Of a stretch of DNA of 64,000 nucleotides, positions 1-64,000 are shown in pieces. Where the stretch lies: assembly GCF_900162665.1 (NCBI RefSeq), contig NZ_LT727809.1:1-64000 (forward strand). The letters are read 5' to 3'. This stretch comes from Oceanobacillus sojae (GTDB lineage: Bacteria; Bacillota; Bacilli; Bacillales; Amphibacillaceae). Positions within the stretch are counted from its first letter, which is position 1; the number at the start of each line of letters is the position of its first letter. The position numbers were made by a program, and so were the translations under genes. The notes under the pieces are model-generated. The model did not search any database, had not been told where the DNA came from, and saw nothing but the letters and a program-made list of their open reading frames with translations.

Positions 1-116
1 TCTGGTGGCGATAGCGAAGAGGTCACACCTGTTCCCATGCCGAACACAGAAGTTAAGTTCTTCAGCGCCAATGGTAGTTGGGGGCTTCCCCCTGCGAGAG
101 TAGGACGTTGCCAGGC
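1..116 (+). rRNA. rrf: 5S ribosomal RNA (5' edge at window start)
   Basis: The sequence matches the Bacillus 5S rRNA pattern almost throughout: GGTGGCGATAGCGAAGAGG at the start, the loop CCGAACACAGAAGTTAAG, and AGAGTAGGACGTTGCCAGG at the end. The 5' and 3' ends pair to form helix I. One to three bases of the 5' end may lie outside the window. It is the last gene of an rRNA operon whose 16S and 23S genes would be upstream, and it is followed at once by a terminator hairpin. Confidence 0.95.
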
Positions 117-123
117 ACATTGA

Positions 124-159
124 AAAAGAGTTAAGCATAATAGTGCTTGGCTCTTTTTT
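124..159 (+). terminator. Intrinsic terminator of the rRNA operon
   Basis: A stem of about 13 bp (AAAGAGTTAAGCA pairing with TGCTTGGCTCTTT) around a six-base loop is followed by a T tract. It lies eight bases after the 5S gene. Confidence 0.85.
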
Positions 160-174
160 ATTATTTTTCATGAT

Positions 175-226
175 AGAAAAATCCCTTTTCGATTGAGAGA
201 AATTTTGTCTTCTTAATCAAAAAGGG
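175..226 (-). terminator. Terminator of the symporter gene
   Basis: An inverted repeat at 183-194 and 215-226 (CCCTTTTCGATT against AATCAAAAAGGG) is followed on the minus strand by a short T run at 175-181. It sits just beyond the stop codon of the minus-strand symporter gene. Confidence 0.65.
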
Positions 227-247
227 CATACTTAATAATAATATATT

Positions 248-1420
248 TTATTTTTTGGTAATATGCCAGCGATTGTTGATTGAATCAGTTATACTTGCAA
301 TCGCACCGTCTCCCGTAACATTACATGCTGTACCCAAGCTGTCTTGAGCAAGATACAGTGCAATCATTAATGATACCATCGTAGGGCTGAAACCTAACAT
401 TGATTCGAGTAACCCAATAGATGCCATCACTGCTCCTCCTGGAACTCCAGGTGCGGCAATCATCGTAACTCCTAGAACAAGTAAGAAGGGAAAAATAGTT
501 CCAAATGTAATGGATTCTCCTTGTAAAAATAAAACAGCAGTGGCACAGCTCAACAGGGTAATCGTGCTTCCGGATAAATGTATATTTGCAAGTAAAGGAA
601 TTGTAAAACCAGCAATATTATCTTTTACCTTTAATTTTTTGGTCTGCTCCAATGTAACAGGAATTGTTGCAGCAGATGATTGAGTTCCAAGTGCTGTAAA
701 ATAAGCTGGCAACATTGTTTTTAACATCTGAAAAGGATTCTGCTTGTTTAACGCCCCAGCAAAAGAGTACTGAAGAATTAAGTATAAAATATGTAATAGA
801 ATAATCATTACAAATACAACAGCAAATACCTGTAGAATCGATGCTACCTGACCTGCGTGAGTCATGTTAGCAAAAATTCCAAAAATATGAAATGGTAATA
901 ACGGGATAATCGCTTTACTGATAACTAATTCTACGATAGAACGAAAATCATTAAAAACATTTAATAAAGCATTATTTTTTAAAGCAGCCATTCCAATTCC
1001 TAAAACAAATGCAAGAATAAGTGCAGTAACTACTTCAAAAGGCGGGTGTAATTCAAAATCTAAAAATCCTCCCAGCAGTGCACTGCTGGGATCATTAAAC
1101 ATGGTTAATGATTGTCCGTTTAAAATAGCTGGGTAAAGATTGCTTGCGGTTATGAATGCAATGATACCAGCGAAGATAGTGGATGTATAAGCAATTAAAG
1201 CGGTAATGGATAATAATTTCCCAGCTCCTTTACCCATGTAACCAATCCCGGGGGCGATAAAACCAATAATGATAAGAGGGATAATGAAACTTAAAAATCC
1301 GCCAAATATATCATTAAAAGTGGCAAATAAACGAATAAGCCAATCATTTGCAATTATTCCGATAACAATACCAAGAGCAATTGCAATAATAATACGTAAT
1401 AATAAACCAAATCGTTGCAT
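248..1420 (-). CDS. Dicarboxylate/amino acid:cation symporter (DAACS/SLC1 family)
   Basis: This 390-residue protein is a polytopic membrane carrier of the glutamate/aspartate/dicarboxylate family that couples uptake to Na+ or H+. The serine-rich re-entrant loop is visible as GTQSSAATIP near residue 245, and the C-terminal substrate region contains NVTGDGA near residue 370. Hydrophobic segments run through the whole chain. I place the start at the ATG at 1420 because GGAGAG lies seven bases upstream and family proteins begin about here; an upstream in-frame extension to 1519 lacks a good ribosome site. It stands alone between two terminators. Substrate (glutamate, aspartate, serine or C4-dicarboxylate) cannot be told from sequence. 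Confidence 0.88.
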   Translation of the reverse strand: MQRFGLLLRIIIAIALGIVIGIIANDWLIRLFATFNDIFGGFLSFIIPLIIIGFIAPGIGYMGKGAGKLLSITALIAYTSTIFAGIIAFITASNLYPAILNGQSLTMFNDPSSALLGGFLDFELHPPFEVVTALILAFVLGIGMAALKNNALLNVFNDFRSIVELVISKAIIPLLPFHIFGIFANMTHAGQVASILQVFAVVFVMIILLHILYLILQYSFAGALNKQNPFQMLKTMLPAYFTALGTQSSAATIPVTLEQTKKLKVKDNIAGFTIPLLANIHLSGSTITLLSCATAVLFLQGESITFGTIFPFLLVLGVTMIAAPGVPGGAVMASIGLLESMLGFSPTMVSLMIALYLAQDSLGTACNVTGDGAIASITDSINNRWHITKK

Positions 1421-1523
1421 AAAAACTCTCCAATCTAATTTGCTTATAGCTCGTAATGAGTCATAGTATAACTTAAATTGTAGCTGATAGCCAGACAGAT
1501 ATTTCATTTGAATAAGCATAACT

Positions 1524-1559
1524 AATAAAAAATGGGAAGTACCGCAAAGGATACTTCCC
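1524..1559 (-). terminator. Terminator of the small membrane protein gene
   Basis: GGGAAGTA (1534-1541) pairs with TACTTCCC (1552-1559) and the minus strand then reads into a T-rich run at 1525-1533. It follows the stop codon of the gene ending at 1571. Confidence 0.75.
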
Positions 1560-1570
1560 TGTCTGACATA

Positions 1571-1765
1571 TTAACTCATTCCAAATGGCCCTAACGTTTC
1601 AGGATCTTTTTTTCCTGAGTTTGATTTTTGTTTCGAGCTAAAAAAAGGTGCTGCCTGTTGCAGCGCCTGACCTACATTCTGTTGTTGATTGGTCATAGAA
1701 TAAAATGTAGCTGCGCCGATACCGACAGAGGCAACCAGTGGAAGCCAAATTGAGTTTTTTTCCAT
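1571..1765 (-). CDS. Small membrane-anchored protein, unknown function
   Basis: This is a 64-residue protein with one N-terminal hydrophobic segment (about residues 5-24, LPLVASVGIGAATFYSM) and a polar tail rich in Gln, Ser and Lys ending in ETLGPFGMS. The start at 1765 has GGAAGG six bases upstream; a longer reading to 1786 has no ribosome site. The N-terminus recalls the short DUF3918/YrzQ-type proteins of Bacillus, but the tail differs and the link is weak. It has its own terminator. No function can be proposed. Confidence 0.6.
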   Translation of the reverse strand: MEKNSIWLPLVASVGIGAATFYSMTNQQQNVGQALQQAAPFFSSKQKSNSGKKDPETLGPFGMS

Positions 1766-1881
1766 ACTAATCCTTCCCTTCAACAAGTGTGAAAAAGGCA
1801 GTTATTAGCAGCTGACCAACAGATAGAAAGCCAGCCCAGACAAGCTTATTATTTCCGTAGAAAAATAAATTATGAAAGTAA

Positions 1882-3150
1882 TTAATTAACATCTGCTTTT
1901 GTGTCGAGAGCTGCATTCATCCCGGCGATTCTGCCGGTAACCAGGGCAGAGGTAATATTATATCCCCCGGTATAGCCATGTATATCTAAAATTTCTCCGC
2001 AGAAATATAATCCATGCATCATTTTTGATTTCATTGTGTTGGGAACAATTTCTTTAATAGAAATGCCTCCGCCGGTAACAAAGGCTTTTTCCATCGGAAG
2101 ACTGCCATGTACTTGGAAGGTAAAATTTTTAATATTTTTCACAAATTCAAGCGTGGTGCTTTTAGATATATTGGCACATTTTTGTTCTGCTCCAATATCA
2201 TGCTTTTCCATTAAATAATCAAGAAGACGTTCAGGAACCAGTCCTTTGACTGCATTCTTAAAAGCTTTTTTGGGATTTTCTGAAAGAGTATCCTTTATTT
2301 GCTTGAATAAATCATCTTCTGTTATTTCCGGTAAAATATCAAGATGCATTTCTACAGCATTTCTGCCGCGCATAAGCTCTTTGACAACAAATTGGGAACA
2401 GCGTAAAACGGCAGGGCCGGAAATACCGAAGTGGGTGAAAATCATATCCATCTGATGCGTGACGATTGGTTTTCCCCGCTTATTTAATACGCTTAAACGA
2501 ATATTTCTTAAAGAAAGACCCTGAAGTTTTTTTTGCTTAATAAATTCTTCATTTGAAGTAAGTGCCACTTCTGTAGGGTATAACGCAGTTACGGTATGTC
2601 CGGCAGTTTTTGCCCACGGGTAGGCATCACCTGTAGAACCAGTATGAGGTACAGCTTTCCCACCTGCAGCAATAACAATAGCTGCAGCTTTAACAGAATC
2701 ATCTTCTTCAAGATGTACAGTGTGTATATCTTCACCGTATTCTATAGCCGTTACTTTCGTATTCATTTTCACCGTAACACCTTGCTCTTCCAATTGATGG
2801 ATAAGAGCATTTACAACATCCATTGCTTTATTTGATGCCGGAAACATTCTGCCATGGTCTTCTTCCTTTAATGCAATTCCGAGACCTTCAAAGTAATCAA
2901 TAATATCATAATTATTAAATACGGAAAAAGCGCTATATAAAAATTTACCATTACCGGGAATATGCTTTATCACTTCCTCTTGTGGTAAGCGGTTGGTTAC
3001 ATTACAACGGCCGCCTCCGGAGATGGCTAATTTTTTGCCAAGTTTTTTTCCTTTTTCAATAAGCAGTGTTTTTGCACCATGTTCAGCTGCTGAAATCGCA
3101 GCCATTAATCCGGAGGGTCCTCCGCCGATAACGACAACATCATAATTCAA
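1882..3150 (-). CDS. ytfP: YtfP/BaiN family FAD-dependent oxidoreductase
   Basis: This 422-residue flavoprotein belongs to the HI0933/BaiN family (NAD(P)/FAD-dependent oxidoreductases). The N-terminal Rossmann motif GGGPSG is at residues 9-14, followed by the family signature GGGRCNVTN (about 46-54). Near the C-terminus [16 protein letters not shown] closes the FAD site. Length is normal for the family. The start codon is TTG at 3148-3150, preceded by AAAGGA and GGGAAA; the nearby ATG is out of frame. The physiological substrate of YtfP is not known. It is divergent from the flippase gene ytgP. Confidence 0.88.
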
Positions 3151-3370
3151 AGTTTTCCCATTCCTTTCTTTTCCATGCGTATCGTAGCATTTTCTAAAAA
3201 AATGTACAATATATATTATTTATTCGTAATAATAAAGAGTTTTCATAGGATTTGTCGATTTTTAGCAATTTAAATCAAAGAAAGCAGCCAAAAAGTATGC
3301 TAAAATTAATAGGAAGTGCTAAAATAAAGCAATCTATTTTATTAATCTAATTGTAGGTGAAAAAGTTACA

Positions 3371-4993
3371 ATGTCAAATATGCTAAGAGGAACGATGCTG
3401 TTATCAGGTGCATCCTTCCTGTCCAGATTTTTAGGAATGATTTTTGTTATACCGTTTTTTGCAATTGTTGGTACGGCAGGAAGCGCGTTATTTACATATG
3501 CGTACACTCCATACAGTATTTTTATCAGTTTATCCACCGTTGGGATTCCTGCGGCAGTATCGAAGTTTGTGTCTAAATATAATGCTTTAGGGGATTACCA
3601 AATCGGGATGCGGATGTTTCGGGCTGGCAGCGCATTGATGCTTGTCACTGGTGTTATTGCGTTCCTTGTAATGTTTTTATCAGCTGATTGGATAGGAGCA
3701 CGGCAAATTAAAGGAGACGGCGGGCCAATTACCCCGGATGATATAGCTTTTGTTATTCGGATGGTCAGTTTTGCGTTAATTGTTATTCCGGCAATGAGTA
3801 TTGTCCGGGGGTTCTTTCAAGGGAATCAATCGATGGGGCCAACTGCTATTTCACAGACAGTAGAACAAATTGTTCGTATCATAGCTATTTTGGCCGGCTC
3901 ATATATTATTGTAAATTATTTTAATGGATCAATTACATTAGCAGTCGGTTTTGCTGCATTTGCAGCTTTAATCGGTGCGCTTGCATCATGTTTGGTTCTA
4001 TTCTGGTATTGGCGAAGGAGAAAACCGTTTATTGATAAACAAATTGCCAAACAGGAAACAACACATGATTTTCGCACAGTTGATTTATTTAAGGAATTAT
4101 TCCGCTATGCCGGTCCATTTGTATTAGTCGGCTTAGCTATTCCGCTGTATCAGCTTGTCGATCAGTTTACATTTCAGCCGGCAATGGTTGCAAGCGGCAG
4201 AGGTGCATTATATGATACAGAATTAGCGGTAATTAATAATTTAGGACATAAAATAATTATTATTCCAATGACGATTGCTACAGGATTATCTATGGCAATG
4301 CTTCCATCATTAACAAATGCTTTTACACAAAATGATCAACCTGCTTATAAAAAGCTCATTAATCAGGCTTTACAGGTTATTATGGTTTTTGTTATTCCTG
4401 CAGCTGCCGGGATTGCAATCCTTTCTGACGAAATTTTTGGGGCTTTATTTACGCTGGAGGATATTGAGATTACCGGCTCATTAATGGCGTGGTATGCTCC
4501 AGTAGCATTGCTGTTTGGACTTATTACCGTTACAGCAGGAATGCTGCAGGGGGTTAACCAGCAGAATTATGCAGTTGTCAGCTTGCTGGGCGGCTTATTA
4601 GTGAAAGTAATTTTTAACAGCCAGTTTATTCATCTGTTTGGCGGCAAGGGTGCAATTTTAGGTACGGCGATTGCAGCAGGAATTGCTGTCGGTCTCAATT
4701 TAGCACGATTAAAAAGAACTGTGAATTTTTCATTTAAACAAACAATTAAACGAACGATTTTAATATTAATTTTTACTGGCATGATGTGCTTCGTAATTGC
4801 TGTATTAAAATTTGCTTTCAGCTTCTTCCTGCCATATCAGGAGGTACGCTGGGCAACGGTTGTCATGCTTCTGGCCGGCGTATCCGCCGGAGGATTGTTT
4901 TATCTCTATTTAGCGTACAAATCAACTTTGCTGGATCATATATTTAATGGAAGTGTACCAGGTTTAAACCGATTAAACCGCATGAAAAGATAG
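3371..4993 (+). CDS. ytgP: YtgP/MurJ-like lipid II flippase (MOP superfamily)
   Basis: This 540-residue integral membrane protein has about 14 hydrophobic segments and belongs to the MVF/PST branch of the MOP exporter superfamily. B. subtilis YtgP of this family acts as a MurJ-type lipid II flippase, moving the peptidoglycan precursor to the outer face of the membrane; this function is transferred by homology. The N-terminus (GTMLLSGASFLSRFLGMIF) and the internal SIVRGFFQGNQSMGPTAISQ are typical. It starts at an ATG with TAGGTGA ten bases upstream. The pseudouridine synthase gene begins 16 bases after its stop, so the two are probably co-transcribed. Confidence 0.9.
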   Translation: MSNMLRGTMLLSGASFLSRFLGMIFVIPFFAIVGTAGSALFTYAYTPYSIFISLSTVGIPAAVSKFVSKYNALGDYQIGMRMFRAGSALMLVTGVIAFLVMFLSADWIGARQIKGDGGPITPDDIAFVIRMVSFALIVIPAMSIVRGFFQGNQSMGPTAISQTVEQIVRIIAILAGSYIIVNYFNGSITLAVGFAAFAALIGALASCLVLFWYWRRRKPFIDKQIAKQETTHDFRTVDLFKELFRYAGPFVLVGLAIPLYQLVDQFTFQPAMVASGRGALYDTELAVINNLGHKIIIIPMTIATGLSMAMLPSLTNAFTQNDQPAYKKLINQALQVIMVFVIPAAAGIAILSDEIFGALFTLEDIEITGSLMAWYAPVALLFGLITVTAGMLQGVNQQNYAVVSLLGGLLVKVIFNSQFIHLFGGKGAILGTAIAAGIAVGLNLARLKRTVNFSFKQTIKRTILILIFTGMMCFVIAVLKFAFSFFLPYQEVRWATVVMLLAGVSAGGLFYLYLAYKSTLLDHIFNGSVPGLNRLNRMKR

Positions 4994-5009
4994 AAGTTGG
5001 GAGATTCCT

Positions 5010-5744
5010 ATGCGATTAGATAAATTATTAGCAAATATGGGCGTCGGAAGCAGAAAAGATGTAAAAAAGCTGCTGAAAGCGAAAAAAGTCACTTTAAATA
5101 ATAAAGTAATCAAAGATGGCTCTGTTAAAGTAAATCCAGATGAGGACAGTATACGTGTAGAAGGGGAGCCCATTATCTACAAGGAATTTATTTATTTAAT
5201 GCTTCATAAGCCTCCTGGTGTTGTATCAGCAACTGTTGATGTAAAAGATAAGACAGTTACTGACCTGTTATCGGAGCAGGATAAGCATTTTCAGCCTTTT
5301 CCAGTAGGAAGACTGGACAAAGATACGGAAGGGTTATTATTAATTACAAATGATGGGGAACTGGCCCATCAGCTGATCTCACCTAATAAAAATGTTTCGA
5401 AAATGTACCGTGCAAAGGTAAAAGGAGATCTCCCGCAGGATGTTGTTCAACAATTTGCTGCGGGTATTACTCTGGATGACGGCTACCGCACTAAACCAGC
5501 TAAACTCAAAATAGTAGCTGCAGCTGAAGAACCAGGGGTTTCTGAGGTCGAAATAGAGATTACAGAAGGAAAATTTCATCAGATCAAGCGGATGTTTGAA
5601 GCAGTAAATGCTAAAGTTATCTATTTAAAACGGTATCGAATGGGCGAGTTGAGCATAGACAGCCAATTACCATTAGGAGCTTATCGCCCGCTGACAGAGG
5701 AAGAAATGGCGTACTGCTTCCGTTTAAAAAATAAGGAGTTTTGA
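5010..5744 (+). CDS. ytzG: RsuA-family 16S rRNA pseudouridine synthase
   Basis: This 244-residue enzyme isomerises a uridine in rRNA (RsuA acts on U516 of 16S rRNA). An S4 RNA-binding domain occupies about residues 1-60 (RLDKLLANMGVGSRK), and the catalytic domain carries the signature GRLDKDTEGLLLITND at 100-115 with Asp103 as the expected catalytic residue. The start ATG has GGGAG seven bases upstream. Its stop codon overlaps the start of thpR, indicating translational coupling. The exact uridine modified is inferred from the family. Confidence 0.92.
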   Translation: MRLDKLLANMGVGSRKDVKKLLKAKKVTLNNKVIKDGSVKVNPDEDSIRVEGEPIIYKEFIYLMLHKPPGVVSATVDVKDKTVTDLLSEQDKHFQPFPVGRLDKDTEGLLLITNDGELAHQLISPNKNVSKMYRAKVKGDLPQDVVQQFAAGITLDDGYRTKPAKLKIVAAAEEPGVSEVEIEITEGKFHQIKRMFEAVNAKVIYLKRYRMGELSIDSQLPLGAYRPLTEEEMAYCFRLKNKEF

Positions 5745-6307
5745 TGATGTCCCATTATTTTATTGGTATCCAGGTGAAGCCGGAACTGGCAAAGCAATTA
5801 TCAGTATGGCAGACAAGTCTAAGCAACCAGCTTCCATATAAGCAATGGACAAGCAGGACGGACTTTCATATTACACTTGTTTTTCTAGGAGATGTGGATG
5901 AGAATTTAATACAGACTCTTCAAAGCAAACTCCCATTTGCAGCAACTTATTCAATATTTGATATAAAAAGAACCACGTTAGGGACGTTCGGAAACAAGCA
6001 GCATCCGAGGGTTCTCTGGATGGGTATTGAGAATAATCCAGTATTAAACCAGATTCAGAGAAAAGTTGTTCAAATCTGTGAGTCAATTGGATATAATAAA
6101 GATAACAGAGCATATACTCCGCATATTACAATAGCTAAGAAATGGGCAAAACAAGATAAATTCTTAACTGAAAAGATTTGGAATGATGTATTGAATAATA
6201 TGCCTGACTTAGACGATAAATTTAAGGTGGATGCTTTTCATTTATATAAAGTACACCCTGCGTCAAATCCCAAATACGAGATTGTTCAAAGTTTTCCATT
6301 GAGCTGA
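5744..6307 (+). CDS. thpR: RNA 2',3'-cyclic phosphodiesterase (ThpR/LigT, YtlP)
   Basis: This 187-residue protein of the 2H phosphoesterase superfamily has both HxT motifs: FHITLVFLG (His42, Thr44) and YTPHITIAKKW (His127, Thr129). The family opens 2',3'-cyclic phosphates of RNA and can run the reverse 2'-5' ligation in vitro. Two ATGs follow one another at 5744 and 5747; AAGGAG lies about six bases upstream and the first ATG overlaps the TGA of the preceding gene. The gene corresponds in position to B. subtilis ytlP. Confidence 0.9.
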   Translation: MMSHYFIGIQVKPELAKQLSVWQTSLSNQLPYKQWTSRTDFHITLVFLGDVDENLIQTLQSKLPFAATYSIFDIKRTTLGTFGNKQHPRVLWMGIENNPVLNQIQRKVVQICESIGYNKDNRAYTPHITIAKKWAKQDKFLTEKIWNDVLNNMPDLDDKFKVDAFHLYKVHPASNPKYEIVQSFPLS

Positions 6308-6483
6308 AAGCAATGAATGAGTACTGCGAGCGTATATAGATAAATGAGTTTGTAAATCGACGGTAAAACGATCTTTGCAGCCCTTTTTTATAGTGCACAG
6401 CACAGGATAAATATTTTCTATTTAAAGCATTCAACTAAAGAGCTGACGAATGCCAGGGTTTCTAATGAGAAAGAGGAGAATAG

Positions 6484-7413
6484 ATGGCACAGTTAATTAA
6501 GCTACAGGATTATATCTCAAGATATGAGTGGGATACATATCGCTATCCCACACAATATATCAGACAAAAGAAAGAGCAATGGCAGCGCTTCTATTCAGAT
6601 TGGCTTAATCCTGTTCTGGAGGATGAAGAGCAGGCAGAAGCTGAAAATACGGAGGAAAAAATTTCTATTCTGCAGAAATGGAAAGAGCGTTTCATAAAAA
6701 CGCCGGTTGTTGTAGAGGATCTAACACCTGATGAGAAGATAGTAAAACGAAAAAAAGACTTGATTAAAGTGCCTGATACAGAGGAAGAATTAAAACAGGT
6801 TTTTCTGGACCGGTTATTGGAAATTCAAATGAAATGGGCGTCATCAACTGTTTCACAGGTGTCTATTGTTGATTCTGGTTATTATAAAGATTCTTTATTG
6901 CGATTCTTATTACAGCGTTTTCCAGATACATATTTAGTGATGTACAGGCCGATATTTGAAGTGAAACAGGCGGCAGTTGAAACAGATATTATACTTATTA
7001 CTCCCATTGGGGTAGAAATACTTGCTTTTGTAGAATTGAATACAGAGGAAGTAATTATGGCCGGAGATGAACGGACCTGGACCGTTACAGCAAAAAATAA
7101 TGAAGAGCCGACACGTATTGTTAATCCATTAATTTCATTAAAAAGATCTGAAAAATGGATTGAACGTTTTCTTCATGCGGAGAATATTGATATTCCGATT
7201 AAGAAAATGGTTATATCCAGAACGAACCGTATTTTATATGCAACATCACCTTACCAAAGTGAGATTATTGATAAGCTGGCTTTCCCGGAATGGTTTCAGG
7301 ATAAGAGGTCTGTACATTTACCGCTTAAGAAGAGACAGCTGAACGTAGCTGAAGCATTATTACGAAACAGCTTATCGCAGTCTATACCAAGACCGGAATG
7401 GGAAGAAGAATAA
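6484..7413 (+). CDS. ytlQ: YtlQ-like protein, possible degenerate NERD/restriction-fold domain
   Basis: This 309-residue soluble protein matches B. subtilis ytlQ by position (between the 2H phosphodiesterase and the lipid kinase). An acidic, charged N-terminal half (about 1-110) leads into an alpha/beta region around residues 150-260. There, TDIILITPIGVEILAFVEL followed later by RIVNPLISLKRSEKWI and IPIKKMVISR resembles the layout of NERD nuclease-related domains. The catalytic E-x-K of active members appears as E-L-N, so nuclease activity is doubtful. Start ATG has GAGGAG five bases upstream. Function is unknown; the NERD comparison is my inference. Confidence 0.7.
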   Translation: MAQLIKLQDYISRYEWDTYRYPTQYIRQKKEQWQRFYSDWLNPVLEDEEQAEAENTEEKISILQKWKERFIKTPVVVEDLTPDEKIVKRKKDLIKVPDTEEELKQVFLDRLLEIQMKWASSTVSQVSIVDSGYYKDSLLRFLLQRFPDTYLVMYRPIFEVKQAAVETDIILITPIGVEILAFVELNTEEVIMAGDERTWTVTAKNNEEPTRIVNPLISLKRSEKWIERFLHAENIDIPIKKMVISRTNRILYATSPYQSEIIDKLAFPEWFQDKRSVHLPLKKRQLNVAEALLRNSLSQSIPRPEWEEE

Positions 7414-7448
7414 GCAGCCGGATTACTATAAGAAGAGGATAACAAAAT

Positions 7449-8357
7449 ATGTATTTATTGATTGTGAATCCGAATGCCGGAAATGGTCATGCCAAAAAGA
7501 TTTTTGAACGAATTCAAAAAATGACCAGCTATCAAAATATAGAGCGAAAAACATTATTTACAAATCAGCCGGGCGATGGCCGGATTATTGCCGAAACTTA
7601 TTCAAAAAATGAACATATAAAACAGGTTATTGTTATCGGTGGCGATGGAACGATGCATGAAGTAATGAATGGCTGGTCAAATCAGGCTGTGCCCATCTCA
7701 TTTATCCCGGGCGGCTCCGGGAACGATTTTGCTAAAGGAACAGGGCAACGGAATAATGCTGAAAAACAATGGCAGAATCTCATTTCAAACCCGGCTAAGC
7801 ATCATTTTTGGAACGGCTCATTTCAGCTGGAAAACGATCGAGAAAAAAAGTTTATAAACAGCCTGGGTATTGGAATTGATGCAGCTACAACAAAAATAGC
7901 GAATCACTCCCGTTTAAAGATTTGGCTTAATCATCTCAGATTAGGAAAGCTGATTTACCTCATTGCATTAATTCAAGCTATTTTGAGATTTCAACCAATG
8001 AATATCCATTTGACGTATGATGGAAGGACAAGACATATAGAAAATGCCTGGATGGTATCAGCGGCGAATCACCCCTACTGTGGAGGAGGATTAAAGGTAG
8101 TTCCTCATGCAACAGTTAACCCAAACCATCTTTCCGTATTGGTTATCCATCAGATTTCCAAAAAGAAAATCCTGTTGTTATTCCTGCTGGTTATCTTTGG
8201 GCTGCATCGATATTTAAAAGAAGTTGAATTATTTCAGGTAAAAGAAATGACAATGGAGGTTGAATCACCTGTCAGCTACCAGGCAGATGGGGAAACCGGC
8301 AGACTTCAGTATTGTTATGTAAAAAGAGATAAACAGACGGTACATATAAATAAATAG
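7449..8357 (+). CDS. ytlR: Diacylglycerol kinase-family lipid kinase (YtlR)
   Basis: This 302-residue protein has the diacylglycerol kinase catalytic domain: NPNAGNG at residues 7-13, the nucleotide-binding GGDGT at 64-68, and PGGSGNDFA at 87-95. The C-terminal half carries ANHPYCGGGLKV and the late acidic QADGE motif typical of YegS/DgkB-like kinases. The family phosphorylates diacylglycerol or related lipids at the membrane with ATP. YtlR of B. subtilis has no settled substrate. It follows ytlQ by 35 bases and is probably in the same unit. Confidence 0.85.
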   Translation: MYLLIVNPNAGNGHAKKIFERIQKMTSYQNIERKTLFTNQPGDGRIIAETYSKNEHIKQVIVIGGDGTMHEVMNGWSNQAVPISFIPGGSGNDFAKGTGQRNNAEKQWQNLISNPAKHHFWNGSFQLENDREKKFINSLGIGIDAATTKIANHSRLKIWLNHLRLGKLIYLIALIQAILRFQPMNIHLTYDGRTRHIENAWMVSAANHPYCGGGLKVVPHATVNPNHLSVLVIHQISKKKILLLFLLVIFGLHRYLKEVELFQVKEMTMEVESPVSYQADGETGRLQYCYVKRDKQTVHINK

Positions 8358-8804
8358 TAAGAAAAACAGATTGATTGAAGTTTCATTCTATTTTAATATA
8401 ATTGATAAATCATATAGATATTGTAATTTTGCTCATTTATAGATACAATAAAGACTTAACACGTTAAAAAGAATCATATTATTTATCGGAAATAGAGAAG
8501 GATTGCTTACCTTATCTGTATTCGTAAACAGATAAAAAAAAGAATGGTCTATTACATAAAGTGAAACTTCATTCAGTAGGGTTTGCAACACATAGAATGT
8601 TTCGGCAGGACTGGGACTTTCCAGCCGAAGAGCTTTTGCGGTTACCTGCCCCATTAGGGCCGTTACTGGCTGCCAGACGTCCACTTAAATAATGAATTAT
8701 TTTATTATTTCTTGAAGTGGGGGTCTTGCGGTCAGTTACACTGGGATAAATAAAGATTTTTCGGACGATCCTTGAATGCTAATTTTGAAAGATGGGAAGA
8801 CATT
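8358..8804. other. 447-bp spacer holding a structured GC-rich element
   Basis: The first 170 bases are ordinary AT-rich sequence with no gene. From about 8560 to 8740 the composition turns GC-rich and contains several hairpins, described in a separate entry. I see no convincing terminator for ytlR and no clear sigma-A promoter for ytmP. Confidence 0.5.
8560..8740. repeat. Structured GC-rich element, possible IS-derived end or ncRNA
   Basis: Inverted repeats are dense here: TTCGGC (8601-8606) with GCCGAA (8624-8629) enclosing a second small stem; CTGGC-T-GCCAG at 8666-8676; and CCACTTAAATAAT (8681-8693) with ATTATTTCTTGAAGTGG (8704-8720). The composition contrasts with the AT-rich flanks. A minus-strand open frame runs through it, but codon use and an absent ribosome site argue against a protein. 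The layout recalls the structured ends of IS200/IS605-type elements; no tnpA or tnpB is present, so this is only a hypothesis. Strand and exact limits are unknown. Confidence 0.35.
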
Positions 8805-9623
8805 ATGATTAACTGGCTCGAACATGCTTTAGGTACAGGGTGGCTTGTCAGACCGGCTGGTGGTTTAACCGGTGAGGCATTTATAGCTGAAAAAAATGGG
8901 AAGCGTTTGTTTCTGAAAAGAAACACATCGCCCTTCTTAGCGGTACTCTCTGCGGAAGGAATTGTACCAAAGCTTATTTGGACAAAGAGAATAGAAAATG
9001 GTGATGTTATTACCGCTCAAGAATGGCTGGAAGGGCGTTCTTTGAATGAAGAAGAAATGAAGCAGCAAGCTGTGGCTGATTTATTGTATAAAATACATCA
9101 TTCCTCTGAATTAATGCATATGCTTTTAAAAATGGGGAAAAAACCGACGACTTCAGATGAAAGTTTTGCAAAATTATGTTTGCAGTTAGAAGAAAATGGT
9201 TTAATACATGAGCATAAAGAGGTAAAGGAAGCAATTGGTTTATTAGAGATGATGCTTCCCTACACTAGAAATCAAAAGCTGGCAGTATGCCATTGTGATA
9301 TGAATCATAATAATTTAATCCTAACAAGAGAAAATATGATTTATTTAATTGATTGGGACAATGCAACCATTGCTGACCCAGCAACAGATATTGGTATGCT
9401 CTTAAAATGGTACATTCCCCGGGAAAACTGGGAAGAGTGGCTTATCAATTACGGCATAGAACCGGATAGACAATGGTTTATTCGCATGTACTGGTATCTG
9501 CTTCAGGATAATCTGCAATTCTTATGCTGGCATTTTGCACGTCAAGAAAATGGAAAGGTTCAGCAGAGATTAAAAGAACTACTGGAAATTAACTGGTCCA
9601 TTAAAGAGTTTATCGTATCATAA
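8805..9623 (+). CDS. ytmP: YtmP family phosphotransferase (choline/aminoglycoside kinase fold)
   Basis: This 272-residue protein has the protein-kinase-like APH fold: a Gly-rich stretch AGGLTGEAF at 18-26, an ATP-binding Lys in LFLKRN at 35-40, the catalytic loop HCDMNHNN at 163-170 (Asp165) and the metal-binding IDWD at 182-185. It is close in my memory to B. subtilis YtmP. I chose ATG 8805 because GGGAAG lies five to six bases upstream and family proteins begin with a short Trp-Leu segment here; a TTG-initiated form from 8772 is possible. The substrate is unknown. It faces ytzH tail to tail with only 19 bases between. Confidence 0.85.
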   Translation: MINWLEHALGTGWLVRPAGGLTGEAFIAEKNGKRLFLKRNTSPFLAVLSAEGIVPKLIWTKRIENGDVITAQEWLEGRSLNEEEMKQQAVADLLYKIHHSSELMHMLLKMGKKPTTSDESFAKLCLQLEENGLIHEHKEVKEAIGLLEMMLPYTRNQKLAVCHCDMNHNNLILTRENMIYLIDWDNATIADPATDIGMLLKWYIPRENWEEWLINYGIEPDRQWFIRMYWYLLQDNLQFLCWHFARQENGKVQQRLKELLEINWSIKEFIVS

Positions 9624-9642
9624 ACTGCGCGCATACATCTTC

Positions 9643-9924
9643 TTACAGATTTTGCTGGACCATATTAATCCAGTGACTGATCTGATCCTGATGATCATCG
9701 ATATGCTTGGAGCAATCAGAGATGACAGCCCCTTCTTTACCATATTGATGAATGCTTGACAGGACATCCTGAATATCCTGGTCAGAAAGTTCTTTTTGGG
9801 CTAGTATGGAAGCAGCAAGCCGTTCCAGCTGAGCATATTCATTGGGGGAACCAGAAGCATTAGATTGATGCTCATCCAGAATATCACATAATAGCTGCAG
9901 TTTGTTTTCCATAGATAATTGCAT
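9643..9924 (-). CDS. ytzH: YtzH-like protein
   Basis: This 93-residue, mostly helical and acidic protein matches YtzH by position (between ytmP and trmB, opposite strand) and by recalled sequence (LLCDILDEHQSNASGSPNEY, then DQISHWINMVQQ). GAGGTGA precedes the ATG at 9924 by six bases. There is no signal peptide or membrane segment. No function is known for this Bacillaceae family. Confidence 0.75.
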   Translation of the reverse strand: MQLSMENKLQLLCDILDEHQSNASGSPNEYAQLERLAASILAQKELSDQDIQDVLSSIHQYGKEGAVISDCSKHIDDHQDQISHWINMVQQNL

Positions 9925-10003
9925 CTTAATTCACCTCATTCCTGAGCATAGTTTAAACGAATGATCATTTATTATTCACAGCAGCTTAACTTCTCTGACC
10001 TTC

Positions 10004-10029
10004 TTTTTTATAGAGGATGTTTAAAAAGT
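10004..10029 (+). repeat. Solo copy of the TATAGAGGATGTT repeat end
   Basis: The sequence CTTTTTTATAGAGGATGTTT followed by AAAAAGT is nearly identical to the left end of the element at 59660 (CTTTTTATAGAGGATGTTC then AAAAAGT). It lies in the spacer between ytzH and trmB. A weak inverted partner, GTTTTTGAAG then TTATTACATAA, is seen at about 10066-10089, so this may be an internally deleted copy of about 80 bp. Confidence 0.5.
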
Positions 10030-10116
10030 GATATATGAGCTGCGTTCTTTACGTACCGGGTTTACGGTTTTTGAAGTTATTACATAAGTAAAAGCAGTAA
10101 AGTGAGGACAATTTAT

Positions 10117-10752
10117 ATGAGACAAAGATATAAGCCTTGGGCTGACGATTATTTAAAAGAAAAAAATCATATTGCACTAGAAAATCCCGGACTGAATAAA
10201 GGGAAATGGAACAGCGTTTTTGGAAATGAAAATCCGATTTATGTAGAAATTGGCTCGGGTAAGGGGCAATTCATCACGGGGATGGCAAAGCAGTATCCAG
10301 ATATTAATTTTGTCGGGATCGAAGTTGCCAAAAGTATTATTGTTTCAACTGTTCAAAAGGTGGATGAAGAAGGCTTGGGCAATATCCGCCTTTTAAATGA
10401 GGATGCGAACGATATCCGTTCTTTATTTGCGGATAATGAAGTTGAACAGATTTACCTGAATTTCTCTGACCCCTGGCCAAAAAATCGTCATGAGAAGCGT
10501 CGCTTGACTTATAAGAGCTTTTTAGAGCAATACCAGGATATTTTGTCAGAAGAAGGTCAAATCGTTCTGAAAACAGACAATAGGGGATTATTTGAATATT
10601 CCCTGGTTAGTTTTTCCGAATATGGGATGAAGTTGGCAGAAGTGAATTTGGACCTGCATGCGATAGAAGATGAAACAAATGTGAAGACAGAGTATGAAGA
10701 AAAGTTCTCTTCCAAAGGACATGTTATTTATCGCTGTAAAGCAAAATTCTAA
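10117..10752 (+). CDS. trmB: tRNA (guanine-N7-)-methyltransferase
   Basis: This 211-residue SAM-dependent enzyme makes m7G at position 46 of tRNA. The SAM-binding motif is VEIGSGKGQFI near residues 44-54, and the family signature FSDPWPKNRHEKRRL is at about 115-129. The N-terminus MRQRYKPWADDYL is typical of TrmB, which fixes the start at the ATG at 10117; GTGAGG lies nine bases upstream and would serve as its ribosome site rather than as an earlier GTG start. Confidence 0.95.
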   Translation: MRQRYKPWADDYLKEKNHIALENPGLNKGKWNSVFGNENPIYVEIGSGKGQFITGMAKQYPDINFVGIEVAKSIIVSTVQKVDEEGLGNIRLLNEDANDIRSLFADNEVEQIYLNFSDPWPKNRHEKRRLTYKSFLEQYQDILSEEGQIVLKTDNRGLFEYSLVSFSEYGMKLAEVNLDLHAIEDETNVKTEYEEKFSSKGHVIYRCKAKF

Positions 10753-10769
10753 TCTTTTCAAATGAGTGA

Positions 10770-10799
10770 TTGACAGCTATTGCATTTATTTGTCATAAT
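10770..10799 (+). promoter_or_regulatory. Sigma-A promoter of the uracil permease leader
   Basis: TTGACA at 10770-10775 and CATAAT at 10794-10799 are 18 bases apart. The predicted start lies about 30 bases before the PyrR-type hairpin. Confidence 0.6.
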
Positions 10800-10826
10800 G
10801 TAATATGATGTTATCGTATGTAATGA

Positions 10827-10859
10827 ACCTTTAATCTGGTCCTGTGAGGCTGGTAAGGT
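10827..10859 (+). promoter_or_regulatory. PyrR-binding RNA hairpin (pyrimidine attenuation)
   Basis: A stem ACCTT...AAGGT encloses TGGTCCTGTGAGGCTGG. The loop fits the PyrR recognition consensus ARUCCNGNGAGGYU in its core GUCC-N-G-N-GAGGCU. Such leaders lie before pyr genes of Bacilli: with high UMP/UTP, PyrR binds here and favours the downstream terminator. Confidence 0.8.
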
Positions 10860-10918
10860 CAATCGGATAAAGCAAAATATATATTCCTTTAGAGGATAAT
10901 GTTCCTTTGTAAATTCTG

Positions 10919-10952
10919 ACACCTTGCCTTCCAAATGGGTAAGGTGTCTTTA
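10919..10952 (+). terminator. Attenuator terminator in the uracil permease leader
   Basis: ACACCTTGCC (10919-10928) pairs with GGTAAGGTGT (10938-10947), followed by a short CTTTA. It lies between the PyrR hairpin and the coding region, the expected place of the attenuator. The T run is short, so termination may be partial. Confidence 0.65.
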
Positions 10953-11001
10953 GGTTAGACAGGGTATAAATATGGAATTTACGTAGAAGGGACAGATAGC
11001 T

Positions 11002-12267
11002 ATGAAATCAAGGGAAATACAGGTACATGAACGGCCGCCGTTATTACAAAGTCTGCCTTTAAGTCTGCAGCATTTATTTGCTATGTTTGGATCAACCGTT
11101 TTAGTTCCAATTTTATTTAATGTGGACCCAGCCACCATTTTAATGATGAATGGTTTTGGAACACTGCTTTATATTCTTATTACAAAAGGAAAAATTCCTG
11201 CATACTTAGGATCGAGCTTTGCGTTTATCTCTCCAGTTACAATGGTTCTGACGAATGGCGGAGGATATGGTGCAGCACTGGGTGGATTCTTTGTGGTCGG
11301 TCTTGTCCTGACCTTAATTGGGGTTATTGTAAAATACGCAGGTACGAGCTGGATTGATGTGATTTTCCCGCCGGCTGCGATGGGAGCAATTGTTGCGGTT
11401 ATCGGACTGGAGCTTGTGCCTAATGCTGCAGACATGGCGGGACTGTTGCCTGGAGAAGATGCTTCCAGAGATATGACAGCTATTACTATATCTTTACTGA
11501 CTCTGGGAGCCACTATTATTTACTGGGTAACCTTACGTGGATTCTTAAAAATTATTCCAATTTTACTTGGTATAGTGACTGGTTACATTATTGCAACCAT
11601 GTTTGGAATTGTTGATTATTCAGCAGTGCGTGAAGCTGCCTGGATTCAAATGCCGACATATTATCAAATTGAGTTTAATTGGTCTGATATTCTTATTATC
11701 TTACCTGCTGCACTTGTTTTAGTACCGGAGCATATTGGACACTTAGTGGTTACAGGGAATATTGTAAAGAAAGATATGGTAAAGGATCCCGGCTTGGACA
11801 GATCGTTATTTGGTAATGGTATTTCCACAATGATTTCCAGCTTTTTCGGATCAACACCAAATACAACGTATGGCGAGAATATAGGTGTTCTCGCGATTAC
11901 AAGAGTATATTCTACATGGATTATTGGCGGAGCAGCAGTACTTGCAATTCTTCTTTCTTTCTGCGGAAAACTGGCTGCCTTAATTTCGTCTATACCAACA
12001 CCTGTTATGGGCGGGATTTCTTTATTACTATTTGGAATTATCGCAGTAAGCGGCTTGCGTATGCTTGTAGAGCAGCAGATTGATTATAATAAATCACAAA
12101 ATTTAATACTGACCTGTGTCGTTTTAGCAATTGGTGTAAGCGGAGCAACGATCCAGCTGGGAACAGTAGAGCTGAAAGGGATGGGCCTGGCAACAATTGT
12201 CGCAATTTTAATTAGTCTATTCTTTAAACTGTTAGATATATTAAACTTATCAAATGAAGATAAGTAA
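11002..12267 (+). CDS. pyrP: Uracil permease (NCS2 family)
   Basis: This 421-residue membrane protein is a nucleobase:cation symporter-2 member. It has about 14 hydrophobic segments; typical stretches are LQHLFAMFGSTVLVPILF near residues 20-40, the substrate-site region LVPEHIGHLVVTGNI near 240-255, and the NCS2 signature GSTPNTTYGENIGVLAITRVYS near 283-305. The PyrR-type leader upstream supports uracil rather than xanthine as substrate, since PyrR controls pyrimidine genes. It is a single-gene unit with its own promoter and terminator, away from a pyr biosynthesis operon. Confidence 0.9.
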   Translation: MKSREIQVHERPPLLQSLPLSLQHLFAMFGSTVLVPILFNVDPATILMMNGFGTLLYILITKGKIPAYLGSSFAFISPVTMVLTNGGGYGAALGGFFVVGLVLTLIGVIVKYAGTSWIDVIFPPAAMGAIVAVIGLELVPNAADMAGLLPGEDASRDMTAITISLLTLGATIIYWVTLRGFLKIIPILLGIVTGYIIATMFGIVDYSAVREAAWIQMPTYYQIEFNWSDILIILPAALVLVPEHIGHLVVTGNIVKKDMVKDPGLDRSLFGNGISTMISSFFGSTPNTTYGENIGVLAITRVYSTWIIGGAAVLAILLSFCGKLAALISSIPTPVMGGISLLLFGIIAVSGLRMLVEQQIDYNKSQNLILTCVVLAIGVSGATIQLGTVELKGMGLATIVAILISLFFKLLDILNLSNEDK

Positions 12268-12289
12268 AGAAGTTTAAACTAAATAATTC

Positions 12290-12362
12290 ACTAAAAAAAG
12301 AACTTTGGCAGCATTTAAAGTGTAACGGAAGAAATTACATGCTGCTTTAAAGTTCTTTTTTC
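12290..12362 (+). terminator. Terminator of pyrP
   Basis: An interrupted stem joins AAAAAGAACTTTGGCAGCAT (12296-12315 region) to ATGCTGCTTTAAAGTTC and a T run ending at about 12362. The arms are long and the structure could work in both directions. Confidence 0.75.
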
Positions 12363-12954
12363 TATTATAAATTTTTCCAGATGAATAAAATTACAAGGAA
12401 ATATAGAAAGCGATACCAATTCAGGAGCCATAACATTTTATTAGCTGTTATATAATAGAATGCAGTAATATCAAGCTGTAAAGCCTGTTAAATTCTTATT
12501 GACGAGTGGTCTCATTGGTGATAATATGTCGATTATCGACAAAATGATTTAATGGTTAACAACTGATTTGAAGCGAAAAGCATTACCTGGAAACAAATTA
12601 TTCATTGAATACTTTGAAAACGAAGCAGTGCCATATTCTCATGGGCTGTATTTTTTACTCTTATATAAGTTCAGCTTAGATAGAATATGAATTTTTTTCA
12701 GAGAAGTATTTTTAGGTATTAAAATCTTTTATGTAATGCGGGTAAGGAATGTATCCAAAAAAACGAAATCTTTTGTTATACATTAAATAGTCAGAAAAAT
12801 ATGTGAATGCAATATTAATCTCTATATATTGAATTTACAAAGTTTTTCAATTGTATCGTTAAATCAGGTATTGATTGTCTATAGTCGTAAAAATGTTCAT
12901 AACCTTTTTTTTAGACAGACATCAAGAATGAAACTATTAAATTTTGGAGGATGA
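12363..12954. other. About 590-bp gene-poor spacer
   Basis: No open frame with a ribosome site was found. The only clear signal is a good promoter at 12499-12527 followed by a small inverted repeat (separate entry). The rest is AT-rich sequence without visible repeats. It may hold a long leader of the permease gene or a decayed gene. Confidence 0.4.
12499..12540 (+). promoter_or_regulatory. Promoter with operator-like inverted repeat at the start site
   Basis: TTGACG (12499-12504) and TAATAT (12522-12527) are separated by exactly 17 bases. Directly downstream, GTCGAT-T-ATCGAC (12528-12540) is a perfect 6-bp inverted repeat around one base. The nearest gene on this strand begins over 400 bases later. 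Confidence 0.45.
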
Positions 12955-14151
12955 ATGAGCATGTCACAGATGTTAGCGTTAGTACTTATTGTTTTGATTT
13001 TATATATAGGGGATGTTGTTGCTGCCAGGACAAAAGCCTGGGTGCCATCGATTTTTGTCTGTGCAGTATTGTTTTTAGCTGGATATTGGACCTTTTTCCC
13101 GGAAGATATTGTTTCAGTAGCAGGGATACCTCCTGTAGTTGCTACAGCACTTATGTACTTGTTAATTGTAAATATGGGTACACTGTTATCTCTGCAGGAG
13201 CTGAAAGCACAGTGGAGAACTATTCTAATTGCATTTGCCGGTATTTTAGGTGTGGTTGTCTTTTTACTCAGCTTCGGAACATTACTATTTGGGTTCCAGC
13301 CGATGGTTGTTGCCATTCCTCCATTGGTAGGCGGGCTGGTATCTTCACTGATCATGTCTGAGGGAGCTGCAGACGCCGGGCTTGTCAGTCTATCCGTATT
13401 TGCGATTGTTATTTATGTTATGCAAGGCTTCGCCGGCTACCCTTTAACATCAGTTATGCTGAAAAAAGAAGGGAAGCGGTTATTGAGTCAGATACGCAGC
13501 GGGGAATTAGAATCAGTTGATGAGACGGCGGATAAAGAGACTGTGAAAGAATACGAGGGTGCAAGGTTATTTAAAAAGCTGCCAGAGCAATATAATACAA
13601 GTTATTTCATCTTTTTCAGATTAGCATTCACTGGTTTCCTGGCTTATATTGTTTCTACTTTGCTGGAGCCGCTGGTAACTATCAGTCCAATGGTGCTTTG
13701 CCTGTTATTTGGTGTCATTGGAAGAAGCGTGGGTTTCTTAGAAAAGCAGGCACTGCAAAAAGCAAATGGTTTTGGGTTTGCCATGTTAGGATTAATGCTA
13801 TATGTTCTTGACGGATTAAGAAATGCTACTCCAGGTATGATGCTTGATATCATTTACTTATTAGTCGGCAGTATTCTTTTAGCAGTCATTGGTATGTATA
13901 TTTTCTCATTTATCGTTGGAAAGCTTTTGAAAGTCAGTAAGGCAATGGCATATGCCATATCATTGACAGCCTTTTATGGTTTCCCGGCAGACTATGTTAT
14001 TACGAATGAGGTTATCAACTCTTTAACAAAGGATCCAAAGGAAAGAGAAATTTTAACGAGTCATATGCTTTCGCCGATGCTTGTTGGAGGATTTGTGACG
14101 GTGACGATTGTGTCTGTTATACTAGCAGGTGTATTTGTTAATTTCTTGTAA
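12955..14151 (+). CDS. Multi-spanning membrane protein, putative transporter (partner of M20 amidohydrolase)
   Basis: This 398-residue protein has about 11-12 hydrophobic segments with one cytoplasmic charged loop (around residues 170-205, KKEGKRLLSQIRSGELESVDE). Gly/Ser-rich membrane stretches such as PPLVGGLVSSLIMSEGAADAG recall glutamate:Na+ (ESS-like) carriers, but I cannot place it firmly in a family. GGAGG ends four bases before ATG 12955 and ten before the next in-frame ATG at 12961; either may be used. The amidohydrolase gene starts 27 bases after its stop, which suggests uptake of the amidohydrolase substrate or a related compound. Confidence 0.7.
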   Translation: MSMSQMLALVLIVLILYIGDVVAARTKAWVPSIFVCAVLFLAGYWTFFPEDIVSVAGIPPVVATALMYLLIVNMGTLLSLQELKAQWRTILIAFAGILGVVVFLLSFGTLLFGFQPMVVAIPPLVGGLVSSLIMSEGAADAGLVSLSVFAIVIYVMQGFAGYPLTSVMLKKEGKRLLSQIRSGELESVDETADKETVKEYEGARLFKKLPEQYNTSYFIFFRLAFTGFLAYIVSTLLEPLVTISPMVLCLLFGVIGRSVGFLEKQALQKANGFGFAMLGLMLYVLDGLRNATPGMMLDIIYLLVGSILLAVIGMYIFSFIVGKLLKVSKAMAYAISLTAFYGFPADYVITNEVINSLTKDPKEREILTSHMLSPMLVGGFVTVTIVSVILAGVFVNFL

Positions 14152-14178
14152 GTATGTATTTAATGGAGGTATCATCAC

Positions 14179-15408
14179 ATGAAAGTTAGTCAGGAACGGA
14201 TTGAAAAGCATATTAAACGTTTAAGTAAATATACAGCTACACCAAATGAGGGTACGACACGCTTAACGTATAGTGAAGAGGATCTACAGGCCCGCACCTA
14301 TATAAAAGAGCAGATGAAAGCATATGGACTGGAAGTAAGGGAAGACGGTCTCGGTAATATTTTTGGCAAGCTGGAAGGCGAAAAGAAGGATGCTCCGAGT
14401 GTTATCGTAGGCTCTCACTTTGACAGTGTTCCGAATGGAGGAGATTATGATGGTCCAGCCGGTGTCGTTGCCGGATTAGAAGTAGCAGCTCTATTTCAGG
14501 AAAATCAAATTAAGCCGGCATATCCTTTAGAAGTTATCGCGATGATTGAAGAAGAAGGCTCCAGATTCGGCGGCGGTTTAATGGGATCCAGAGGAATTGC
14601 CGGATATCTTCAAAAGAAAGACATCGAACAGCTGAAGGATAAAAATGGTATCTCTGTGCCGGAAGCTATGAAAAAGATCGGTTTAGATCCTTCCTTAAAC
14701 GTAAAACGTAACCCGGAAACAATAAAAGCATTTTTAGAAATGCATATTGAACAGGGGCCACTTTTAGAAGAAGAGCAAATTTCGGTTGGTGTAGTGGAAT
14801 CTATTGTCGGATTAACACAGCTGGAAGTAACGATTTCCGGAAAAGCAGGACATGCTGGTACAACACCGATGGATCGTCGCTCAGATGCGCTGGTTGCAGC
14901 GGCGAATATTATTGCCAAATTCCCGCAGATTGCAATAGAAGAAGGAGAAGGAACTGTTACAACAGTAGGAAGACATGAGGTATTCCCAAATGGAGCCAAT
15001 GTTATCCCGGATAAAGTGAAGTTCTCTGTCGATATTCGTTCAAGCAAAGAAGAGCATATTAAAAACGTAGTACAAAAAGTAAAAGACGTCATTGCGTCTT
15101 ATGAAACGGATAATATCCAGGCTGAAGTAGAGCAATCGCTGTATATGGAGCCGAAGGAATTAAATCAGGAAATCCGTTCTCTGCTGCAAGCATCCTGTGA
15201 ACAGTTAGATATATCATATATAACAATGCACAGCGGAGCAGGACATGATGCGATGGTTCTTTCTGATATAACGGATGTTGGATTGATTTTTGTTCCCAGC
15301 AAAGACGGTCTAAGTCATTGTCCGGAGGAGTGGACAGCAATACATGAGCTTGCTGCAGGTGTGGAAGTATTATATGAAACGGCATTAAAATTAATAGAAG
15401 AATCCTAG
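14179..15408 (+). CDS. M20-family amidohydrolase (allantoate / N-carbamoyl-amino acid hydrolase type)
   Basis: This 409-residue zinc hydrolase belongs to the hydantoinase/carbamoylase branch of peptidase family M20, cytosolic enzymes that cleave N-carbamoyl-L-amino acids, allantoate or ureidoglycine. Visible motifs are GSHFDSVPNGGDYDGPAGV near residues 78-96 (metal ligands His and Asp), EEEGSRFGGGLMGSRG near 125-140, HIEQGPLLEEE near 193-203, AGHAGTTPMDRR and the late HSGAGHDAM. Length is normal. GGAGG lies nine bases upstream. It is the second gene after a putative permease; no hydantoinase or allantoinase gene is adjacent, so the substrate is open. Confidence 0.88.
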   Translation: MKVSQERIEKHIKRLSKYTATPNEGTTRLTYSEEDLQARTYIKEQMKAYGLEVREDGLGNIFGKLEGEKKDAPSVIVGSHFDSVPNGGDYDGPAGVVAGLEVAALFQENQIKPAYPLEVIAMIEEEGSRFGGGLMGSRGIAGYLQKKDIEQLKDKNGISVPEAMKKIGLDPSLNVKRNPETIKAFLEMHIEQGPLLEEEQISVGVVESIVGLTQLEVTISGKAGHAGTTPMDRRSDALVAAANIIAKFPQIAIEEGEGTVTTVGRHEVFPNGANVIPDKVKFSVDIRSSKEEHIKNVVQKVKDVIASYETDNIQAEVEQSLYMEPKELNQEIRSLLQASCEQLDISYITMHSGAGHDAMVLSDITDVGLIFVPSKDGLSHCPEEWTAIHELAAGVEVLYETALKLIEES

Positions 15409-15434
15409 TGCTATTTTAGCACTGGGTTTTTTTA
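15404..15434 (+). terminator. Terminator after the amidohydrolase gene
   Basis: AGTGCTA (15407-15413) pairs with TAGCACT (15417-15423), extended by CCT/GGG pairs, and a run of seven T follows. It overlaps the stop codon. Confidence 0.8.
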
Positions 15435-15479
15435 TTATCGACAGCTTTTCTTACAAATAAAAGTCTGGTGCTGGCAGGT

Positions 15480-15719
15480 ATGAGCTTTGCTAATGAACAG
15501 GCAGCGGACTATATTTCGTGTATCCTTCGAACTGCTGATAAATTAACGGAAAAAAATGTACATGACTTATTATTACATATTGATAAAAATAATTCTGTGA
15601 AGGAAGAGGAGCTGGAAGATTCAATTTCTGTATATCGGGCAAGCTTGAAATATGGAATGAAAATAGGATTTAACATGGCTAAATTGGAAATAAAAGAAAA
15701 ATTTCATTCTTCCATATGA
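15480..15719 (+). CDS. Small hypothetical protein
   Basis: This would be a 79-residue soluble, mostly helical protein (NEQAADYISCILRTADKL; later YRASLKYGMKIGFNMAKLE). The ending pattern of Tyr, Gly, Phe and Met recalls small Firmicute proteins with a Y-x-x-G-x-x-x-G-F helix, but I cannot name a family. The ribosome site is weak (GGCAGGT directly before ATG), and GTG 15468 is an alternative start. Codon use looks like the neighbours and a terminator-like hairpin follows at about 15831, which supports a real gene. Confidence 0.5.
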   Translation: MSFANEQAADYISCILRTADKLTEKNVHDLLLHIDKNNSVKEEELEDSISVYRASLKYGMKIGFNMAKLEIKEKFHSSI

Positions 15720-15830
15720 TATATTGTTAGTACAAGATTGATTCAATTTATAGATAATGCTGATTATGTATTAATTATTTAATTGCATTTGTGCATTTTG
15801 AAGTAATAAAAGGAATGAAAAATAAACAGC

Positions 15831-15862
15831 AAAAAAGCCCGCTAAAAAAAGCAGGCTTTATA
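15831..15862 (+). terminator. Probable terminator
   Basis: AAAGCCCGC and GCAGGCTTT form a 9-bp stem with one mismatch around an A-rich loop, followed by TTTATAT. It lies 115 bases after the small gene and before helD. Confidence 0.5.
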
Positions 15863-15919
15863 TCTATGTATTGATTAATTTATTCAACAATGATAAAATA
15901 TAAAAGTTAAAGATATACT

Positions 15920-15945
15920 TGATAATATATACGTATATATTATCA
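15920..15945. promoter_or_regulatory. Perfect 26-bp palindrome upstream of helD
   Basis: The half site TGATAATATATAC is followed by its exact complement, centred on ACGT at 15931-15934. Only A/T bases surround the central CG. It lies about 60-85 bases before the helD start, where an operator would be expected. Near-canonical promoter elements are not clear in the same stretch. Confidence 0.55.
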
Positions 15946-16004
15946 TTATACAGTATAAGAATATATATGTCAACTATTTGTTTCGGTTTCAAAGGAGGAA
16001 GTTG

Positions 16005-18314
16005 ATGGATAAGCAAAATAATAACCATGAATTTGAATATCAGCGGCTGGAGAAGGTATTAGATATTATTGAAAAGAAACAAACTGCTTTGAAGGAACAG
16101 TCCTCCAAGGTCAAAGAGGATGTCGTAGAGCTGCGTAAAACTTTTTGGGATGATATTACGGTCAACATGGATGAAATGGATGATATCATTGAAACACAGG
16201 AAAGCATTAAGCAGCAATCAAATATCCTTGCCCAAAAAGAACGGCATTATGGGAAAAATTATCAACGGATGAATCAATTAGAGCGGCTGAAAAATCAACC
16301 TTATTTTGGAAGAATTGATTTTCAGGAAGAAGGCAGTGAAGATATAGAGCAAATTTATATTGGTACTTCTTCTTTAATGGATGAAGAAGAGAAGGATTTT
16401 CTTATCTATGACTGGCGTGCTCCTATTTCCGGGATTTATTATGATTATGCTCCAGGACCGGTAGAATACAGGAGTCAGGAAGAAACGGTTCATGGGGAAA
16501 TGAGCTTGAAGCGGCAATTTATGATTCGTAATGGCAAAATGAAAGGAATTTTTGATACATCGGTAACAATCATTGATGAGATGCTGCAGGAGAGTTTAAG
16601 TCAGGCGGCAGATACGCAAATGAAATCTATTGTCTCTACCATTCAGCAGGAACAAAATGCTGTTATCCGTCATCGCGGCAGTAAGGTGCTTGTTGTTCAA
16701 GGCGCTGCAGGAAGCGGAAAAACATCAGCGGCTCTACAGCGTATTGCTTATTTACTTTATCATCATCGGACCAATTTAACGGCAAATCAAGTATTATTAT
16801 TATCTCCAAATGATTTATTTTCGAGCTATGTAGCAAATGTTCTGCCTGAGTTAGGTGAAGAGCCTGTTAACCAGCAAACTTTCCACCAATTTGTTTCTAA
16901 TGGAACGGATAATGCACTGCATGTAGATTCACCATTTACTCAAATTGAAAAACTGATGCGTTTGGAGGAAAAAGAGCAGCAAACCAAATTAGAAGCTATC
17001 CAGCATTTTTCCAGTATTGCTTTTATGGATGATATTAATCGGCAATTAGAGAAATTAAACCGGACAAATCTTACTTTCAGATCAATCCGTTTTCGGAATG
17101 AATTACTGATTGATAAAAAAGAGATAGAAAATTATTTTGCATCACTGGAGAAAGATATGCGCCTTCCCAATAAAATGGAGCAGCTGAGGAATTGGCTGCT
17201 GCAGCGTATTCGTGAAATCCAGAAAGAAGAAATCAAAAAAGACTGGGTTCTGGATCAGATTCAGCTGTTATCCAAGGATGATTATATGAAGGCTTATCAT
17301 GAAGCTGAAAGTGAGCAGGAGGAAAGCAGTATTCAGGATGAAGAAAAGGTTTTACGAGAGAAAATTATTCGTAAAACTTTTGCTCCTTTACAAAAAATGA
17401 TACGTCAAAATCGCTTTGTCAATACATTTAAAATGTATATGGACCTGATAGCAGAGTTGAATGGGAATGATGCTATCCAGCAATATAAGGTAGAAGCAAT
17501 AAGGCTGCTCCGGAAAAAACAGCTTCCATGGGAACTGGCAACAGCTTATAATTTCTTTAAAGGGGAGATAATTGGCCATGAAGTTACCCGCCCGGTGCAT
17601 TTGATTGTTATTGATGAAGCACAGGATTATACACCGTTTCAGTTTGCGTATCTAAAGCATCTTTATCCGTATGCCAGCTTTACATTACTTGGTGATGTTA
17701 ATCAGGCAATCTATTCCTATGCATCAAAGGAGAACCCAATTCAAGAAAATATCTCATATGAAGATAGTACAGAACGGATTGTATTAACAAAAAGCTATCG
17801 ATCAACGAAGCAGATAGCAGATTTTACATCTTATTTTTCGCCAAGCGATGAACCGGTAGAACCTTTTAATCGCAGCGGTGCACTTCCAGAAGTGATCCGT
17901 CTGACAAAGTCGATTTCCGAAAAGGATGCACTGCTTTATAAAATAGAGGAGAAGCAGCAAGCAGGATATGAAACAATCGCCATTATTGCGAAGACAGCTG
18001 CTGGTTGTGATGATATATACCGGAAGCTGCATAAAGAAATAGATTTAAAACAAATTAATGAGGATTCAAAAACCTACCAAAAGGGTGTTGTTGTTGTTCC
18101 TGTTTATTTGGCGAAGGGGATTGAGTTTGATGCGGTAATTCTTGCAGATGCTTCTGATAAGTTGTATTCGCATGCTGCAGATAAATATCTGCTTTATACT
18201 GCGTGTACCCGGGCTATGCATGATTTAACGATTTTATTTTCCAATGAAATGTCTCCGTTCTTAAGCAAAGTCCCTAACGAGAAATATAGATATACGACGA
18301 TTGTTGAGAGATAA
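16005..18314 (+). CDS. helD: RNA polymerase recycling ATPase HelD (UvrD/Rep-like helicase)
   Basis: This 769-residue protein matches HelD (YvgS), a superfamily 1 motor that binds RNA polymerase and frees it from DNA and nascent RNA. The N-terminal coiled-coil arm covers about residues 10-95 (LEKVLDIIEKKQTALKEQ), the Walker A motif GAAGSGKT is at 233-240, the Walker B VIDEAQDYTP is near 545, and a late motif region (KGIEFDAVILADA, LYTACTRAMHDL) closes the ATPase. AAAGGAGGAA precedes ATG 16005; a longer frame from 15978 lacks support. It is a single-gene unit with a strong terminator shared with prfC. Some HelD paralogues act in rifamycin tolerance; sequence here does not decide that. Confidence 0.88.
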   Translation: MDKQNNNHEFEYQRLEKVLDIIEKKQTALKEQSSKVKEDVVELRKTFWDDITVNMDEMDDIIETQESIKQQSNILAQKERHYGKNYQRMNQLERLKNQPYFGRIDFQEEGSEDIEQIYIGTSSLMDEEEKDFLIYDWRAPISGIYYDYAPGPVEYRSQEETVHGEMSLKRQFMIRNGKMKGIFDTSVTIIDEMLQESLSQAADTQMKSIVSTIQQEQNAVIRHRGSKVLVVQGAAGSGKTSAALQRIAYLLYHHRTNLTANQVLLLSPNDLFSSYVANVLPELGEEPVNQQTFHQFVSNGTDNALHVDSPFTQIEKLMRLEEKEQQTKLEAIQHFSSIAFMDDINRQLEKLNRTNLTFRSIRFRNELLIDKKEIENYFASLEKDMRLPNKMEQLRNWLLQRIREIQKEEIKKDWVLDQIQLLSKDDYMKAYHEAESEQEESSIQDEEKVLREKIIRKTFAPLQKMIRQNRFVNTFKMYMDLIAELNGNDAIQQYKVEAIRLLRKKQLPWELATAYNFFKGEIIGHEVTRPVHLIVIDEAQDYTPFQFAYLKHLYPYASFTLLGDVNQAIYSYASKENPIQENISYEDSTERIVLTKSYRSTKQIADFTSYFSPSDEPVEPFNRSGALPEVIRLTKSISEKDALLYKIEEKQQAGYETIAIIAKTAAGCDDIYRKLHKEIDLKQINEDSKTYQKGVVVVPVYLAKGIEFDAVILADASDKLYSHAADKYLLYTACTRAMHDLTILFSNEMSPFLSKVPNEKYRYTTIVER

Positions 18315-18366
18315 GAAAAAGGATTTCTGCCCCTAATTTGAACGGGTGCAGAAATCCTTTTTTTTA
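18315..18366. terminator. Bidirectional terminator between helD and prfC
   Basis: AAAAAGGATTTCTGCCC pairs with GGGTGCAGAAATCC and is flanked by A tract and T tract, so it can stop both convergent genes. Confidence 0.9.
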
Positions 18367-19935
18367 TTGATAATTATTTGTTTCAAAAAGGTCGATCAGC
18401 TCGATATCTGGATTTTTATCTTTAAACCAGTTTAATGCAAACTCATTACGGAAGAGCACGAGCGGCTGATCATGACGGTCGCGGACCAGCAGATTTCCTG
18501 AGTCAAATAATGAAGCATCAGCCTGTTCAGGCTTCAGCCATCTGGGAATACGCTCACCAATGGGCTCCATGATTACTTCCGCATTGTACTCATTTTCCAT
18601 ACGATAAGTAAAAACCTGATATTGTAATTCCCCGACTGCGCCCAGAATAAAAGAATCTGTTAATTTATCCCGGAACAGCTGTATGGCGCCTTCCTGGACA
18701 AGCTGTTCAATCCCTTTACGGAATTGCTTTGACTTCAATGCGTTTTTTGCCATTACCTTTTTAAAGATTTCCGGCGGGAACTGCGGCAGCTCATCGAATT
18801 CATATTTTTCTTTACCAGTAAGCAGGGTATCTCCAATTTGATAAGCATTTGGGTCATAAATACCAATAATATCTCCTGCATATGCTTCCTCGATAGTTTC
18901 CCTGGATGAGGCGACCATCTGCTGAGATTGGGCCAATTTTAATTCCTTTCCAGTCCGGGCCAACTGAACGCTCATACCGCGGGTGAATTTTCCCGAACAT
19001 ACACGTAAAAAGGCAATACGATCACGGTGCGCTGGATTCATATTTGCCTGGATCTTAAAAATAAATCCGGAAAAGTCTTCTTCCTGCGGGTCAACTGCCC
19101 CTTTGGTTGATTTTCGCGGTGTCGGACTTGGTGCTAAGCGGATAAAGGAATTAAAAAATGTTTGAACTCCAAACGGAGACAGTGCACTCCCAAAGAAGAC
19201 AGGAGTTAACTCGCCGTTTAAAATCGCTTCCTCCGAATACGTATTTCCAGCTTCTTCAACAAGCTCTAATTCATTTAATGCGTCCTGGTAAGTTGCATTT
19301 TCAGTCAACTCCGGATGATTTTCCAATTCCTGATAAGGAATATAGGTTTCTTCTGCGCCAGGGTGATGCTGTACAAATTGCTTATTATCCCGGTCAAAGA
19401 TTCCTAGGAAGCCTTTTCCCATGCCTGCAGGCCAATTCATTGGATAAGTATCAATTTCTAAAACCTCTTCCAGCTCCTCTAATAAAGCGAGAGGTTCTTT
19501 TCCTTCCCGGTCTAATTTATTCATAAAGGTAAAGATAGGAATACCGCGCATACGGCAAACCTTGAACAGCTTAATCGTCTGGGCTTCAATCCCCTTGGTG
19601 GAATCAATAATCATAACCACACTGTCGACAGCGGTTAATGTCCGGTAGGTATCCTCACTGAAATCCTCATGCCCTGGGGTATCTAAAATATTGATATGAA
19701 ACCCTTCATATTGAAAGTTCATGACGCTGGATGTAACAGAAATACCACGCTGTTTCTCAATTTCCATCCAGTCAGAGGTAGCGAATTTACCGGATTTTTT
19801 TCCTTTAACTGTTCCGGCTGAACGAATCAGATTACCATATAATAACAATTTTTCTGTCATCGTTGTTTTCCCGGCATCGGGATGCGAAATAATCGCAAAT
19901 GTTTTTCTTTTTTTTACTTCTTCTTGAATTGTCAT
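18364..19935 (-). CDS. prfC: Peptide chain release factor 3 (RF3)
   Basis: This 523-residue GTPase recycles RF1/RF2 from the ribosome after peptide release. G1 is HPDAGKTT (residues 18-25), the switch region contains [12 protein letters not shown]3 is DTPGHEDF, and G4 NKLD is near 143. The C-terminal part ([18 protein letters not shown]) is typical of RF3. Length is normal. AAAGGA lies eight bases before the ATG. The stop overlaps the 3' arm of the shared terminator. B. subtilis 168 is, to my knowledge, without prfC, so this gene is a point of difference. Confidence 0.95.
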
Positions 19936-20199
19936 AGCGAAATCCTTTCTATAGATAGACTGATCAATTATTAAAAGCTGTGCTGCCTGCTGATAGTTTG
20001 ATCAGGAGCTACGTTTAAAATCATCATTTTTTTATTAGATGTTCAAGTGTTCTTGCTTTATAATAAACAATAGATATATCATACTACAATTTAACCCCAT
20101 TCGTGAAATAATCAAAGGGAAAAAATAAAAAAATCTGGCCAGGTGCTTATTTATGACAGAATATAAGCCTGGCTGAAATTATGGAAGTATGAGAAATGA

Positions 20200-23100
20200 A
20201 TGAAAAGGTCGTGCAGTAAGATGGTATGGATATCCAAACAGGAAATTAAAGAGCGGTGCGGAGAGCTGTCTTTTAAATATGGAGAACGTCTCTGGAAGAA
20301 AGGAAATGTCCAGTTGACCTTTCTCAATCAGCAGATTGTTGGCACAGTCAGAACAACTGATGATTTTCATATAACGCTGACGTACCGGAATAATAAAATA
20401 GAAAGCACCGGATGCAGCTGTCCGAAGCTTGGTTCGTATACATTGGATTGCCAGCATATTGCTGCAGTTTTAATTGGCATTCATGAAACTGGAGAGCCGG
20501 AAGCAGACAGTACTTCACTTACAGGAAAATCAGAAAAGGAATTCCGTCATCGCGGCTATTTTGAAACAAGGCAGGCTATTCCGGTTCATTTTTACTTGCG
20601 TATCCCCAAAAATCAAGAACGGAAAGCATTGCAAATGGCTGTGCAAATTGATGATAAACCTGTTAATGATATTTTCGCCTTTTTGGATGCATTAAAAAGT
20701 GGAACACGATTTTCAGTTGCTGAAAATATCTCATATGATGCAGCTAAATTTTATTTTGAAGATGACAGTAATCAGATTTTAGAACAGCTTATTCAGGCTT
20801 ATGAGGACCAGCAGATGATTGGAACAGCTTTTGGGGATAAAACAAGCTGGATTTCTATTCCGGTAACAGTATGGGAGAGAATGGAAAGATTACTTCATTC
20901 CAGTCCGCTTGTTTCTTTATATTTGGAAGCTGATGCATATCACAAGCAGTTATTAAGCTTTTACGACGCGTTGCCCTCATTTTCTTTTCGTATCCGTCAA
21001 ACAGGAATAAATTATTCGATTTCATTTTTGGAAAGAAGCCGGACAATATTTTTGCTGGCTTATCAGCTTATTTATCAGAACGGTTCTTTATATTTATTGA
21101 CAGAGGAAGAAAAGCAGCTGATTCATTTATGTGAGCAGCTGTGGAAACAACAGTCGGGAACAATCGTTGTCAGCAAGGAACAAATTGTATCTATTTCTGT
21201 ACTTTTAGAGCGGATCGGTGAAGTAGAGGACACAACCGGAACGCTGAAGAGTCTCTATACACCGCTTAAGGCGAACGTCTATATTGACCGCGTTCATAAT
21301 CGCCTTCTGGCAGGTGTGGAATTTCAATACGGAGATAAAAGGATAACACCATTTGAGAAAACAGCAATGGTTCGCCGTGATAAGGAAAAGGAAGCAGAAA
21401 TTATTGCGTTTCTGGAAAGGAGCGGCTTTGCAAATACGGAAGGCAGTTTTATTTTGCAAAATGAGCAGCTCGAATATGATTTTTTATATCATTACCTGCC
21501 TGAACTGTATAAGATGGCGGATGTTTTTGTAACAAATGCTGTCCGAAACCAGATCAGTAAAAAAAGGTTCCAGCCGATTGTACGTGTGAAGCATAAACGC
21601 GATCGAACGAATTGGCTTGCCTTTTCTTTTCAGGTGAAAGGCTTCTGGGAGCAGGAGGTTCGTCAGATTCTTGAAGCAATAGAAGAAAAGCGTCCATATT
21701 ACCGGTTAAAGGATGGCTCTTTCCTCTCATTGGAAACGGAGGAAATAAAGGAATTGGAAAAATATCTGCTCTCTGTTTCAATGACGCCTTCTGAAATTTT
21801 GGAGGAAATTGAGCTGTCACTGAAGGAAGGGCTATCATTTGCTCATCAGATGGAGGATAACGGCTATTTGGCTGATGGAGCAGCAGTGAAAGAAATGATT
21901 CATGATATTCAAGCACCAGCCAATGAGAAGTATCCGATAGCGGCGGAGATTGAGCCTATTTTAAAGCCTTATCAAAAAGATGGTGTCCGCTGGATGCTGG
22001 CGATGGCTGAAGCTGGTCTTGGCGGTGTTTTGGCAGATGAAATGGGCTTGGGAAAAACGGTACAGGCTATTGCATTTTGTATGACGAAATATCAGCAGCA
22101 AACAGAGAAAAAAGCACCCGTACTGATTATCTGCCCAACATCTTTATGTTATCAGTGGAAGCAGGAATGGGAATTATTTGCACCAGGATTTTCGGTGGGA
22201 GTGCTGGACGGTTCCATTCAGGAAAGAAACCGGAAAAAGAAAACATTGCTTGAGAGAGACATATGGATTATTTCTTATGGTGTTTTAAAAAATGAAATCG
22301 ATTGGCTGAAGAAAAATATAACCTTCCAGACAATTATTTTTGATGAAGCACAGACGTTTAAAAACCCGGCCACACAGGTTTTCCGGACAGCGAAAAAATT
22401 AAAAGCTGATTATCAGTTCGCTTTATCAGGAACTCCCTTAGAAAATAAAATGGAGGATTTATGGTCAATTTTTCATATTATATTTCCTGAGCTGCTGGGC
22501 GGATTAAAGGACTTTGCCTGGCTAACTAATGATCAGGTTTTAAGGAGAGTCCATCCATTTATGCTGAGGCGGGAGAAAAAGGATGTTCTGGAGGATATGC
22601 CGATAAAAACGGAATATATCGAACGTGTTCCGTTGACAGAAGAACAGAAGCAAATTTACATTTCGTATTTATCTAAATTGAGACATCCAAAATTTAAACA
22701 TTTGGATAGGGATACGATTCGTAAAAACCGTATTCGAATTTTAGCAGGATTGACCCGTCTGAGGCAAATCTGCTGTGATCCTGCATTATTTGTCCGTGAC
22801 TATGATGGGGAATCTGCCAAGCTTCAGCGCTTAATGGAAATTGTAAAGGATGCAAAGCGTTCAGGAAAGCGTATGCTGATTTTTTCCCAGTTTACGCAAA
22901 TGCTGAAACGAATAGGCGATTTATTGAGAACAGAGGAGATAACCTATTTCTATCTGGATGGACAGACGCCTTCGGAGGACCGCCTGCAAATATGCCGTTC
23001 ATTTAATCAGGGAAAAAATGATATTTGTTTAATATCTTTAAAAGCAGGGGGAACAGGATTGAATTTAGTGGGAGCAGATACGGTTATTTTATATGATACG

Positions 23101-23334
23101 TGGTGGAATCCGGCGGTAGAGGATCAGGCAATTGACCGCGCGCACCGGATTGGCCAAATATATGATGTAACAGTGGTTCGTATGCTGGCTGAAGGTACAA
23201 TTGAAGATAAAATGTATGACCTCCAGCAGAAAAAAAGAAAGTTGATCGAACAGATGGTACAAACAAAGGATCTATGGAACCATCAGCTGACAGACGAAGA
23301 TGTGGAGAAGCTGCTTCAGGAAACATTGGAATAA
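20200..23334 (+). CDS. SWIM zinc-finger / SNF2-family ATPase
   Basis: This 1044-residue protein joins an N-terminal SWIM zinc finger (GCSCPKL...DCQH near residues 71-90) to a C-terminal Snf2/Rad54-type superfamily 2 ATPase. The motor has ADEMGLGKT near 613-621, the Walker B IIFDEAQTF near 712, SGTPLENKMEDLW in motif III, and the C-terminal LKAGGTGLNLVGAD and DQAIDRAHRIGQ. The middle (about 130-560) is the bacterial SNF2-associated region. Such proteins (YwqA-like in Bacillus) are thought to remodel protein-DNA or RNA polymerase complexes; the role is not settled. Start is uncertain: ATG 20200 or ATG 20221, neither with a strong ribosome site. Confidence 0.85.
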   Translation: MKRSCSKMVWISKQEIKERCGELSFKYGERLWKKGNVQLTFLNQQIVGTVRTTDDFHITLTYRNNKIESTGCSCPKLGSYTLDCQHIAAVLIGIHETGEPEADSTSLTGKSEKEFRHRGYFETRQAIPVHFYLRIPKNQERKALQMAVQIDDKPVNDIFAFLDALKSGTRFSVAENISYDAAKFYFEDDSNQILEQLIQAYEDQQMIGTAFGDKTSWISIPVTVWERMERLLHSSPLVSLYLEADAYHKQLLSFYDALPSFSFRIRQTGINYSISFLERSRTIFLLAYQLIYQNGSLYLLTEEEKQLIHLCEQLWKQQSGTIVVSKEQIVSISVLLERIGEVEDTTGTLKSLYTPLKANVYIDRVHNRLLAGVEFQYGDKRITPFEKTAMVRRDKEKEAEIIAFLERSGFANTEGSFILQNEQLEYDFLYHYLPELYKMADVFVTNAVRNQISKKRFQPIVRVKHKRDRTNWLAFSFQVKGFWEQEVRQILEAIEEKRPYYRLKDGSFLSLETEEIKELEKYLLSVSMTPSEILEEIELSLKEGLSFAHQMEDNGYLADGAAVKEMIHDIQAPANEKYPIAAEIEPILKPYQKDGVRWMLAMAEAGLGGVLADEMGLGKTVQAIAFCMTKYQQQTEKKAPVLIICPTSLCYQWKQEWELFAPGFSVGVLDGSIQERNRKKKTLLERDIWIISYGVLKNEIDWLKKNITFQTIIFDEAQTFKNPATQVFRTAKKLKADYQFALSGTPLENKMEDLWSIFHIIFPELLGGLKDFAWLTNDQVLRRVHPFMLRREKKDVLEDMPIKTEYIERVPLTEEQKQIYISYLSKLRHPKFKHLDRDTIRKNRIRILAGLTRLRQICCDPALFVRDYDGESAKLQRLMEIVKDAKRSGKRMLIFSQFTQMLKRIGDLLRTEEITYFYLDGQTPSEDRLQICRSFNQGKNDICLISLKAGGTGLNLVGADTVILYDTWWNPAVEDQAIDRAHRIGQIYDVTVVRMLAEGTIEDKMYDLQQKKRKLIEQMVQTKDLWNHQLTDEDVEKLLQETLE

Positions 23335-23341
23335 ATAATGG

Positions 23342-23388
23342 GCTCAGAGCGGGATGGTGATTCATCTTTGTCTCTGAGCTTCTTTTTT
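23342..23388 (+). terminator. Terminator after the SNF2 gene
   Basis: GCTCAGAG (23342-23349) pairs with CTCTGAGC (23372-23379) and is followed by TTCTTTTTT. Confidence 0.85.
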
Positions 23389-23465
23389 AACGTAAATAAA
23401 ACTTCTGCTAAACCAATGGAATAAATTGAAAGTATGAAATCATTTTACATAATCTGATAAGAGGC

Positions 23466-23495
23466 TTGACGTTTATTCAGGCTAATGATTATGCT
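23466..23495 (+). promoter_or_regulatory. Possible sigma-A promoter of rocD
   Basis: TTGACG (23466-23471) and TATGCT (23490-23495) are 18 bases apart. The -10 matches only four of six positions. No sigma-54 type GG-N10-GC element was found before this gene. Confidence 0.35.
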
Positions 23496-23542
23496 TAAGA
23501 AGAAAGAGAATAAATCTGAATGAAATCAAGGGAGGCTGCTTT

Positions 23543-24739
23543 ATGGTTACATCAAAAGAAATCATGGAACTTACTTCAACCTATGGTGCAAATAATTATC
23601 ACCCATTACCGGTAGTTGTTTCAGAGGCTGAGGGAGTCTGGGTAAAGGATCCGGAAGGAAATAAATACATGGATATGCTAAGTGCATACTCAGCGGTGAA
23701 TCAAGGGCATCGACATCCTAAGATAATTCAAGCGTTAAAGGATCAGGCAGATAAAGTGACACTGACTTCAAGAGCTTTTCATAATGAACTGTTGGGGCCG
23801 TGGACGGAGCGTCTTGCCAAATTAACAAAAAAAGATAAGGTATTGCCGATGAACACAGGAGTTGAAGCGGTAGAGACAGCAATAAAAGCTGCCCGCAGAT
23901 GGGCATACGAGAAAAAAGGTATAGAGGATAATCAGGCGGAGATTATAGCTGCCAAAGGTAATTTTCATGGCAGAACAATGAATGCGATTTCATTATCTGA
24001 TGATCCTGGTGCAACAATAAACTATGGTCCGTTTGTTCCTGGTATTTATAAGATAAATTATGGAGATGTTCAAGCTTTAAAGGAAACGATTACGCCAAAT
24101 ACAGCAGCAGTTATTTTGGAACCGATACAGGGAGAAGCAGGTATCCTTATTCCGCCGGAGGGCTATTTGCAGGAGGTCCGAAAAATTTGTGATGAAGAAA
24201 ATATCCTATTTATTGCCGATGAAGTACAAACCGGATTTGCCCGGACTGGAAAGATGTTTGCCTGTGAATGGGAAAATGTGGAGCCGGATATATATGTAAT
24301 GGGGAAAGCGTTAGGTGGAGGTGTTATGCCTATTTCTGCCATTGCAGCTGACAGGGATATTATGGATGTATTTACACCTGGTTCACATGGCTCGACTTTT
24401 GGAGGGAATCCGTTAGCCTGTGCTGTTTCTATGGCTGCATTAGATGTAATCGAAGAAGAAGGTCTTGTCAATAAATCACTTGAGCTGGGCGAGTATTTTG
24501 CTATTGAATTAACTGCTATTGACCATCCTGATTTGAAGGAAGTCCGTTCTAAAGGATTATTTATCGGTGTAGAATTTAATAAGCCTGTACGTCCGATTTG
24601 TGAAGCTTTGAAGGAGAACGGAATTCTTTGTAAAGAAACACATGAAACCACGATCCGCTTTGCACCACCGTTAACGATCAGTAAAGAGGAACTGGACTGG
24701 GCTCTGGATAGAATAAAGAAAGTGCTGCAGACTAATTAA
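23543..24739 (+). CDS. rocD: Ornithine aminotransferase
   Basis: This 398-residue PLP enzyme converts ornithine and 2-oxoglutarate to glutamate semialdehyde and glutamate, linking arginine breakdown to proline and glutamate. It is a class III aminotransferase: the N-terminal [30 protein letters not shown] near residues 102-117, [12 protein letters not shown] near 229-240 and [11 protein letters not shown] near 253-263 with the PLP lysine are all characteristic of RocD. GGGAGG lies seven bases before the ATG. No arginase, rocE or rocF is nearby, so the gene stands alone. Confidence 0.93.
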
Positions 24740-24758
24740 ATAAGAACTATTGAATGAA

Positions 24759-24792
24759 GAGCTCTAATGAGAAAATCATTAGGGCTTTTTAT
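24759..24792 (+). terminator. Terminator after rocD
   Basis: AGCTCTAATGA (24760-24770) pairs with TCATTAGGGCT (24776-24786) and runs into TTTTTATTATTT. Confidence 0.85.
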
Positions 24793-24963
24793 TATTTCTC
24801 AACTTTCGTACCTTAAAAAGTAACTTGCTTATCCTGGCAGGGTAAGGTATAGATGTTTATTCTCAGGTGCGGAGTTGAGTTATTATAAAACATCAATTCC
24901 CAAACAGTGGAAGTATGAAATAAGTGATTAAGCAAAAGATAAGCAGTGAGGAGGTGAGAGACA

Positions 24964-25254
24964 ATGAAAACACTACATGCTATTGCAGTCACTTTATTGA
25001 TTATTGGTGGTATCAACTGGGGATTAATTGGATTTTTTCAATTTGATCTAGTGTCGGCTATTTTCGGCGGGCAGACCGCTGTCCTTTCTCGAATTATTTA
25101 TGGACTCGTTGGGATTAGTGCCATTTATTATCTTACAACTTTATTCTCTGGAGTTGGTGAACCGGTCCGGGATGATTCAGATAATCTGCGGACAAACTTC
25201 GGAACAGAATTCAGTGAGGATTACGGCATTGAAGAAGAAATTGAGGATAAATAA
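24964..25254 (+). CDS. DUF378 family small membrane protein (YuzA-like)
   Basis: This 96-residue protein has two hydrophobic segments: the family signature TLLIIGGINWGLIGFF near residues 11-26, and IYGLVGISAIYYLTTLF near 46-62. An acidic tail of about 30 residues follows and is longer than in YuzA. AGGAGGTGAG lies just before the ATG. DUF378 proteins have no known function. It shares a terminator with the convergent DCC-family gene. Confidence 0.8.
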   Translation: MKTLHAIAVTLLIIGGINWGLIGFFQFDLVSAIFGGQTAVLSRIIYGLVGISAIYYLTTLFSGVGEPVRDDSDNLRTNFGTEFSEDYGIEEEIEDK

Positions 25255-25287
25255 CTAAACGAAGAGCCTTTCGAATAGATAAAACGC

Positions 25288-25336
25288 GGCTGTCCCGGAA
25301 GATATGAGGAAATCCCGGGACAGGCAGTTTTATTTT
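25288..25336. terminator. Terminator between convergent genes
   Basis: CTGTCCCGG pairs with CCGGGACAG around a 15-base loop, with a T-rich run on the plus strand; it separates the DUF378 gene from the DCC-family gene. Confidence 0.75.
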
Positions 25337-25760
25337 ATGAGAAAGGTCTTTGTTTTTCTAAATCATCTATTGTTTCTATAAACTTTTGGCGTTCTTGTGC
25401 TGTGGGAAGACGACAGGCCTGTTTTTTACCGAACCATTTATGCCGGTTGCGTGCAATAAACTCATATAAGGCATCCCGGATAAAATACGGTAGGATTTTG
25501 CCGGCTATCAGCATTTTCCAGGGGAATGTTAATTTATGCAATATATTTAAAGCAGCATCAGATTTGATATACACTTTATCTCCATCAATGAATAAAACGC
25601 TGTCGATATTATCTGGAACCCGGTATTTTTTTTGAATAAATTCTCCGGCCTCACTTTGCAAGGAAGTAAACAGAAATTGATTTTCTTGGTCCCTGTTCAG
25701 AATAAATTGAACGAAGCCGTCACAGATATGACATTCTCCATCAAATAAAATAAGTTTCAT
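25335..25760 (-). CDS. DCC family (DUF393) thiol-disulfide oxidoreductase-like protein
   Basis: This 141-residue protein opens with the DCC signature ILFDGECHICDGFVQFIL: Asp7-Gly-Glu-Cys10-His-Ile-Cys13 gives a CxxC pair as in thioredoxin-like proteins. The middle (SDAALNILHKL) and the C-terminal basic region (RNRHKWFGKKQACRLP) are also typical. ATG 25760 has GGAG about eight bases upstream; an upstream in-frame extension to 25913 would add unrelated hydrophobic sequence. Members such as YuxK have no defined substrate. Confidence 0.83.
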   Translation of the reverse strand: MKLILFDGECHICDGFVQFILNRDQENQFLFTSLQSEAGEFIQKKYRVPDNIDSVLFIDGDKVYIKSDAALNILHKLTFPWKMLIAGKILPYFIRDALYEFIARNRHKWFGKKQACRLPTAQERQKFIETIDDLEKQRPFS

Positions 25761-26158
25761 TCCTACCACTCCTACAACTAAGCTTAGTATTATCATACAA
25801 CCCCTGTTTATTACAGACAAGTTTAACTGGTTTGATAAAGAACCCGCAAACACACTGAAATCCTTTATTAACAAGTAATCGCCCATACTATAAAGAAAAA
25901 TAAAGTAAATCACTTGGTCTTTAAAATATTGGTGTTCTTGTCGAGGAGATGAGCTCGGGGCCCGCTGAAAGCGTAGTGTATTTCTAAGGCCAAAAGATTA
26001 CTCAACCCATGAAACCCTTTGGAGCGGCCATCTTTCAGCATTTTTATACACCTTCTTATTATTATAAAAAAACATTAAGCCTTTCTGTATGAACAGTAAT
26101 CAGACTGTGATAAGATAACAAAGGTGCATTTTTTAATGTATTAAAGGAGTAGAAAGTT
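25761..26158. other. 398-bp spacer with a GC-rich repeat-like patch
   Basis: Between the DCC gene and the AEC gene, 25935-26045 is GC-rich and contains GCTGAAAG (25964-25971) and its inverse CTTTCAGC (26032-26039), as well as GAGCTCGGGGCCCGCTG. The surroundings are AT-rich. It reads like a fragment of an interspersed repeat. AAAGGAG before the AEC gene lies at the end of the spacer. Confidence 0.4.
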
Positions 26159-27076
26159 TTGGAAGGGTTTCAACTGCAATTTATTATTTCTATATGTATT
26201 ATTTTACTGGGATACTTTTTTAAAAGGGTAAAAATTTTAAAGGAATCGGACGGGCAGACAATTGCAAGAATTGTATTTAATATTACCCTCCCCGCATTAG
26301 TGATTGTTACATTTGATCAGATGGTGATATCCTTATCCCTTGTTTCACTTATTTTCATTGCTTTTTTATTTGGTCTTGCTTCAGCACTGATAGGAATCTT
26401 GGCATTCCGCTCAGAGGAAGCTGGTATAAAAGGGATGGCTGCCATGATGGTTCCTGGCGTTAATGTCGGCCTATTTGCCTTCCCGCTTGTAGAAGCTATC
26501 TGGGGGAGGGAAGGCATCAAGCATTTTGGCATGCTTGATGTAGGGAATGCTGTTATTGTGTTTGGAGTATGCTTTTTTATAGCTGGTTATTTTGCGAAGG
26601 GAACATCAAAGTTTTATTTGCGGGAAGCATTCAGTCCGCTATTTCGATCCATTCCATTTTTAACATACATGTTTGTCGTAGCCTTGAACCTCTTAGGATT
26701 TCATTTACCTGGTCTATTTTTGGAGACTGCAGAAATTATCTCTGTTGCAAATATGCCCTTGTCCCTGTTATTGCTCGGTCTCTATTTAAATTTTTCCTTT
26801 GAGAAATCATGGATTCCTCTGATAGGGAAGTATTTAGTCGTGAAATACGGAACAGGACTTGTATTAGGTTTTAGTCTTTTCTGGCTGCTTTCTGATTATC
26901 CAATGCTTGCCAATACCGTTTTAATCGGTTTTATTCTGCCCGCCTCCACAACATCTGTGGTATACGCAATAAGGTATAAATATAATACAAAAATAGTAGG
27001 CACTATAGTTAATATAACAATCATCGTAAGTTTTCTTCTAATCTGGCTGCTTGCAAGCTTTGTGGCATATCACTAA
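26159..27076 (+). CDS. AEC (auxin efflux carrier) family transporter
   Basis: This 305-residue membrane protein has about ten hydrophobic segments and the AEC-family pattern: FNITLPALVIVTF near residues 41-53, MVPGVNVGLFAFPLVEAIWG near 97-116, and LPASTTSVVYAIRY near 260-273. Bacterial members export malonate, malate or other organic acids. The start codon is TTG at 26159, with AAAGGAG about nine bases upstream. It is convergent with the LysR gene, only 51 bases away, so the regulator does not obviously control it. The substrate is unknown. Confidence 0.83.
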   Translation: MEGFQLQFIISICIILLGYFFKRVKILKESDGQTIARIVFNITLPALVIVTFDQMVISLSLVSLIFIAFLFGLASALIGILAFRSEEAGIKGMAAMMVPGVNVGLFAFPLVEAIWGREGIKHFGMLDVGNAVIVFGVCFFIAGYFAKGTSKFYLREAFSPLFRSIPFLTYMFVVALNLLGFHLPGLFLETAEIISVANMPLSLLLLGLYLNFSFEKSWIPLIGKYLVVKYGTGLVLGFSLFWLLSDYPMLANTVLIGFILPASTTSVVYAIRYKYNTKIVGTIVNITIIVSFLLIWLLASFVAYH

Positions 27077-27127
27077 AGTTCTGTAAAAAACATTTAAAAG
27101 ACTAATCCATGCTTTTTTTAGCATGAA

Positions 27128-27997
27128 TTATAAAGCTTTTACGTCTAATGTTTGAACAAAATCAACAAATGCACGGACAATATTCATTTGCAGGGTATCT
27201 TCCTGATAGTACATCCAGGTTTGTCTTTTTAGGGGCTCGCCGGTTGGATCTGTAATCGGCTTGATAAATAATTCAGCGTGCGGCCGAACGACAAGATTAG
27301 CAACTACCGCATAGCCGAGTCCGTGAACAACCATTTCTTTGCAGGTCTCCACCTGGTTGACGTGGATTGTAATATTAGGACGCTCAATATAATTTTGATG
27401 CCACCAGTCATCTAATAAAATCCGCATATGTTCATCTGTGTAATAATCTACTCTTGGGAGCTTAGGGAGTTCATCCCATGTGAAATCCCAGGGAGAGGCG
27501 ACACAGATCTCTTCCTCATATAACAACGCTTTCTTTTCCTTCCAGGCATAATTACCTTTAATAAAGCTGATATGCACATCATGATTTAATAATAGACGAT
27601 GCATATCGCTGCTCCAGCCTGTGACAACCTGACATTCCACATCAGGATATTTTTCTTTAAAACGCTGCAGCAGCTTTGGCATTTTATTTGCAGCAAAGAA
27701 ATTGGAAACACCTACCCGCAATGTTCCTTGTACTTCTTCCTGCATATTGCTCAGCTTTTCTTCCATTTTACGCTGTTCAAGAAGCATTCTTTTAGCGTGA
27801 TGAGCAAGCTCCTCGCCCTCGGGGGTAAAAGTAATACCACGCCGTTTCCGAAGAATAAGCGGAACTCCATAATGATTTTCGAGCTTTTGAATCCTCGATG
27901 TCAAAGTAGGCTGGGATAAAAATAATTGATGAGCAGCCTGAGTAATATTTTCTGTTTCATAAAGTGCAGCAAGCATTTTCCAATCCTGTAAATTCAA
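27128..27997 (-). CDS. LysR-family transcriptional regulator, divergent from the methylcitrate operon
   Basis: This 289-residue regulator has the N-terminal winged helix-turn-helix (NITQAAHQLFLSQPTLTSRIQKLE, residues 15-38) and a C-terminal LysR substrate-binding domain (from about 90). The start is TTG 27997, with GGGAGG seven bases upstream; the frame extends further but without a ribosome site. It is divergent from the prpC-prpD-prpB genes across 287 bp. That arrangement is usual for LysR regulators of the neighbouring operon, so 2-methylcitrate or propionyl-CoA intermediates are plausible effectors (inference). Confidence 0.87.
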   Translation of the reverse strand: MNLQDWKMLAALYETENITQAAHQLFLSQPTLTSRIQKLENHYGVPLILRKRRGITFTPEGEELAHHAKRMLLEQRKMEEKLSNMQEEVQGTLRVGVSNFFAANKMPKLLQRFKEKYPDVECQVVTGWSSDMHRLLLNHDVHISFIKGNYAWKEKKALLYEEEICVASPWDFTWDELPKLPRVDYYTDEHMRILLDDWWHQNYIERPNITIHVNQVETCKEMVVHGLGYAVVANLVVRPHAELFIKPITDPTGEPLKRQTWMYYQEDTLQMNIVRAFVDFVQTLDVKAL

Positions 27998-28251
27998 TTG
28001 CCAGCCTCCCAAATTAAGATATAGAAAAAATCTATCGTTATTTATTAGTATTATATATTTTTCTAATTTTCTATTCAAGGTTATACTGTATATAAGAAAA
28101 ACATTTATCGCAGAGCCTGCAGCAGGAAAGAAGCAAAATATCATTTTTGAAGGGGAATTGGACGGTCATTAAAAGGCCGGTTTGTTGAACAGATTAACAG
28201 CCGGTATTTTTACTTTCGGAATAGTTTGCCTGTATCTGTTTTCAAAATAAA

Positions 28252-28265
28252 TGATTACGCTTTCA
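28252..28265 (+). promoter_or_regulatory. Candidate CcpA cre site before prpC
   Basis: TGATTACGCTTTCA differs at one position from the cre consensus TGWNANCGNTNWCA. It lies 20 bases before the prpC start, just upstream of the ribosome site, where CcpA binding would block transcription. The B. subtilis mmg operon is also under carbon catabolite control. Confidence 0.5.
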
Positions 28266-28284
28266 TTTTTAAGGAGGAGAAATA

Positions 28285-29391
28285 ATGCGCACAAGTGAAG
28301 AGTTTGTTCCTGGGTTAGATGGTGTGATTGCGGCTAAAACAGAAATATCTTTTTTAGATGTGGATCGGGAGAAAATAGTTATCCGGGGAGAGGACTTAAT
28401 TGAATTAGCCAAAGATAAAACATATTTTGATGTTGTCCATTTATTACTGGAAGGGTATATTCCTGGTCAGGAAGAAAAGAAAAATCTTGAAGAAAAAATT
28501 AAAACTTCTTATAGTCTTCCTGAAGATGTGCTGCCTTTATTTAAGTTTTTGCCAAAAGGAATGCATCCAATGGACGGGATGCGTACGGTTATTTCGTTAT
28601 TAGCCGGATTCGATTCTGAAATTGAAAACCGTTCCAATGATAAAAATAAGGAGCGCGCTTATAAGCTATTAGGTCAGTTGCCTTTTATTACGGTAAACAG
28701 TTATTTTGCAACAGAGGGCCTGAATATAGCTGAGCCAAATGAAAGTCTCAGCTACAGTGCTAATTTTTTATCCATGATTACAGGAAAAACACCGTCAGAG
28801 CTGGAAATAGAAACTTTTGATCAATTATTATTACTCTACAGTGAGCATGAGATGCCAAATTCTACTTTTGCCTCACGTGTTATCGCGTCTACTCATTCAG
28901 ATATGTATGGTGCATTGACCGGAGCCATTTCTTCCTTGAAAGGCCATTTACATGGAGGTGCAAATGAAGCAGTCATGTATATGCTGCAGGAGGCGGATTC
29001 TGTAGATGCGTTTGAAGCCTTAATTCATCATAAGCTGCAAAATAAGGAGAAAATCATGGGATTCGGGCATCGGGTTTATATGAAGAAAATGGACCCAAGA
29101 GCAGCCATTACAAAGGAAGCGTTACGAAGGCTTTGTGAAAAAGACAATGATTATAAGCTCTTAGAGATGTGTGAAGCAGGGGAAGTTATTATGAGAGAAG
29201 AAAAAGGCTTATATCCAAATCTGGATTATTATGCAGCACCGGTTTATTGGAAGCTTGGTATCCCGATACCGCTTTATACACCGATTTTCTTCAGTGCCAG
29301 AACGGCAGGTCTTGCCTCACATATTATTGAACAGCACGATAACAATCGTATTTTTAGACCGAGAGTAGCGTACACAGGGAAAAGTTATTAA
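28285..29391 (+). CDS. prpC: 2-methylcitrate synthase / citrate synthase family
   Basis: This 368-residue enzyme condenses propionyl-CoA (or acetyl-CoA) with oxaloacetate. Citrate-synthase motifs are [13 protein letters not shown] near residues 221-233 (catalytic His), [16 protein letters not shown] near 255-270 (second catalytic His) and the late [14 protein letters not shown]. The operon with prpD and prpB marks it as the methylcitrate enzyme, like MmgD of B. subtilis. AAGGAGGAGA precedes the ATG. The next gene starts 17 bases after the stop. Confidence 0.9.
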
Positions 29392-29408
29392 CAAGGAGGA
29401 AACAACAG

Positions 29409-30842
29409 ATGGTATCCGTAAAAACAAACCAGACAGATCAACTTTTAGAAGAGATTGCTGATTATGTATTAAATAAAGAAATTAACAGTGAAGAAGCTGT
29501 TAAAACGGCGCATCATGTATTAATTGATACAATTGGCTGCGGTATTCTTGCTTTAAATTACCCGGAGTGTACAAAGCTGCTGGGACCAATCGTACCTGGC
29601 ACGGTGGTTCCGAATGGTGTAAGAGTGCCGGGCACACCTCATGTGCTTGACCCGGTACAAGGGGCATTTAACATCGGAGCAATGATACGCTGGTTAGATT
29701 ATAATGATACCTGGCTGGCAGCAGAGTGGGGACATCCTTCTGATAACTTAGGAGGTATTTTAGCTGTAGCTGATTACGTCAGCAGGCTGCGCCAAAATAA
29801 GGGAGAAGAACCTTTAACAGTTGAAGAGATTTTGGAGATGTCGATTAAAGCGCATGAAATTCAAGGAATTCTTGCTTTAGAGAACAGTCTGAACCGCGTT
29901 GGTCTGGATCATGTATTATATGTAAAGATTGCAACAACGGCTGTTGTTACGAAAATGCTGGGCGGCGGGAAGGAAGAAATCGTCAACGCACTATCAAATG
30001 CCTGGATTGATAATTCAAGCCTGCGGACATATCGCCATTTTCCTAATACTGGTTCCAGAAAATCATGGGCGGCAGGTGATGCAACAAGCCGTGCAGTAAG
30101 GCTGGCTCTTATGGCAGTAAAGGGAGAAATGGGTTATCAGACTGCTTTGAGTGCAGAAGGATGGGGCTTTCAGGATGTTCTTTTTAAAGGAAAAGAATTG
30201 GTTTTAAAAAGACCGTTCGACAGCTATGTGATGGAAAATGTATTGTTTAAGGTATCTTATCCGGCAGAATTTCATGCGCAAACAGCTGCAGAAGCAGCTG
30301 TTCAGCTACATCCGGAAGTGATAAACCGCATTGATGAAATTAAAGAAATTACTATATCAACGCATGAATCAGCTATCCGCATCATTGATAAAAAAGGGCC
30401 GCTCCATAATCCGGCGGACAGAGATCATTGTCTGCAGTACATTACAGCAATTGGATTATTAAAAGGAAATATCGTGGCAGAGGATTATGAAGATGATGTA
30501 GCAAAAGACCAGCGTATTGATGAACTGCGCGATAAAATGACTGTGACCGAAAATAAGCAGTATTCAGAGGATTATCTGGATCCGGAGAAGCGATCTATTG
30601 CAAATGCCGTGCAGGTTCATTTTATGGACGGCACTTCTACAGATATCGTAGATTGCGAATATCCTCTAGGACATCGATTTCGCAGGGAGGAAGCATTCCC
30701 GCAAATAATTAAGAAATATGAAGCTAACTTAGCAACACAGTTTACAGAAAAACAGACAGAGCGTATTAAGCAGCAGACGATAAATTATGATACGATAAAG
30801 AAAATGGCAATTACTGATTTTATAGAATTATTTTTAGGTTAG
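29409..30842 (+). CDS. prpD: 2-methylcitrate dehydratase (MmgE/PrpD family)
   Basis: This 477-residue protein dehydrates 2-methylcitrate to 2-methylaconitate in the cytosol. It is the iron-sulfur-free MmgE/PrpD type. Typical segments are [13 protein letters not shown] near residues 37-49, [23 protein letters not shown] near 95-117, and HHVLYVKI-like helix followed by the Ala-rich domain; the C-terminal ADRDHCLQY near 337 is conserved. AAGGAGG lies about nine bases upstream. It lies second in the operon. Confidence 0.92.
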
Positions 30843-30857
30843 AAAGGTGGGGAAAAA

Positions 30858-31769
30858 ATGGCTTGGATTGTAGATAGCCCGTTCCCGCAACATGAATTAG
30901 CTGAAAAATTTCGGCAGATGGCAGAGGAGAAGGGAATTTTGCAAATTCCCGGGGCACATGATGCAATGGCAGGTTTAGTGGCAAAACAGGCAGGATTTCA
31001 GTCGCTGTATTTATCTGGAGCTGCTTATACTGCAAGCAGAGGCTTACCTGATTTGGGTATTGTGACCTCAGCAGAGGTAGCTGACCGGGCAAAGGATATT
31101 GTCCGGGCAACCAATTTACCATTACTTGTAGATATTGATACAGGCTTTGGTGGTGTATTGAACGTTGTCCGGACGGCCAGAGAAATGGTAGAGGCAAATG
31201 TGGCTGCAGTTCAGCTGGAGGATCAGCAGCTTCCTAAAAAATGCGGACATTTGAATGGAAAGAATGTCGTTACCAAGGAAGAAATGATGCAAAAGATAGC
31301 TGCAATTAAAGAGGTAGCTCCTACACTTTATATTGTAGCAAGAACCGATGCCAGAGCTATAGAAGGTTTAGATAGTGCAATGGACCGTGCGAAAGGTTAT
31401 GTTGAAGCTGGAGCAGATGCTATATTTCCGGAAGCTCTTCAAAATAATGGAGAATTTCAGGCTTTTGCGGAGGCAGTGGATGCACCGTTGCTGGCTAATA
31501 TGACGGAATTTGGGAAAACACCCTATTTAACAGCAGCAGAATTTGAAAACGCAGGCTTTGATATGGTTATTTATCCAGTGACCTCTTTACGTGTTGCTGC
31601 AAAGGCTTATGAGCGTATTTTTGGACTGATTCGTGATGAGGGTACACAAAAAAATGGATTAGAGAATATGCAAACCAGAAAAGAACTCTATGAAGCTATT
31701 CAATATGATGAATTTGAAGCGCTTGATCAGGGAATTTCCAAGACTGTAATAGAGGATTATTTTAAGTAA
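30858..31769 (+). CDS. prpB: Methylisocitrate lyase
   Basis: This 303-residue enzyme of the isocitrate lyase/PEP mutase superfamily cleaves 2-methylisocitrate to pyruvate and succinate, ending the 2-methylcitrate cycle. The active-site sequence KKCGH is at residues 127-131 (Cys129), and the metal site DIDTGFGG at 92-99. The N-terminal PGAHDAMAGLVAKQAGF is typical of the family. It starts 15 bases after prpD behind AAAGGTGGGG and ends before a strong terminator, so the operon is prpC-prpD-prpB. No acnD/prpF or propionyl-CoA synthetase is present here. Confidence 0.93.
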   Translation: MAWIVDSPFPQHELAEKFRQMAEEKGILQIPGAHDAMAGLVAKQAGFQSLYLSGAAYTASRGLPDLGIVTSAEVADRAKDIVRATNLPLLVDIDTGFGGVLNVVRTAREMVEANVAAVQLEDQQLPKKCGHLNGKNVVTKEEMMQKIAAIKEVAPTLYIVARTDARAIEGLDSAMDRAKGYVEAGADAIFPEALQNNGEFQAFAEAVDAPLLANMTEFGKTPYLTAAEFENAGFDMVIYPVTSLRVAAKAYERIFGLIRDEGTQKNGLENMQTRKELYEAIQYDEFEALDQGISKTVIEDYFK

Positions 31770-31772
31770 ACT

Positions 31773-31822
31773 AAAAAGGATACCCGTAATTTTAAATTCT
31801 AAAATCACGGGTATCCTTTTCT
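31773..31822. terminator. Terminator between prpB and the ZIP gene
   Basis: AAAAAGGATACCCGT and ATCACGGGTATCCTTTT form a stem of about 13 bp with A and T tracts on either side, so both convergent units can end here. Confidence 0.88.
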
Positions 31823-31839
31823 ATTGAAGGGATACAAGC

Positions 31840-32655
31840 TTAACCTAATGCGACATCAAGTACCATCATAAGTGCAAAACCAATCATCAGACTGATGGTT
31901 GCCAAATCTCTATTCCCATTCTCCTGAGAGCTGGGGATAACCTCCTCTGCAACAACAAAGATCATCGCTCCAGCTGCAAAGCTTAATGCATAAGGAAGCA
32001 ATGGTTCAATATGCGCAACAGCTAATGCTCCTATTACAGCGGCAATGGGTTCCACCAGCCCAGAGAATTGTCCATACATAAAGCTTTTTCCGCGGGACAT
32101 TCCTTCCCCGCGCAGTGGCATGGCAACAGCAACACCCTCAGGGAAATTCTGAATACCTATTCCAATAGCAAGCGTGATTGCTCCGGCTAAAGCTGCTTCT
32201 GTACTATGATTTGCTAATGCACCAAAGGCAATTCCGACAGCGAGTCCTTCAGGGATGTTATGGATGGTAATAGCAAGCACAAGTAATGTACTCCGTTTTC
32301 TTTTAGATGGTGCGAGCCCTTCCGCATCTTTTTTTTCTGTGTTTGGATGAAGGTGGGGAAGAATTTTATCAATAACCCATAAAAATCCGCCTCCCAGTAA
32401 AAAACCGACTACTGCAGGGAACCAGGGACCGATTGCATTATCCGTTGATGCTTCGATAGAAGGGCCGAGTAATGACCAATAACTGGCTGCTATCATAACA
32501 CCTCCGGCGAATCCTAACATGCTATCTAACAGTTTTTGATGGACTTTTTTTGTTGCAAATACGATTGCTGCCCCGAGTGCAGTCATTCCCCATGTGAAAA
32601 TTGTTGCTAATAAAGCCTGCATGACAGGACTGAGATTTTCAAAAAACTCTAACAT
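31840..32655 (-). CDS. ZIP family divalent metal transporter
   Basis: This 271-residue membrane protein has about eight hydrophobic segments. The ZIP signatures are the metal-site helices TIHNIPEGLAVG near residues 130-141 and IGIQNFPEGVAVAMPL near 165-180, with a His-containing loop (LPHLHPNTEKK) before them. ZupT-like members import Zn2+, Fe2+ or Mn2+. ATG 32655 has AAGGGA nine bases upstream; an upstream ATG at 32679 has none. No Zur or Fur box is obvious. Which metal is carried cannot be told. Confidence 0.88.
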   Translation of the reverse strand: MLEFFENLSPVMQALLATIFTWGMTALGAAIVFATKKVHQKLLDSMLGFAGGVMIAASYWSLLGPSIEASTDNAIGPWFPAVVGFLLGGGFLWVIDKILPHLHPNTEKKDAEGLAPSKRKRSTLLVLAITIHNIPEGLAVGIAFGALANHSTEAALAGAITLAIGIGIQNFPEGVAVAMPLRGEGMSRGKSFMYGQFSGLVEPIAAVIGALAVAHIEPLLPYALSFAAGAMIFVVAEEVIPSSQENGNRDLATISLMIGFALMMVLDVALG

Positions 32656-32907
32656 GATGTCTATTCCCTTCTTTTCCATTCGTTTATCATATATATATTT
32701 TATTCAAGAACTAATAATTACGCTAACTTTATTACTTTATCATTAAATAGGATGAAAAAACAATAATAGTTTTTCATGATTATCCGGCTTTCCCCATGTA
32801 TCCTCATTGTTATTATTTTTACTTAATTATTCCATACCTTAAATGAATTTCGCAGGTATAATAAAATTAAGAAAAAATGAAAGAAATATAAGGTCGGTGA
32901 AATAAAG

Positions 32908-33138
32908 ATGTATGTTATCAGCCTGTTAGGAATGAGTAAGGTTATTCAAGCACCCATGTATAAAATAGGGGAGTGGCTGGATTCTTTTAAAGGATTTATA
33001 CCAACAAAAATCGTTGATCAAATAACATATTTTGAAATTGAAGCAGTAGAGGTTTTAGCTTTTATAAAGGAAAAAATAGAAGAAGAATACGACTTAATGG
33101 AGATCAGACAGCTGCTAAAAAATAAGAGTTTTATATAA
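32908..33138 (+). CDS. Small hypothetical protein
   Basis: This 76-residue soluble protein (MYVISLLGMSKVIQAPMYKI at its start; EIEAVEVLAFIKEKIEEEYD later) has predicted helices and no signal peptide. The spaced pattern VLAFIKEKIEEEYDLMEIRQLLK recalls a short MerR-like or coiled helix, but I do not recognise a family. It has a modest ribosome site (AAGGTCGGTGA) and a clear terminator, so it is probably expressed. Confidence 0.6.
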   Translation: MYVISLLGMSKVIQAPMYKIGEWLDSFKGFIPTKIVDQITYFEIEAVEVLAFIKEKIEEEYDLMEIRQLLKNKSFI

Positions 33139-33148
33139 TATAATGTGA

Positions 33149-33199
33149 AACCTTCTTCCGCAGAGATTCAGTCTGACCTCGTGGAAGAAGGTTATTTTG
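33149..33199 (+). terminator. Terminator after the small gene
   Basis: AACCTTCTTCC (33149-33159) pairs with GGAAGAAGGTT (33183-33193), followed by ATTTTGT. Confidence 0.7.
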
Positions 33200-33241
33200 T
33201 GTAGAAAAAATATGAATGAGTATTAGTTCCCAAAAGTAAAA

Positions 33242-34000
33242 TTATTTAAAATCCAATGTTGCTTCTAAAAACATAACTGTAATCATCGCGTAAATATCAA
33301 AAATTGGTTCATCCGATAAGATGGAAGTATCCAGCATATCTAAAGAAAGGTCAGTGTTATCTTCCCAAAAATCATCATCTTCTGATACATCGTCATTTTC
33401 TTCCCACATTTCATCATCTAAACCAGAGCCATCTTCCATTGCTACATAAATTTCAGTTGCATTTTCAATTTCAAAAAGCGTTGTATAATTGTTAATGGAA
33501 TCTTCATATAAATTGAAAAGTTCTTCGAGTTCCTCGATAGATCCAAAATCATATTCTTCCGCAACAGCCTCTAAATTCTCTTCAGACAGGTCTTCATCCA
33601 ATGCAGTAAGAGGGTCATTCATAATTAAATCTAAACTGAATTCAATATCCTCGATAAACATGTACCAGATACTATCCGGAAATTCTTCATCCTCTTCAAG
33701 TAATCCTTCTTCTTCATATAACAGGTCGTTTAATTCATCATATGTCAGATCATATGTATCATAAATTTCTTCTAAACCTTCTTCAGTAAGGGGCGTTCCG
33801 AGATAGGCCGGATCATCAAAATCATCTAAACCAAGGTCAAAATCAGCCAGATAATCTTCATAATCTTGCAATTCCCAATCAATGGATTCTAAAAAGCTTT
33901 CCAATTGAGGGTCATCTGCATCAATAGCAAATGCTTGGGAAGGTAAAAGACCAATCATAAGTGCCAGTGCAAAACATACAGACAATAATTTCTTTTTCAT
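33242..34000 (-). CDS. Secreted, highly acidic repeat protein
   Basis: This 252-residue protein has a clear signal peptide: a basic start (MKKK), a hydrophobic core (LLSVCFALALMIGLLP) and a likely cut after AFA at about residue 28. The mature part is extremely rich in Asp, Glu, Leu and Tyr. It has loosely repeated helical units: PLTEEGLEEIYDTYDLTYDE near 70-90 and DLSEENLEAVAEEYDFGSIE near 137-157. This resembles the N-terminal region of 'processed acidic surface proteins' of Bacillaceae, but there is no C-terminal LPxTA-like sorting signal or membrane anchor. Function is unknown; calcium binding or surface coating is only a guess. Confidence 0.72.
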   Translation of the reverse strand: MKKKLLSVCFALALMIGLLPSQAFAIDADDPQLESFLESIDWELQDYEDYLADFDLGLDDFDDPAYLGTPLTEEGLEEIYDTYDLTYDELNDLLYEEEGLLEEDEEFPDSIWYMFIEDIEFSLDLIMNDPLTALDEDLSEENLEAVAEEYDFGSIEELEELFNLYEDSINNYTTLFEIENATEIYVAMEDGSGLDDEMWEENDDVSEDDDFWEDNTDLSLDMLDTSILSDEPIFDIYAMITVMFLEATLDFK

Positions 34001-34198
34001 CCTTCATCCTCCTGTGACTATTCTATATCTTAAGTATAAAGCGTTTTAAGACGAAATTCCATGCTTATAAGAGTAAGACCAAAAAAATAAATCGAAAGTC
34101 ACGAGTCAAGAATAAAGTTGCTTGTTCGATAAATTGACACAAAGTTATTGACAAATTATTGAACAAAAGGCATACTATAATTAAAGGAGATGAGATAC

Positions 34199-34429
34199 AT
34201 GGAATTGAATAAAAAATTATTAAAAGGCTTGTCTCTAGTTTGCGGGACATTAATTACAATTGGTGCAGTACTGTTTATATACGGATATTTTGTAAGCGCT
34301 ATAACTCTTGTAACAGCTATAGGTATCGGCTTAGCAGAGGGCGGTACATTTATCTTTATTATGGGATTGTTCCTTGTTGCAGTGGAAGAGAATATTAGGA
34401 AAAAGAATCAAAATCAGAAACAGATATAG
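34199..34429 (+). CDS. Small two-helix membrane protein
   Basis: This 76-residue protein has two hydrophobic segments (about residues 12-33 and 36-60) and a basic tail (NIRKKNQNQKQ). AAGGAG lies nine bases before ATG 34199; the ATG at 34190 is too close to that site. The gene is divergent from the acidic secreted protein and convergent with qoxD. No family is recognised. Confidence 0.6.
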   Translation: MELNKKLLKGLSLVCGTLITIGAVLFIYGYFVSAITLVTAIGIGLAEGGTFIFIMGLFLVAVEENIRKKNQNQKQI

Positions 34430-34454
34430 TTGATGAAAAGACGATAATTAAATG

Positions 34455-34492
34455 CCATAAAAAAAGCTCAGGCGCGGTGCCTGAGCTTTTCA
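34455..34492. terminator. Bidirectional terminator at the end of the qox operon
   Basis: AAAAAAAGCTCAGGC pairs with GCCTGAGCTTTT around a five-base loop. It can stop the small membrane gene and, on the minus strand, qoxD. Confidence 0.9.
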
Positions 34493-34498
34493 ATATTT

Positions 34499-34786
34499 TT
34501 AATACATATATCCCCATATCATTGCCAGTAATGAACCAAGGATAGTTATCAAGGCAAGTACTACGCCGTAAATTGTATGGACATAGATACCGCCTTTATC
34601 TTCACTTTCTCCGGCATGCATAAATACAACGAGCTGCACCCCTGCTTGAATAAATGCTGTAACAACAAGAATGGTTAATCCCATTGCAAAAGACATGTCA
34701 AAGAAATAGACACTTAATGCAACCACAGTCAGGAGCAGTGAGAAGATATATCCGTTAACCTGCTTCATTGGAAATAGTTCTCTCAT
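34499..34786 (-). CDS. qoxD: Cytochrome aa3 quinol oxidase subunit IV
   Basis: This 95-residue protein has three hydrophobic segments and matches the CtaF/QoxD subunit IV family, with VVTAFIQAGVQLVVFMHAGE near residues 42-61 as the typical central stretch. It assists assembly and stability of the terminal oxidase in the cytoplasmic membrane. The start ATG follows the qoxC stop by one base, and AAGGGA upstream overlaps the end of qoxC, so translation is coupled. It is the last gene of the operon. Confidence 0.92.
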   Translation of the reverse strand: MRELFPMKQVNGYIFSLLLTVVALSVYFFDMSFAMGLTILVVTAFIQAGVQLVVFMHAGESEDKGGIYVHTIYGVVLALITILGSLLAMIWGYMY

Positions 34787-34787
34787 G

Positions 34788-35390
34788 CTACATCATTCCC
34801 TTCAAGTAAATAAAGCTGAAAATGAAGATCCACATAACGTCTAGGAAGTGCCAGTAAAGAGAAAATATAAATGATTTATTCGCTGTCCGCGCATTTAAGC
34901 CATTGCGAAGGATTTGAATAATAATCATGATACCCCAGAACAATCCTAGTGTTACGTGAGCTCCATGCGTCCCGAGCGTTGTTAAGAGTGTTGCTGTAAA
35001 ACCGCTTGTCTGCAATGTTGCACCTATATGGTAGTAATGAATAAATTCATATACTTCCACGCTGAGAAATCCAGCACCTAAGAGAAGTGTCACTATCATA
35101 AACCCGATCATTGCTTTTACACGATTAATACGCATTGCATGGACCGCTAATCCAATTGTAAAACTACTTGTCAAGAGAAGGAATGTCTCAATCAATACCG
35201 GCGGCAATTCAAAAATCTCTGCCCCGGCGGGACCACTGCCCACGCCGCGGTCTACATAAACAAAATAAGATGTAAACAGCGTCGCAAACAACATGATTTC
35301 CGCGCTTAGGAAAATCCAGAATCCCAGGATATTCATTCTATTGGTTTCGGTGCTATATTCAAGAGGCAGATTTTTGGAATCAAGTTTCAT
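34788..35390 (-). CDS. qoxC: Cytochrome aa3 quinol oxidase subunit III
   Basis: This 200-residue protein has five hydrophobic segments and belongs to the heme-copper oxidase subunit III family. The N-terminal NILGFWIFLSAEIMLFATLF and the late LYWHFLDVMWIFIFSFIYL are characteristic. Its start overlaps the qoxB stop by one base. Confidence 0.93.
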   Translation of the reverse strand: MKLDSKNLPLEYSTETNRMNILGFWIFLSAEIMLFATLFTSYFVYVDRGVGSGPAGAEIFELPPVLIETFLLLTSSFTIGLAVHAMRINRVKAMIGFMIVTLLLGAGFLSVEVYEFIHYYHIGATLQTSGFTATLLTTLGTHGAHVTLGLFWGIMIIIQILRNGLNARTANKSFIFSLYWHFLDVMWIFIFSFIYLKGMM

Positions 35391-37339
35391 TACTTAGCAC
35401 CTCCAAATTTCTTTTCCGTTTCTTCAATTTCTTCTTTGTGAATGTGATGCCCGTCATCCTTTTCAAAGGAACGATACAGCAGACAGCCAATAATTCCGGC
35501 GAATGCAATGATTACTCCAACCCATACGTGGAATATAAAGCAAAAGGCAAAGACAAAGAAGATACCGGCAAAAATAATGGACCAGCCGCTGTTATTCGGC
35601 ATATGAATGTCCTTAATTCCGCCTTTGAATAAGTCATGACCGTTCTTCTTATAATCCCAGAATGCTTCACTTGAATTAACGTTTGGTGTAATAGCAAAGT
35701 TATATTCCGGAACCGGATTATGAGTTGCCCATTCAAGAGAACGTGCATTCCAAGGATCGTCACCGACATTTCTTGGCGCATATCGGAAGCTGTAATAAAC
35801 GTTATAAACGATCAATACGAACCCGATTGCTAAGAGTAACGCTCCGAAGAAGGATACCATACTTAATGGCCCAAATCCAGATGCTTCTGAATAAGTGTAC
35901 ATTCTTCGTGCCTGTCCGTTTAAACCAGTAATGTACATTGGGAAGAAGGATAGACAGAATCCAATAACAATATTCCAGAATGCCCATTTACCAATACGTT
36001 CATTTAATAAGAAACCAAACATTTTAGGCCAGTAATAAATGAGACCGGCAATCATCGCGAATACTACACCAGGGATGATTACATTATGAAAGTGAGCTAC
36101 TAAGAACATGGTATTGTGATACTGGTAATCAGCACTTGCGATTGCAAGCATAACACCAGTTACTCCCCCGATGGTAAACAGCGGAATAAATGCTACAGAA
36201 TACATCATTGGCGTCGTAAATCGTATTTTTCCTTTCCACATCGTCAGGAGCCAGTTAAATATCTTAATTCCCGTCGGAACAGCAATCGCCATGGTTGTAA
36301 TGGAGAAGATACTGTTTGCAACTGCTCCTTGTCCCATAGTGAAGAAGTGGTGAACCCATACCATAAAGGATAGCAAGGAAATAATAACCATCGACGCGAC
36401 CATCGATTTATAACCATATAAATTACGCTGTGAGAATGTAGCGATAATTTGTGAGTAAATCCCGAATGCTGGAAGTATCAGAATATATACCTCAGGGTGT
36501 CCCCAGATCCAGAACAGGTTCGCCCACATCATATCCATACCGCCATCTCCTGTTGTAAAGAAGTTGGTAAAGAATTGGCGGTCCAGTGTTCCCATTAATA
36601 AAGCAATTGTTAATACAGGGAACGCGAACACGATAATAAGGTTTGTAATTAATGCAGACCAGGTAAACATCGGCATTTTCATTAATGTCATACCAGGTGC
36701 ACGCATTTTCATAATTGTAGCGATAAAGTTAATCCCCGTCATCAAGGTTCCGATCCCGGAAATTTGCAGCGCCCAGTTATAGTAGTTAACCCCAACATGT
36801 TCACTGAAGTCTGTTCCTGCCAGCGGATAATAGTTTGTCCAGCCGGCATCCGGAGATCCTCCGATTACGAAGGAAAGGTTAAACAGCATTGCCCCGGCAA
36901 AATATAACCAGAAGCTGAGTGCGTTCAAACGAGGGAAGGCAACATCTCTCGCTCCAATTTGCAGTGGAACAACGAAGTTCATCATACCGATAATGAATGC
37001 CATTGCCATGAAGAAAATCATAACAACACCATGTGTCGTGAAAACTTCGTTATAGTGCTGTGCGTCTAAGAAACTGTTATCAGGAACAGCTGTCTGCAGC
37101 CGCATCATAACAGCATCAGCGCCGCCTCGGAAAAGCATCAGCAATGCTGAAATAATATACATAATTCCGATACGTTTGTGATCAACCGTTGTTAACCACT
37201 CACTCCAAAGATAACCCCATTTTTTAAAGTAGGTAACACCGAAGACAATCGCTATACTTACAAGTCCAATTGCAACAATGGACGCATAAAGCATTGGATC
37301 ATCATGGGGTGGAATCGTAAATCTATCAAAAAAATCCAT
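35390..37339 (-). CDS. qoxB: Cytochrome aa3 quinol oxidase subunit I
   Basis: This 649-residue protein is the catalytic subunit of the proton-pumping quinol oxidase; it holds heme a and the heme a3-CuB site where O2 is reduced. Ligand motifs are visible: EVFTTHGVVMIFFMAMAF near residues 101-118 (heme a His), WGHPEVYILILPAFG near 279-293 (CuB His cross-linked to Tyr), VWVHHFFTMG near 329-338 (two CuB His) and LVAHFHNVIIPG near 413-424. About 15 hydrophobic segments are present, as in QoxB. It lies between qoxA and qoxC. Confidence 0.96.
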   Translation of the reverse strand: MDFFDRFTIPPHDDPMLYASIVAIGLVSIAIVFGVTYFKKWGYLWSEWLTTVDHKRIGIMYIISALLMLFRGGADAVMMRLQTAVPDNSFLDAQHYNEVFTTHGVVMIFFMAMAFIIGMMNFVVPLQIGARDVAFPRLNALSFWLYFAGAMLFNLSFVIGGSPDAGWTNYYPLAGTDFSEHVGVNYYNWALQISGIGTLMTGINFIATIMKMRAPGMTLMKMPMFTWSALITNLIIVFAFPVLTIALLMGTLDRQFFTNFFTTGDGGMDMMWANLFWIWGHPEVYILILPAFGIYSQIIATFSQRNLYGYKSMVASMVIISLLSFMVWVHHFFTMGQGAVANSIFSITTMAIAVPTGIKIFNWLLTMWKGKIRFTTPMMYSVAFIPLFTIGGVTGVMLAIASADYQYHNTMFLVAHFHNVIIPGVVFAMIAGLIYYWPKMFGFLLNERIGKWAFWNIVIGFCLSFFPMYITGLNGQARRMYTYSEASGFGPLSMVSFFGALLLAIGFVLIVYNVYYSFRYAPRNVGDDPWNARSLEWATHNPVPEYNFAITPNVNSSEAFWDYKKNGHDLFKGGIKDIHMPNNSGWSIIFAGIFFVFAFCFIFHVWVGVIIAFAGIIGCLLYRSFEKDDGHHIHKEEIEETEKKFGGAK

Positions 37340-37416
37340 TATGATAAAACTCCTTTCTAGAGCTTAGAAATATTCAGGTACATTCGAGGAATGTACTGCT
37401 TAGTCAAATGAATGAC

Positions 37417-38307
37417 TTAATGATGGTGATGTCCGCCGTCCTCTTCTGAATCCGGGGAACCTCCGTGATTATGAGGACTGTTTTCTCCTTCAGGCGCAGG
37501 TTTGAAATCCAGATGCGTCCCTGTGAAAGTCATTTGTCCTAAATGTCCAGGCTCTAATAATTCTTCAAATTTTTCTTCTGTAAGCGGATCGGCAGTATTA
37601 TGAATATCTTCGACCCAAGAATCAAATTCACTTGGAGGAAGTGCAGTTACTGTAAATTCATTCTCTGCAAAACCTTCTCCATTAAAGTTAGAGTTTCTTC
37701 CCATATATTCTCCAGGCTCTTCTGCGACAACATTCATGTAGTTTGTCATATCAGCCATTGCATATTTCTGCCCTGCAAGCTGCGGAATCCAGAAGCTTGA
37801 AATCGTGCCATGAGAATATAAACGGAATTCCACATTTTGATTTGTTGGTATGAAAACATAATTTACTGTTTCAATATCCTGCTCCGGATAACTGAAATGC
37901 CATTTCCAGTTAGAAGATGATGCGTAGATAACGACCGGCTCATCTTCAGAATACCCTTCTGGAGGACTTTCCACTTGATGTGTTGAAATAGTGGAGACAA
38001 CAGATAAAAAAGCAACAATTAAAATTGGAATCGTGACGATAATCCCTTCCACATATTTATTACCTTCAATATGCGGAGGTTCATAATCGGGATCTTGTTT
38101 TGATGCTCTATATTTAAATAAAATAACTGTTAGCATTACTAGGACAACAACTACAATGAAAGACATTGTAATGATGGATAACCAAATCACATTTGCAGTT
38201 GTCTCTGCCTGGGGACCCTTTGGATTAAGTACGAGTAATGGTTCACAGCCTGCCAGTAACCCGGCAATACCTGTTAAAATTGCTAAATAGGCCCACTTTA
38301 ACTTCAT
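37417..38307 (-). CDS. qoxA: Cytochrome aa3 quinol oxidase subunit II
   Basis: This 296-residue lipoprotein-like subunit has an N-terminal signal with a lipobox (GIAGLLAGC, Cys at 21), a second membrane helix (about 40-65) and a periplasmic cupredoxin domain. The CuA ligand Cys-x-x-x-Cys motif is absent, as expected for a quinol oxidase rather than a cytochrome c oxidase. The C-terminus is rich in His and acidic residues and ends in four His. The gene leads the qoxABCD operon; 77 bases separate it from qoxB. Confidence 0.94.
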   Translation of the reverse strand: MKLKWAYLAILTGIAGLLAGCEPLLVLNPKGPQAETTANVIWLSIITMSFIVVVVLVMLTVILFKYRASKQDPDYEPPHIEGNKYVEGIIVTIPILIVAFLSVVSTISTHQVESPPEGYSEDEPVVIYASSSNWKWHFSYPEQDIETVNYVFIPTNQNVEFRLYSHGTISSFWIPQLAGQKYAMADMTNYMNVVAEEPGEYMGRNSNFNGEGFAENEFTVTALPPSEFDSWVEDIHNTADPLTEEKFEELLEPGHLGQMTFTGTHLDFKPAPEGENSPHNHGGSPDSEEDGGHHHH

Positions 38308-38764
38308 GTTAATACCCCTTCCCTTGATTGTGTATAAGATTGTCTGTTTTTATTAAAAGGTTGTTCAAAGAAAACCGAAAAAATGTTCTATCGATTATTG
38401 AACACACAATTAATTTAGTATAACTCTATAGCAGACATAATATTAATACTGATGTAAAGAAATTACAAGACATTGAGAAACACTTCACAAAATGTTCATG
38501 AAAACTTCTACATATTTTTGAAAAGTGTCTAAAAATGTCGAAAAAAACTTGACAATAATAAAAAATGGTAGTATGGGATTTCCGACAGTCTGTTGGAAAG
38601 TTCGGACGAGTAAAATATAATTCATGATAATAAAAAATCTTGGATGAAGGATTCCATTTATTATTTTGTTATTATTAAAGAAGCATGAAAAAATATCCGT
38701 ATAAAAAAATGCGCAAAAAGGTTTAAAATGGAATATGATATAATGACATGAAGGGGGAGTCAGT
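38308..38764. other. 457-bp divergent regulatory region between qoxA and the YkuI-like gene
   Basis: This AT-rich stretch must hold promoters for both directions. On the plus strand, TTGACA at 38549-38554 and, nearer the gene, TGATATAAT at 38736-38744 (an extended -10) are the best signals. An inverted pair TGTTC...GAACA lies at 38384-38404. I see no gene. Confidence 0.4.
38736..38744 (+). promoter_or_regulatory. Extended -10 promoter of the YkuI-like gene
   Basis: TGATATAAT gives TG-N-TATAAT, a perfect extended -10. The start codon lies about 20 bases downstream. No good -35 is present 16-18 bases upstream, which extended -10 promoters tolerate. Confidence 0.45.
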
Positions 38765-39979
38765 ATGGATCCACTAGATATTTTAATCGATTTAGAACAA
38801 TTACTTCCTTATTATAAGCCGATTATTCGTGCAGATAAGCAGTTAATCAGCGGCTATGAAGTAATTGCTTATTTTTTAGATGAAAATGGCAGAAAGCAGC
38901 GTTTGGATTGGCTCTTCGATGATACTTCTATTCCAGATGAATTTCGTCTGGAAGTTAATCAATACATTCATCAAAAAGCGATTGAAAAGAAATTACAGGA
39001 AAATTATTCAGGATACCTTTCTTTTTATTATGATGTGGAATTACTCGTTCGTGATAATGGAGAAACCTTTATTAATTTATTACATGACTATCAGGAAAAA
39101 GGATTAGATCTGAATAAAATTATTCTGGAAATTAAAGATATTTCTCTGACCGATAATATGGACCAGCTAAATCATATCATTAAATATTTAAAAACTCTAG
39201 GAGTAAAAATCAGTATTGAATTAGCTTACCCGAACGGCAGTTTAAATCAATTAGCTGTTTTACATCCTTCTTTTATAAAAGTAGACACATCTTTTTTAAA
39301 GGATGATCTGCTGCCGCATTTATATAAGGATGTTTATTTCGGTGTATCAATGCTATCCAGAAAAATTGGTGCATCTCTATTATTTAAAGGGATACGTTCT
39401 TACAATCAATTGAACTTTGCCTGGAAAAGCGGGGGAGAATATTATCAGGGAAGTTACCTGACTAACCCGCAGCAGGATTTTATTGACGAAGATTGCTGTA
39501 AAAGTGAATTAACCGAGTACTTTAGTGAATTCGTGACTTATGAGCAGCAGAAGGCAAAAGCGCAATTTGAATTATTAGATTTAGTTCATGGAACCATTAA
39601 CGGTCTTTTAACACAGATGAAACCAGGGAATGATGATGCCTGGTTATTAAAGCTTGCCAAAGGCTGTGAAGAATTTGTATTTCGTATATATATCTGTAAC
39701 AGTGTTGGCTTACAAGTATCAGCAAACGTAGAAAAGGATAATCAGGGGAATTGGATATTATTACAAGAGGGAATACATAAAAATTGGAGCTGGCGTCCGT
39801 ATTTTTTCGAAAATATTATGCGGATGAATATAGAGAAAAAAGGAATTTTATCTGATTTATATACAGATATTGAGCGTTCAGAGCTAATTAGAACTTATGC
39901 TTATCCACTATCTCAGCAGCGCTATATATTTTTTGATATTCCATATAGTTATTTGATCGAAAAAGAAGGACTGTTATAA
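38765..39979 (+). CDS. ykuI: YkuI-like protein with degenerate EAL domain and PAS-like C-terminus
   Basis: This 404-residue protein aligns by eye with B. subtilis YkuI along its whole length: N-terminal DPLDILIDLEQLLPYYKPI, an EAL-like barrel (about 20-250) and a PAS-like C-terminal half containing KNWSWRPYFFENIMRMN. EAL proteins hydrolyse cyclic di-GMP. Here the first signature is YEVIAY (Glu kept), but the LEIxE position reads LEIKD, and the metal-binding VDN/DD segment reads SIELAYP without Asp; the later IKVDT Asp is kept. Catalysis is therefore unlikely and a c-di-GMP sensor role is possible. GGGGGAG precedes the ATG. Confidence 0.82.
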   Translation: MDPLDILIDLEQLLPYYKPIIRADKQLISGYEVIAYFLDENGRKQRLDWLFDDTSIPDEFRLEVNQYIHQKAIEKKLQENYSGYLSFYYDVELLVRDNGETFINLLHDYQEKGLDLNKIILEIKDISLTDNMDQLNHIIKYLKTLGVKISIELAYPNGSLNQLAVLHPSFIKVDTSFLKDDLLPHLYKDVYFGVSMLSRKIGASLLFKGIRSYNQLNFAWKSGGEYYQGSYLTNPQQDFIDEDCCKSELTEYFSEFVTYEQQKAKAQFELLDLVHGTINGLLTQMKPGNDDAWLLKLAKGCEEFVFRIYICNSVGLQVSANVEKDNQGNWILLQEGIHKNWSWRPYFFENIMRMNIEKKGILSDLYTDIERSELIRTYAYPLSQQRYIFFDIPYSYLIEKEGLL

Positions 39980-40031
39980 AAGGTATAAAAATCAAATTGG
40001 AAGAATGTTTGATTCGTCGGGAGGGTTCAAA

Positions 40032-41198
40032 ATGAAATTAATTCACACAGCAGATTGGCATTTAGGGAAGCTGGTTCAAGGCGTATATATGACGGAAGAT
40101 CAGGCGTTTATCCTGGATCAATTTGTTGAGATGGTTGAAAAAGAAAGTCCAGATGCTGTTATTATTGCAGGAGATTTATATGATCGAGCTGTGCCTCCTG
40201 TAGAAGCAGTTGATTTATTAGATAGAACATTGGACAGGATTATTAATCAATTAGATATACCTGTCTTAGCAATTGCAGGCAATCATGACAGTCCCGGCAG
40301 ACTTCATTTTGGCAGCCGTCTGATGAAGGAAAAGGGCTACCATATTATTGGACAGTTGTCGGAAAATCTAAAACCGGTTATTCTTTCAGATGAATTTGGA
40401 GAAGTTCATTTTCATCTTATTCCGTATGCAGATCCAAGTGTGGTGAAAGCTTTGTTTCAAGAAGAGGATATCCGCAATCATCAGGATGCAAATGCTTTTT
40501 TAGTTAACCGGATAAAAGAAGATATGGATAAAGCAGCACGTCATGTTTTTGTTGGACATGCTTTTGTAACTCCTTTTGGAGAGACAGAGGAAAATACAAG
40601 TGATTCAGAACGTCCATTGTCTATCGGCGGAGCAGAACATGTGGATGCTCATCTATTTAAAGATTTCCATTATACGGCTCTGGGGCATCTTCACCAGGCT
40701 CATCATGTACTGGAAGAAAAAATCCGCTACTCCGGATCAATACTGAAATATTCCTTATCAGAGGAGCATCATCAAAAAGGATATTTAGTAGTGGAACTGG
40801 ATGAAAAAGGAGATATTCAGGCGGAGAAGAAGCTCCTTATTCCTAAACGGGAAATCCGTTCGTTGAAAATGAAAATGGAGGATATTTATAAACAGCCGCG
40901 AAGTGAAGATTATGTATTTGTACAATTGCTGGATGAAATGCCGATATTATCACCAATGGAAAAGGTACGTTCTATCTTTCCAAATGCTATGCATGTCGAA
41001 AGAATCAGAACAACAATAGGTGCGAATAATCAAACAGCGGATCAGGCTCCTAAGACGAGTTTGAGTGAGATGGAATTATTTGATTCATTTTACCGGGAAG
41101 TAACGGAGAAGGAAGCAACAGAAGAAATTAATCAGATAATGAATGAATTATTTCAAGAAATTCAGGATGCAGCCAGTGAACGGAAAGCATCCAGATAA
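40032..41198 (+). CDS. sbcD: Exonuclease subunit SbcD
   Basis: This 388-residue calcineurin-like phosphoesterase is the nuclease half of SbcCD, which cuts DNA hairpins and processes double-strand breaks. Metal-binding motifs are TADWHLGK at residues 6-13 (Asp8, His10), IIAGDLYDRA near 44-53 and AGNHDSPGRLHFG near 82-94, then VGHAFV and LGHLHQAHHV. GGGAGG is seven bases before ATG 40032. sbcC starts 17 bases after its stop. Confidence 0.94.
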   Translation: MKLIHTADWHLGKLVQGVYMTEDQAFILDQFVEMVEKESPDAVIIAGDLYDRAVPPVEAVDLLDRTLDRIINQLDIPVLAIAGNHDSPGRLHFGSRLMKEKGYHIIGQLSENLKPVILSDEFGEVHFHLIPYADPSVVKALFQEEDIRNHQDANAFLVNRIKEDMDKAARHVFVGHAFVTPFGETEENTSDSERPLSIGGAEHVDAHLFKDFHYTALGHLHQAHHVLEEKIRYSGSILKYSLSEEHHQKGYLVVELDEKGDIQAEKKLLIPKREIRSLKMKMEDIYKQPRSEDYVFVQLLDEMPILSPMEKVRSIFPNAMHVERIRTTIGANNQTADQAPKTSLSEMELFDSFYREVTEKEATEEINQIMNELFQEIQDAASERKASR

Positions 41199-41215
41199 AA
41201 GCAGGTGAAAAGAGA

Positions 41216-44200
41216 ATGCGGCCATTACAACTAACATTAAATGCTTTTGGACCTTATAAGGAAAAAGAAATCATTGATTTTGAAGAGCTCCAGGGAAATA
41301 CACTTTTTGTGATTTCAGGAAAAACGGGGGCAGGAAAGACCACGTTATTTGACGGAATAGCTTTTGCATTATATGGGAAAGCCAGCGGATCCGACCGTGA
41401 AGATCAACGCATGCTGCGCAGTGACTTTGCAGATGAAGATATACATACATCGGCTGAGCTTGTTTTTCAAATAAAGGATAAAACATACCGTATTTTTCGT
41501 CAGCTCGGTCATGTGAAGAATGGTAATAAGAGCAAAACAGGCGATAAATGTGAATTTTACGAAGTGCGTGAAGAAGGGGAAGTACCTTGTGTAGACAGGC
41601 AGATAGTAAGTGAAATTGATCAGAGAATAGAAGATATTATCGGCCTGACACCAGATCAATTTAAACAAATTGTGATGCTGCCACAAGGGGAATTTCGTAA
41701 ATTGCTTACTTCCGGAACAGAAAACAAAGAAGAAATCTTAAGGCGTTTGTTCAAAACAGAGCATTATAAATATATGAATGACCTGCTTAAAGAGAAGAAA
41801 GCAAAATTAGAGCAGGAAAATCAGCGTATTTTAAACCGGATGGAACAGCTGCGTGCACAAATTTTCTCTTTGGAGCTTGCAGATGATTCTGATATTCATG
41901 AATTGGCAAGCAGGGAGCATGTTAATACAAGACAGATTATTGAAGCTTTAGAGTCAGAGCTGACAAAGAATGAAGAAGCGATAAAAAAAGCAGACGCTTA
42001 TTATAAAGAAGCGGTAAAACAGCAGGAGTTTGCACAAAATCAATTATTCCAGGTGAAACAGATTAATGAGCACTTTTCAGAATTAGAAACATATCAGAAA
42101 AATCTCACAGCATGGAAAGATCAAGCGCAAGAAATGACTGCCTTAAAAGAAGGGTTATCTGCTGCTGAACAGGCGAAATTAATTATACCTTATGAGCAAC
42201 AGCGAAATGAAGCAAGAAAGGAGTTTCAGGAAGGTAACCAGGCGTTGCAAATGCTGGAAGCAAAACAAAATGAAATGGAAAAACAAAAGCAGCAGGCAGA
42301 AGATAACTTTAAAAAGGAACAGGAAAATGCCGGAGAGCGTGAAAAAGTCTCGATAGAAGTAAACCGCTTAGAAGGATTTTTGCCCGTTGTAAAAGAATTA
42401 GAAGCAAAGAAACAGGAGATTCACAATCTGGCAGGACATTTAGAGGAAGACAAGAAGCAGCTGGAAAAACTAACAGCGTTCCGCAAAGTACGAAGTCAAC
42501 AAATTGACCGCTTAGAAAAAGAAGAACTGCTATTAGATAAAGATAAAGACAAGCTGGAGGAAGTAAAAGAAGAATTAAGAATACTGCGTGAGCAGGCAAT
42601 GCTGATGAAAAAATATAAAGAAAAAGTAGTGCATATCCAAACAGGGAAGGCTGCTCTGAAGGATAAAGAAGCTGTTTATCTGAAGGAGAAAGAGAGTTAT
42701 AACCGGTTGGAACAAGCCTGGTTTGCTAACCAGGCACATGTATTGGCTGTTCATTTACATGACGGTGAGCCCTGCCCGGTCTGCGGCAGTGTGGATCACC
42801 CTTCCCCGGCAGCAACGAAGGAAGCAGAAGTCAGCAAAGAAGAACTGGAACGGGCGAAAAAGCTAATGGATGAAAAAGAATCTATTTGGCGGGAGCAGAC
42901 GGCAAATATAAGGGCTTATCAAGCTGAAGGAAGAGAATTAGAGCAGGAGCTCGCACAGCATGAATTGGAATTTTCTGATCCGGAACAAAGGTATCAGGAA
43001 ATCGTTGAAAAAGGAAAACAAAAAAAAGCGGAAGAGAGCAGGCTGGAGCAATCTAAAGCCCGCTTATCCAAATGTAAAAAAGAATTAATAAGCATGCGGC
43101 AGGAACAGAAGCAGAGCGAAACAGCTGTTAATGAACAGCAGAACCGGGTCAGTCAGCTTCAATCCGAATATCAAAGTAAGCAGGCTGTTTATCAGCAGCA
43201 GTACATGCAGATTCCGGAAAATTTACGTGTTCTTTCCGATTTAGAAGCAGAGATAAGCGGTTTAAGAACAAAAAAACAACGCCTGGAGCAGCGCTGGATA
43301 GATGTACAGGATACTTACAGAAAAGTACATGAGGCATTTACAAAATGGACTGCTGATGTGCACCATTTGAGAGAAAACCAGACAAAATGGAAACAAAAAA
43401 TGGATGGCTTGGAGAAAACTTTTCAAGAAAAATTAGAGCAGTCCGATTTTACAGAGCAGACATATCAAGAAGCAAAATGGGACGAAGCAGCTTATCAGGC
43501 CGTCAGGCAAAGAATTGCCGATTATGAAAAACAAGGTTATCAGTTAGAAAAACAAATTTCTGAGCTTGAGAAGAAATTAGAAGGAAAGTCAAAACAAGAT
43601 CTGTCCGAAATAGAAGCTGTTTTAGATAATTGGAAACAAAAAACAAAGACCAGTCTGGAACAGCTGCAGCAGCTGCAGCAGGAAAAGAAAGATATGACAT
43701 TCTTTATGACGCAGTTACAGGAATTCGATCTCCAATCTGCGGATGTGGAGAAGAAACGGATGGTAATAACAGATTTATATGATACTTTGCGGGGGCAAAA
43801 TCCCAAAAAGGTATCTTTTGAACGGTATCTGCAGATGGAGTATTTAGAACAAATTATTGAGGCTGCAAATCTGCGTCTGAATGATCTTTCCAATGGGCAA
43901 TTCTATCTGACGAGAAGTGACCGCCAGGAATCACGCGGGAAACAGAGCGGTCTGGGATTAGATGTGTATGATCAATATACAGGACAGACCAGGGATGTAA
44001 AAACATTGTCCGGAGGAGAAAAATTCCATGCTTCCCTTTGCCTCGCACTTGGGATGAGTGATGTCATTCAAAGCTTCCAGGGCAATATTGTTATTCAGAC
44101 AATGTTTATTGACGAAGGCTTTGGATCATTGGACGAAGAATCATTGCGTAAAGCAATTGATGCACTTATTCAGCTGCAGCAGTCCGGAAGAATGATAGGC

Positions 44201-44302
44201 GTCATTTCTCATGTGCAGGAGCTGAAGGATGTATTCCCGGCAGCGATAGAAGTTCATAAAACAAAAGAAGGCTATAGCAAAACAGAAATAATAGTTAAAT
44301 AA
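41216..44302 (+). CDS. sbcC: Exonuclease subunit SbcC (SMC-like ATPase)
   Basis: This 1028-residue Rad50-like protein is the ATPase half of SbcCD. The N-terminal ATPase lobe has GKTGAGKTTL at about residues 35-44 and a Q-loop (QFKQIVMLPQGEF near 152). Two long coiled-coil arms (roughly 180-500 and 545-830) flank the zinc hook EPCPVCGSVDHP near 517-528. The C-terminal lobe has the signature LSGGEKFHASLCLALG near 931 and Walker B MFIDEGFGSLDEE near 962. Length is normal. AGGTGA precedes the ATG. Confidence 0.95.
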   Translation: MRPLQLTLNAFGPYKEKEIIDFEELQGNTLFVISGKTGAGKTTLFDGIAFALYGKASGSDREDQRMLRSDFADEDIHTSAELVFQIKDKTYRIFRQLGHVKNGNKSKTGDKCEFYEVREEGEVPCVDRQIVSEIDQRIEDIIGLTPDQFKQIVMLPQGEFRKLLTSGTENKEEILRRLFKTEHYKYMNDLLKEKKAKLEQENQRILNRMEQLRAQIFSLELADDSDIHELASREHVNTRQIIEALESELTKNEEAIKKADAYYKEAVKQQEFAQNQLFQVKQINEHFSELETYQKNLTAWKDQAQEMTALKEGLSAAEQAKLIIPYEQQRNEARKEFQEGNQALQMLEAKQNEMEKQKQQAEDNFKKEQENAGEREKVSIEVNRLEGFLPVVKELEAKKQEIHNLAGHLEEDKKQLEKLTAFRKVRSQQIDRLEKEELLLDKDKDKLEEVKEELRILREQAMLMKKYKEKVVHIQTGKAALKDKEAVYLKEKESYNRLEQAWFANQAHVLAVHLHDGEPCPVCGSVDHPSPAATKEAEVSKEELERAKKLMDEKESIWREQTANIRAYQAEGRELEQELAQHELEFSDPEQRYQEIVEKGKQKKAEESRLEQSKARLSKCKKELISMRQEQKQSETAVNEQQNRVSQLQSEYQSKQAVYQQQYMQIPENLRVLSDLEAEISGLRTKKQRLEQRWIDVQDTYRKVHEAFTKWTADVHHLRENQTKWKQKMDGLEKTFQEKLEQSDFTEQTYQEAKWDEAAYQAVRQRIADYEKQGYQLEKQISELEKKLEGKSKQDLSEIEAVLDNWKQKTKTSLEQLQQLQQEKKDMTFFMTQLQEFDLQSADVEKKRMVITDLYDTLRGQNPKKVSFERYLQMEYLEQIIEAANLRLNDLSNGQFYLTRSDRQESRGKQSGLGLDVYDQYTGQTRDVKTLSGGEKFHASLCLALGMSDVIQSFQGNIVIQTMFIDEGFGSLDEESLRKAIDALIQLQQSGRMIGVISHVQELKDVFPAAIEVHKTKEGYSKTEIIVK

Positions 44303-44732
44303 CTAGTCTATATTAGTTGAACTAAATAATTCCTCACTGAACTGATATGTGCTCTTGCTCCATTCACACGAATGGAGCAAACGAAGTATTGTCAGGAAAT
44401 AGTGCAAGCATTTGCCTGTCACACGTTTTTGTTACTTTTATAAATTCAACTAATATTTTTATTTAACGATTATAAAGATAAAACACGCTATTTTGTTTGC
44501 TATTTAAACAATCCTTGTATTATCATTTAATTATTGTATTTTTCGACAATATTTGTTTTGGATTGTCGTCTGGATAATTAGGATATATTTTGCAAAGGAA
44601 ATATAAAAAGCTTTTTTGCTAATGTGATTTTTATTGTATCAAGTATAAAAAATCTCGATTTTCTGGAAATAGTAGAATACGTGATTTTCTAAAACAGCCT
44701 TAATTATAGTAAGAAGAAGGGTAGGAATAATA
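44303..44732. other. 430-bp AT-rich spacer with one clear hairpin
   Basis: TGCTCCATTC (44356-44365) and GAATGGAGCA (44370-44379) make a perfect 10-bp stem with a four-base loop, but no T run follows, so it is at best an unusual terminator for sbcC. The remainder is AT-rich with no gene and no sure promoter for mvaS. Confidence 0.45.
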
Positions 44733-45899
44733 GTGAAGATAGGAATTGATAAACTGGGATTTTATGCACCACATCTGTATGTAGATATGAATGATTTAGC
44801 AAAAGAACGAGGAATTGATCCGGGTAAATTCACCATTGGTCTGGGACAGGATGAAATGGCTGTTCCGCCGGTGACACAAGATCCGGTTTCTTTAGCAGCT
44901 AATGCAGCAGATCAGATTTTAGATGAGGAAGATAAGGAGAAAATCGATTTAGTTATTTTTGGAACAGAATCTGGAGTGGATCATTCCAAATCAGCTGCTG
45001 TTTATATACATCAATTATTAGGTTTGAATCCCAGAGCCCGCTCAGTAGAACTGAAGCAGGCCTGCTACGGAGCAACTGCGGGAATTCAAATGGCAAAAGG
45101 ACATATTGCGCTTCACCCGGATAAAAAAGTTCTTGTGTTAGCCTCTGATATTGCGCGTTACGGGTTGAACACCCCAGGGGAATCAACACAAGGCGCCGGT
45201 GCAGTTGCTATTTTAGTAAGTGCTTCTCCAAGATTACTGGAGCTGGAAAGTGAAAGTACGTATTATACAGAGGATATTATGGATTTTTGGAGACCGGTAT
45301 ATTCCACAACCGCTTATGTGGATGGAAAGTACTCCAACGAACAATATATTGCCTTTTTCCAAAAAGTATGGAAAGACTATCAGGAACAGACTGGAAGAAA
45401 TTTAGAGGATTTCGCAGCAATAGCTTTTCATTTACCATATACAAAAATGGGCTGGAAAGCATTGCGTACAGTGATTGAGGATGCATCTGAGGAAGTACAG
45501 GAAAGATTAAAAAATAATTATCAGATCAGTACGAAATATAACCGTAATGTAGGAAATATTTACACCGGTTCCCTTTATCTCAGTCTGATTTCATTATTAG
45601 AAAATCAGGATGAGTTAAAAGAAGGAGATACGATTGGTTTATACAGCTACGGTTCTGGAGCTGTCGGCGAATTCTTCTCCGGAAAACTGCAGCCGGGCTA
45701 TAAAAAGCATCTGCAGACAGCAGAGCATCAAGCAATGTTTGCAAATAGAGAATGTATTTCTGTAGCAGCGTATGAGAAAGTATTTGAAGAATCACTTCCA
45801 ACAGATGGCAGTGAGAAACAGCTGAATATTGATGAAGATCCGGCAAAAATCTGTTTAGCCGGTGTAAAAGATCATATTCGCAGCTATGCAGCTAAATAG
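44733..45899 (+). CDS. mvaS: Hydroxymethylglutaryl-CoA synthase
   Basis: This 388-residue thiolase-fold enzyme condenses acetoacetyl-CoA and acetyl-CoA to HMG-CoA, the first committed step of the mevalonate pathway. The catalytic triad fits the Staphylococcus aureus numbering exactly: Glu79 (in IFGTESG), Cys111 (in LKQACYGATAG) and His233 (in AIAFHLPYTKMG). Length matches primary-metabolism MvaS rather than the longer PksG type. The start codon is GTG, with GGTAGGA upstream. No other mevalonate genes are next to it. Confidence 0.93.
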   Translation: MKIGIDKLGFYAPHLYVDMNDLAKERGIDPGKFTIGLGQDEMAVPPVTQDPVSLAANAADQILDEEDKEKIDLVIFGTESGVDHSKSAAVYIHQLLGLNPRARSVELKQACYGATAGIQMAKGHIALHPDKKVLVLASDIARYGLNTPGESTQGAGAVAILVSASPRLLELESESTYYTEDIMDFWRPVYSTTAYVDGKYSNEQYIAFFQKVWKDYQEQTGRNLEDFAAIAFHLPYTKMGWKALRTVIEDASEEVQERLKNNYQISTKYNRNVGNIYTGSLYLSLISLLENQDELKEGDTIGLYSYGSGAVGEFFSGKLQPGYKKHLQTAEHQAMFANRECISVAAYEKVFEESLPTDGSEKQLNIDEDPAKICLAGVKDHIRSYAAK

Positions 45900-45905
45900 T
45901 AATAT

Positions 45906-45948
45906 AAAAACTCCTGGAAAAATAACTTTTGACTGGGAGTTTTTTTGT
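45906..45948 (+). terminator. Terminator after mvaS
   Basis: AAAAACTCC pairs with GGGAGTTTTTTT around a loop of about 20 bases. Confidence 0.75.
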
Positions 45949-46080
45949 TGAAAATAAAAAGTGAATATGGAGGAAGCATATTTCATCTGCTTATATTCAT
46001 TCAAATAGGTGGAATTGATGATTTCAAAATGTATAATTGGGGTAGAGTGAAGCATATCATAAAAGTTGGAGGGTATTCTA

Positions 46081-47466
46081 ATGACAAATAGTAAAGAAGT
46101 TATTAAAGTAACGAATCCGGCAACAGGCGAAGTAGTAGATTCAGTCTTAAAAGGTGGTAAGAAAGAGGCGGAACAGGCAGTTGATAAAGCACATCAGGCC
46201 TTTCAGGAGTGGTCGAAACAATCTGTCTATGAAAGAACTGCTTTATTAAATAAATGGCATGGACTTATTGAACAGCATGAATCAGAATTAGCCGAAATCA
46301 TGACATTGGAACAAGGAAAACCTGTAAAGGAAGCGGCAGGAGAAATTCAATATGCCAACAGCTTTATTGCCTGGTATGCAGAAGAGGGAAAAAGGCTCTA
46401 TGGCGAAACAATTCCTGCAACAGCGAGAGATAAGCGGATCGTTGTCACCCGTCAGCCTGTTGGAGTTATTGCAGCAATTACACCATGGAATTTTCCGGCT
46501 GCAATGATTACCCGTAAGGTTGCACCGGCATTGGCAGCAGGCTGCACGGCAGTTGTGAAACCGGCGAGCGCTACACCTTTAACAGCTATTCGTCTGCGTG
46601 AGCTTGCGATAGAAGCAGGAATTCCGGAGGGCGTGCTTCAAATTGTAACAGGAAGCTCCAGTGAAATTAGTGATGCCTGGATGGAGGATACACGGGTCCG
46701 GAAAATATCATTTACTGGCTCAACAGAGGTAGGTAAATTATTAATGCGGAAATCTGCTGATACAGTGAAAAAGATTTCTCTGGAGCTCGGCGGTCTTGCA
46801 CCATTGATTGTTATGGAAGATGCAGACATTGACAAAGCTGTGAATGGAGCGATTGCTTCTAAATATCGTAATGCGGGGCAAACCTGTGTCTGTGCGAACA
46901 GAATTTATGTTCATGAGTCTATTGAACAGAAGTTTGCAAAGGCTTTTGCAGAAAAAGTCGCTCAGCTAAAAGTAGGGAATGGTTTAGAAGAAGGAGTAGA
47001 AATTGGTCCTTTAATTGACCAGTCAGCAGTTGAAAAAGTGCAGAAGCATATTAAGGACGCTCTGAACAAAGGAGCAGAAAAACTGTTAGGTGATGAAAAA
47101 GCAAATGAAGGTTTATTTTTTAGCCCGGTTGTATTAACCAATGTAAATGATGAGATGCTGTGTATGCATGAAGAAACCTTTGGCCCTCTGGCTCCGATCA
47201 CCACATTTGAGTCCAAGGAAGAAGTTATTGCGCGTGCTAACAATACTCCTTATGGATTAGCCGCATATTTATTCACAGAAAACCTCACTACAGCGATTGA
47301 GGTTGGTGAACAATTAGAGTATGGGATTGTCGGTATTAATGACGGCGGCCCGTCAACAGCACAAGCTCCATTTGGCGGCTTTAAAGAGAGTGGACTAGGC
47401 CGTGAAGGCGGTCACCACGGAATTGATGAGTATGTTGAGGTGAAATACCTGTCCATCCAGCTATGA
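46081..47466 (+). CDS. gabD: Succinate-semialdehyde dehydrogenase (GabD family)
   Basis: This 461-residue aldehyde dehydrogenase has the GabD pattern: [22 protein letters not shown] near residues 138-159, [11 protein letters not shown] near 211-221, LELGGLAP near 235-242 (catalytic Glu) and [12 protein letters not shown] with the likely catalytic Cys269. The cysteine pair CVC is typical of SSADH. It oxidises succinate semialdehyde to succinate with NAD(P)+. ATG 46081 has GGAGGG about seven bases upstream. No gabT is adjacent, so other semialdehydes cannot be excluded. Confidence 0.9.
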
Positions 47467-47559
47467 TACTCACCTGAAAATGTGTGCAGTTAAAAGGCTT
47501 GTAATTGAAAATAATCATTTCTGAGATAGCAATAAAAACATCTGAGTACAGGCAATCAT

Positions 47560-47611
47560 GCTTTACAGACTGAATCTTTGCCAGCGGAAGCCGGGATTCA
47601 GTCTGTAAAGC
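47560..47611. terminator. Perfect 17-bp hairpin after gabD
   Basis: The arms at 47560-47576 and 47595-47611 (GCTTTACAGACTGAATC and its exact complement) enclose 18 bases containing CCAGCGGAAGCCGG. There is no T run on the plus strand, so it may be a factor-dependent or RNA-stabilising hairpin. It lies 93 bases after gabD. Confidence 0.5.
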
Positions 47612-47741
47612 TTATCAAATGAAATAGAAGGCAGATGTATTTGAACTATTCTATTTTCAAATTCATAAGAAAAAACGGTATTTTATTTCCGTGACACGTT
47701 TGAAGGAAAGCTGTATACTACTTCTAGAGAGGTGCAGGTGA

Positions 47742-48791
47742 ATGGAATTTAATATTGGCCCCAGGATGTTAAAGACAGGGCTGGCAGTAACATTAACACT
47801 ATTAATTACAAGTTTTTTTGATATGGAATATGCTGTTATCGCAGCGATTGCATCTGTTATAGCAATGCAGCCGTCTATCATGCGCTCATTCAATTATATT
47901 AAAGAAGTAGTTATTGGAAACTCTGTCGGAGCAACACTCGCCATTTTAGGGGTATTTTTACTCGGCAGTCATCCTATCTCAGTCGGTGCAGTTGTTATTT
48001 TATCCATTGCAATCAATATCAAGCTTGGCTTGACCAAAACAATTAATTTAACAGTTCTAACTATTGTCAGTATGATGGTAGCAAGTCACGGAGATCATAT
48101 TAATTTCTTTTATATTTTATCCCGTGTATCTCTGGTAGCCATTGGGGTGCTTTCTGCTTTTATTGTTAATGTATTTGTAAATCCCCCAAATCATCAAAAG
48201 ATTCTGTTTCAGATGATTAAGGAAGCTAGTGAGAGCTCTCATTTTCTTCTGCGGGTTATTCCGAGCAATACAATGAGTGTACCGCAAATTCGTGATGAAG
48301 AAAGAAAAGTGGAGAAGCAAATAAATAAAATAAGAGATTATTTTGATATCATTACAGATGAGAAAAATAGATTATTTATTCGAAAACGCAGATCGTTTTT
48401 CCGGAACATTGTGATCTATAAGCAAATGATACAGGTATTGCGGAAAAAGCATACATTGATTGTAGAGCTGGAGAAAAATTTAAAGGAAATTGAACAGATG
48501 GCAGCCGGTAAATCCTTCTTAATTAAAAAGCTGGTCAGCGAAATCAATAACTATAGTGAAAATGTCTTTCTCATGTATGAGGACCGTATCGTTCTGGATA
48601 GAGATTTGCAAAAAGAGACAAAACAGGCGATGGGTGTAACGATTAATAATTTAATTGATGCATTACAGGGTACAGACTATGAAAAATGGCATTATGTCTT
48701 TCCTGTTGCGAATAGTATCGTGGAACTTTTTTATGAACTGGATAAGCTGGAAAAGTATGTCCGTAAAAAAGGGTTACATGCAGAGGGATAA
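47742..48791 (+). CDS. Aromatic acid exporter / FUSC-type membrane protein
   Basis: This 349-residue protein has six or so hydrophobic segments in its first 150 residues (GPRMLKTGLAVTLTLLITSF; AVIAAIASVIAMQPS; VVIGNSVGATLAILGVFL) and a long helical cytoplasmic C-terminal domain rich in Lys and Glu. It matches the ArAE_1/aromatic acid exporter group of Bacillus (YgaE/YqjA-like). GAGAGGTG lies seven bases before the ATG. The export substrate is unknown. Confidence 0.8.
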   Translation: MEFNIGPRMLKTGLAVTLTLLITSFFDMEYAVIAAIASVIAMQPSIMRSFNYIKEVVIGNSVGATLAILGVFLLGSHPISVGAVVILSIAINIKLGLTKTINLTVLTIVSMMVASHGDHINFFYILSRVSLVAIGVLSAFIVNVFVNPPNHQKILFQMIKEASESSHFLLRVIPSNTMSVPQIRDEERKVEKQINKIRDYFDIITDEKNRLFIRKRRSFFRNIVIYKQMIQVLRKKHTLIVELEKNLKEIEQMAAGKSFLIKKLVSEINNYSENVFLMYEDRIVLDRDLQKETKQAMGVTINNLIDALQGTDYEKWHYVFPVANSIVELFYELDKLEKYVRKKGLHAEG

Positions 48792-48979
48792 ATGTAGAGC
48801 GCAGGTATTAGCCGAAGGAGATTGTGATGTCACAGTCTTCTTTGTCTTGTGCTGAGGAAATATAATCCGAAACTTCATTTCGAGTCAGCTTTTCTCTTTC
48901 TTTTATAAAAGAAGACTATCAGTGATAAATTTTTTGTTTGTCAATATCAGAAAAACGGGTATAGTTATCCTCTGTTTTG

Positions 48980-49001
48980 TATATAGTAGTAATACTATAT
49001 A
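48980..49001. promoter_or_regulatory. Inverted repeat before a small gene
   Basis: TATATAGTA (48980-48988) and TACTATATA (48993-49001) form a perfect 9-bp inverted repeat around GTAA. It lies 20-40 bases before the start codon of the next gene, within the likely promoter, and may be an operator. Confidence 0.4.
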
Positions 49002-49020
49002 TAGAAGGGGGAGTATCAAT

Positions 49021-49209
49021 TTGGTACGTTTTTTATCTCGTCATGAATTAGAAAATCTATATTATATGTATGAAAGGTATGAGGAGACCTACCATACTTT
49101 ACAGCAAAGCAAGCAGGAGCAAATCCCGGAAGATTTGCAGATGCAAATAGATGAACAAATGGAAATTGTTAAGAAGCAGCAGCGCCAAATGCTTTCTTCA
49201 CTAACATAA
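49021..49209 (+). CDS. Small hypothetical protein (Gln/Glu-rich helix)
   Basis: This 62-residue protein (MVRFLSRHELENLYYMYERY, then QIPEDLQMQIDEQMEIVKKQQ) is charged and helical, with a possible short coiled coil. The start codon is TTG, with a strong GGGGGAG eight bases upstream; upstream in-frame sequence has no ribosome site. A good terminator follows directly. I do not recognise a family. Confidence 0.6.
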   Translation: MVRFLSRHELENLYYMYERYEETYHTLQQSKQEQIPEDLQMQIDEQMEIVKKQQRQMLSSLT

Positions 49210-49245
49210 AAAGCGTGTAGGGTAACTATCTCTACACGCTTTTAT
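49209..49245. terminator. Bidirectional terminator
   Basis: AAAAGCGTGTAG (49209-49220) pairs exactly with CTACACGCTTTT (49232-49243), with A and T tracts at either side. It ends the small gene and the convergent symporter gene. Confidence 0.9.
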
Positions 49246-49250
49246 GAATT

Positions 49251-50723
49251 TTATCGTTTTTTATTCTGAAGGTTTTCCTTTATATAATCAATAAATTCAT
49301 TTGCCTTTTGTGTTGGAGCATTTGTGAATAAACTAACAAAGATAAACAGTAATGTTGATAGAATAAGTCCCCATAGGCCAGAAGCCAGTCCAAACGGTTT
49401 TGCCTGCAACAGCTCTAAAATCAGAACAAGGGCGCCGGGGATGATGGTACTCGCTAATACAGCAGCTGCTGTTCCTTTTTTCCAAAAGAAAGCGCCAAAA
49501 ATTGCCGGAACCACAACGATTAAACCTGCAGAGGAAGCCACAGATAATACGGCAATCAAATCTAACTGCAGTTCTGCGAATAAATAAGCCAATAAAGCAA
49601 TAACAGGGATAATAAATTTTCCAATCTTAAGCTGGACACGATCTGTTGTATCTTCGCGAATATTTCCATATACATCCTTTGCAAACATGGAAGATAGTGT
49701 AAGCAATATAGAATCAATCGTTGAAACAGCGGCGGCAATAATACCTACCATTACAATAACAGCCAGAACAGGCGGTATCGCCGATGAAGACAGTACAACA
49801 GGTGTTGCTAAATCAGGATTGTCTAATCCCGGTTCCAGTAAGAAAGCGGAATAACCCCAGAAGATAGATACAAAGGTATAAATTAATCCAAATATCATAA
49901 AGCCTAACAGCATATGCCGCATGCTTTTTAAAGAAGCAGGCATAAACAGACGCTGACTGACTTGTGGATTGGAAATGCTGAAGAAAAACCAGGGTATGGT
50001 TAATCCAATAAATGTTAAAAAGCTGAAATAGCCATTACCAGGCACTGTCAGCATTTCAGGATGACTGGTTTCCAGCTGCTGAAAGAATCCAGTGAACCCG
50101 CCCAGCTCGTGAATCAGAAAGAGTACAATCAAAGTAGATCCAATAATCATAAATAACGATTGCAGAGAATCCGTCCAGGCAACAGAGCGTATTCCAGCAA
50201 TATAAGCAAAGACAATCGCTAATATGACAGCGATGATTACACCAGTACTGAACGAGATTTGCTGGTTGGATACACCCTGCAATAAATATCCTACACCAGC
50301 CAGCTGTACGGCACTATATGGAATAAGAAAAAGACAGTTACTAATAGCAATTGCAATGGCCACAGCTTTACTTTGATAACGATCACCAATCATTTCAGAA
50401 GGTGTAATATATCCATATTTTTTACCAGCGATCCAAAAACGTGGGCCAAAAAATGCGATTAACGATACACCCATTAAATAAATTAACTCAAAGCCGAGTG
50501 CTCCGACGCCTCCGCGATAGGTAAGCCCTGCTAACCCGACCAGCATAAACGCGCTGTATGTAGTAGCACTGTAGCTTAATGCAGAAACAAAACCGCCCAG
50601 TTTACGATCTCCCAAGAAATAAGCTCCCATATTTGTCTGCTTGCCGGTCCGTGACAAAAAAGCGATAAAAACAGATACAGCAATATAAATTCCTAATCCC
50701 CACCAAATAAGCGATACATTCAT
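49251..50723 (-). CDS. Sodium:solute symporter (SSS family, YhjB-like)
   Basis: This 490-residue membrane protein has about 13 hydrophobic segments. SSS features are YFLGDRKLGGFVSALSYSATTYSAF near residues 35-59, the Na+-site region with AGIRSVAWTDSLQSLFM near 177-193 and AAAVSTIDSILLTLSSMFAKDVY near 330-352. It forms a pair with the small protein encoded just before it through a 4-bp ATGA overlap, as in B. subtilis yhjC-yhjB. The substrate is unknown; proline, pantothenate and short-chain acids are known within the family. Confidence 0.87.
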   Translation of the reverse strand: MNVSLIWWGLGIYIAVSVFIAFLSRTGKQTNMGAYFLGDRKLGGFVSALSYSATTYSAFMLVGLAGLTYRGGVGALGFELIYLMGVSLIAFFGPRFWIAGKKYGYITPSEMIGDRYQSKAVAIAIAISNCLFLIPYSAVQLAGVGYLLQGVSNQQISFSTGVIIAVILAIVFAYIAGIRSVAWTDSLQSLFMIIGSTLIVLFLIHELGGFTGFFQQLETSHPEMLTVPGNGYFSFLTFIGLTIPWFFFSISNPQVSQRLFMPASLKSMRHMLLGFMIFGLIYTFVSIFWGYSAFLLEPGLDNPDLATPVVLSSSAIPPVLAVIVMVGIIAAAVSTIDSILLTLSSMFAKDVYGNIREDTTDRVQLKIGKFIIPVIALLAYLFAELQLDLIAVLSVASSAGLIVVVPAIFGAFFWKKGTAAAVLASTIIPGALVLILELLQAKPFGLASGLWGLILSTLLFIFVSLFTNAPTQKANEFIDYIKENLQNKKR

Positions 50724-50902
50724 TCCTCATTGCTCCAATCTTTTATCAGCATTGTATTGCATACGATTACAATTAAGGTTAATATCAACCAAAAAAGAAA
50801 GCTTCCATACCATTTTTCTACTTCTTTAAGAAGTGTAAAGGGAATGATAAAAGCAGCAAGAACAATAACTCCAATTATAATCGCTGAGATTTTTTCCTTC
50901 AT
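50720..50902 (-). CDS. Small membrane partner of the SSS symporter (YhjC-like)
   Basis: This 60-residue protein has two hydrophobic segments (about residues 5-25 and 33-53) and a charged tail ending in DWSNEE. GGAGGT lies seven bases before the ATG. The stop overlaps the symporter start (ATGA), so the two products are made together. Similar small subunits accompany many SSS transporters in Firmicutes; whether they are needed for transport is not settled. Confidence 0.8.
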   Translation of the reverse strand: MKEKISAIIIGVIVLAAFIIPFTLLKEVEKWYGSFLFWLILTLIVIVCNTMLIKDWSNEE

Positions 50903-51209
50903 GTCAATACCTCCGTTTATCTATGTGATTTGATTCACAATAAAAAGAATGTGAATTCGTTAACAATCATAGCAGATAGTTCATAAATTTGCCACATTTT
51001 TTTGTGAGAGGATAAGAATAAAATTTTTCACGCTGCTTATGTCTATGGGGAAAACCATAAACGATTTAAAAAGGAGGGCTGCTAAAATAGACTGAATCTT
51101 GGAGTCTCCATATCTCGGGAAAGGGAAAAACGAGCTTTTAGTTTCTTATGGCAACGTTTGCAAGATATTAATTTATCAGATAAACTTAGAAGAAAAAGGG
51201 AGGATAAAG
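50903..51209. other. 307-bp divergent spacer before ytnP
   Basis: No separate gene is supported. An AAAAAGGAGGG ribosome-like sequence at about 51068 is followed by no start codon in range. An in-frame extension of ytnP to 51099 begins with TTG but lacks a ribosome site. Confidence 0.4.
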
Positions 51210-52067
51210 ATGGAAATTTTACAGGTTGGCAGAGCGAAACTCACTTGGCTAAACGGAGGCGTAACGCATCTGGATGGCGGATCGATGTTCGGCGTAGTTC
51301 CAAAAGCGTTGTGGGAGAAAAAATATCCAAATAACGAAAAAAATCAAATTGAGCTGCGTACAGATCCTATTTTAATTGAACTGGATGGTTCTTATTTATT
51401 AATTGATTCAGGAATTGGGTGGAATAAACTATCAGATAAACAGAAAAGGAATTTCGGCGTGTTGGAAGAGACCAAACTAGAGGCATCTTTACTGGAATTG
51501 GGGTTAACGGCTGATGATATTGATATCGTTTTAATGACGCATCTCCATTATGATCATGCAAATGGTTTAACAAAGCCTGCCGGAGAAGGAGAATATGAAT
51601 CGGTGTTTAAAAAAGCAAAAATTTATGTTTCTCAGGTGGAGTGGGACGAGATGCGGCATCCTAACATCCGGTCTGTAAATACTTACTGGGAGAAAAATTG
51701 GAAACCAATTATAGAACAAGTTCATCCCTTTAAAGAGGAAGTGGAAATTTTACCGGGGTTAACGATGGTTCATACGGGAGGGCATAGTGATGGCCACGCT
51801 ATTATCCGATTTCAGGATGAAAAGGAGAGCTTCTTACATATGGCAGATATTATGCCGACACATGCGCATCAAAATAAGCTCTGGGTTCTTGCATATGACG
51901 ATTACCCTGTTCAATCAGTATTGCAAAAGGAATACTGGATGGAGCAGGGGTATAAAGAGAATGCGTGGTTCACTTTTTATCATGATGCGTATTTCCGCGC
52001 GGTTAAGTTTAATGAAGCAGGAGAAAAAATAGGTCAGGTAGAGCGTGTTCGTTCCACTTATGAATAA
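51210..52067 (+). CDS. ytnP: YtnP family metallo-beta-lactamase-fold hydrolase
   Basis: This 285-residue protein has the zinc-binding motif HLHYDH at residues 111-116 (His111, His113, Asp115, His116) and further ligand His in HTGGHSDGH near 188-196 and the late FYHDAYF. The fold is shared with N-acyl-homoserine lactonases; B. subtilis YtnP has been reported as a quorum-quenching lactonase and is also linked to inhibition of Streptomyces signalling. GGGAGG lies six bases before ATG 51210. The substrate here is inferred. Confidence 0.88.
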   Translation: MEILQVGRAKLTWLNGGVTHLDGGSMFGVVPKALWEKKYPNNEKNQIELRTDPILIELDGSYLLIDSGIGWNKLSDKQKRNFGVLEETKLEASLLELGLTADDIDIVLMTHLHYDHANGLTKPAGEGEYESVFKKAKIYVSQVEWDEMRHPNIRSVNTYWEKNWKPIIEQVHPFKEEVEILPGLTMVHTGGHSDGHAIIRFQDEKESFLHMADIMPTHAHQNKLWVLAYDDYPVQSVLQKEYWMEQGYKENAWFTFYHDAYFRAVKFNEAGEKIGQVERVRSTYE

Positions 52068-52093
52068 AAGGAATTGTTTTGGGCAGAGGGAAA

Positions 52094-52133
52094 ATAAAAA
52101 GGGCAGCAATCTCAAAAAAGAGAAGGCTGCCCT
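52094..52133 (-). terminator. Terminator of ytzB
   Basis: AGGGCAGC pairs with GCTGCCCT, and on the minus strand TTTTTATTTT follows. It lies between the convergent ytnP and ytzB genes. Confidence 0.8.
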
Positions 52134-52147
52134 GAATAAGCATTGTA

Positions 52148-52462
52148 TTAAACGGCTGCTTCTGTATCTATAACAGCGCCGGTTTCTATGTCTACGTAGA
52201 AATCAAATTGCTTGTTAGTACCATCGATATTTCTGGTTACTCCGCCGCGGTACACATCGTAAAGCAGACCGTTTCTTTCTAATTCTTCCGGTTTCATGTA
52301 AATCCAGGAGCCGCTGATAGGGCCGTTACGTTTAAACATTTCTTTTGCATGATTTAATGCTTTTTCTGGAGTGATTTTTGTTTGATTACTTACTTGTTCA
52401 CGTGCAATATATCCGATAGCAATACCGAGTGCTGCTGCAAGTAATACCTTTTTTTTGCTCAA
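52148..52462 (-). CDS. ytzB: YtzB-like PepSY-domain protein
   Basis: This 104-residue protein has an N-terminal hydrophobic segment (KKVLLAAALGIAIGYIA) and one PepSY domain: KITPEKALNHAKEMFK near residues 29-44 and FDFYVDIETGAVID near 86-99. PepSY domains often inhibit proteases outside the membrane. I chose TTG 52462 because GAGGTGA lies five bases upstream; TTG 52492 or an intervening GTG are alternatives. The place between ytnP and ytoP matches B. subtilis ytzB. Confidence 0.78.
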   Translation of the reverse strand: MSKKKVLLAAALGIAIGYIAREQVSNQTKITPEKALNHAKEMFKRNGPISGSWIYMKPEELERNGLLYDVYRGGVTRNIDGTNKQFDFYVDIETGAVIDTEAAV

Positions 52463-52645
52463 TTTATTCACCTCTGTTTTAGTAAGATTCAATGTCTGCT
52501 ATATGTGTAGTATATCGTAATTTGACAGAGAAATACAAACAATTGAACATAAATACTGGAAAGAGTTTCGCTTTTTCGAGTATACTTGCAGTAGTGTTAA
52601 TATCGTTTTTTAATCGATGCAGTAATATATTTAGGAGGCTTTTTA

Positions 52646-53710
52646 ATGAATAAAGAAACGCTTACACTGTTTAAGAATTTAACTGAATTACAGGGCGCGC
52701 CAGGTAATGAGCATGCTGTCCGTAATTTTATGAAACAAGAGCTGGAAAAATACTCGGATGAAATTATTCAGGATAATTTAGGTGGAGTGTTTGGCGTAAG
52801 AAATGGTAAAGGGCCTACGGTAATGGTAGCTGGTCACATGGATGAGGTAGGCTTTATGGTGACACAGATTACGGATAACGGAATGCTCCGCTTTCAGACT
52901 TTAGGCGGCTGGTGGAGTCAGGTTATGCTGGCTCAGCGTGTTCAGGTAATGACAAAAAATGGACCGGTTACTGGAGTTATCGGGTCTATTCCGCCACACT
53001 TACTGACAGATGCACAACGCGGTAAACCGATGGAGATAAAAAATATGTTAATTGATATCGGAGCGGATGATAAAGAGGATGTAGCACGTATCGGTGTCCG
53101 TCCGGGAGATACTATTGTTCCAATCACACCATTTGAACCGATGGCTAACGAGAAAAAAATTCTGGCAAAAGCCTGGGATAACCGTTATGGCTGTGGACTG
53201 GCCATCGAGCTTTTAAAAGAACTGCAGGGAGAAACTCTTCCAAATCAGCTTTACTCCGGTGCAACTGTTCAGGAGGAAGTCGGATTACGCGGATCACAGG
53301 TAGCGGCAAATATGATAAAGCCTGATATTTTTTATGCTTTAGATGCTTCGCCGGCAAATGATGCGTCAGGAGATAAGAAAGCATTTGGACAATTAGGAGA
53401 AGGAGCGTTATTGCGCATCTTTGACCGCACAATGATTACACATAAAGGAATGCGTGAATTTGTTCTCGATACGGCGGAATCGAATGATATTCCTTATCAA
53501 TACTTTATTTCACCAGGTGGTACGGATGCAGGCCGCGTCCATTTATCAGGCGACGGGGTACCTTCAGCAGTTGTCGGAATCTGCTCAAGGTATATTCATA
53601 CATCGGCATCCATCATCCATGTAGATGATTATGCAGCTGCGAAAGAATTGATTGTTAAACTTGTTAAAACAACTGACGAGACAGTGGTTTCCGGGTTAAA
53701 GCAAAGCTGA
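52646..53710 (+). CDS. ytoP: M42 family metallopeptidase (YtoP)
   Basis: This 354-residue protein is a TET/PepA-like glutamyl aminopeptidase of family M42. Expected metal ligands sit in [12 protein letters not shown] (near residues 64-75), [10 protein letters not shown] (near 174-183), the catalytic VQEEVGLRG (near 211-219) and [10 protein letters not shown] near the end. TAGGAGG lies about seven bases upstream. These enzymes form dodecameric, cytosolic, cobalt- or zinc-dependent aminopeptidases. Confidence 0.92.
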
Positions 53711-53714
53711 CAAT

Positions 53715-54227
53715 ATGCAAGAAACTGTTATTATAGGATCAAAAAATCCGACAAAAGTAGAGGCAGTTAAAAATGTATTTCAGGGATTTGAAGTAAGCTC
53801 ACTTGATGTACCTTCCAATGTATCTGTTCAGCCTTTTTCAGATGAAGAAACACGGGTTGGTGCGATTAATCGTGCAAAGGCGTGTGTATCCGGCGGGAGC
53901 GCTTCAATAGGAATCGGTTTAGAGGGGGGAGTGATGTATGTAGATGATACATTATTCCTCTGCAACTGGGGAGCTCTGGCTACAGAAAATGGAGAAATAT
54001 TCACAGCCAGCGGAGCAAGAATAGCTCTTCCAAAAGAAATTGAAAAAGGACTTCAAACAGCTGGTGAATTAAGTATTGTAATGGACGCATATACAAAAAA
54101 AGAAAATGTCCGCAGTCATGAGGGGGCAATTGGTATTTTTACGAATAACCTTGTGTCAAGAGAAGATATGTTTACGCATGTCGTGCAGCTTCTTAAAGGA
54201 CAGCTTGATTTTGCAAATAAAAAATGA
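53715..54227 (+). CDS. DUF84 family inosine/xanthosine triphosphatase
   Basis: This 170-residue protein resembles E. coli YjjX, which hydrolyses ITP and XTP. The N-terminal GSKNPTKVEAVKNVF (residues 8-22), the ETRVGAINRAKA segment (about 45-56) and GIGLEGGVMYVDDTLFLC near 67-85 match the family. Only four bases separate it from ytoP and no strong ribosome site is present, so translation may depend on ytoP. It lies in the same unit and before a strong terminator. Confidence 0.85.
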   Translation: MQETVIIGSKNPTKVEAVKNVFQGFEVSSLDVPSNVSVQPFSDEETRVGAINRAKACVSGGSASIGIGLEGGVMYVDDTLFLCNWGALATENGEIFTASGARIALPKEIEKGLQTAGELSIVMDAYTKKENVRSHEGAIGIFTNNLVSREDMFTHVVQLLKGQLDFANKK

Positions 54228-54265
54228 TAATAAAAAACAGGCCGTTCAGCCTGTTTTTTATTATC
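54226..54265. terminator. Bidirectional terminator
   Basis: GATAATAAAAAACAGGC pairs with GCCTGTTTTTTATTATC around CGTTCA. It serves the DUF84 gene and ytoQ. Confidence 0.93.
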
Positions 54266-54277
54266 ACCAAAAGTTAA

Positions 54278-54718
54278 TTATTCGTAGATATACGCAATAA
54301 CATCTAAAGCCTGTTCTACAGATTCTACGGTAATATTTGCTTTATTTGAAAGCTCTTTTAAAGGATGAATTAATTTTTCCGGGCGAATAATAATTGTCGG
54401 TTTTCCTAAAGCTATAGCAGTGCTTGCATCCATGGCAGTATTCCATTGCTTGTACTCTTCTCCAAATAACGCAATAACAATATCTGATTTCTGCATTAAA
54501 ACCTGTGTCCGGAAGTTATTAACACTGGAAGCAGCATCATCGCGATAAAAATTACCCGGCTGCTTTCCTAAAATTACTTCGCCGATATCATCAGAACGAT
54601 CATGATTTGTCTGCGGAGAAACAAATGTCAAAGGAAGCTTTTTTTCCTCGGCAAGCTTTTTAACCTCTTCTCTCCAATTATCATGAATTTGTCCAGCAAG
54701 ATAAACAGTTAAATTCAT
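54278..54718 (-). CDS. ytoQ: YtoQ family protein (nucleoside 2-deoxyribosyltransferase-like fold)
   Basis: This 146-residue protein starts with the Rossmann-like strand MNLTVYLAGQIHDNWREE and continues with PQTNHDRSDDIGE, SDIVIALFGEEYKQWNTAMDA (about 85-105) and GKPTIIIRP. This layout is seen in nucleoside deoxyribosyltransferase-like proteins. GGGAGG is seven bases before ATG 54718. The biological role of YtoQ is unknown. Confidence 0.8.
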   Translation of the reverse strand: MNLTVYLAGQIHDNWREEVKKLAEEKKLPLTFVSPQTNHDRSDDIGEVILGKQPGNFYRDDAASSVNNFRTQVLMQKSDIVIALFGEEYKQWNTAMDASTAIALGKPTIIIRPEKLIHPLKELSNKANITVESVEQALDVIAYIYE

Positions 54719-54982
54719 TCCAATCCCTCCCAATCAATGTTATCTTATATAATATAATAGTAAAGGTTTTCCATAATCTTGTTAAGTTATTTGATCGATA
54801 CTCATGTGTGAAAGTTGAGTAATAAAAAATAATTCAGGATAAAGTAATGTAACTAGTGCAGTGTTTTTTCGAAACAACTGCCGTTCAGAATTTATATATC
54901 AACTTGAACGGTTTCCAATGTATCATGATTGAAAGAAAATGGGCAGCAAGCTATGATAGAAGAAGAGAAAGGGTGTTTAAAA

Positions 54983-55300
54983 ATGAAAGAATTACAAAAT
55001 ACAGAGGAATTTAATGCGTATATTAAGGAAGGACCTGTTGTCTTTTTATTTACTGCAGGCTGGTGTCCGGATTGTCGTGTGCTTGAACCGGTATTACCTG
55101 AAATAGAGGAAGCATATTCGCAATTTGAATTTGTGGAAGTGAACCGGGATAATTTTATTGAGCTGTGCCAGGAGTATGATATTTACGGCATCCCGAGCTT
55201 TCTTGCCTTTGAAAAAGGAGAAGAGCTTGGCCGGTTTGTTAGTAAGGATCGAAAAACGAAAGAAGAAATTGAATCCTTTTTAGAGGGGCTTTCTAAATAA
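54983..55300 (+). CDS. ytpP: Thioredoxin family protein YtpP
   Basis: This 105-residue thioredoxin-fold protein carries the active-site motif AGWCPDCRVLEP with Cys28 and Cys31. The cis-proline region is GIPSFLAF. It lacks a signal peptide and should be cytosolic. I chose ATG 54983 (AGGGTG upstream); earlier in-frame starts add a non-conserved acidic leader. Sixteen bases separate it from ytpQ, and ytpR follows, as in B. subtilis. Confidence 0.87.
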   Translation: MKELQNTEEFNAYIKEGPVVFLFTAGWCPDCRVLEPVLPEIEEAYSQFEFVEVNRDNFIELCQEYDIYGIPSFLAFEKGEELGRFVSKDRKTKEEIESFLEGLSK

Positions 55301-55316
55301 ATAAGGAGGCATTTTT

Positions 55317-56126
55317 ATGGCAAAAATGACCAGCATCAAGATGAAGCACCTGCTGGAGGATGAATTGAAAAATCCTGATTATCGGATTGTGTACAAGCGT
55401 GATGATGATGCAGTGCGAATTGAGTGGAAAGAATCAAAAGAAGGAATGACGGTTTCCCTGCCTAACTTAATTGCTAAATACAATGAGCGGGGGATGGAAG
55501 CTGTCGAAGAAATTGTGGAGCATGTTCATGAAGCATTGAAAATCATGAATCAGACACAGCATTTAAAAGGAATGGAGAAGCAGATTTTTCCAGTACTGCG
55601 TTCCCCTTCTTTCCCAACGGAAACAAAGGCTGGAAAGAAGCTCATTTTTAAAGATCATACTGCGGAAACAAGGGTTTTCTATGCACTTGATTTAGGAAAG
55701 TCCTACCGTCTTATTGATGAAGAATTATTAGGGGAAGAAGAATGGACTAAAGAAAGGCTGGATGAAATAGCGGCTTTTAATATTCGTTCCTTATCCTATC
55801 AGCCTAAAGTAGACCAGGTGGCGGGAAATGATTTCTATTTTCTGGCAACGCAGGATGGTTATGATGCCAGCCGCATTTTGAATGAAGCATTTTTAGAAGA
55901 AATGCTTGCGAATGCAAAAGGGGAGTTAACTGTAGCTGTACCACATCAGGATGTTCTTATTTTAGGTGATATTCAAAATAAAACAGGATATGATATTTTA
56001 GCACAAATGACCATGAAGTTTTTTGCTGATGGAAGAATTCCAATTACTTCTTTGCCATTTGTTTATGAAAATAAAAAATTAGAGCCGGTATTTATATTGG
56101 CAAAAAATAGACCAGAGAAGAATTAG
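55317..56126 (+). CDS. ytpQ: DUF1444 family protein YtpQ
   Basis: This 269-residue soluble protein matches YtpQ by position and recalled sequence: [20 protein letters not shown] near residues 42-61, [10 protein letters not shown] near 86-95, and [19 protein letters not shown] near 175-193. AAGGAGG lies before the ATG. DUF1444 proteins have no known activity. It is the middle gene of ytpP-ytpQ-ytpR. Confidence 0.85.
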
Positions 56127-56137
56127 GAGTGAATGTG

Positions 56138-56743
56138 ATGGATGTTTTTTATAACCGCCAGGGAATTGGAGATGTATTGATCCTCCCTGTTAAAGAAGGT
56201 AATCGATACGAATTGAAGGAAGAAACAAATGATGATATTACAAAAATAACTTCAACAGAAGGGGAAGTGCTTGGATATAATATTTTCCGGGCTTCCACAT
56301 ATTTTAATTTAGATGGAAAAAATGGCGCCATTCCTTTAACAGAAGAGTTTCTAGCTAAAATTCGTACACTTTTCCAGCAAAAAGGTATAGATGACCCCCT
56401 TGAATTTGATTTGCGTCCGAAATTTGTAGTAGGATTTGTTAAGTCAAAACAGGCTCATGAAAATGCGGATAAACTAAGTGTATGTCAAATTGACGTTGGA
56501 GAAGAAACCTTACAAATCGTTTGTGGCGCTCCTAATATTGATGAAGGACAAAAGGTTGTTGTGGCCAAAGTAGGAGCAACAATGCCAAGCGGAATGAAAA
56601 TAAAAGCATCTGAATTAAGAGGTGTACCTTCCAATGGAATGGTTTGTTCGCAAAAAGAACTGGGCTTACCAAATGCACCGCAGGAAAAAGGTATTTACGT
56701 ATTAGACGATACTTATCAAATTGGCGAAGAATTTACATTTTAA
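56138..56743 (+). CDS. ytpR: YtpR family tRNA-binding domain protein
   Basis: This 201-residue protein has an N-terminal unknown domain (about 1-85) and a C-terminal EMAP/CsaA-like tRNA-binding OB fold: VGFVKSKQAHENADKLSVCQ near residues 90-109, QIVCGAPNIDEGQKVVVA near 120-137 and SNGMVCSQKELGLP near 160-173. It resembles the extra domain of PheRS beta. ATG 56138 has AGGAG eight bases upstream, preferred over GTG 56129 which overlaps that site. Its role in tRNA handling is inferred. Confidence 0.87.
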   Translation: MDVFYNRQGIGDVLILPVKEGNRYELKEETNDDITKITSTEGEVLGYNIFRASTYFNLDGKNGAIPLTEEFLAKIRTLFQQKGIDDPLEFDLRPKFVVGFVKSKQAHENADKLSVCQIDVGEETLQIVCGAPNIDEGQKVVVAKVGATMPSGMKIKASELRGVPSNGMVCSQKELGLPNAPQEKGIYVLDDTYQIGEEFTF

Positions 56744-56748
56744 TTTAC

Positions 56749-56777
56749 AAATCCCTTGTGCCGGCAGGGGATTTTTT
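56749..56777 (+). terminator. Terminator after ytpR
   Basis: AAATCCC pairs with GGGATTT around an 11-13 base loop and the plus strand continues TTTTT. Confidence 0.7.
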
Positions 56778-56923
56778 AAACGATACAAAAGGATAAGGAA
56801 AACAAAACAAATGTGTGCTTTGCTTATCTGGTAAATCTAAAGGGAATTTTATCGCAGGAATAATTTAAATACCTATTAAAAACTGCTAGAATGAACAGTA
56901 TGAACAATTAAGGAAATGAGTGA

Positions 56924-59473
56924 ATGCATATGTGGTGGGAGCAATGGAAAGAACGGCTCAAAAACATATTTACAAAAGAAGTGGAAGTTGAAGAATTAAT
57001 TGAGGTTGAAGTGGAAGACTCTGAAAAACAACCAAATATCCAGACAAAAATGACATACCATTATCCTTCCGGACGAACATTTAAGTTTCCGGTAATTCCT
57101 GATACTGTTGATCAAAAGAAAGAACAGACAATTGATAAACAACCAAGCTACAAAAGAAGAAATCAAGAAATTGTACAGGAAAGAAGAGAAAGAAGACAAA
57201 TCAGAGAAGGCATAGAAAATAGAGAGAACAGGCAAAGAAAAGAAACCATTTCAGATAAAAGCACAAAGAATCTCCGTACATTGCCAAATCAAAGAAGAAA
57301 AGAATCTGCGCTGCATACACGTAATAAATTGCAGGAAGAAAATAAACCGGGCAGGAAAGTCTATAAGAAAAATCCGGATGTTCCTTTTCAGCCGACGGAG
57401 GTTCCATCCCCGATTTACGGTTTTCAGTCAAGAGAGACTAAATTACTTCATGAAGTGCCTGCTTATCAAAGAAAAGAAGCGAAGTATCAAACAGATCATG
57501 AAACAGCAGCTACTTTAGAGGATACTGCTGTCCATTCTGAAGCACTGACGGAAGAGCAGGAAATACTGCTGTCTTCAAATAATGCAATATATCATTCTGA
57601 GGAAGAACAAACTGATTTATTGAAGGAAGAAAGTAAATCAGACAACTACCAGAAGGATAGTTCAGCAGAGGAAAAGGAATTAGAGCAAATAAAAGAAGAC
57701 GAGCAGGAAGTCAGCACGGAAGAGGATACAGAAATAAAAGAAATAGCTGAGCGGGAAAAACCTTCAAGACAGGAAGAGAATGCCCAATCCCAAAAAAGGA
57801 ATCCAATTCATACGACAGCCGGCAGCCAGACACCTGATTACAGTAGACAAACCAATACTGCAACGGCTTTTAATGTAATGATGACCCCGCGGGATAAAAA
57901 GAATTTACATGAACAGAAAAAACGTGAAGAAACATTTCAGCGATTGCAGGAAGCACATCAAAAGCGGGAAGGGGAGCTTCGTAAAGCTGAAGAAAAAATC
58001 AACAAAACACATGTTGAAAATACAGAACCGGCTAATACATTTACTGGCACGCCCCAAGAGCAAAAAACAAGAGATGTTCCTTTACATTTATTGAATGATC
58101 CCCCTGTTAAATCCACAGAGGAGGATGAAGAATGGCTGGAAGAGCAGCAAAATCTCCTGGAGGAAACGTTGAAGCATTTTCAGGTAAAGGCAAAGGTAGT
58201 CAAAGCAACACAGGGCCCGTCTGTAACACGCTTTGAGGTACAGCCGGAGATGGGCGTAAAGGTTAGTAAAATAAAAAATTTAGCAGACGATTTAAAATTA
58301 AATATGTCCGCGAAGGATATCCGGATTGAGGCACCTATTCCGGGTAAAAACACCGTTGGTATTGAGGTTCCTAACCTCCATCCTGAAACGGTTGGTATCC
58401 AGCGTATTATTGAATCTGATGATTTTAAAGACAGCCGCTCCCCGTTAAGTGTAGCTCTGGGCCTCACGATTGAAGGAATGCCTAAAGTAATTGACATTAA
58501 TAAGATGCCGCATGGTTTGATTGCAGGGGCTACAGGATCCGGTAAAAGTGTCTGTATCAATACAATCCTGGTGAGCTTAATTTACAACGCCAGTCATGAG
58601 GATGTAAGGATTCTATTGATTGATCCGAAAATGGTTGAGCTTGCTCCATATAATGGTATACCTCATCTTGTTTCGCCTGTTATTACGGACGTCAAAGCTG
58701 CTACACAAAGTCTTAAATGGGCTGTAGCAGAAATGGAGGATCGTTATGACCGTTTTGTACATGAAGGTGTAAGAGATATAGGAAGGTATAACCAAAAAAT
58801 GGTGCGCGAAGGAAGAACAGATAAAAAAATGCCGTTTATTGTTATTGTTATTGATGAATTAGCAGATTTGATGATGATGTCTCCGCAGGACGTGGAAGAT
58901 GCTATCAGCAGAATCGCCCAGAAAGCAAGAGCATGCGGTATTCACCTTCTGCTTGCAACCCAACGCCCATCAGTGGATGTTATTACAGGCCTGATTAAAG
59001 CAAATATTCCTACAAGAATTGCATTCAGTGTATCTTCTCAAGTAGATTCTCGAACCATTATTGATTCCAGCGGTGCGGAAAAATTACTTGGAAGAGGGGA
59101 TATGCTTCTTGTGGAGAATGGTGCCGGTAAAAGCGTCCGTTTACAGGGCCCGTTTGTATCCGATGAGGAAATAGAACGCGTTGCAAGCTATGCAAAATCA
59201 ATGGCGGAGCCGCAGTATCTGTTTGAACAGGAAGAATTGTTAGAGCAAATACAGATAGATGAAGAAGAGGATGACCTCTTAGATGCCGCCATCGATTTTG
59301 TATTACAACAGAATAGTGCAAGCACGTCCTCCTTGCAAAGACATTTCAAAATAGGCTATAACCGTGCAGCGAGACTAATTGACTCACTGGAGCAAAGAGG
59401 AATTATTTCCGGGCAGAATGGCAGCCGTGCACGGGAGATTTTGATTACAAAAACACAGAGAGACAGTATGTAA
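56924..59473 (+). CDS. sftA: DNA translocase SftA (YtpS, FtsK/SpoIIIE family)
   Basis: This 849-residue septum-located DNA pump lacks N-terminal membrane helices, as in B. subtilis SftA. A charged, poorly conserved linker (about residues 1-390, rich in Lys, Glu and Gln) precedes the FtsK motor: GLIAGATGSGKSVCINT near 527-543 (Walker A), IVIVIDELADLMM near 641-653 (Walker B), and LLATQRPSVDVITG near 678-691. The C-terminal gamma winged helix (AIDFVLQQNSASTSSLQRHF onward) reads the KOPS-like sequences. The protein is about 100 residues shorter than the B. subtilis one; the difference lies in the linker. AAGGA lies nine bases before the ATG. Confidence 0.92.
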   Translation: MHMWWEQWKERLKNIFTKEVEVEELIEVEVEDSEKQPNIQTKMTYHYPSGRTFKFPVIPDTVDQKKEQTIDKQPSYKRRNQEIVQERRERRQIREGIENRENRQRKETISDKSTKNLRTLPNQRRKESALHTRNKLQEENKPGRKVYKKNPDVPFQPTEVPSPIYGFQSRETKLLHEVPAYQRKEAKYQTDHETAATLEDTAVHSEALTEEQEILLSSNNAIYHSEEEQTDLLKEESKSDNYQKDSSAEEKELEQIKEDEQEVSTEEDTEIKEIAEREKPSRQEENAQSQKRNPIHTTAGSQTPDYSRQTNTATAFNVMMTPRDKKNLHEQKKREETFQRLQEAHQKREGELRKAEEKINKTHVENTEPANTFTGTPQEQKTRDVPLHLLNDPPVKSTEEDEEWLEEQQNLLEETLKHFQVKAKVVKATQGPSVTRFEVQPEMGVKVSKIKNLADDLKLNMSAKDIRIEAPIPGKNTVGIEVPNLHPETVGIQRIIESDDFKDSRSPLSVALGLTIEGMPKVIDINKMPHGLIAGATGSGKSVCINTILVSLIYNASHEDVRILLIDPKMVELAPYNGIPHLVSPVITDVKAATQSLKWAVAEMEDRYDRFVHEGVRDIGRYNQKMVREGRTDKKMPFIVIVIDELADLMMMSPQDVEDAISRIAQKARACGIHLLLATQRPSVDVITGLIKANIPTRIAFSVSSQVDSRTIIDSSGAEKLLGRGDMLLVENGAGKSVRLQGPFVSDEEIERVASYAKSMAEPQYLFEQEELLEQIQIDEEEDDLLDAAIDFVLQQNSASTSSLQRHFKIGYNRAARLIDSLEQRGIISGQNGSRAREILITKTQRDSM

Positions 59474-59488
59474 GCTGTCTCTTCTTTC
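59457..59488 (+). terminator. Terminator overlapping the sftA stop
   Basis: AGAGACAG (59459-59466) pairs with CTGTCTCT (59475-59482) and is followed by TCTTTCTT. The stop codon lies in the loop. Confidence 0.7.
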
Positions 59489-59659
59489 TTGGTGCAAAAA
59501 AGAGAAGTGAAAAAAGTTGCTATAATTCTTGAAAGTTACTAAAATATAAAGGGAGCTTTTCACGAAGGCAAGAAATTTTGAGGCAAAAGCACATATGATA
59601 CATTATCTGTATAGAATGGGATATAGGAATCCATTTGTACAGAAACAGATATTTCTTTT

Positions 59660-59986
59660 TATAGAGGATGTTCAAAAAGTCCAATAAAAATGACACGGCG
59701 ATAAGAGGATCTTCTACTAAAGGCGCCCACGTCGTGTGGGCAACGTAGAAGCCACCGCAACACGTGAGAAGTGCGTTGACGGGAGTTTTACAATGGGGCT
59801 GCGATTACTCGCCCCACCAAAAGCGTTACTCACGTATTTAAAAGCATAGAGAAACTTCTGTTAAGGCCGTCCACGTCCTGTGGACAACACAGAAGCCATC
59901 ACATCCTGTGAAAGTCCGTTAGTAAAACTCCCGTCGCCTTGAACTTCTTGGTCCTATTCATCGGCCTTTTTGAACACACACTTATA
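59660..59986. repeat. 327-bp MITE-like element with terminal inverted repeats
   Basis: The left end TATAGAGGATGTTCAAAAAG (59660-59679) is the inverse of the right end CTTTTTGAACACACACTTATA (about 59966-59986), with a few mismatches. Inside, two copies of a unit of about 70 bp begin at 59712 and 59855 (both contain CCACGTC-x-TGTGG and AGAAGCCA). GACGGGAGTTTTAC (59778-59791) and its exact inverse GTAAAACTCCCGTC (59922-59935) form a large stem. GGGGC...GCCCC gives a further hairpin. There is no coding capacity, so it would depend on a transposase elsewhere. Confidence 0.6.
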
Positions 59987-60004
59987 GAAGATATTCAAAA
60001 AGCC
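59983..60004 (+). repeat. Second partial repeat end adjoining the MITE-like element
   Basis: TATAGAAGATATTCAAAAAG at 59983-60002 is a directly oriented, diverged copy of the left end at 59660. It overlaps the last four bases of the first element, suggesting tandem or nested insertion. A weak inverse (AACTTTTTGTGCACGAA) near 60070-60086 may be its right end. Confidence 0.4.
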
Positions 60005-60285
60005 CTCAAATGATAAGCACGTTAATCTTCCTGCTTCCAATTTGGGGCTTGCCCATCGAAAACCGTCGGAACTTTTTGTGCACGAACTTTTATTAAGAAC
60101 GTTCCGTTTTCTTAAATTTGCTTTCAAAAGCTTTGAAATAAAAAATTTTGCTTTAAAATAAGTTATTTATTTGTTATAATCCATTGAATGGGACAGCGGC
60201 CACCCGCGCCCTGGAAAAATTGCTGATAATTATAGAAAAAATGACATGAAAATGAATAGATGAAAAAACGTTGGAGGTTCGTTTT

Positions 60286-61581
60286 ATGACAACTTACCAT
60301 TTTATAGGTATAAAAGGAACAGGAATGAGTGCTTTAGCACAAATTCTTCATGATTCAGGTGAGAAGGTACAGGGATCAGATATTGATAACCGTATCTTTA
60401 CACAGGTATCTTTGGAAGAAAAAAATATCCCTATCTTTTCTTTCTCAAAGGATAATATTAAATCAGATTATACAATTATTGCCGGAAATGCTTTTCCGGA
60501 GGATCATGTTGAAATAAAAGAAGCAAAAGAGCAGGGATGTAAATTTTACTGGTATCATGAATTTTTAGGAGAATGGTTAAAACAATACACAAGTATTGCT
60601 GTTACAGGTGCACATGGGAAAACCACGACGACAGGGCTGTTATCGCATGTTTTAGAGAGTGCGTACCCTATCTCTTATTTAATTGGAGATGGGACAGGAC
60701 GTGGACATGTTGACAGTAAATACTTTGCCTTTGAAGCATGTGAATACCGCAGACACTTTTTAAGCTATGAGCCGGACTATGCGATTATGACAAATATTGA
60801 TTTTGATCATCCGGATTATTTTACAAGTTTAGAGGATGTTGTTGACGCTTTTCAATCAATGGCTGACCGGGTGAAAAAAGGAATTGTTGCCTGCGGCGAT
60901 GATGAAGAACTGCAGGGTATACACACGAAGGTGCCAATTATTTATTATGGTTTTAATGAAACAAATGATTTTCAAGCGAAAAATGTTATAGAAACGGAAC
61001 ATGGTACAGAATTCGATGTGTTTGTTCGAAGCACCTACTATGAGCACTTCTTTATTCCTACATTTGGAAATCATACAGTTTTAAATTCACTAGCTGTTAT
61101 AGCAATATGCCAATATGAAGGGCTTCCAGTGGAATGTATGAAAGAAATAAGTACGTTTAAAGGGGTTAAACGGCGCTTTACAGAGAAAGAAATCGGTTCT
61201 CAGGTTGTAGTGGATGATTATGCGCATCATCCTAAAGAGATTGCGGTAACGATTGAGACGGCTCGGAAAAAATATCCCCAAAAGCAGGTGGTTGCTATAT
61301 TCCAGCCGCATACATTTACGCGGACAAAAACATTCCTGCAAGAGTTTGCAGATAGTCTGAACCAGGCGGATAAAGTATATCTATGTGATATTTTTGGATC
61401 TGCACGTGAACAATCCGGCCAATTAACCATTGAAGACTTACAAAATCTTATTCCTGAGAGTAATATTTTAAATTTAGAACATACAGAGGTTTTACAGGAA
61501 TATAAGGACAGCGTGTTAATTTTTATGGGGGCAGGGGATATTCAAAAATTCCAAAAATCCTACGAAGAGACATTTGCATAA
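60286..61581 (+). CDS. murC: UDP-N-acetylmuramate--L-alanine ligase
   Basis: This 431-residue Mur ligase adds L-Ala to UDP-MurNAc in the cytosol, the first step of the peptide stem. The N-terminal motif [15 protein letters not shown] (residues 7-21), the P-loop GAHGKTTTT (108-116) and [12 protein letters not shown] near 305-316 are diagnostic. GGAGG lies eight bases before ATG 60286. It is a single-gene unit with a strong terminator. Confidence 0.94.
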
Positions 61582-61582
61582 T

Positions 61583-61619
61583 AAAAAAAGCAGTGAACTG
61601 GAGTTCGCTGCTTTTTTTA
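61583..61619 (+). terminator. Terminator after murC
   Basis: AAAAAAAGCAGTGAAC pairs with GTTCGCTGCTTTTTTT around TGGA. Confidence 0.92.
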
Positions 61620-62068
61620 TACGGAATTTTTTAATTGGATAGCAATATGAAGTGTATGGTATTCCTGATCAGAGCAATGGCTGATATAATATTCATGTTA
61701 CACTTCAGCCAGTAAACAGGTTGATGTTGTATTTAAACAGAAAAATAAGATACAATAGGAATAAGGATTAAATCTTTTTAAGCGGAAATGTAGTTTATTT
61801 TTAGAAAATGCGGGGTAAGAATAAATTATGGTGCATATGAAAGCTGGTATGTTTGAAATATTACCGCTTTTTAAAAATGACCCTGCATCTATCATGACTA
61901 CTCTAAAAGAGGTAATTAATTATCGTTTCCGGCAGAACAGGTGAAGCAGGGAATTTTATATTGTCCACTGGATGATACCCGCTGTCTGGACAAACCTCTT
62001 TAAGAAGTACATACTATCCCTTATAAAGCTTTTAACCGGCACAGACGAATAAGGAACAAAGGAGTGAT
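61620..62068. other. 449-bp spacer with a possible decayed small gene
   Basis: The stretch 61828-62003 has coding-like traces (separate entry). The rest is AT-rich. AAAGGAG at 62058-62064 belongs to ytxG. I see no convincing sigma-A, sigma-B or sigma-H promoter. Confidence 0.4.
61828..62003 (+). pseudogene. Possible frameshifted small gene remnant
   Basis: ATG 61828 opens a 38-codon frame (MVHMKAGMFEILPLFKNDPA onward) ending at 61944. A second frame then continues for 22 codons as EQVKQGILYCPLDDTRCLDK and stops at 62001-62003. Joined by a one-base shift near 61926 they would encode about 57 residues. No family is recognised, and a weak GGGGTAAG precedes the first ATG. This is speculative. 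Confidence 0.25.
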
Positions 62069-62488
62069 ATGTATATGGAAGTTATCCTCTATAGTGCACT
62101 GGCGATTGCCGTAGCTGCCTTGCTCATTTTAATGATTTATATGGTCATTTTATTAGTTAACACAAAAAAAACGATGGAAGAAGTTCTTCAAACTTTAGGT
62201 AAGATTGATCTTCAAGTGAAAGGGGTTGCCGGTGAAGCAACAGAGGTTGTTGAGAAATCAAAAGGACTGGTAGATGATTTAACTCATAAATCATCTCAAC
62301 TTGATGGTTTAATTCAGGGAGCAAAGGGAATAGGTGATACAGTAGAGGACTTTAATAAGTCATTACAGCAATTATCTAATATTATTTCTAAGCACTCAAA
62401 AGAGGACCAGGAAAAAGCTGCACAAGCAGTTAAATGGGGCGCTTCGATCTTCGAATATTGGAATAAGCGCAAAACAAATTCTAATTAA
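62069..62488 (+). CDS. ytxG: DUF948 family protein YtxG
   Basis: This 139-residue protein has one N-terminal membrane segment (about residues 5-29, LYSALAIAVAALLILMIYMV) and a long amphipathic helix with heptad-like spacing. It matches YtxG, the first gene of the stress-related ytxGH set of B. subtilis. AAAGGAG precedes ATG 62069; the in-frame ATG at 62075 is too far from it. Function is unknown. Confidence 0.88.
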   Translation: MYMEVILYSALAIAVAALLILMIYMVILLVNTKKTMEEVLQTLGKIDLQVKGVAGEATEVVEKSKGLVDDLTHKSSQLDGLIQGAKGIGDTVEDFNKSLQQLSNIISKHSKEDQEKAAQAVKWGASIFEYWNKRKTNSN

Positions 62489-62507
62489 ATCTCAGGAGGT
62501 TATAAAG

Positions 62508-63083
62508 ATGGCAGATAATCAAATTAACACGAAGGATTTTATTATAGGTACACTTGTGGGGAGCTTTGTAGGAGCTGCTACAGCTTTATTACTTGCACCA
62601 AAATCAGGGAAAGAACTTCGCGGAGATATTAATGAGGGAGCAATCCAAGTAAGAAACCGTGCAACCGAGTTAGCTGGAACGGCTCAGGAAAAAGGCTCAG
62701 AATTAAAAGACAAAGCATATTCGGCAACTTCTGATTTAACGAAAAAAGCTGTGGATGTAACTTCAGACTTGTCCAAAACAGTTGCGACAAAATCTCAGGA
62801 GCTTACAGAAAACGTAAAAAAGAAAACTGCTGATTTAAAAGATACAGTAGAAGATAAACTGAGCGATGTCCAGGATACTGCGGGAGATAAGCTGGATGAT
62901 GCAAGAGAAAAAGCATCTGACTTAAAAGACGAAATATCAGATAAAATAGAAGATGTAAAAAAAGAGACTGCAGATAAAAAAGCAGAAGCAGAAGAAACAG
63001 TTTCTAAAAAAACAGCAGAAGTAAAAAAAGAAACAAAGCAGGCAGCTAATGAAGTGAAAAAAGAAGTAAATAAAAAATCATAA
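62508..63083 (+). CDS. ytxH: YtxH-like general stress protein
   Basis: This 191-residue protein begins with a Gly/Ala-rich membrane segment (FIIGTLVGSFVGAATALLLAP, about residues 11-31), followed by KSGKELRGDI, the YtxH-domain signature. From about 45 to the end it consists of Lys/Asp/Glu-rich 11-residue-like helical repeats (KKTADLKDTVEDKLSDVQDT and so on), as in LEA or apolipoprotein-like helices. The tail is longer than in B. subtilis YtxH. TCAGGAGG precedes the ATG; 19 bases separate it from ytxG. Confidence 0.88.
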   Translation: MADNQINTKDFIIGTLVGSFVGAATALLLAPKSGKELRGDINEGAIQVRNRATELAGTAQEKGSELKDKAYSATSDLTKKAVDVTSDLSKTVATKSQELTENVKKKTADLKDTVEDKLSDVQDTAGDKLDDAREKASDLKDEISDKIEDVKKETADKKAEAEETVSKKTAEVKKETKQAANEVKKEVNKKS

Positions 63084-63089
63084 TACTTA

Positions 63090-63127
63090 AAAAAACATTG
63101 ACGGGTGCCCCGTCAATGTTTTTTTGA
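63090..63127 (+). terminator. Terminator after ytxH
   Basis: AAAAAACATTGACGGG pairs with CCCGTCAATGTTTTTTT around a short loop. Confidence 0.92.
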
Positions 63128-63376
63128 ATAAATTTTCCAGGTGCAATAGTGCAGATCAATCGTTTCCACAGGGAAAACATATAGCATTTACAGGCTTAAA
63201 AAGTGGAAACACTCTTTAGCTTATTTCCAGATATACCAAAATAATAAGGCTTCTTTTTTCCGATTTTCTATAAGAATTAAAATTTTACATTAATTAAGTG
63301 GTGACAAATAGAAAAATCTTAGCTATAATGGTCTCTAATTATTCTAAATGATTAAGAGATTTGAGGAGAGTGTAAA

Positions 63377-64000
63377 ATGAGTAATGAAATGGAGCAGTTA
63401 AGACAGCAAATGGACAAGGTTAATTTGGAAATACTAGAATTGATTAACAAGAGAGCAAGTATTAATCAAGAGATTGGTGACTTAAAAACCAAACAGAGTA
63501 TTAAACGCTTTGATCCAGTGCGTGAGCGTGAAATGCTAGATAAAATTAAAAATAATAATAGTGGTCCTTTTCAAGATTCGACACTTGAACATATTTTTAA
63601 AGAAATCTTTAAAGCTAGTCTTGAGCTTCAGGAAGAAGATAACAGTAAAGCACTCTTAGTATCCAGAAAAAAACAGGCTGAAAATACAGTGGTTGATCTG
63701 AAGGGTGAAAAAGTTGGAGCCGGCGGAATCAGCTATGTATTTGGTCCATGTGCAGTAGAAGGATACGAGCAGGTAGCTGCTGTAGCTGCTTCTGTGAAAG
63801 AAAAAGGGTTAAAACTGCTTCGTGGTGGAGCGTTTAAGCCAAGAACCTCTCCATATGATTTCCAAGGACTTGGAATAGAAGGGTTAGAGATTCTGAAAAA
63901 AGTAGCAGATGAATATGATTTAGCTGTTATTAGTGAAATTGTAAATCCTGCTGATTTAGAAAAAGCAGTTGATTATATTGATGTTGTACAAATTGGCGCA
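63377..64000 (+). CDS. aroA: Bifunctional chorismate mutase / DAHP synthase (partial, 3' end outside window)
   Basis: The visible 208 residues give an AroQ-type chorismate mutase (about 1-85: [20 protein letters not shown], then [12 protein letters not shown]) fused to the start of a DAHP synthase (from about 105: [31 protein letters not shown]). Together these make the first committed enzyme of the shikimate pathway with its feedback-sensing mutase domain, like B. subtilis AroA(G). GAGGAGA lies about seven bases before ATG 63377. The gene is open to the window end. Confidence 0.95.

Follow-up and report, generated by a model that had tools for sequence, protein, structure and literature searches.

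A probable mobile hairpin element in Oceanobacillus sojae, its likely kinship with the bcr1 repeats and its possible movement as single-stranded DNA

The described system that comes closest to the element considered here is bcr1, a repeat of 147-167 nt with a conserved fold (PMC2267715), a TTTAT motif and a high copy number, which is described as being restricted to the Bacillus cereus group (PMC6542083, PMC8725734). Its copies are located on chromosomes or plasmids (PMC6542083), are reported to be transcribed within UTRs (PMC3446304), and have been classed as MITEs (PMC3733652). In print, repeats of the bcr1 type are called MITE-like or site-specific, and the available passages of these papers offer no mechanism. 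A literature search, which for the most part stopped short of full texts and did not extend to older subscription papers, returned no publication on such a family outside the B. cereus group, on its empty sites or on its fork bias.

Elements of the IS200/IS605 family do not duplicate their target. IS608 and ISDra2 insert 3' of a short motif that is retained in the left flank, and they carry subterminal hairpins, have guide bases at the hairpin foot and make use of the lagging-strand template (PMC5934647, PMC6006769); the left guide of IS608 includes positions +17 and +18 (PMC5934647). REP/BIME sequences are intergenic palindromes whose hairpins have a short motif at their foot, and are thought to be processed in trans by the Y1 enzyme TnpAREP (RAYT) (PMC6006769). 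Finally, the PATEs of Haloquadratum are described as having near-terminal palindromes, no terminal inverted repeats, no target duplication and no transposase, and as occurring also in core-deleted versions of about 50 bp (PMC3119063).

How does the spacer between ytlR and ytmP compare with these systems? Within the window, by which is meant the whole 64,000-nt stretch of Oceanobacillus sojae DNA that was analysed, the initial annotation had drawn attention to a GC-rich, hairpin-dense patch in this spacer. The patch is real. Scanning windows across 8350-8599 have a GC content of 0.18-0.32 and those across 8550-8699 one of 0.44-0.51, which stands out only against the AT-rich spacer; the flanking genes attain comparable GC. 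The features of the region are as follows.

7449-8357, plus strand: flanking gene (ytlR in the initial annotation), a lipid kinase of the DAGK/YegS type by profile matches
8421-8449, plus strand: promoter-like TTGTAA-17-TACAAT upstream of the element, found by a scan in which such sites are no commoner than chance
8556-8745, plus strand: the entire inserted element as read here, its own ATAAA plus the body (covariance model R1 matches at C14:8644-8750; orthologous sites in G018, G014 and G008 are without the element)
8556-8560, plus strand: left-end ATAAA, element-borne, so that the opposite and presumed transposing strand has TTTAT at its 3' end (pentamer counts in 102 copies; empty sites of other copies)
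8561-8581, plus strand: conserved left end GTGAAACTTC and the 5' arm of hairpin 1, the usual 3' arm being absent here (alignment A1 against A4)
8582-8650, plus strand: GC-rich, non-canonical middle, with the hairpin 8601-8610/8620-8629 and part of a second dispersed repeat, 8625-8654 (repeat searches, copy comparison)
8651-8661, plus strand: remnant of the conserved inter-hairpin motif, CCAATCGGGCC (alignments A2 and A4)
8662-8739, plus strand: hairpin 2, with an internal loop between two stacked stems, where the family's TCTTAC is TCTTGC (repeats, fold, family covariation)
8746-8750, plus strand: target pentamer ATAAA, read as host DNA; element-free relatives have one copy, in a ATAAATAAAG-like sequence (orthologous sites)
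8772-9623, plus strand: flanking gene (ytmP in the initial annotation), APH/choline-kinase-like, matching the NCBIfam CcrZ model below its cut-off (181.5 of 400 bits)

The extent originally marked, 8560-8740, does contain the patch, and the natural unit is slightly wider, at 8556-8745 plus the pentamer 8746-8750. At least four inverted repeats had been counted. Those at 8601-8629 (arms 8601-8610 and 8620-8629) and 8681-8720 are present, the latter enclosed by a larger repeat, 8662-8697/8704-8739, with 36-nt arms that are 72% complementary, and a further one was found at 8687-8696/8701-8710; CTGGCTGCCAG at 8666-8676 is in the sequence as well, but in the family fold it is only a piece of the 5' arm of the long hairpin. 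The 8662-8739 hairpin is hairpin 2 of the family and the 8601-8629 hairpin lies outside the family fold. As RNA, the plus strand of 8560-8740 folds at -64.9 kcal/mol (z -5.0, with 0 of 200 shuffles as good) and the minus strand more weakly (z -2.05, 6 of 200 shuffles); folded as DNA, 8556-8750 has z -4.9 on the plus and -3.1 on the minus strand. The open frame on the minus strand at 8433-8684, already noted to have no ribosome site, was rejected as a gene, since at E 0.001 neither Pfam nor NCBIfam has a family that it matches.

The likely reading of the feature is a non-autonomous mobile DNA element, present here as an old copy that has been rearranged internally: hairpin 1 is broken, and foreign GC-rich repeat sequence, of which 8625-8654 recurs in the same genome, stands in the middle. 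Being diverged and common to three close species, the copy is probably inert. To judge from its position between the promoter-like site at 8421-8449 and the 8772-9623 gene, it is probably transcribed as part of that gene's 5' leader. The DNA immediately 5' of the ytmP ATG (8772-8807 in the window; TTGAAYGCTAATTTTGAAAGATG-like) is kept in nearly all of 16 loci (L076-L091) and would be a regulatory leader or else contain a start codon further upstream. The second dispersed GC-rich repeat has modules like GCGATTACTCG(T/C)CCCAcCGAAGAGCTTTTGCG; besides being partly nested in the window element (8625-8654), it occurs at C17:390795, C14:647352, C16:231175, C15:697665 and C14:388536 of the same genome.

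Searching related genomes, as the initial annotation had proposed, shows that the element is not single copy, for it is dispersed and present in many genomes. Within its own genome (4.80 Mb) a DNA search with 8540-8760 finds 44 places at E <= 1, most of them partial. The common architecture consists of ATAAA followed by GTGAAACTTC, hairpin 1, a variable middle, GAACCAATCGGGC, the long hairpin 2 and a terminal ...ACACTGCG, after which comes the flanking ATAAA. The family unit can be written as ATAAA, GTGAAACTTC, hairpin 1, GTTAGTTGAACCAATCGGGC, long hairpin 2 and an end that is mostly GCG or GGG, and it is non-coding and usually 156-161 bp in length. The covariance model R1, which covers the 3' half, has 11 matches at E <= 0.01 in the window's genome, and matches in 36 of 58 genomes, this one included, with up to 67 per genome. 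With the full-length model R2 the element is found in at least 47 of 398 genomes sampled across the class and in at least 27 of 145 genera, counts that are floors given the strict filters and the seven candidates scored per genome. The most seen in one genome is 100 matches at E <= 1e-6, in G195.

A 24-letter pattern for the left end matches at least 120 genome stretches. Among the matches listed, all are of Bacillales type by their titles except a Clostridiales MAG and a Modestobacter contig, and the hosts include Oceanobacillus, Lysinibacillus, Niallia, Cytobacillus, Virgibacillus, Sporosarcina and two filed as Paenibacillus species. The Modestobacter entry (L233) is a contig of 4.6 kb that carries a core-deleted element and is probably Bacillales contamination. 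A Pseudalkalibacillus plasmid bears two copies, and the plasmid search returned this host together with a weak Klebsiella match at E 0.1. The left end is also found in 28 viral stretches, of which 24 (within L304-L331) represent one site next to a prophage contig end; at this shared site the element is either intact or deleted to varying degree.

The resemblance to bcr1 extends to a length of about 150 nt, a stem-loop fold, TTTAT, many intergenic copies, tens being reported for bcr1, and a MITE-like character, so far as the latter is described (PMC2267715, PMC6542083, PMC3446304, PMC8725734). The difference is one of hosts, since bcr1 is described from the B. cereus group only whereas the window copy and hundreds of others lie in other genera. 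One full copy on a prophage contig (L309) matches R1 with 45 bits (E 4.9e-8) and is presumably bcr1 itself, its contig identifier being of the kind used for B. cereus group genomes. No B. cereus group title appears among the at least 120 left-end stretches listed, and a plasmid search with the bcr1-like L309 as query found Pseudalkalibacillus alone and no B. cereus group plasmid; these absences weigh against identity with bcr1. Compared in this way with bcr1 as described, the family is probably its wider, pan-Bacilli relative.

Versions of about 50 bp that have lost the core recur (L187, L193, L213, L218, L228, L229, L233). In them the 5' arm of hairpin 1 runs directly, at GTGGGGG, into the 3' arm of hairpin 2, and they resemble terminal-only PATEs. 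With PATEs the element shares near-terminal palindromes, these core-deleted forms and the lack of a transposase, of terminal inverted repeats and of target duplication; it differs in that PATE palindromes resemble haloarchaeal IS605-type transposons, whereas no such parent element was found here. Other copies stand head to tail (L203 4296-4763, L217 5535-6001, L202 4077-4383 and L142) with one ATAAA-like pentamer common to adjacent units, as expected if the element's own ATAAA is used as a target. A tandem array at C18:1047439-1047772 of the window's genome (L008, L024, L025) repeats a unit of about 150 bp whose left end, ATAAAACGAAACTTCATTCAGTTGG, is related and whose interior is different.

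What does the element do to its target? At the window site, G018, G014 and G008 have one ATAAATAAAG-like sequence with no element at that point, although at other points of this spacer G014 and G018 have element-like fragments; G019 and G025 have a diverged copy and G002 a 5'-truncated one. For other copies, empty sites were sought with the joined flanks of 13 copies with unusual right pentamers in seven close genomes, and 23 pairings were aligned from 30 loci. Exact empty sites with no duplication were found in 15 pairings of four copies, L141, L006, L158 and L132, although L158 and L141 lie in multi-copy sequence, so that some of their empty sites are paralogues. The targets of the four are AGAAA or AGGAA, the right pentamers being AGAAA for L006, AGGAA for L158 and AGAAA for L132, and ATAAA is present in no empty site of the 15 pairings. 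The clearest case is in G014, where ...GATGTCTTCAT[ATAAA-element-GCG]AGAAATGATT is matched in the same genome by ...GATGTCTTCAT joined directly to AGAAATGATT, with flanks that are 100% identical. The two G014 loci (C5:146.9-147.5k and C7:14.6-15.1k), one filled and one empty, reflect either a duplication followed very recently by the insertion or an assembly that mixes two strains, 6% contamination being listed for it.

The exact empty sites mean that the element brings its own ATAAA on one side, the other pentamer being untouched host DNA. Insertion has thus been shown to place ATAAA plus the body directly before an ATAAA-like pentamer, with the target not duplicated; as all these pentamers begin with the same A, the true position of the cut may be one base further in. 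The filled copies L012, L003 and L148 have a right pentamer that differs from that of their relatives and would equally fit duplication. In the five pairings of L012 the filled right pentamer is GTCAA, the empty L333 and L342 have ATAAA at the junction, and three are gapped or shifted. Of 82 copies chosen, 80 were fetched. Pentamers were counted in four genomes (100 of 112 loci searched, with 102 of 103 rows counted), where ATAAA is found on the left in 95 of 102 copies and on the right in 73 (p 7.7e-5); 28 copies deviate in the right pentamer only, 6 in the left only and 1 in both. Across genera the right end varies and the left end does not, and there is no common terminal inverted repeat.

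Viewed on the minus strand the order is host TTTAT, then CGCAG, hairpin 2, hairpin 1, GTTTCAC and TTTAT, followed by host DNA. In this orientation the element is inserted 3' of TTTAT and ends in a TTTAT of its own, which is the geometry of IS200/IS605. The likeness includes insertion 3' of a short motif without duplication, hairpins at both ends, a preference for the lagging-strand template, and guide-like bases 5' of each hairpin, although their match to TTTAT is partial. On the minus strand, positions +17 to +21 counted from the cut read GTAAG, which is guide-like (a hand count on the A4 consensus), and the conserved minus-strand GTAAG(A) and CTAAC form Watson-Crick pairs with three of the five TTTAT bases (by hand; only TAA/TTA fully), the target being constant. 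Unlike the ends of IS608 as described, hairpin 2 closes at most about ten bases away from the cut site. Like REP/BIME sequences the element is palindromic, intergenic and marked by a short motif at the foot of the hairpin; it differs in having a unit of about 158 nt, compared with 21-65 nt, and in lying near only 1 of 60 Y1 loci (L522).

For an element that moves as IS200/IS605 does, the plus strand should run against the replication fork, a direction that was derived before the count and recorded only after it. With dnaA as the origin, the terminus placed opposite as an approximation and genes called by a simple ORF rule, the plus strand is against the fork in 105 copies out of 150 (p 1.1e-6; the 150 listed of 216 matches), which puts the presumed transposing strand in the lagging-strand template. 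Against and with the fork the counts are 54:26 in G195, 22:8 in G018, 15:6 in G002, 11:2 in G024 and 3:3 in G117, the contig extents of G195 and G117 being approximate. When clustered copies are removed, 75 of 105 remain against it (p 1.3e-5).

Gene context was taken for 112 of the 150 copies (48 of 80 from G195 and none of 6 from G117), of which 111 were classified. Between convergent or divergent genes 36 of 42 copies are against the fork (p 2.8e-6), and where both neighbours run with the fork 38 of 59 are still against it (p 0.036). Where both neighbours run against the fork, 7 of 10 copies do so too, in the same direction (p 0.34). The target pentamer shows no skew, with a fraction of 0.47 near elements compared with 0.53 over the fetched regions. 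The fork bias is therefore unexplained by neighbouring gene direction or target composition, and it could be partly a matter of selection. None of the 112 copies lies inside a predicted ORF; as the ORFs were called with the element in place an insertion-broken gene would not show, and L141 and L158 may be examples of this.

If the geometry is that of IS200/IS605, where is the enzyme? The initial annotation had suggested the right end of an insertion sequence whose RNA outlasts the transposase, and this part of the idea did not hold, as the family members are complete short units with both ends present, and only one of 60 Y1 loci lies near a copy and none looks built from its ends. The span from left to right end is 147-385 bp in 89 of 90 measured matches, the loci being picked by the left-end pattern and the 90th (1308) being an antisense echo. 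No measured copy holds tnpA because the span is too short, and an autonomous version with an ORF between the ends was found in none of the 90. The 7 of 80 copies that lack a left end have none within 3 kb upstream.

Y1_Tnp (PF01797) occurs in 47 of the 58 relatives, with no association between its presence and that of the element (29, 7, 18 and 4 of the 58 genomes; Fisher p 1) nor between their numbers (Spearman 0.035, p 0.79). A Y1_Tnp match at 1e-5 is absent from 7 of the 36 element-bearing genomes, including G002 (31 element matches), G024 (36) and G053 (24); in 18 further element-bearing genomes a match at 0.001 is present in 15 and absent in 3. The one Y1 locus of 60 with a copy within 1.5 kb, L522, is a RAYT-like gene in G349, and another, L367, has a single left-end match with two mismatches; neither neighbourhood is remarkable given the copy density. 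Four IS200/IS605 pairs that were compared have other ends, none of which finishes in TTTAT. Y1_Tnp as mobiliser was rejected, there being no association and no ends in common. As the Y1 genes show no association, the mobiliser cannot be assigned to Y1, and the search, which covered Y1_Tnp, found no enzyme that moves the element; it may have been lost, may be common to several genomes, or may belong to another kind. With neither tnpA nor tnpB, no room for them in the measured copies and no association with TnpA, the element works like a non-autonomous element of the IS200/IS605 type yet falls outside the family. The hairpins and the IS200/IS605 idea of the initial annotation were in this way partly right, in that mobile DNA, conserved hairpins, insertion geometry and fork-strand preference are all found, and the decayed right end with its RNA is not.

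A mechanism can be proposed along these lines. During lagging-strand synthesis the strand opposite the window's plus strand would be exposed as single-stranded DNA and would fold, as 5'-TTTAT/CGC...hairpin 2...hairpin 1...GTTTCAC-TTTAT-3'. An enzyme acting in trans would then cut 3' of TTTAT at both ends, as in IS200/IS605, and a single-stranded circle would be formed, to be reinserted 3' of another TTTAT-like site in a lagging-strand template. The corresponding general reading, which is put forward tentatively, is that the pan-Bacilli hairpin elements may follow the IS200/IS605 geometry and transpose on the lagging-strand template in single-stranded form, through an enzyme that is not a recognisable Y1 protein, possibly an unrecognised HUH nuclease or a host single-strand recombinase, and that bcr1 may be their local B. 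cereus branch. The empty sites, the carried TTTAT and the fork bias together provide a testable model of single-strand transposition for bcr1-type repeats, and the wide host range offers many non-pathogenic species in which to look for the enzyme. Were the enzyme new, it would stand for a further class of single-strand DNA transposition; were it a host protein, it would show a 158-bp hairpin persisting without a transposase of its own.

Several of these observations would also be accounted for by a tyrosine recombinase rather than an HUH enzyme, acting either on folded single-stranded DNA, in the manner of an integron cassette, or on a short core of 5 nt. When strands are exchanged at such a core, one end likewise receives the core carried by the element and the other end that of the target. 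Recombination at folded single-stranded sites is the behaviour of integrons, and if such sites recombined in the lagging-strand template the fork bias would be the same; the lack of association with Y1_Tnp also counts in favour of this explanation. The constancy of the left ATAAA, held in 95 of 102 copies, speaks against exchange at a duplex core, in which the pentamer would drift to the spelling of the last host. A recombinase of this sort is judged unlikely, and movement by an IS200/IS605-like route is preferred.

A good deal less probable than the recombinase is a family of structured RNAs, regulatory or small, whose spread would be incidental; this takes up the structured RNA of the initial annotation. 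In its favour are the strong plus-strand fold of the window copy, the probable position of that copy within a 5' leader and, for the published bcr1-3 copies, a description as often being parts of UTRs (PMC3446304), together with the conservation of single-stranded motifs and base-pair covariation. Covariance modelling of the matches had been suggested at the outset and does reveal such covariation, which also belongs to the case for the mobile DNA element. Alignment A4 joins 46 of 56 sequences with two copies of the window's genome, giving 48 full-length members that come from many genera. In it a 35-pair structure has 95.6% of its cells paired, and 17 of the 35 pairs have changed on both sides; its covariation scores 0.220, where shuffles average 0.088 (0 of 500) and slid structures reach at most 0.060. 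Conserved subterminal hairpins stand at both element ends, and GTGAAACTT, TTAGTTGAAC, AATCGGG and TCTTAC are invariant or nearly so. On a wider set 22 of the 25 pairs of R1 covary, in an alignment fitted to the model, so that the counts lean towards structure.

The question is then on which strand, and in which nucleic acid, the fold is kept. If a plus-strand RNA were selected, G-U wobbles should outnumber A-C mismatches, which are the wobbles of the other strand. The GC-type pairs of A4 have 21 plus-strand and 25 minus-strand wobbles, and all pairs 38 and 31, at low power; the wider, RNA-fitted A3 (96 of 149 loci, with four antisense rows and one partial row kept in the count) has 113 against 46, which becomes 61 against 41 without the weak outer helix. 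With no wobble excess in the GC-type pairs, the two-hairpin fold looks to be under selection as DNA, or on both strands. Nor is there a preference for the strand of neighbouring genes, as 28 of 111 copies share it with both neighbours, 42 with one and 41 with none. Rfam, at gathering and at permissive thresholds, gives only sub-threshold, chance-level matches at the window locus, and the spread of the family is explained by exact mobile insertion. The plus-strand RNA reading was rejected on the wobble counts of A3 and A4 and for want of an Rfam family.

A classical MITE moved by a DDE transposase, suggested by the placing of Bcr1 among MITEs (PMC3733652), by a compatible size and copy number and by a faint likeness between the right end of the window subfamily (reverse complement AGTGTAACTG) and the left end (AGTGAAACTT), is scarcely credible, as the informative empty sites, which are without target duplication, already contradict it and a left end that is constant and a right end that varies across genera leave no common terminal inverted repeat. 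Among the RNA features of the window are a 5S rRNA at 1-116 and two Bacillaceae-1 RNAs at 59701-59768 and 59845-59912.
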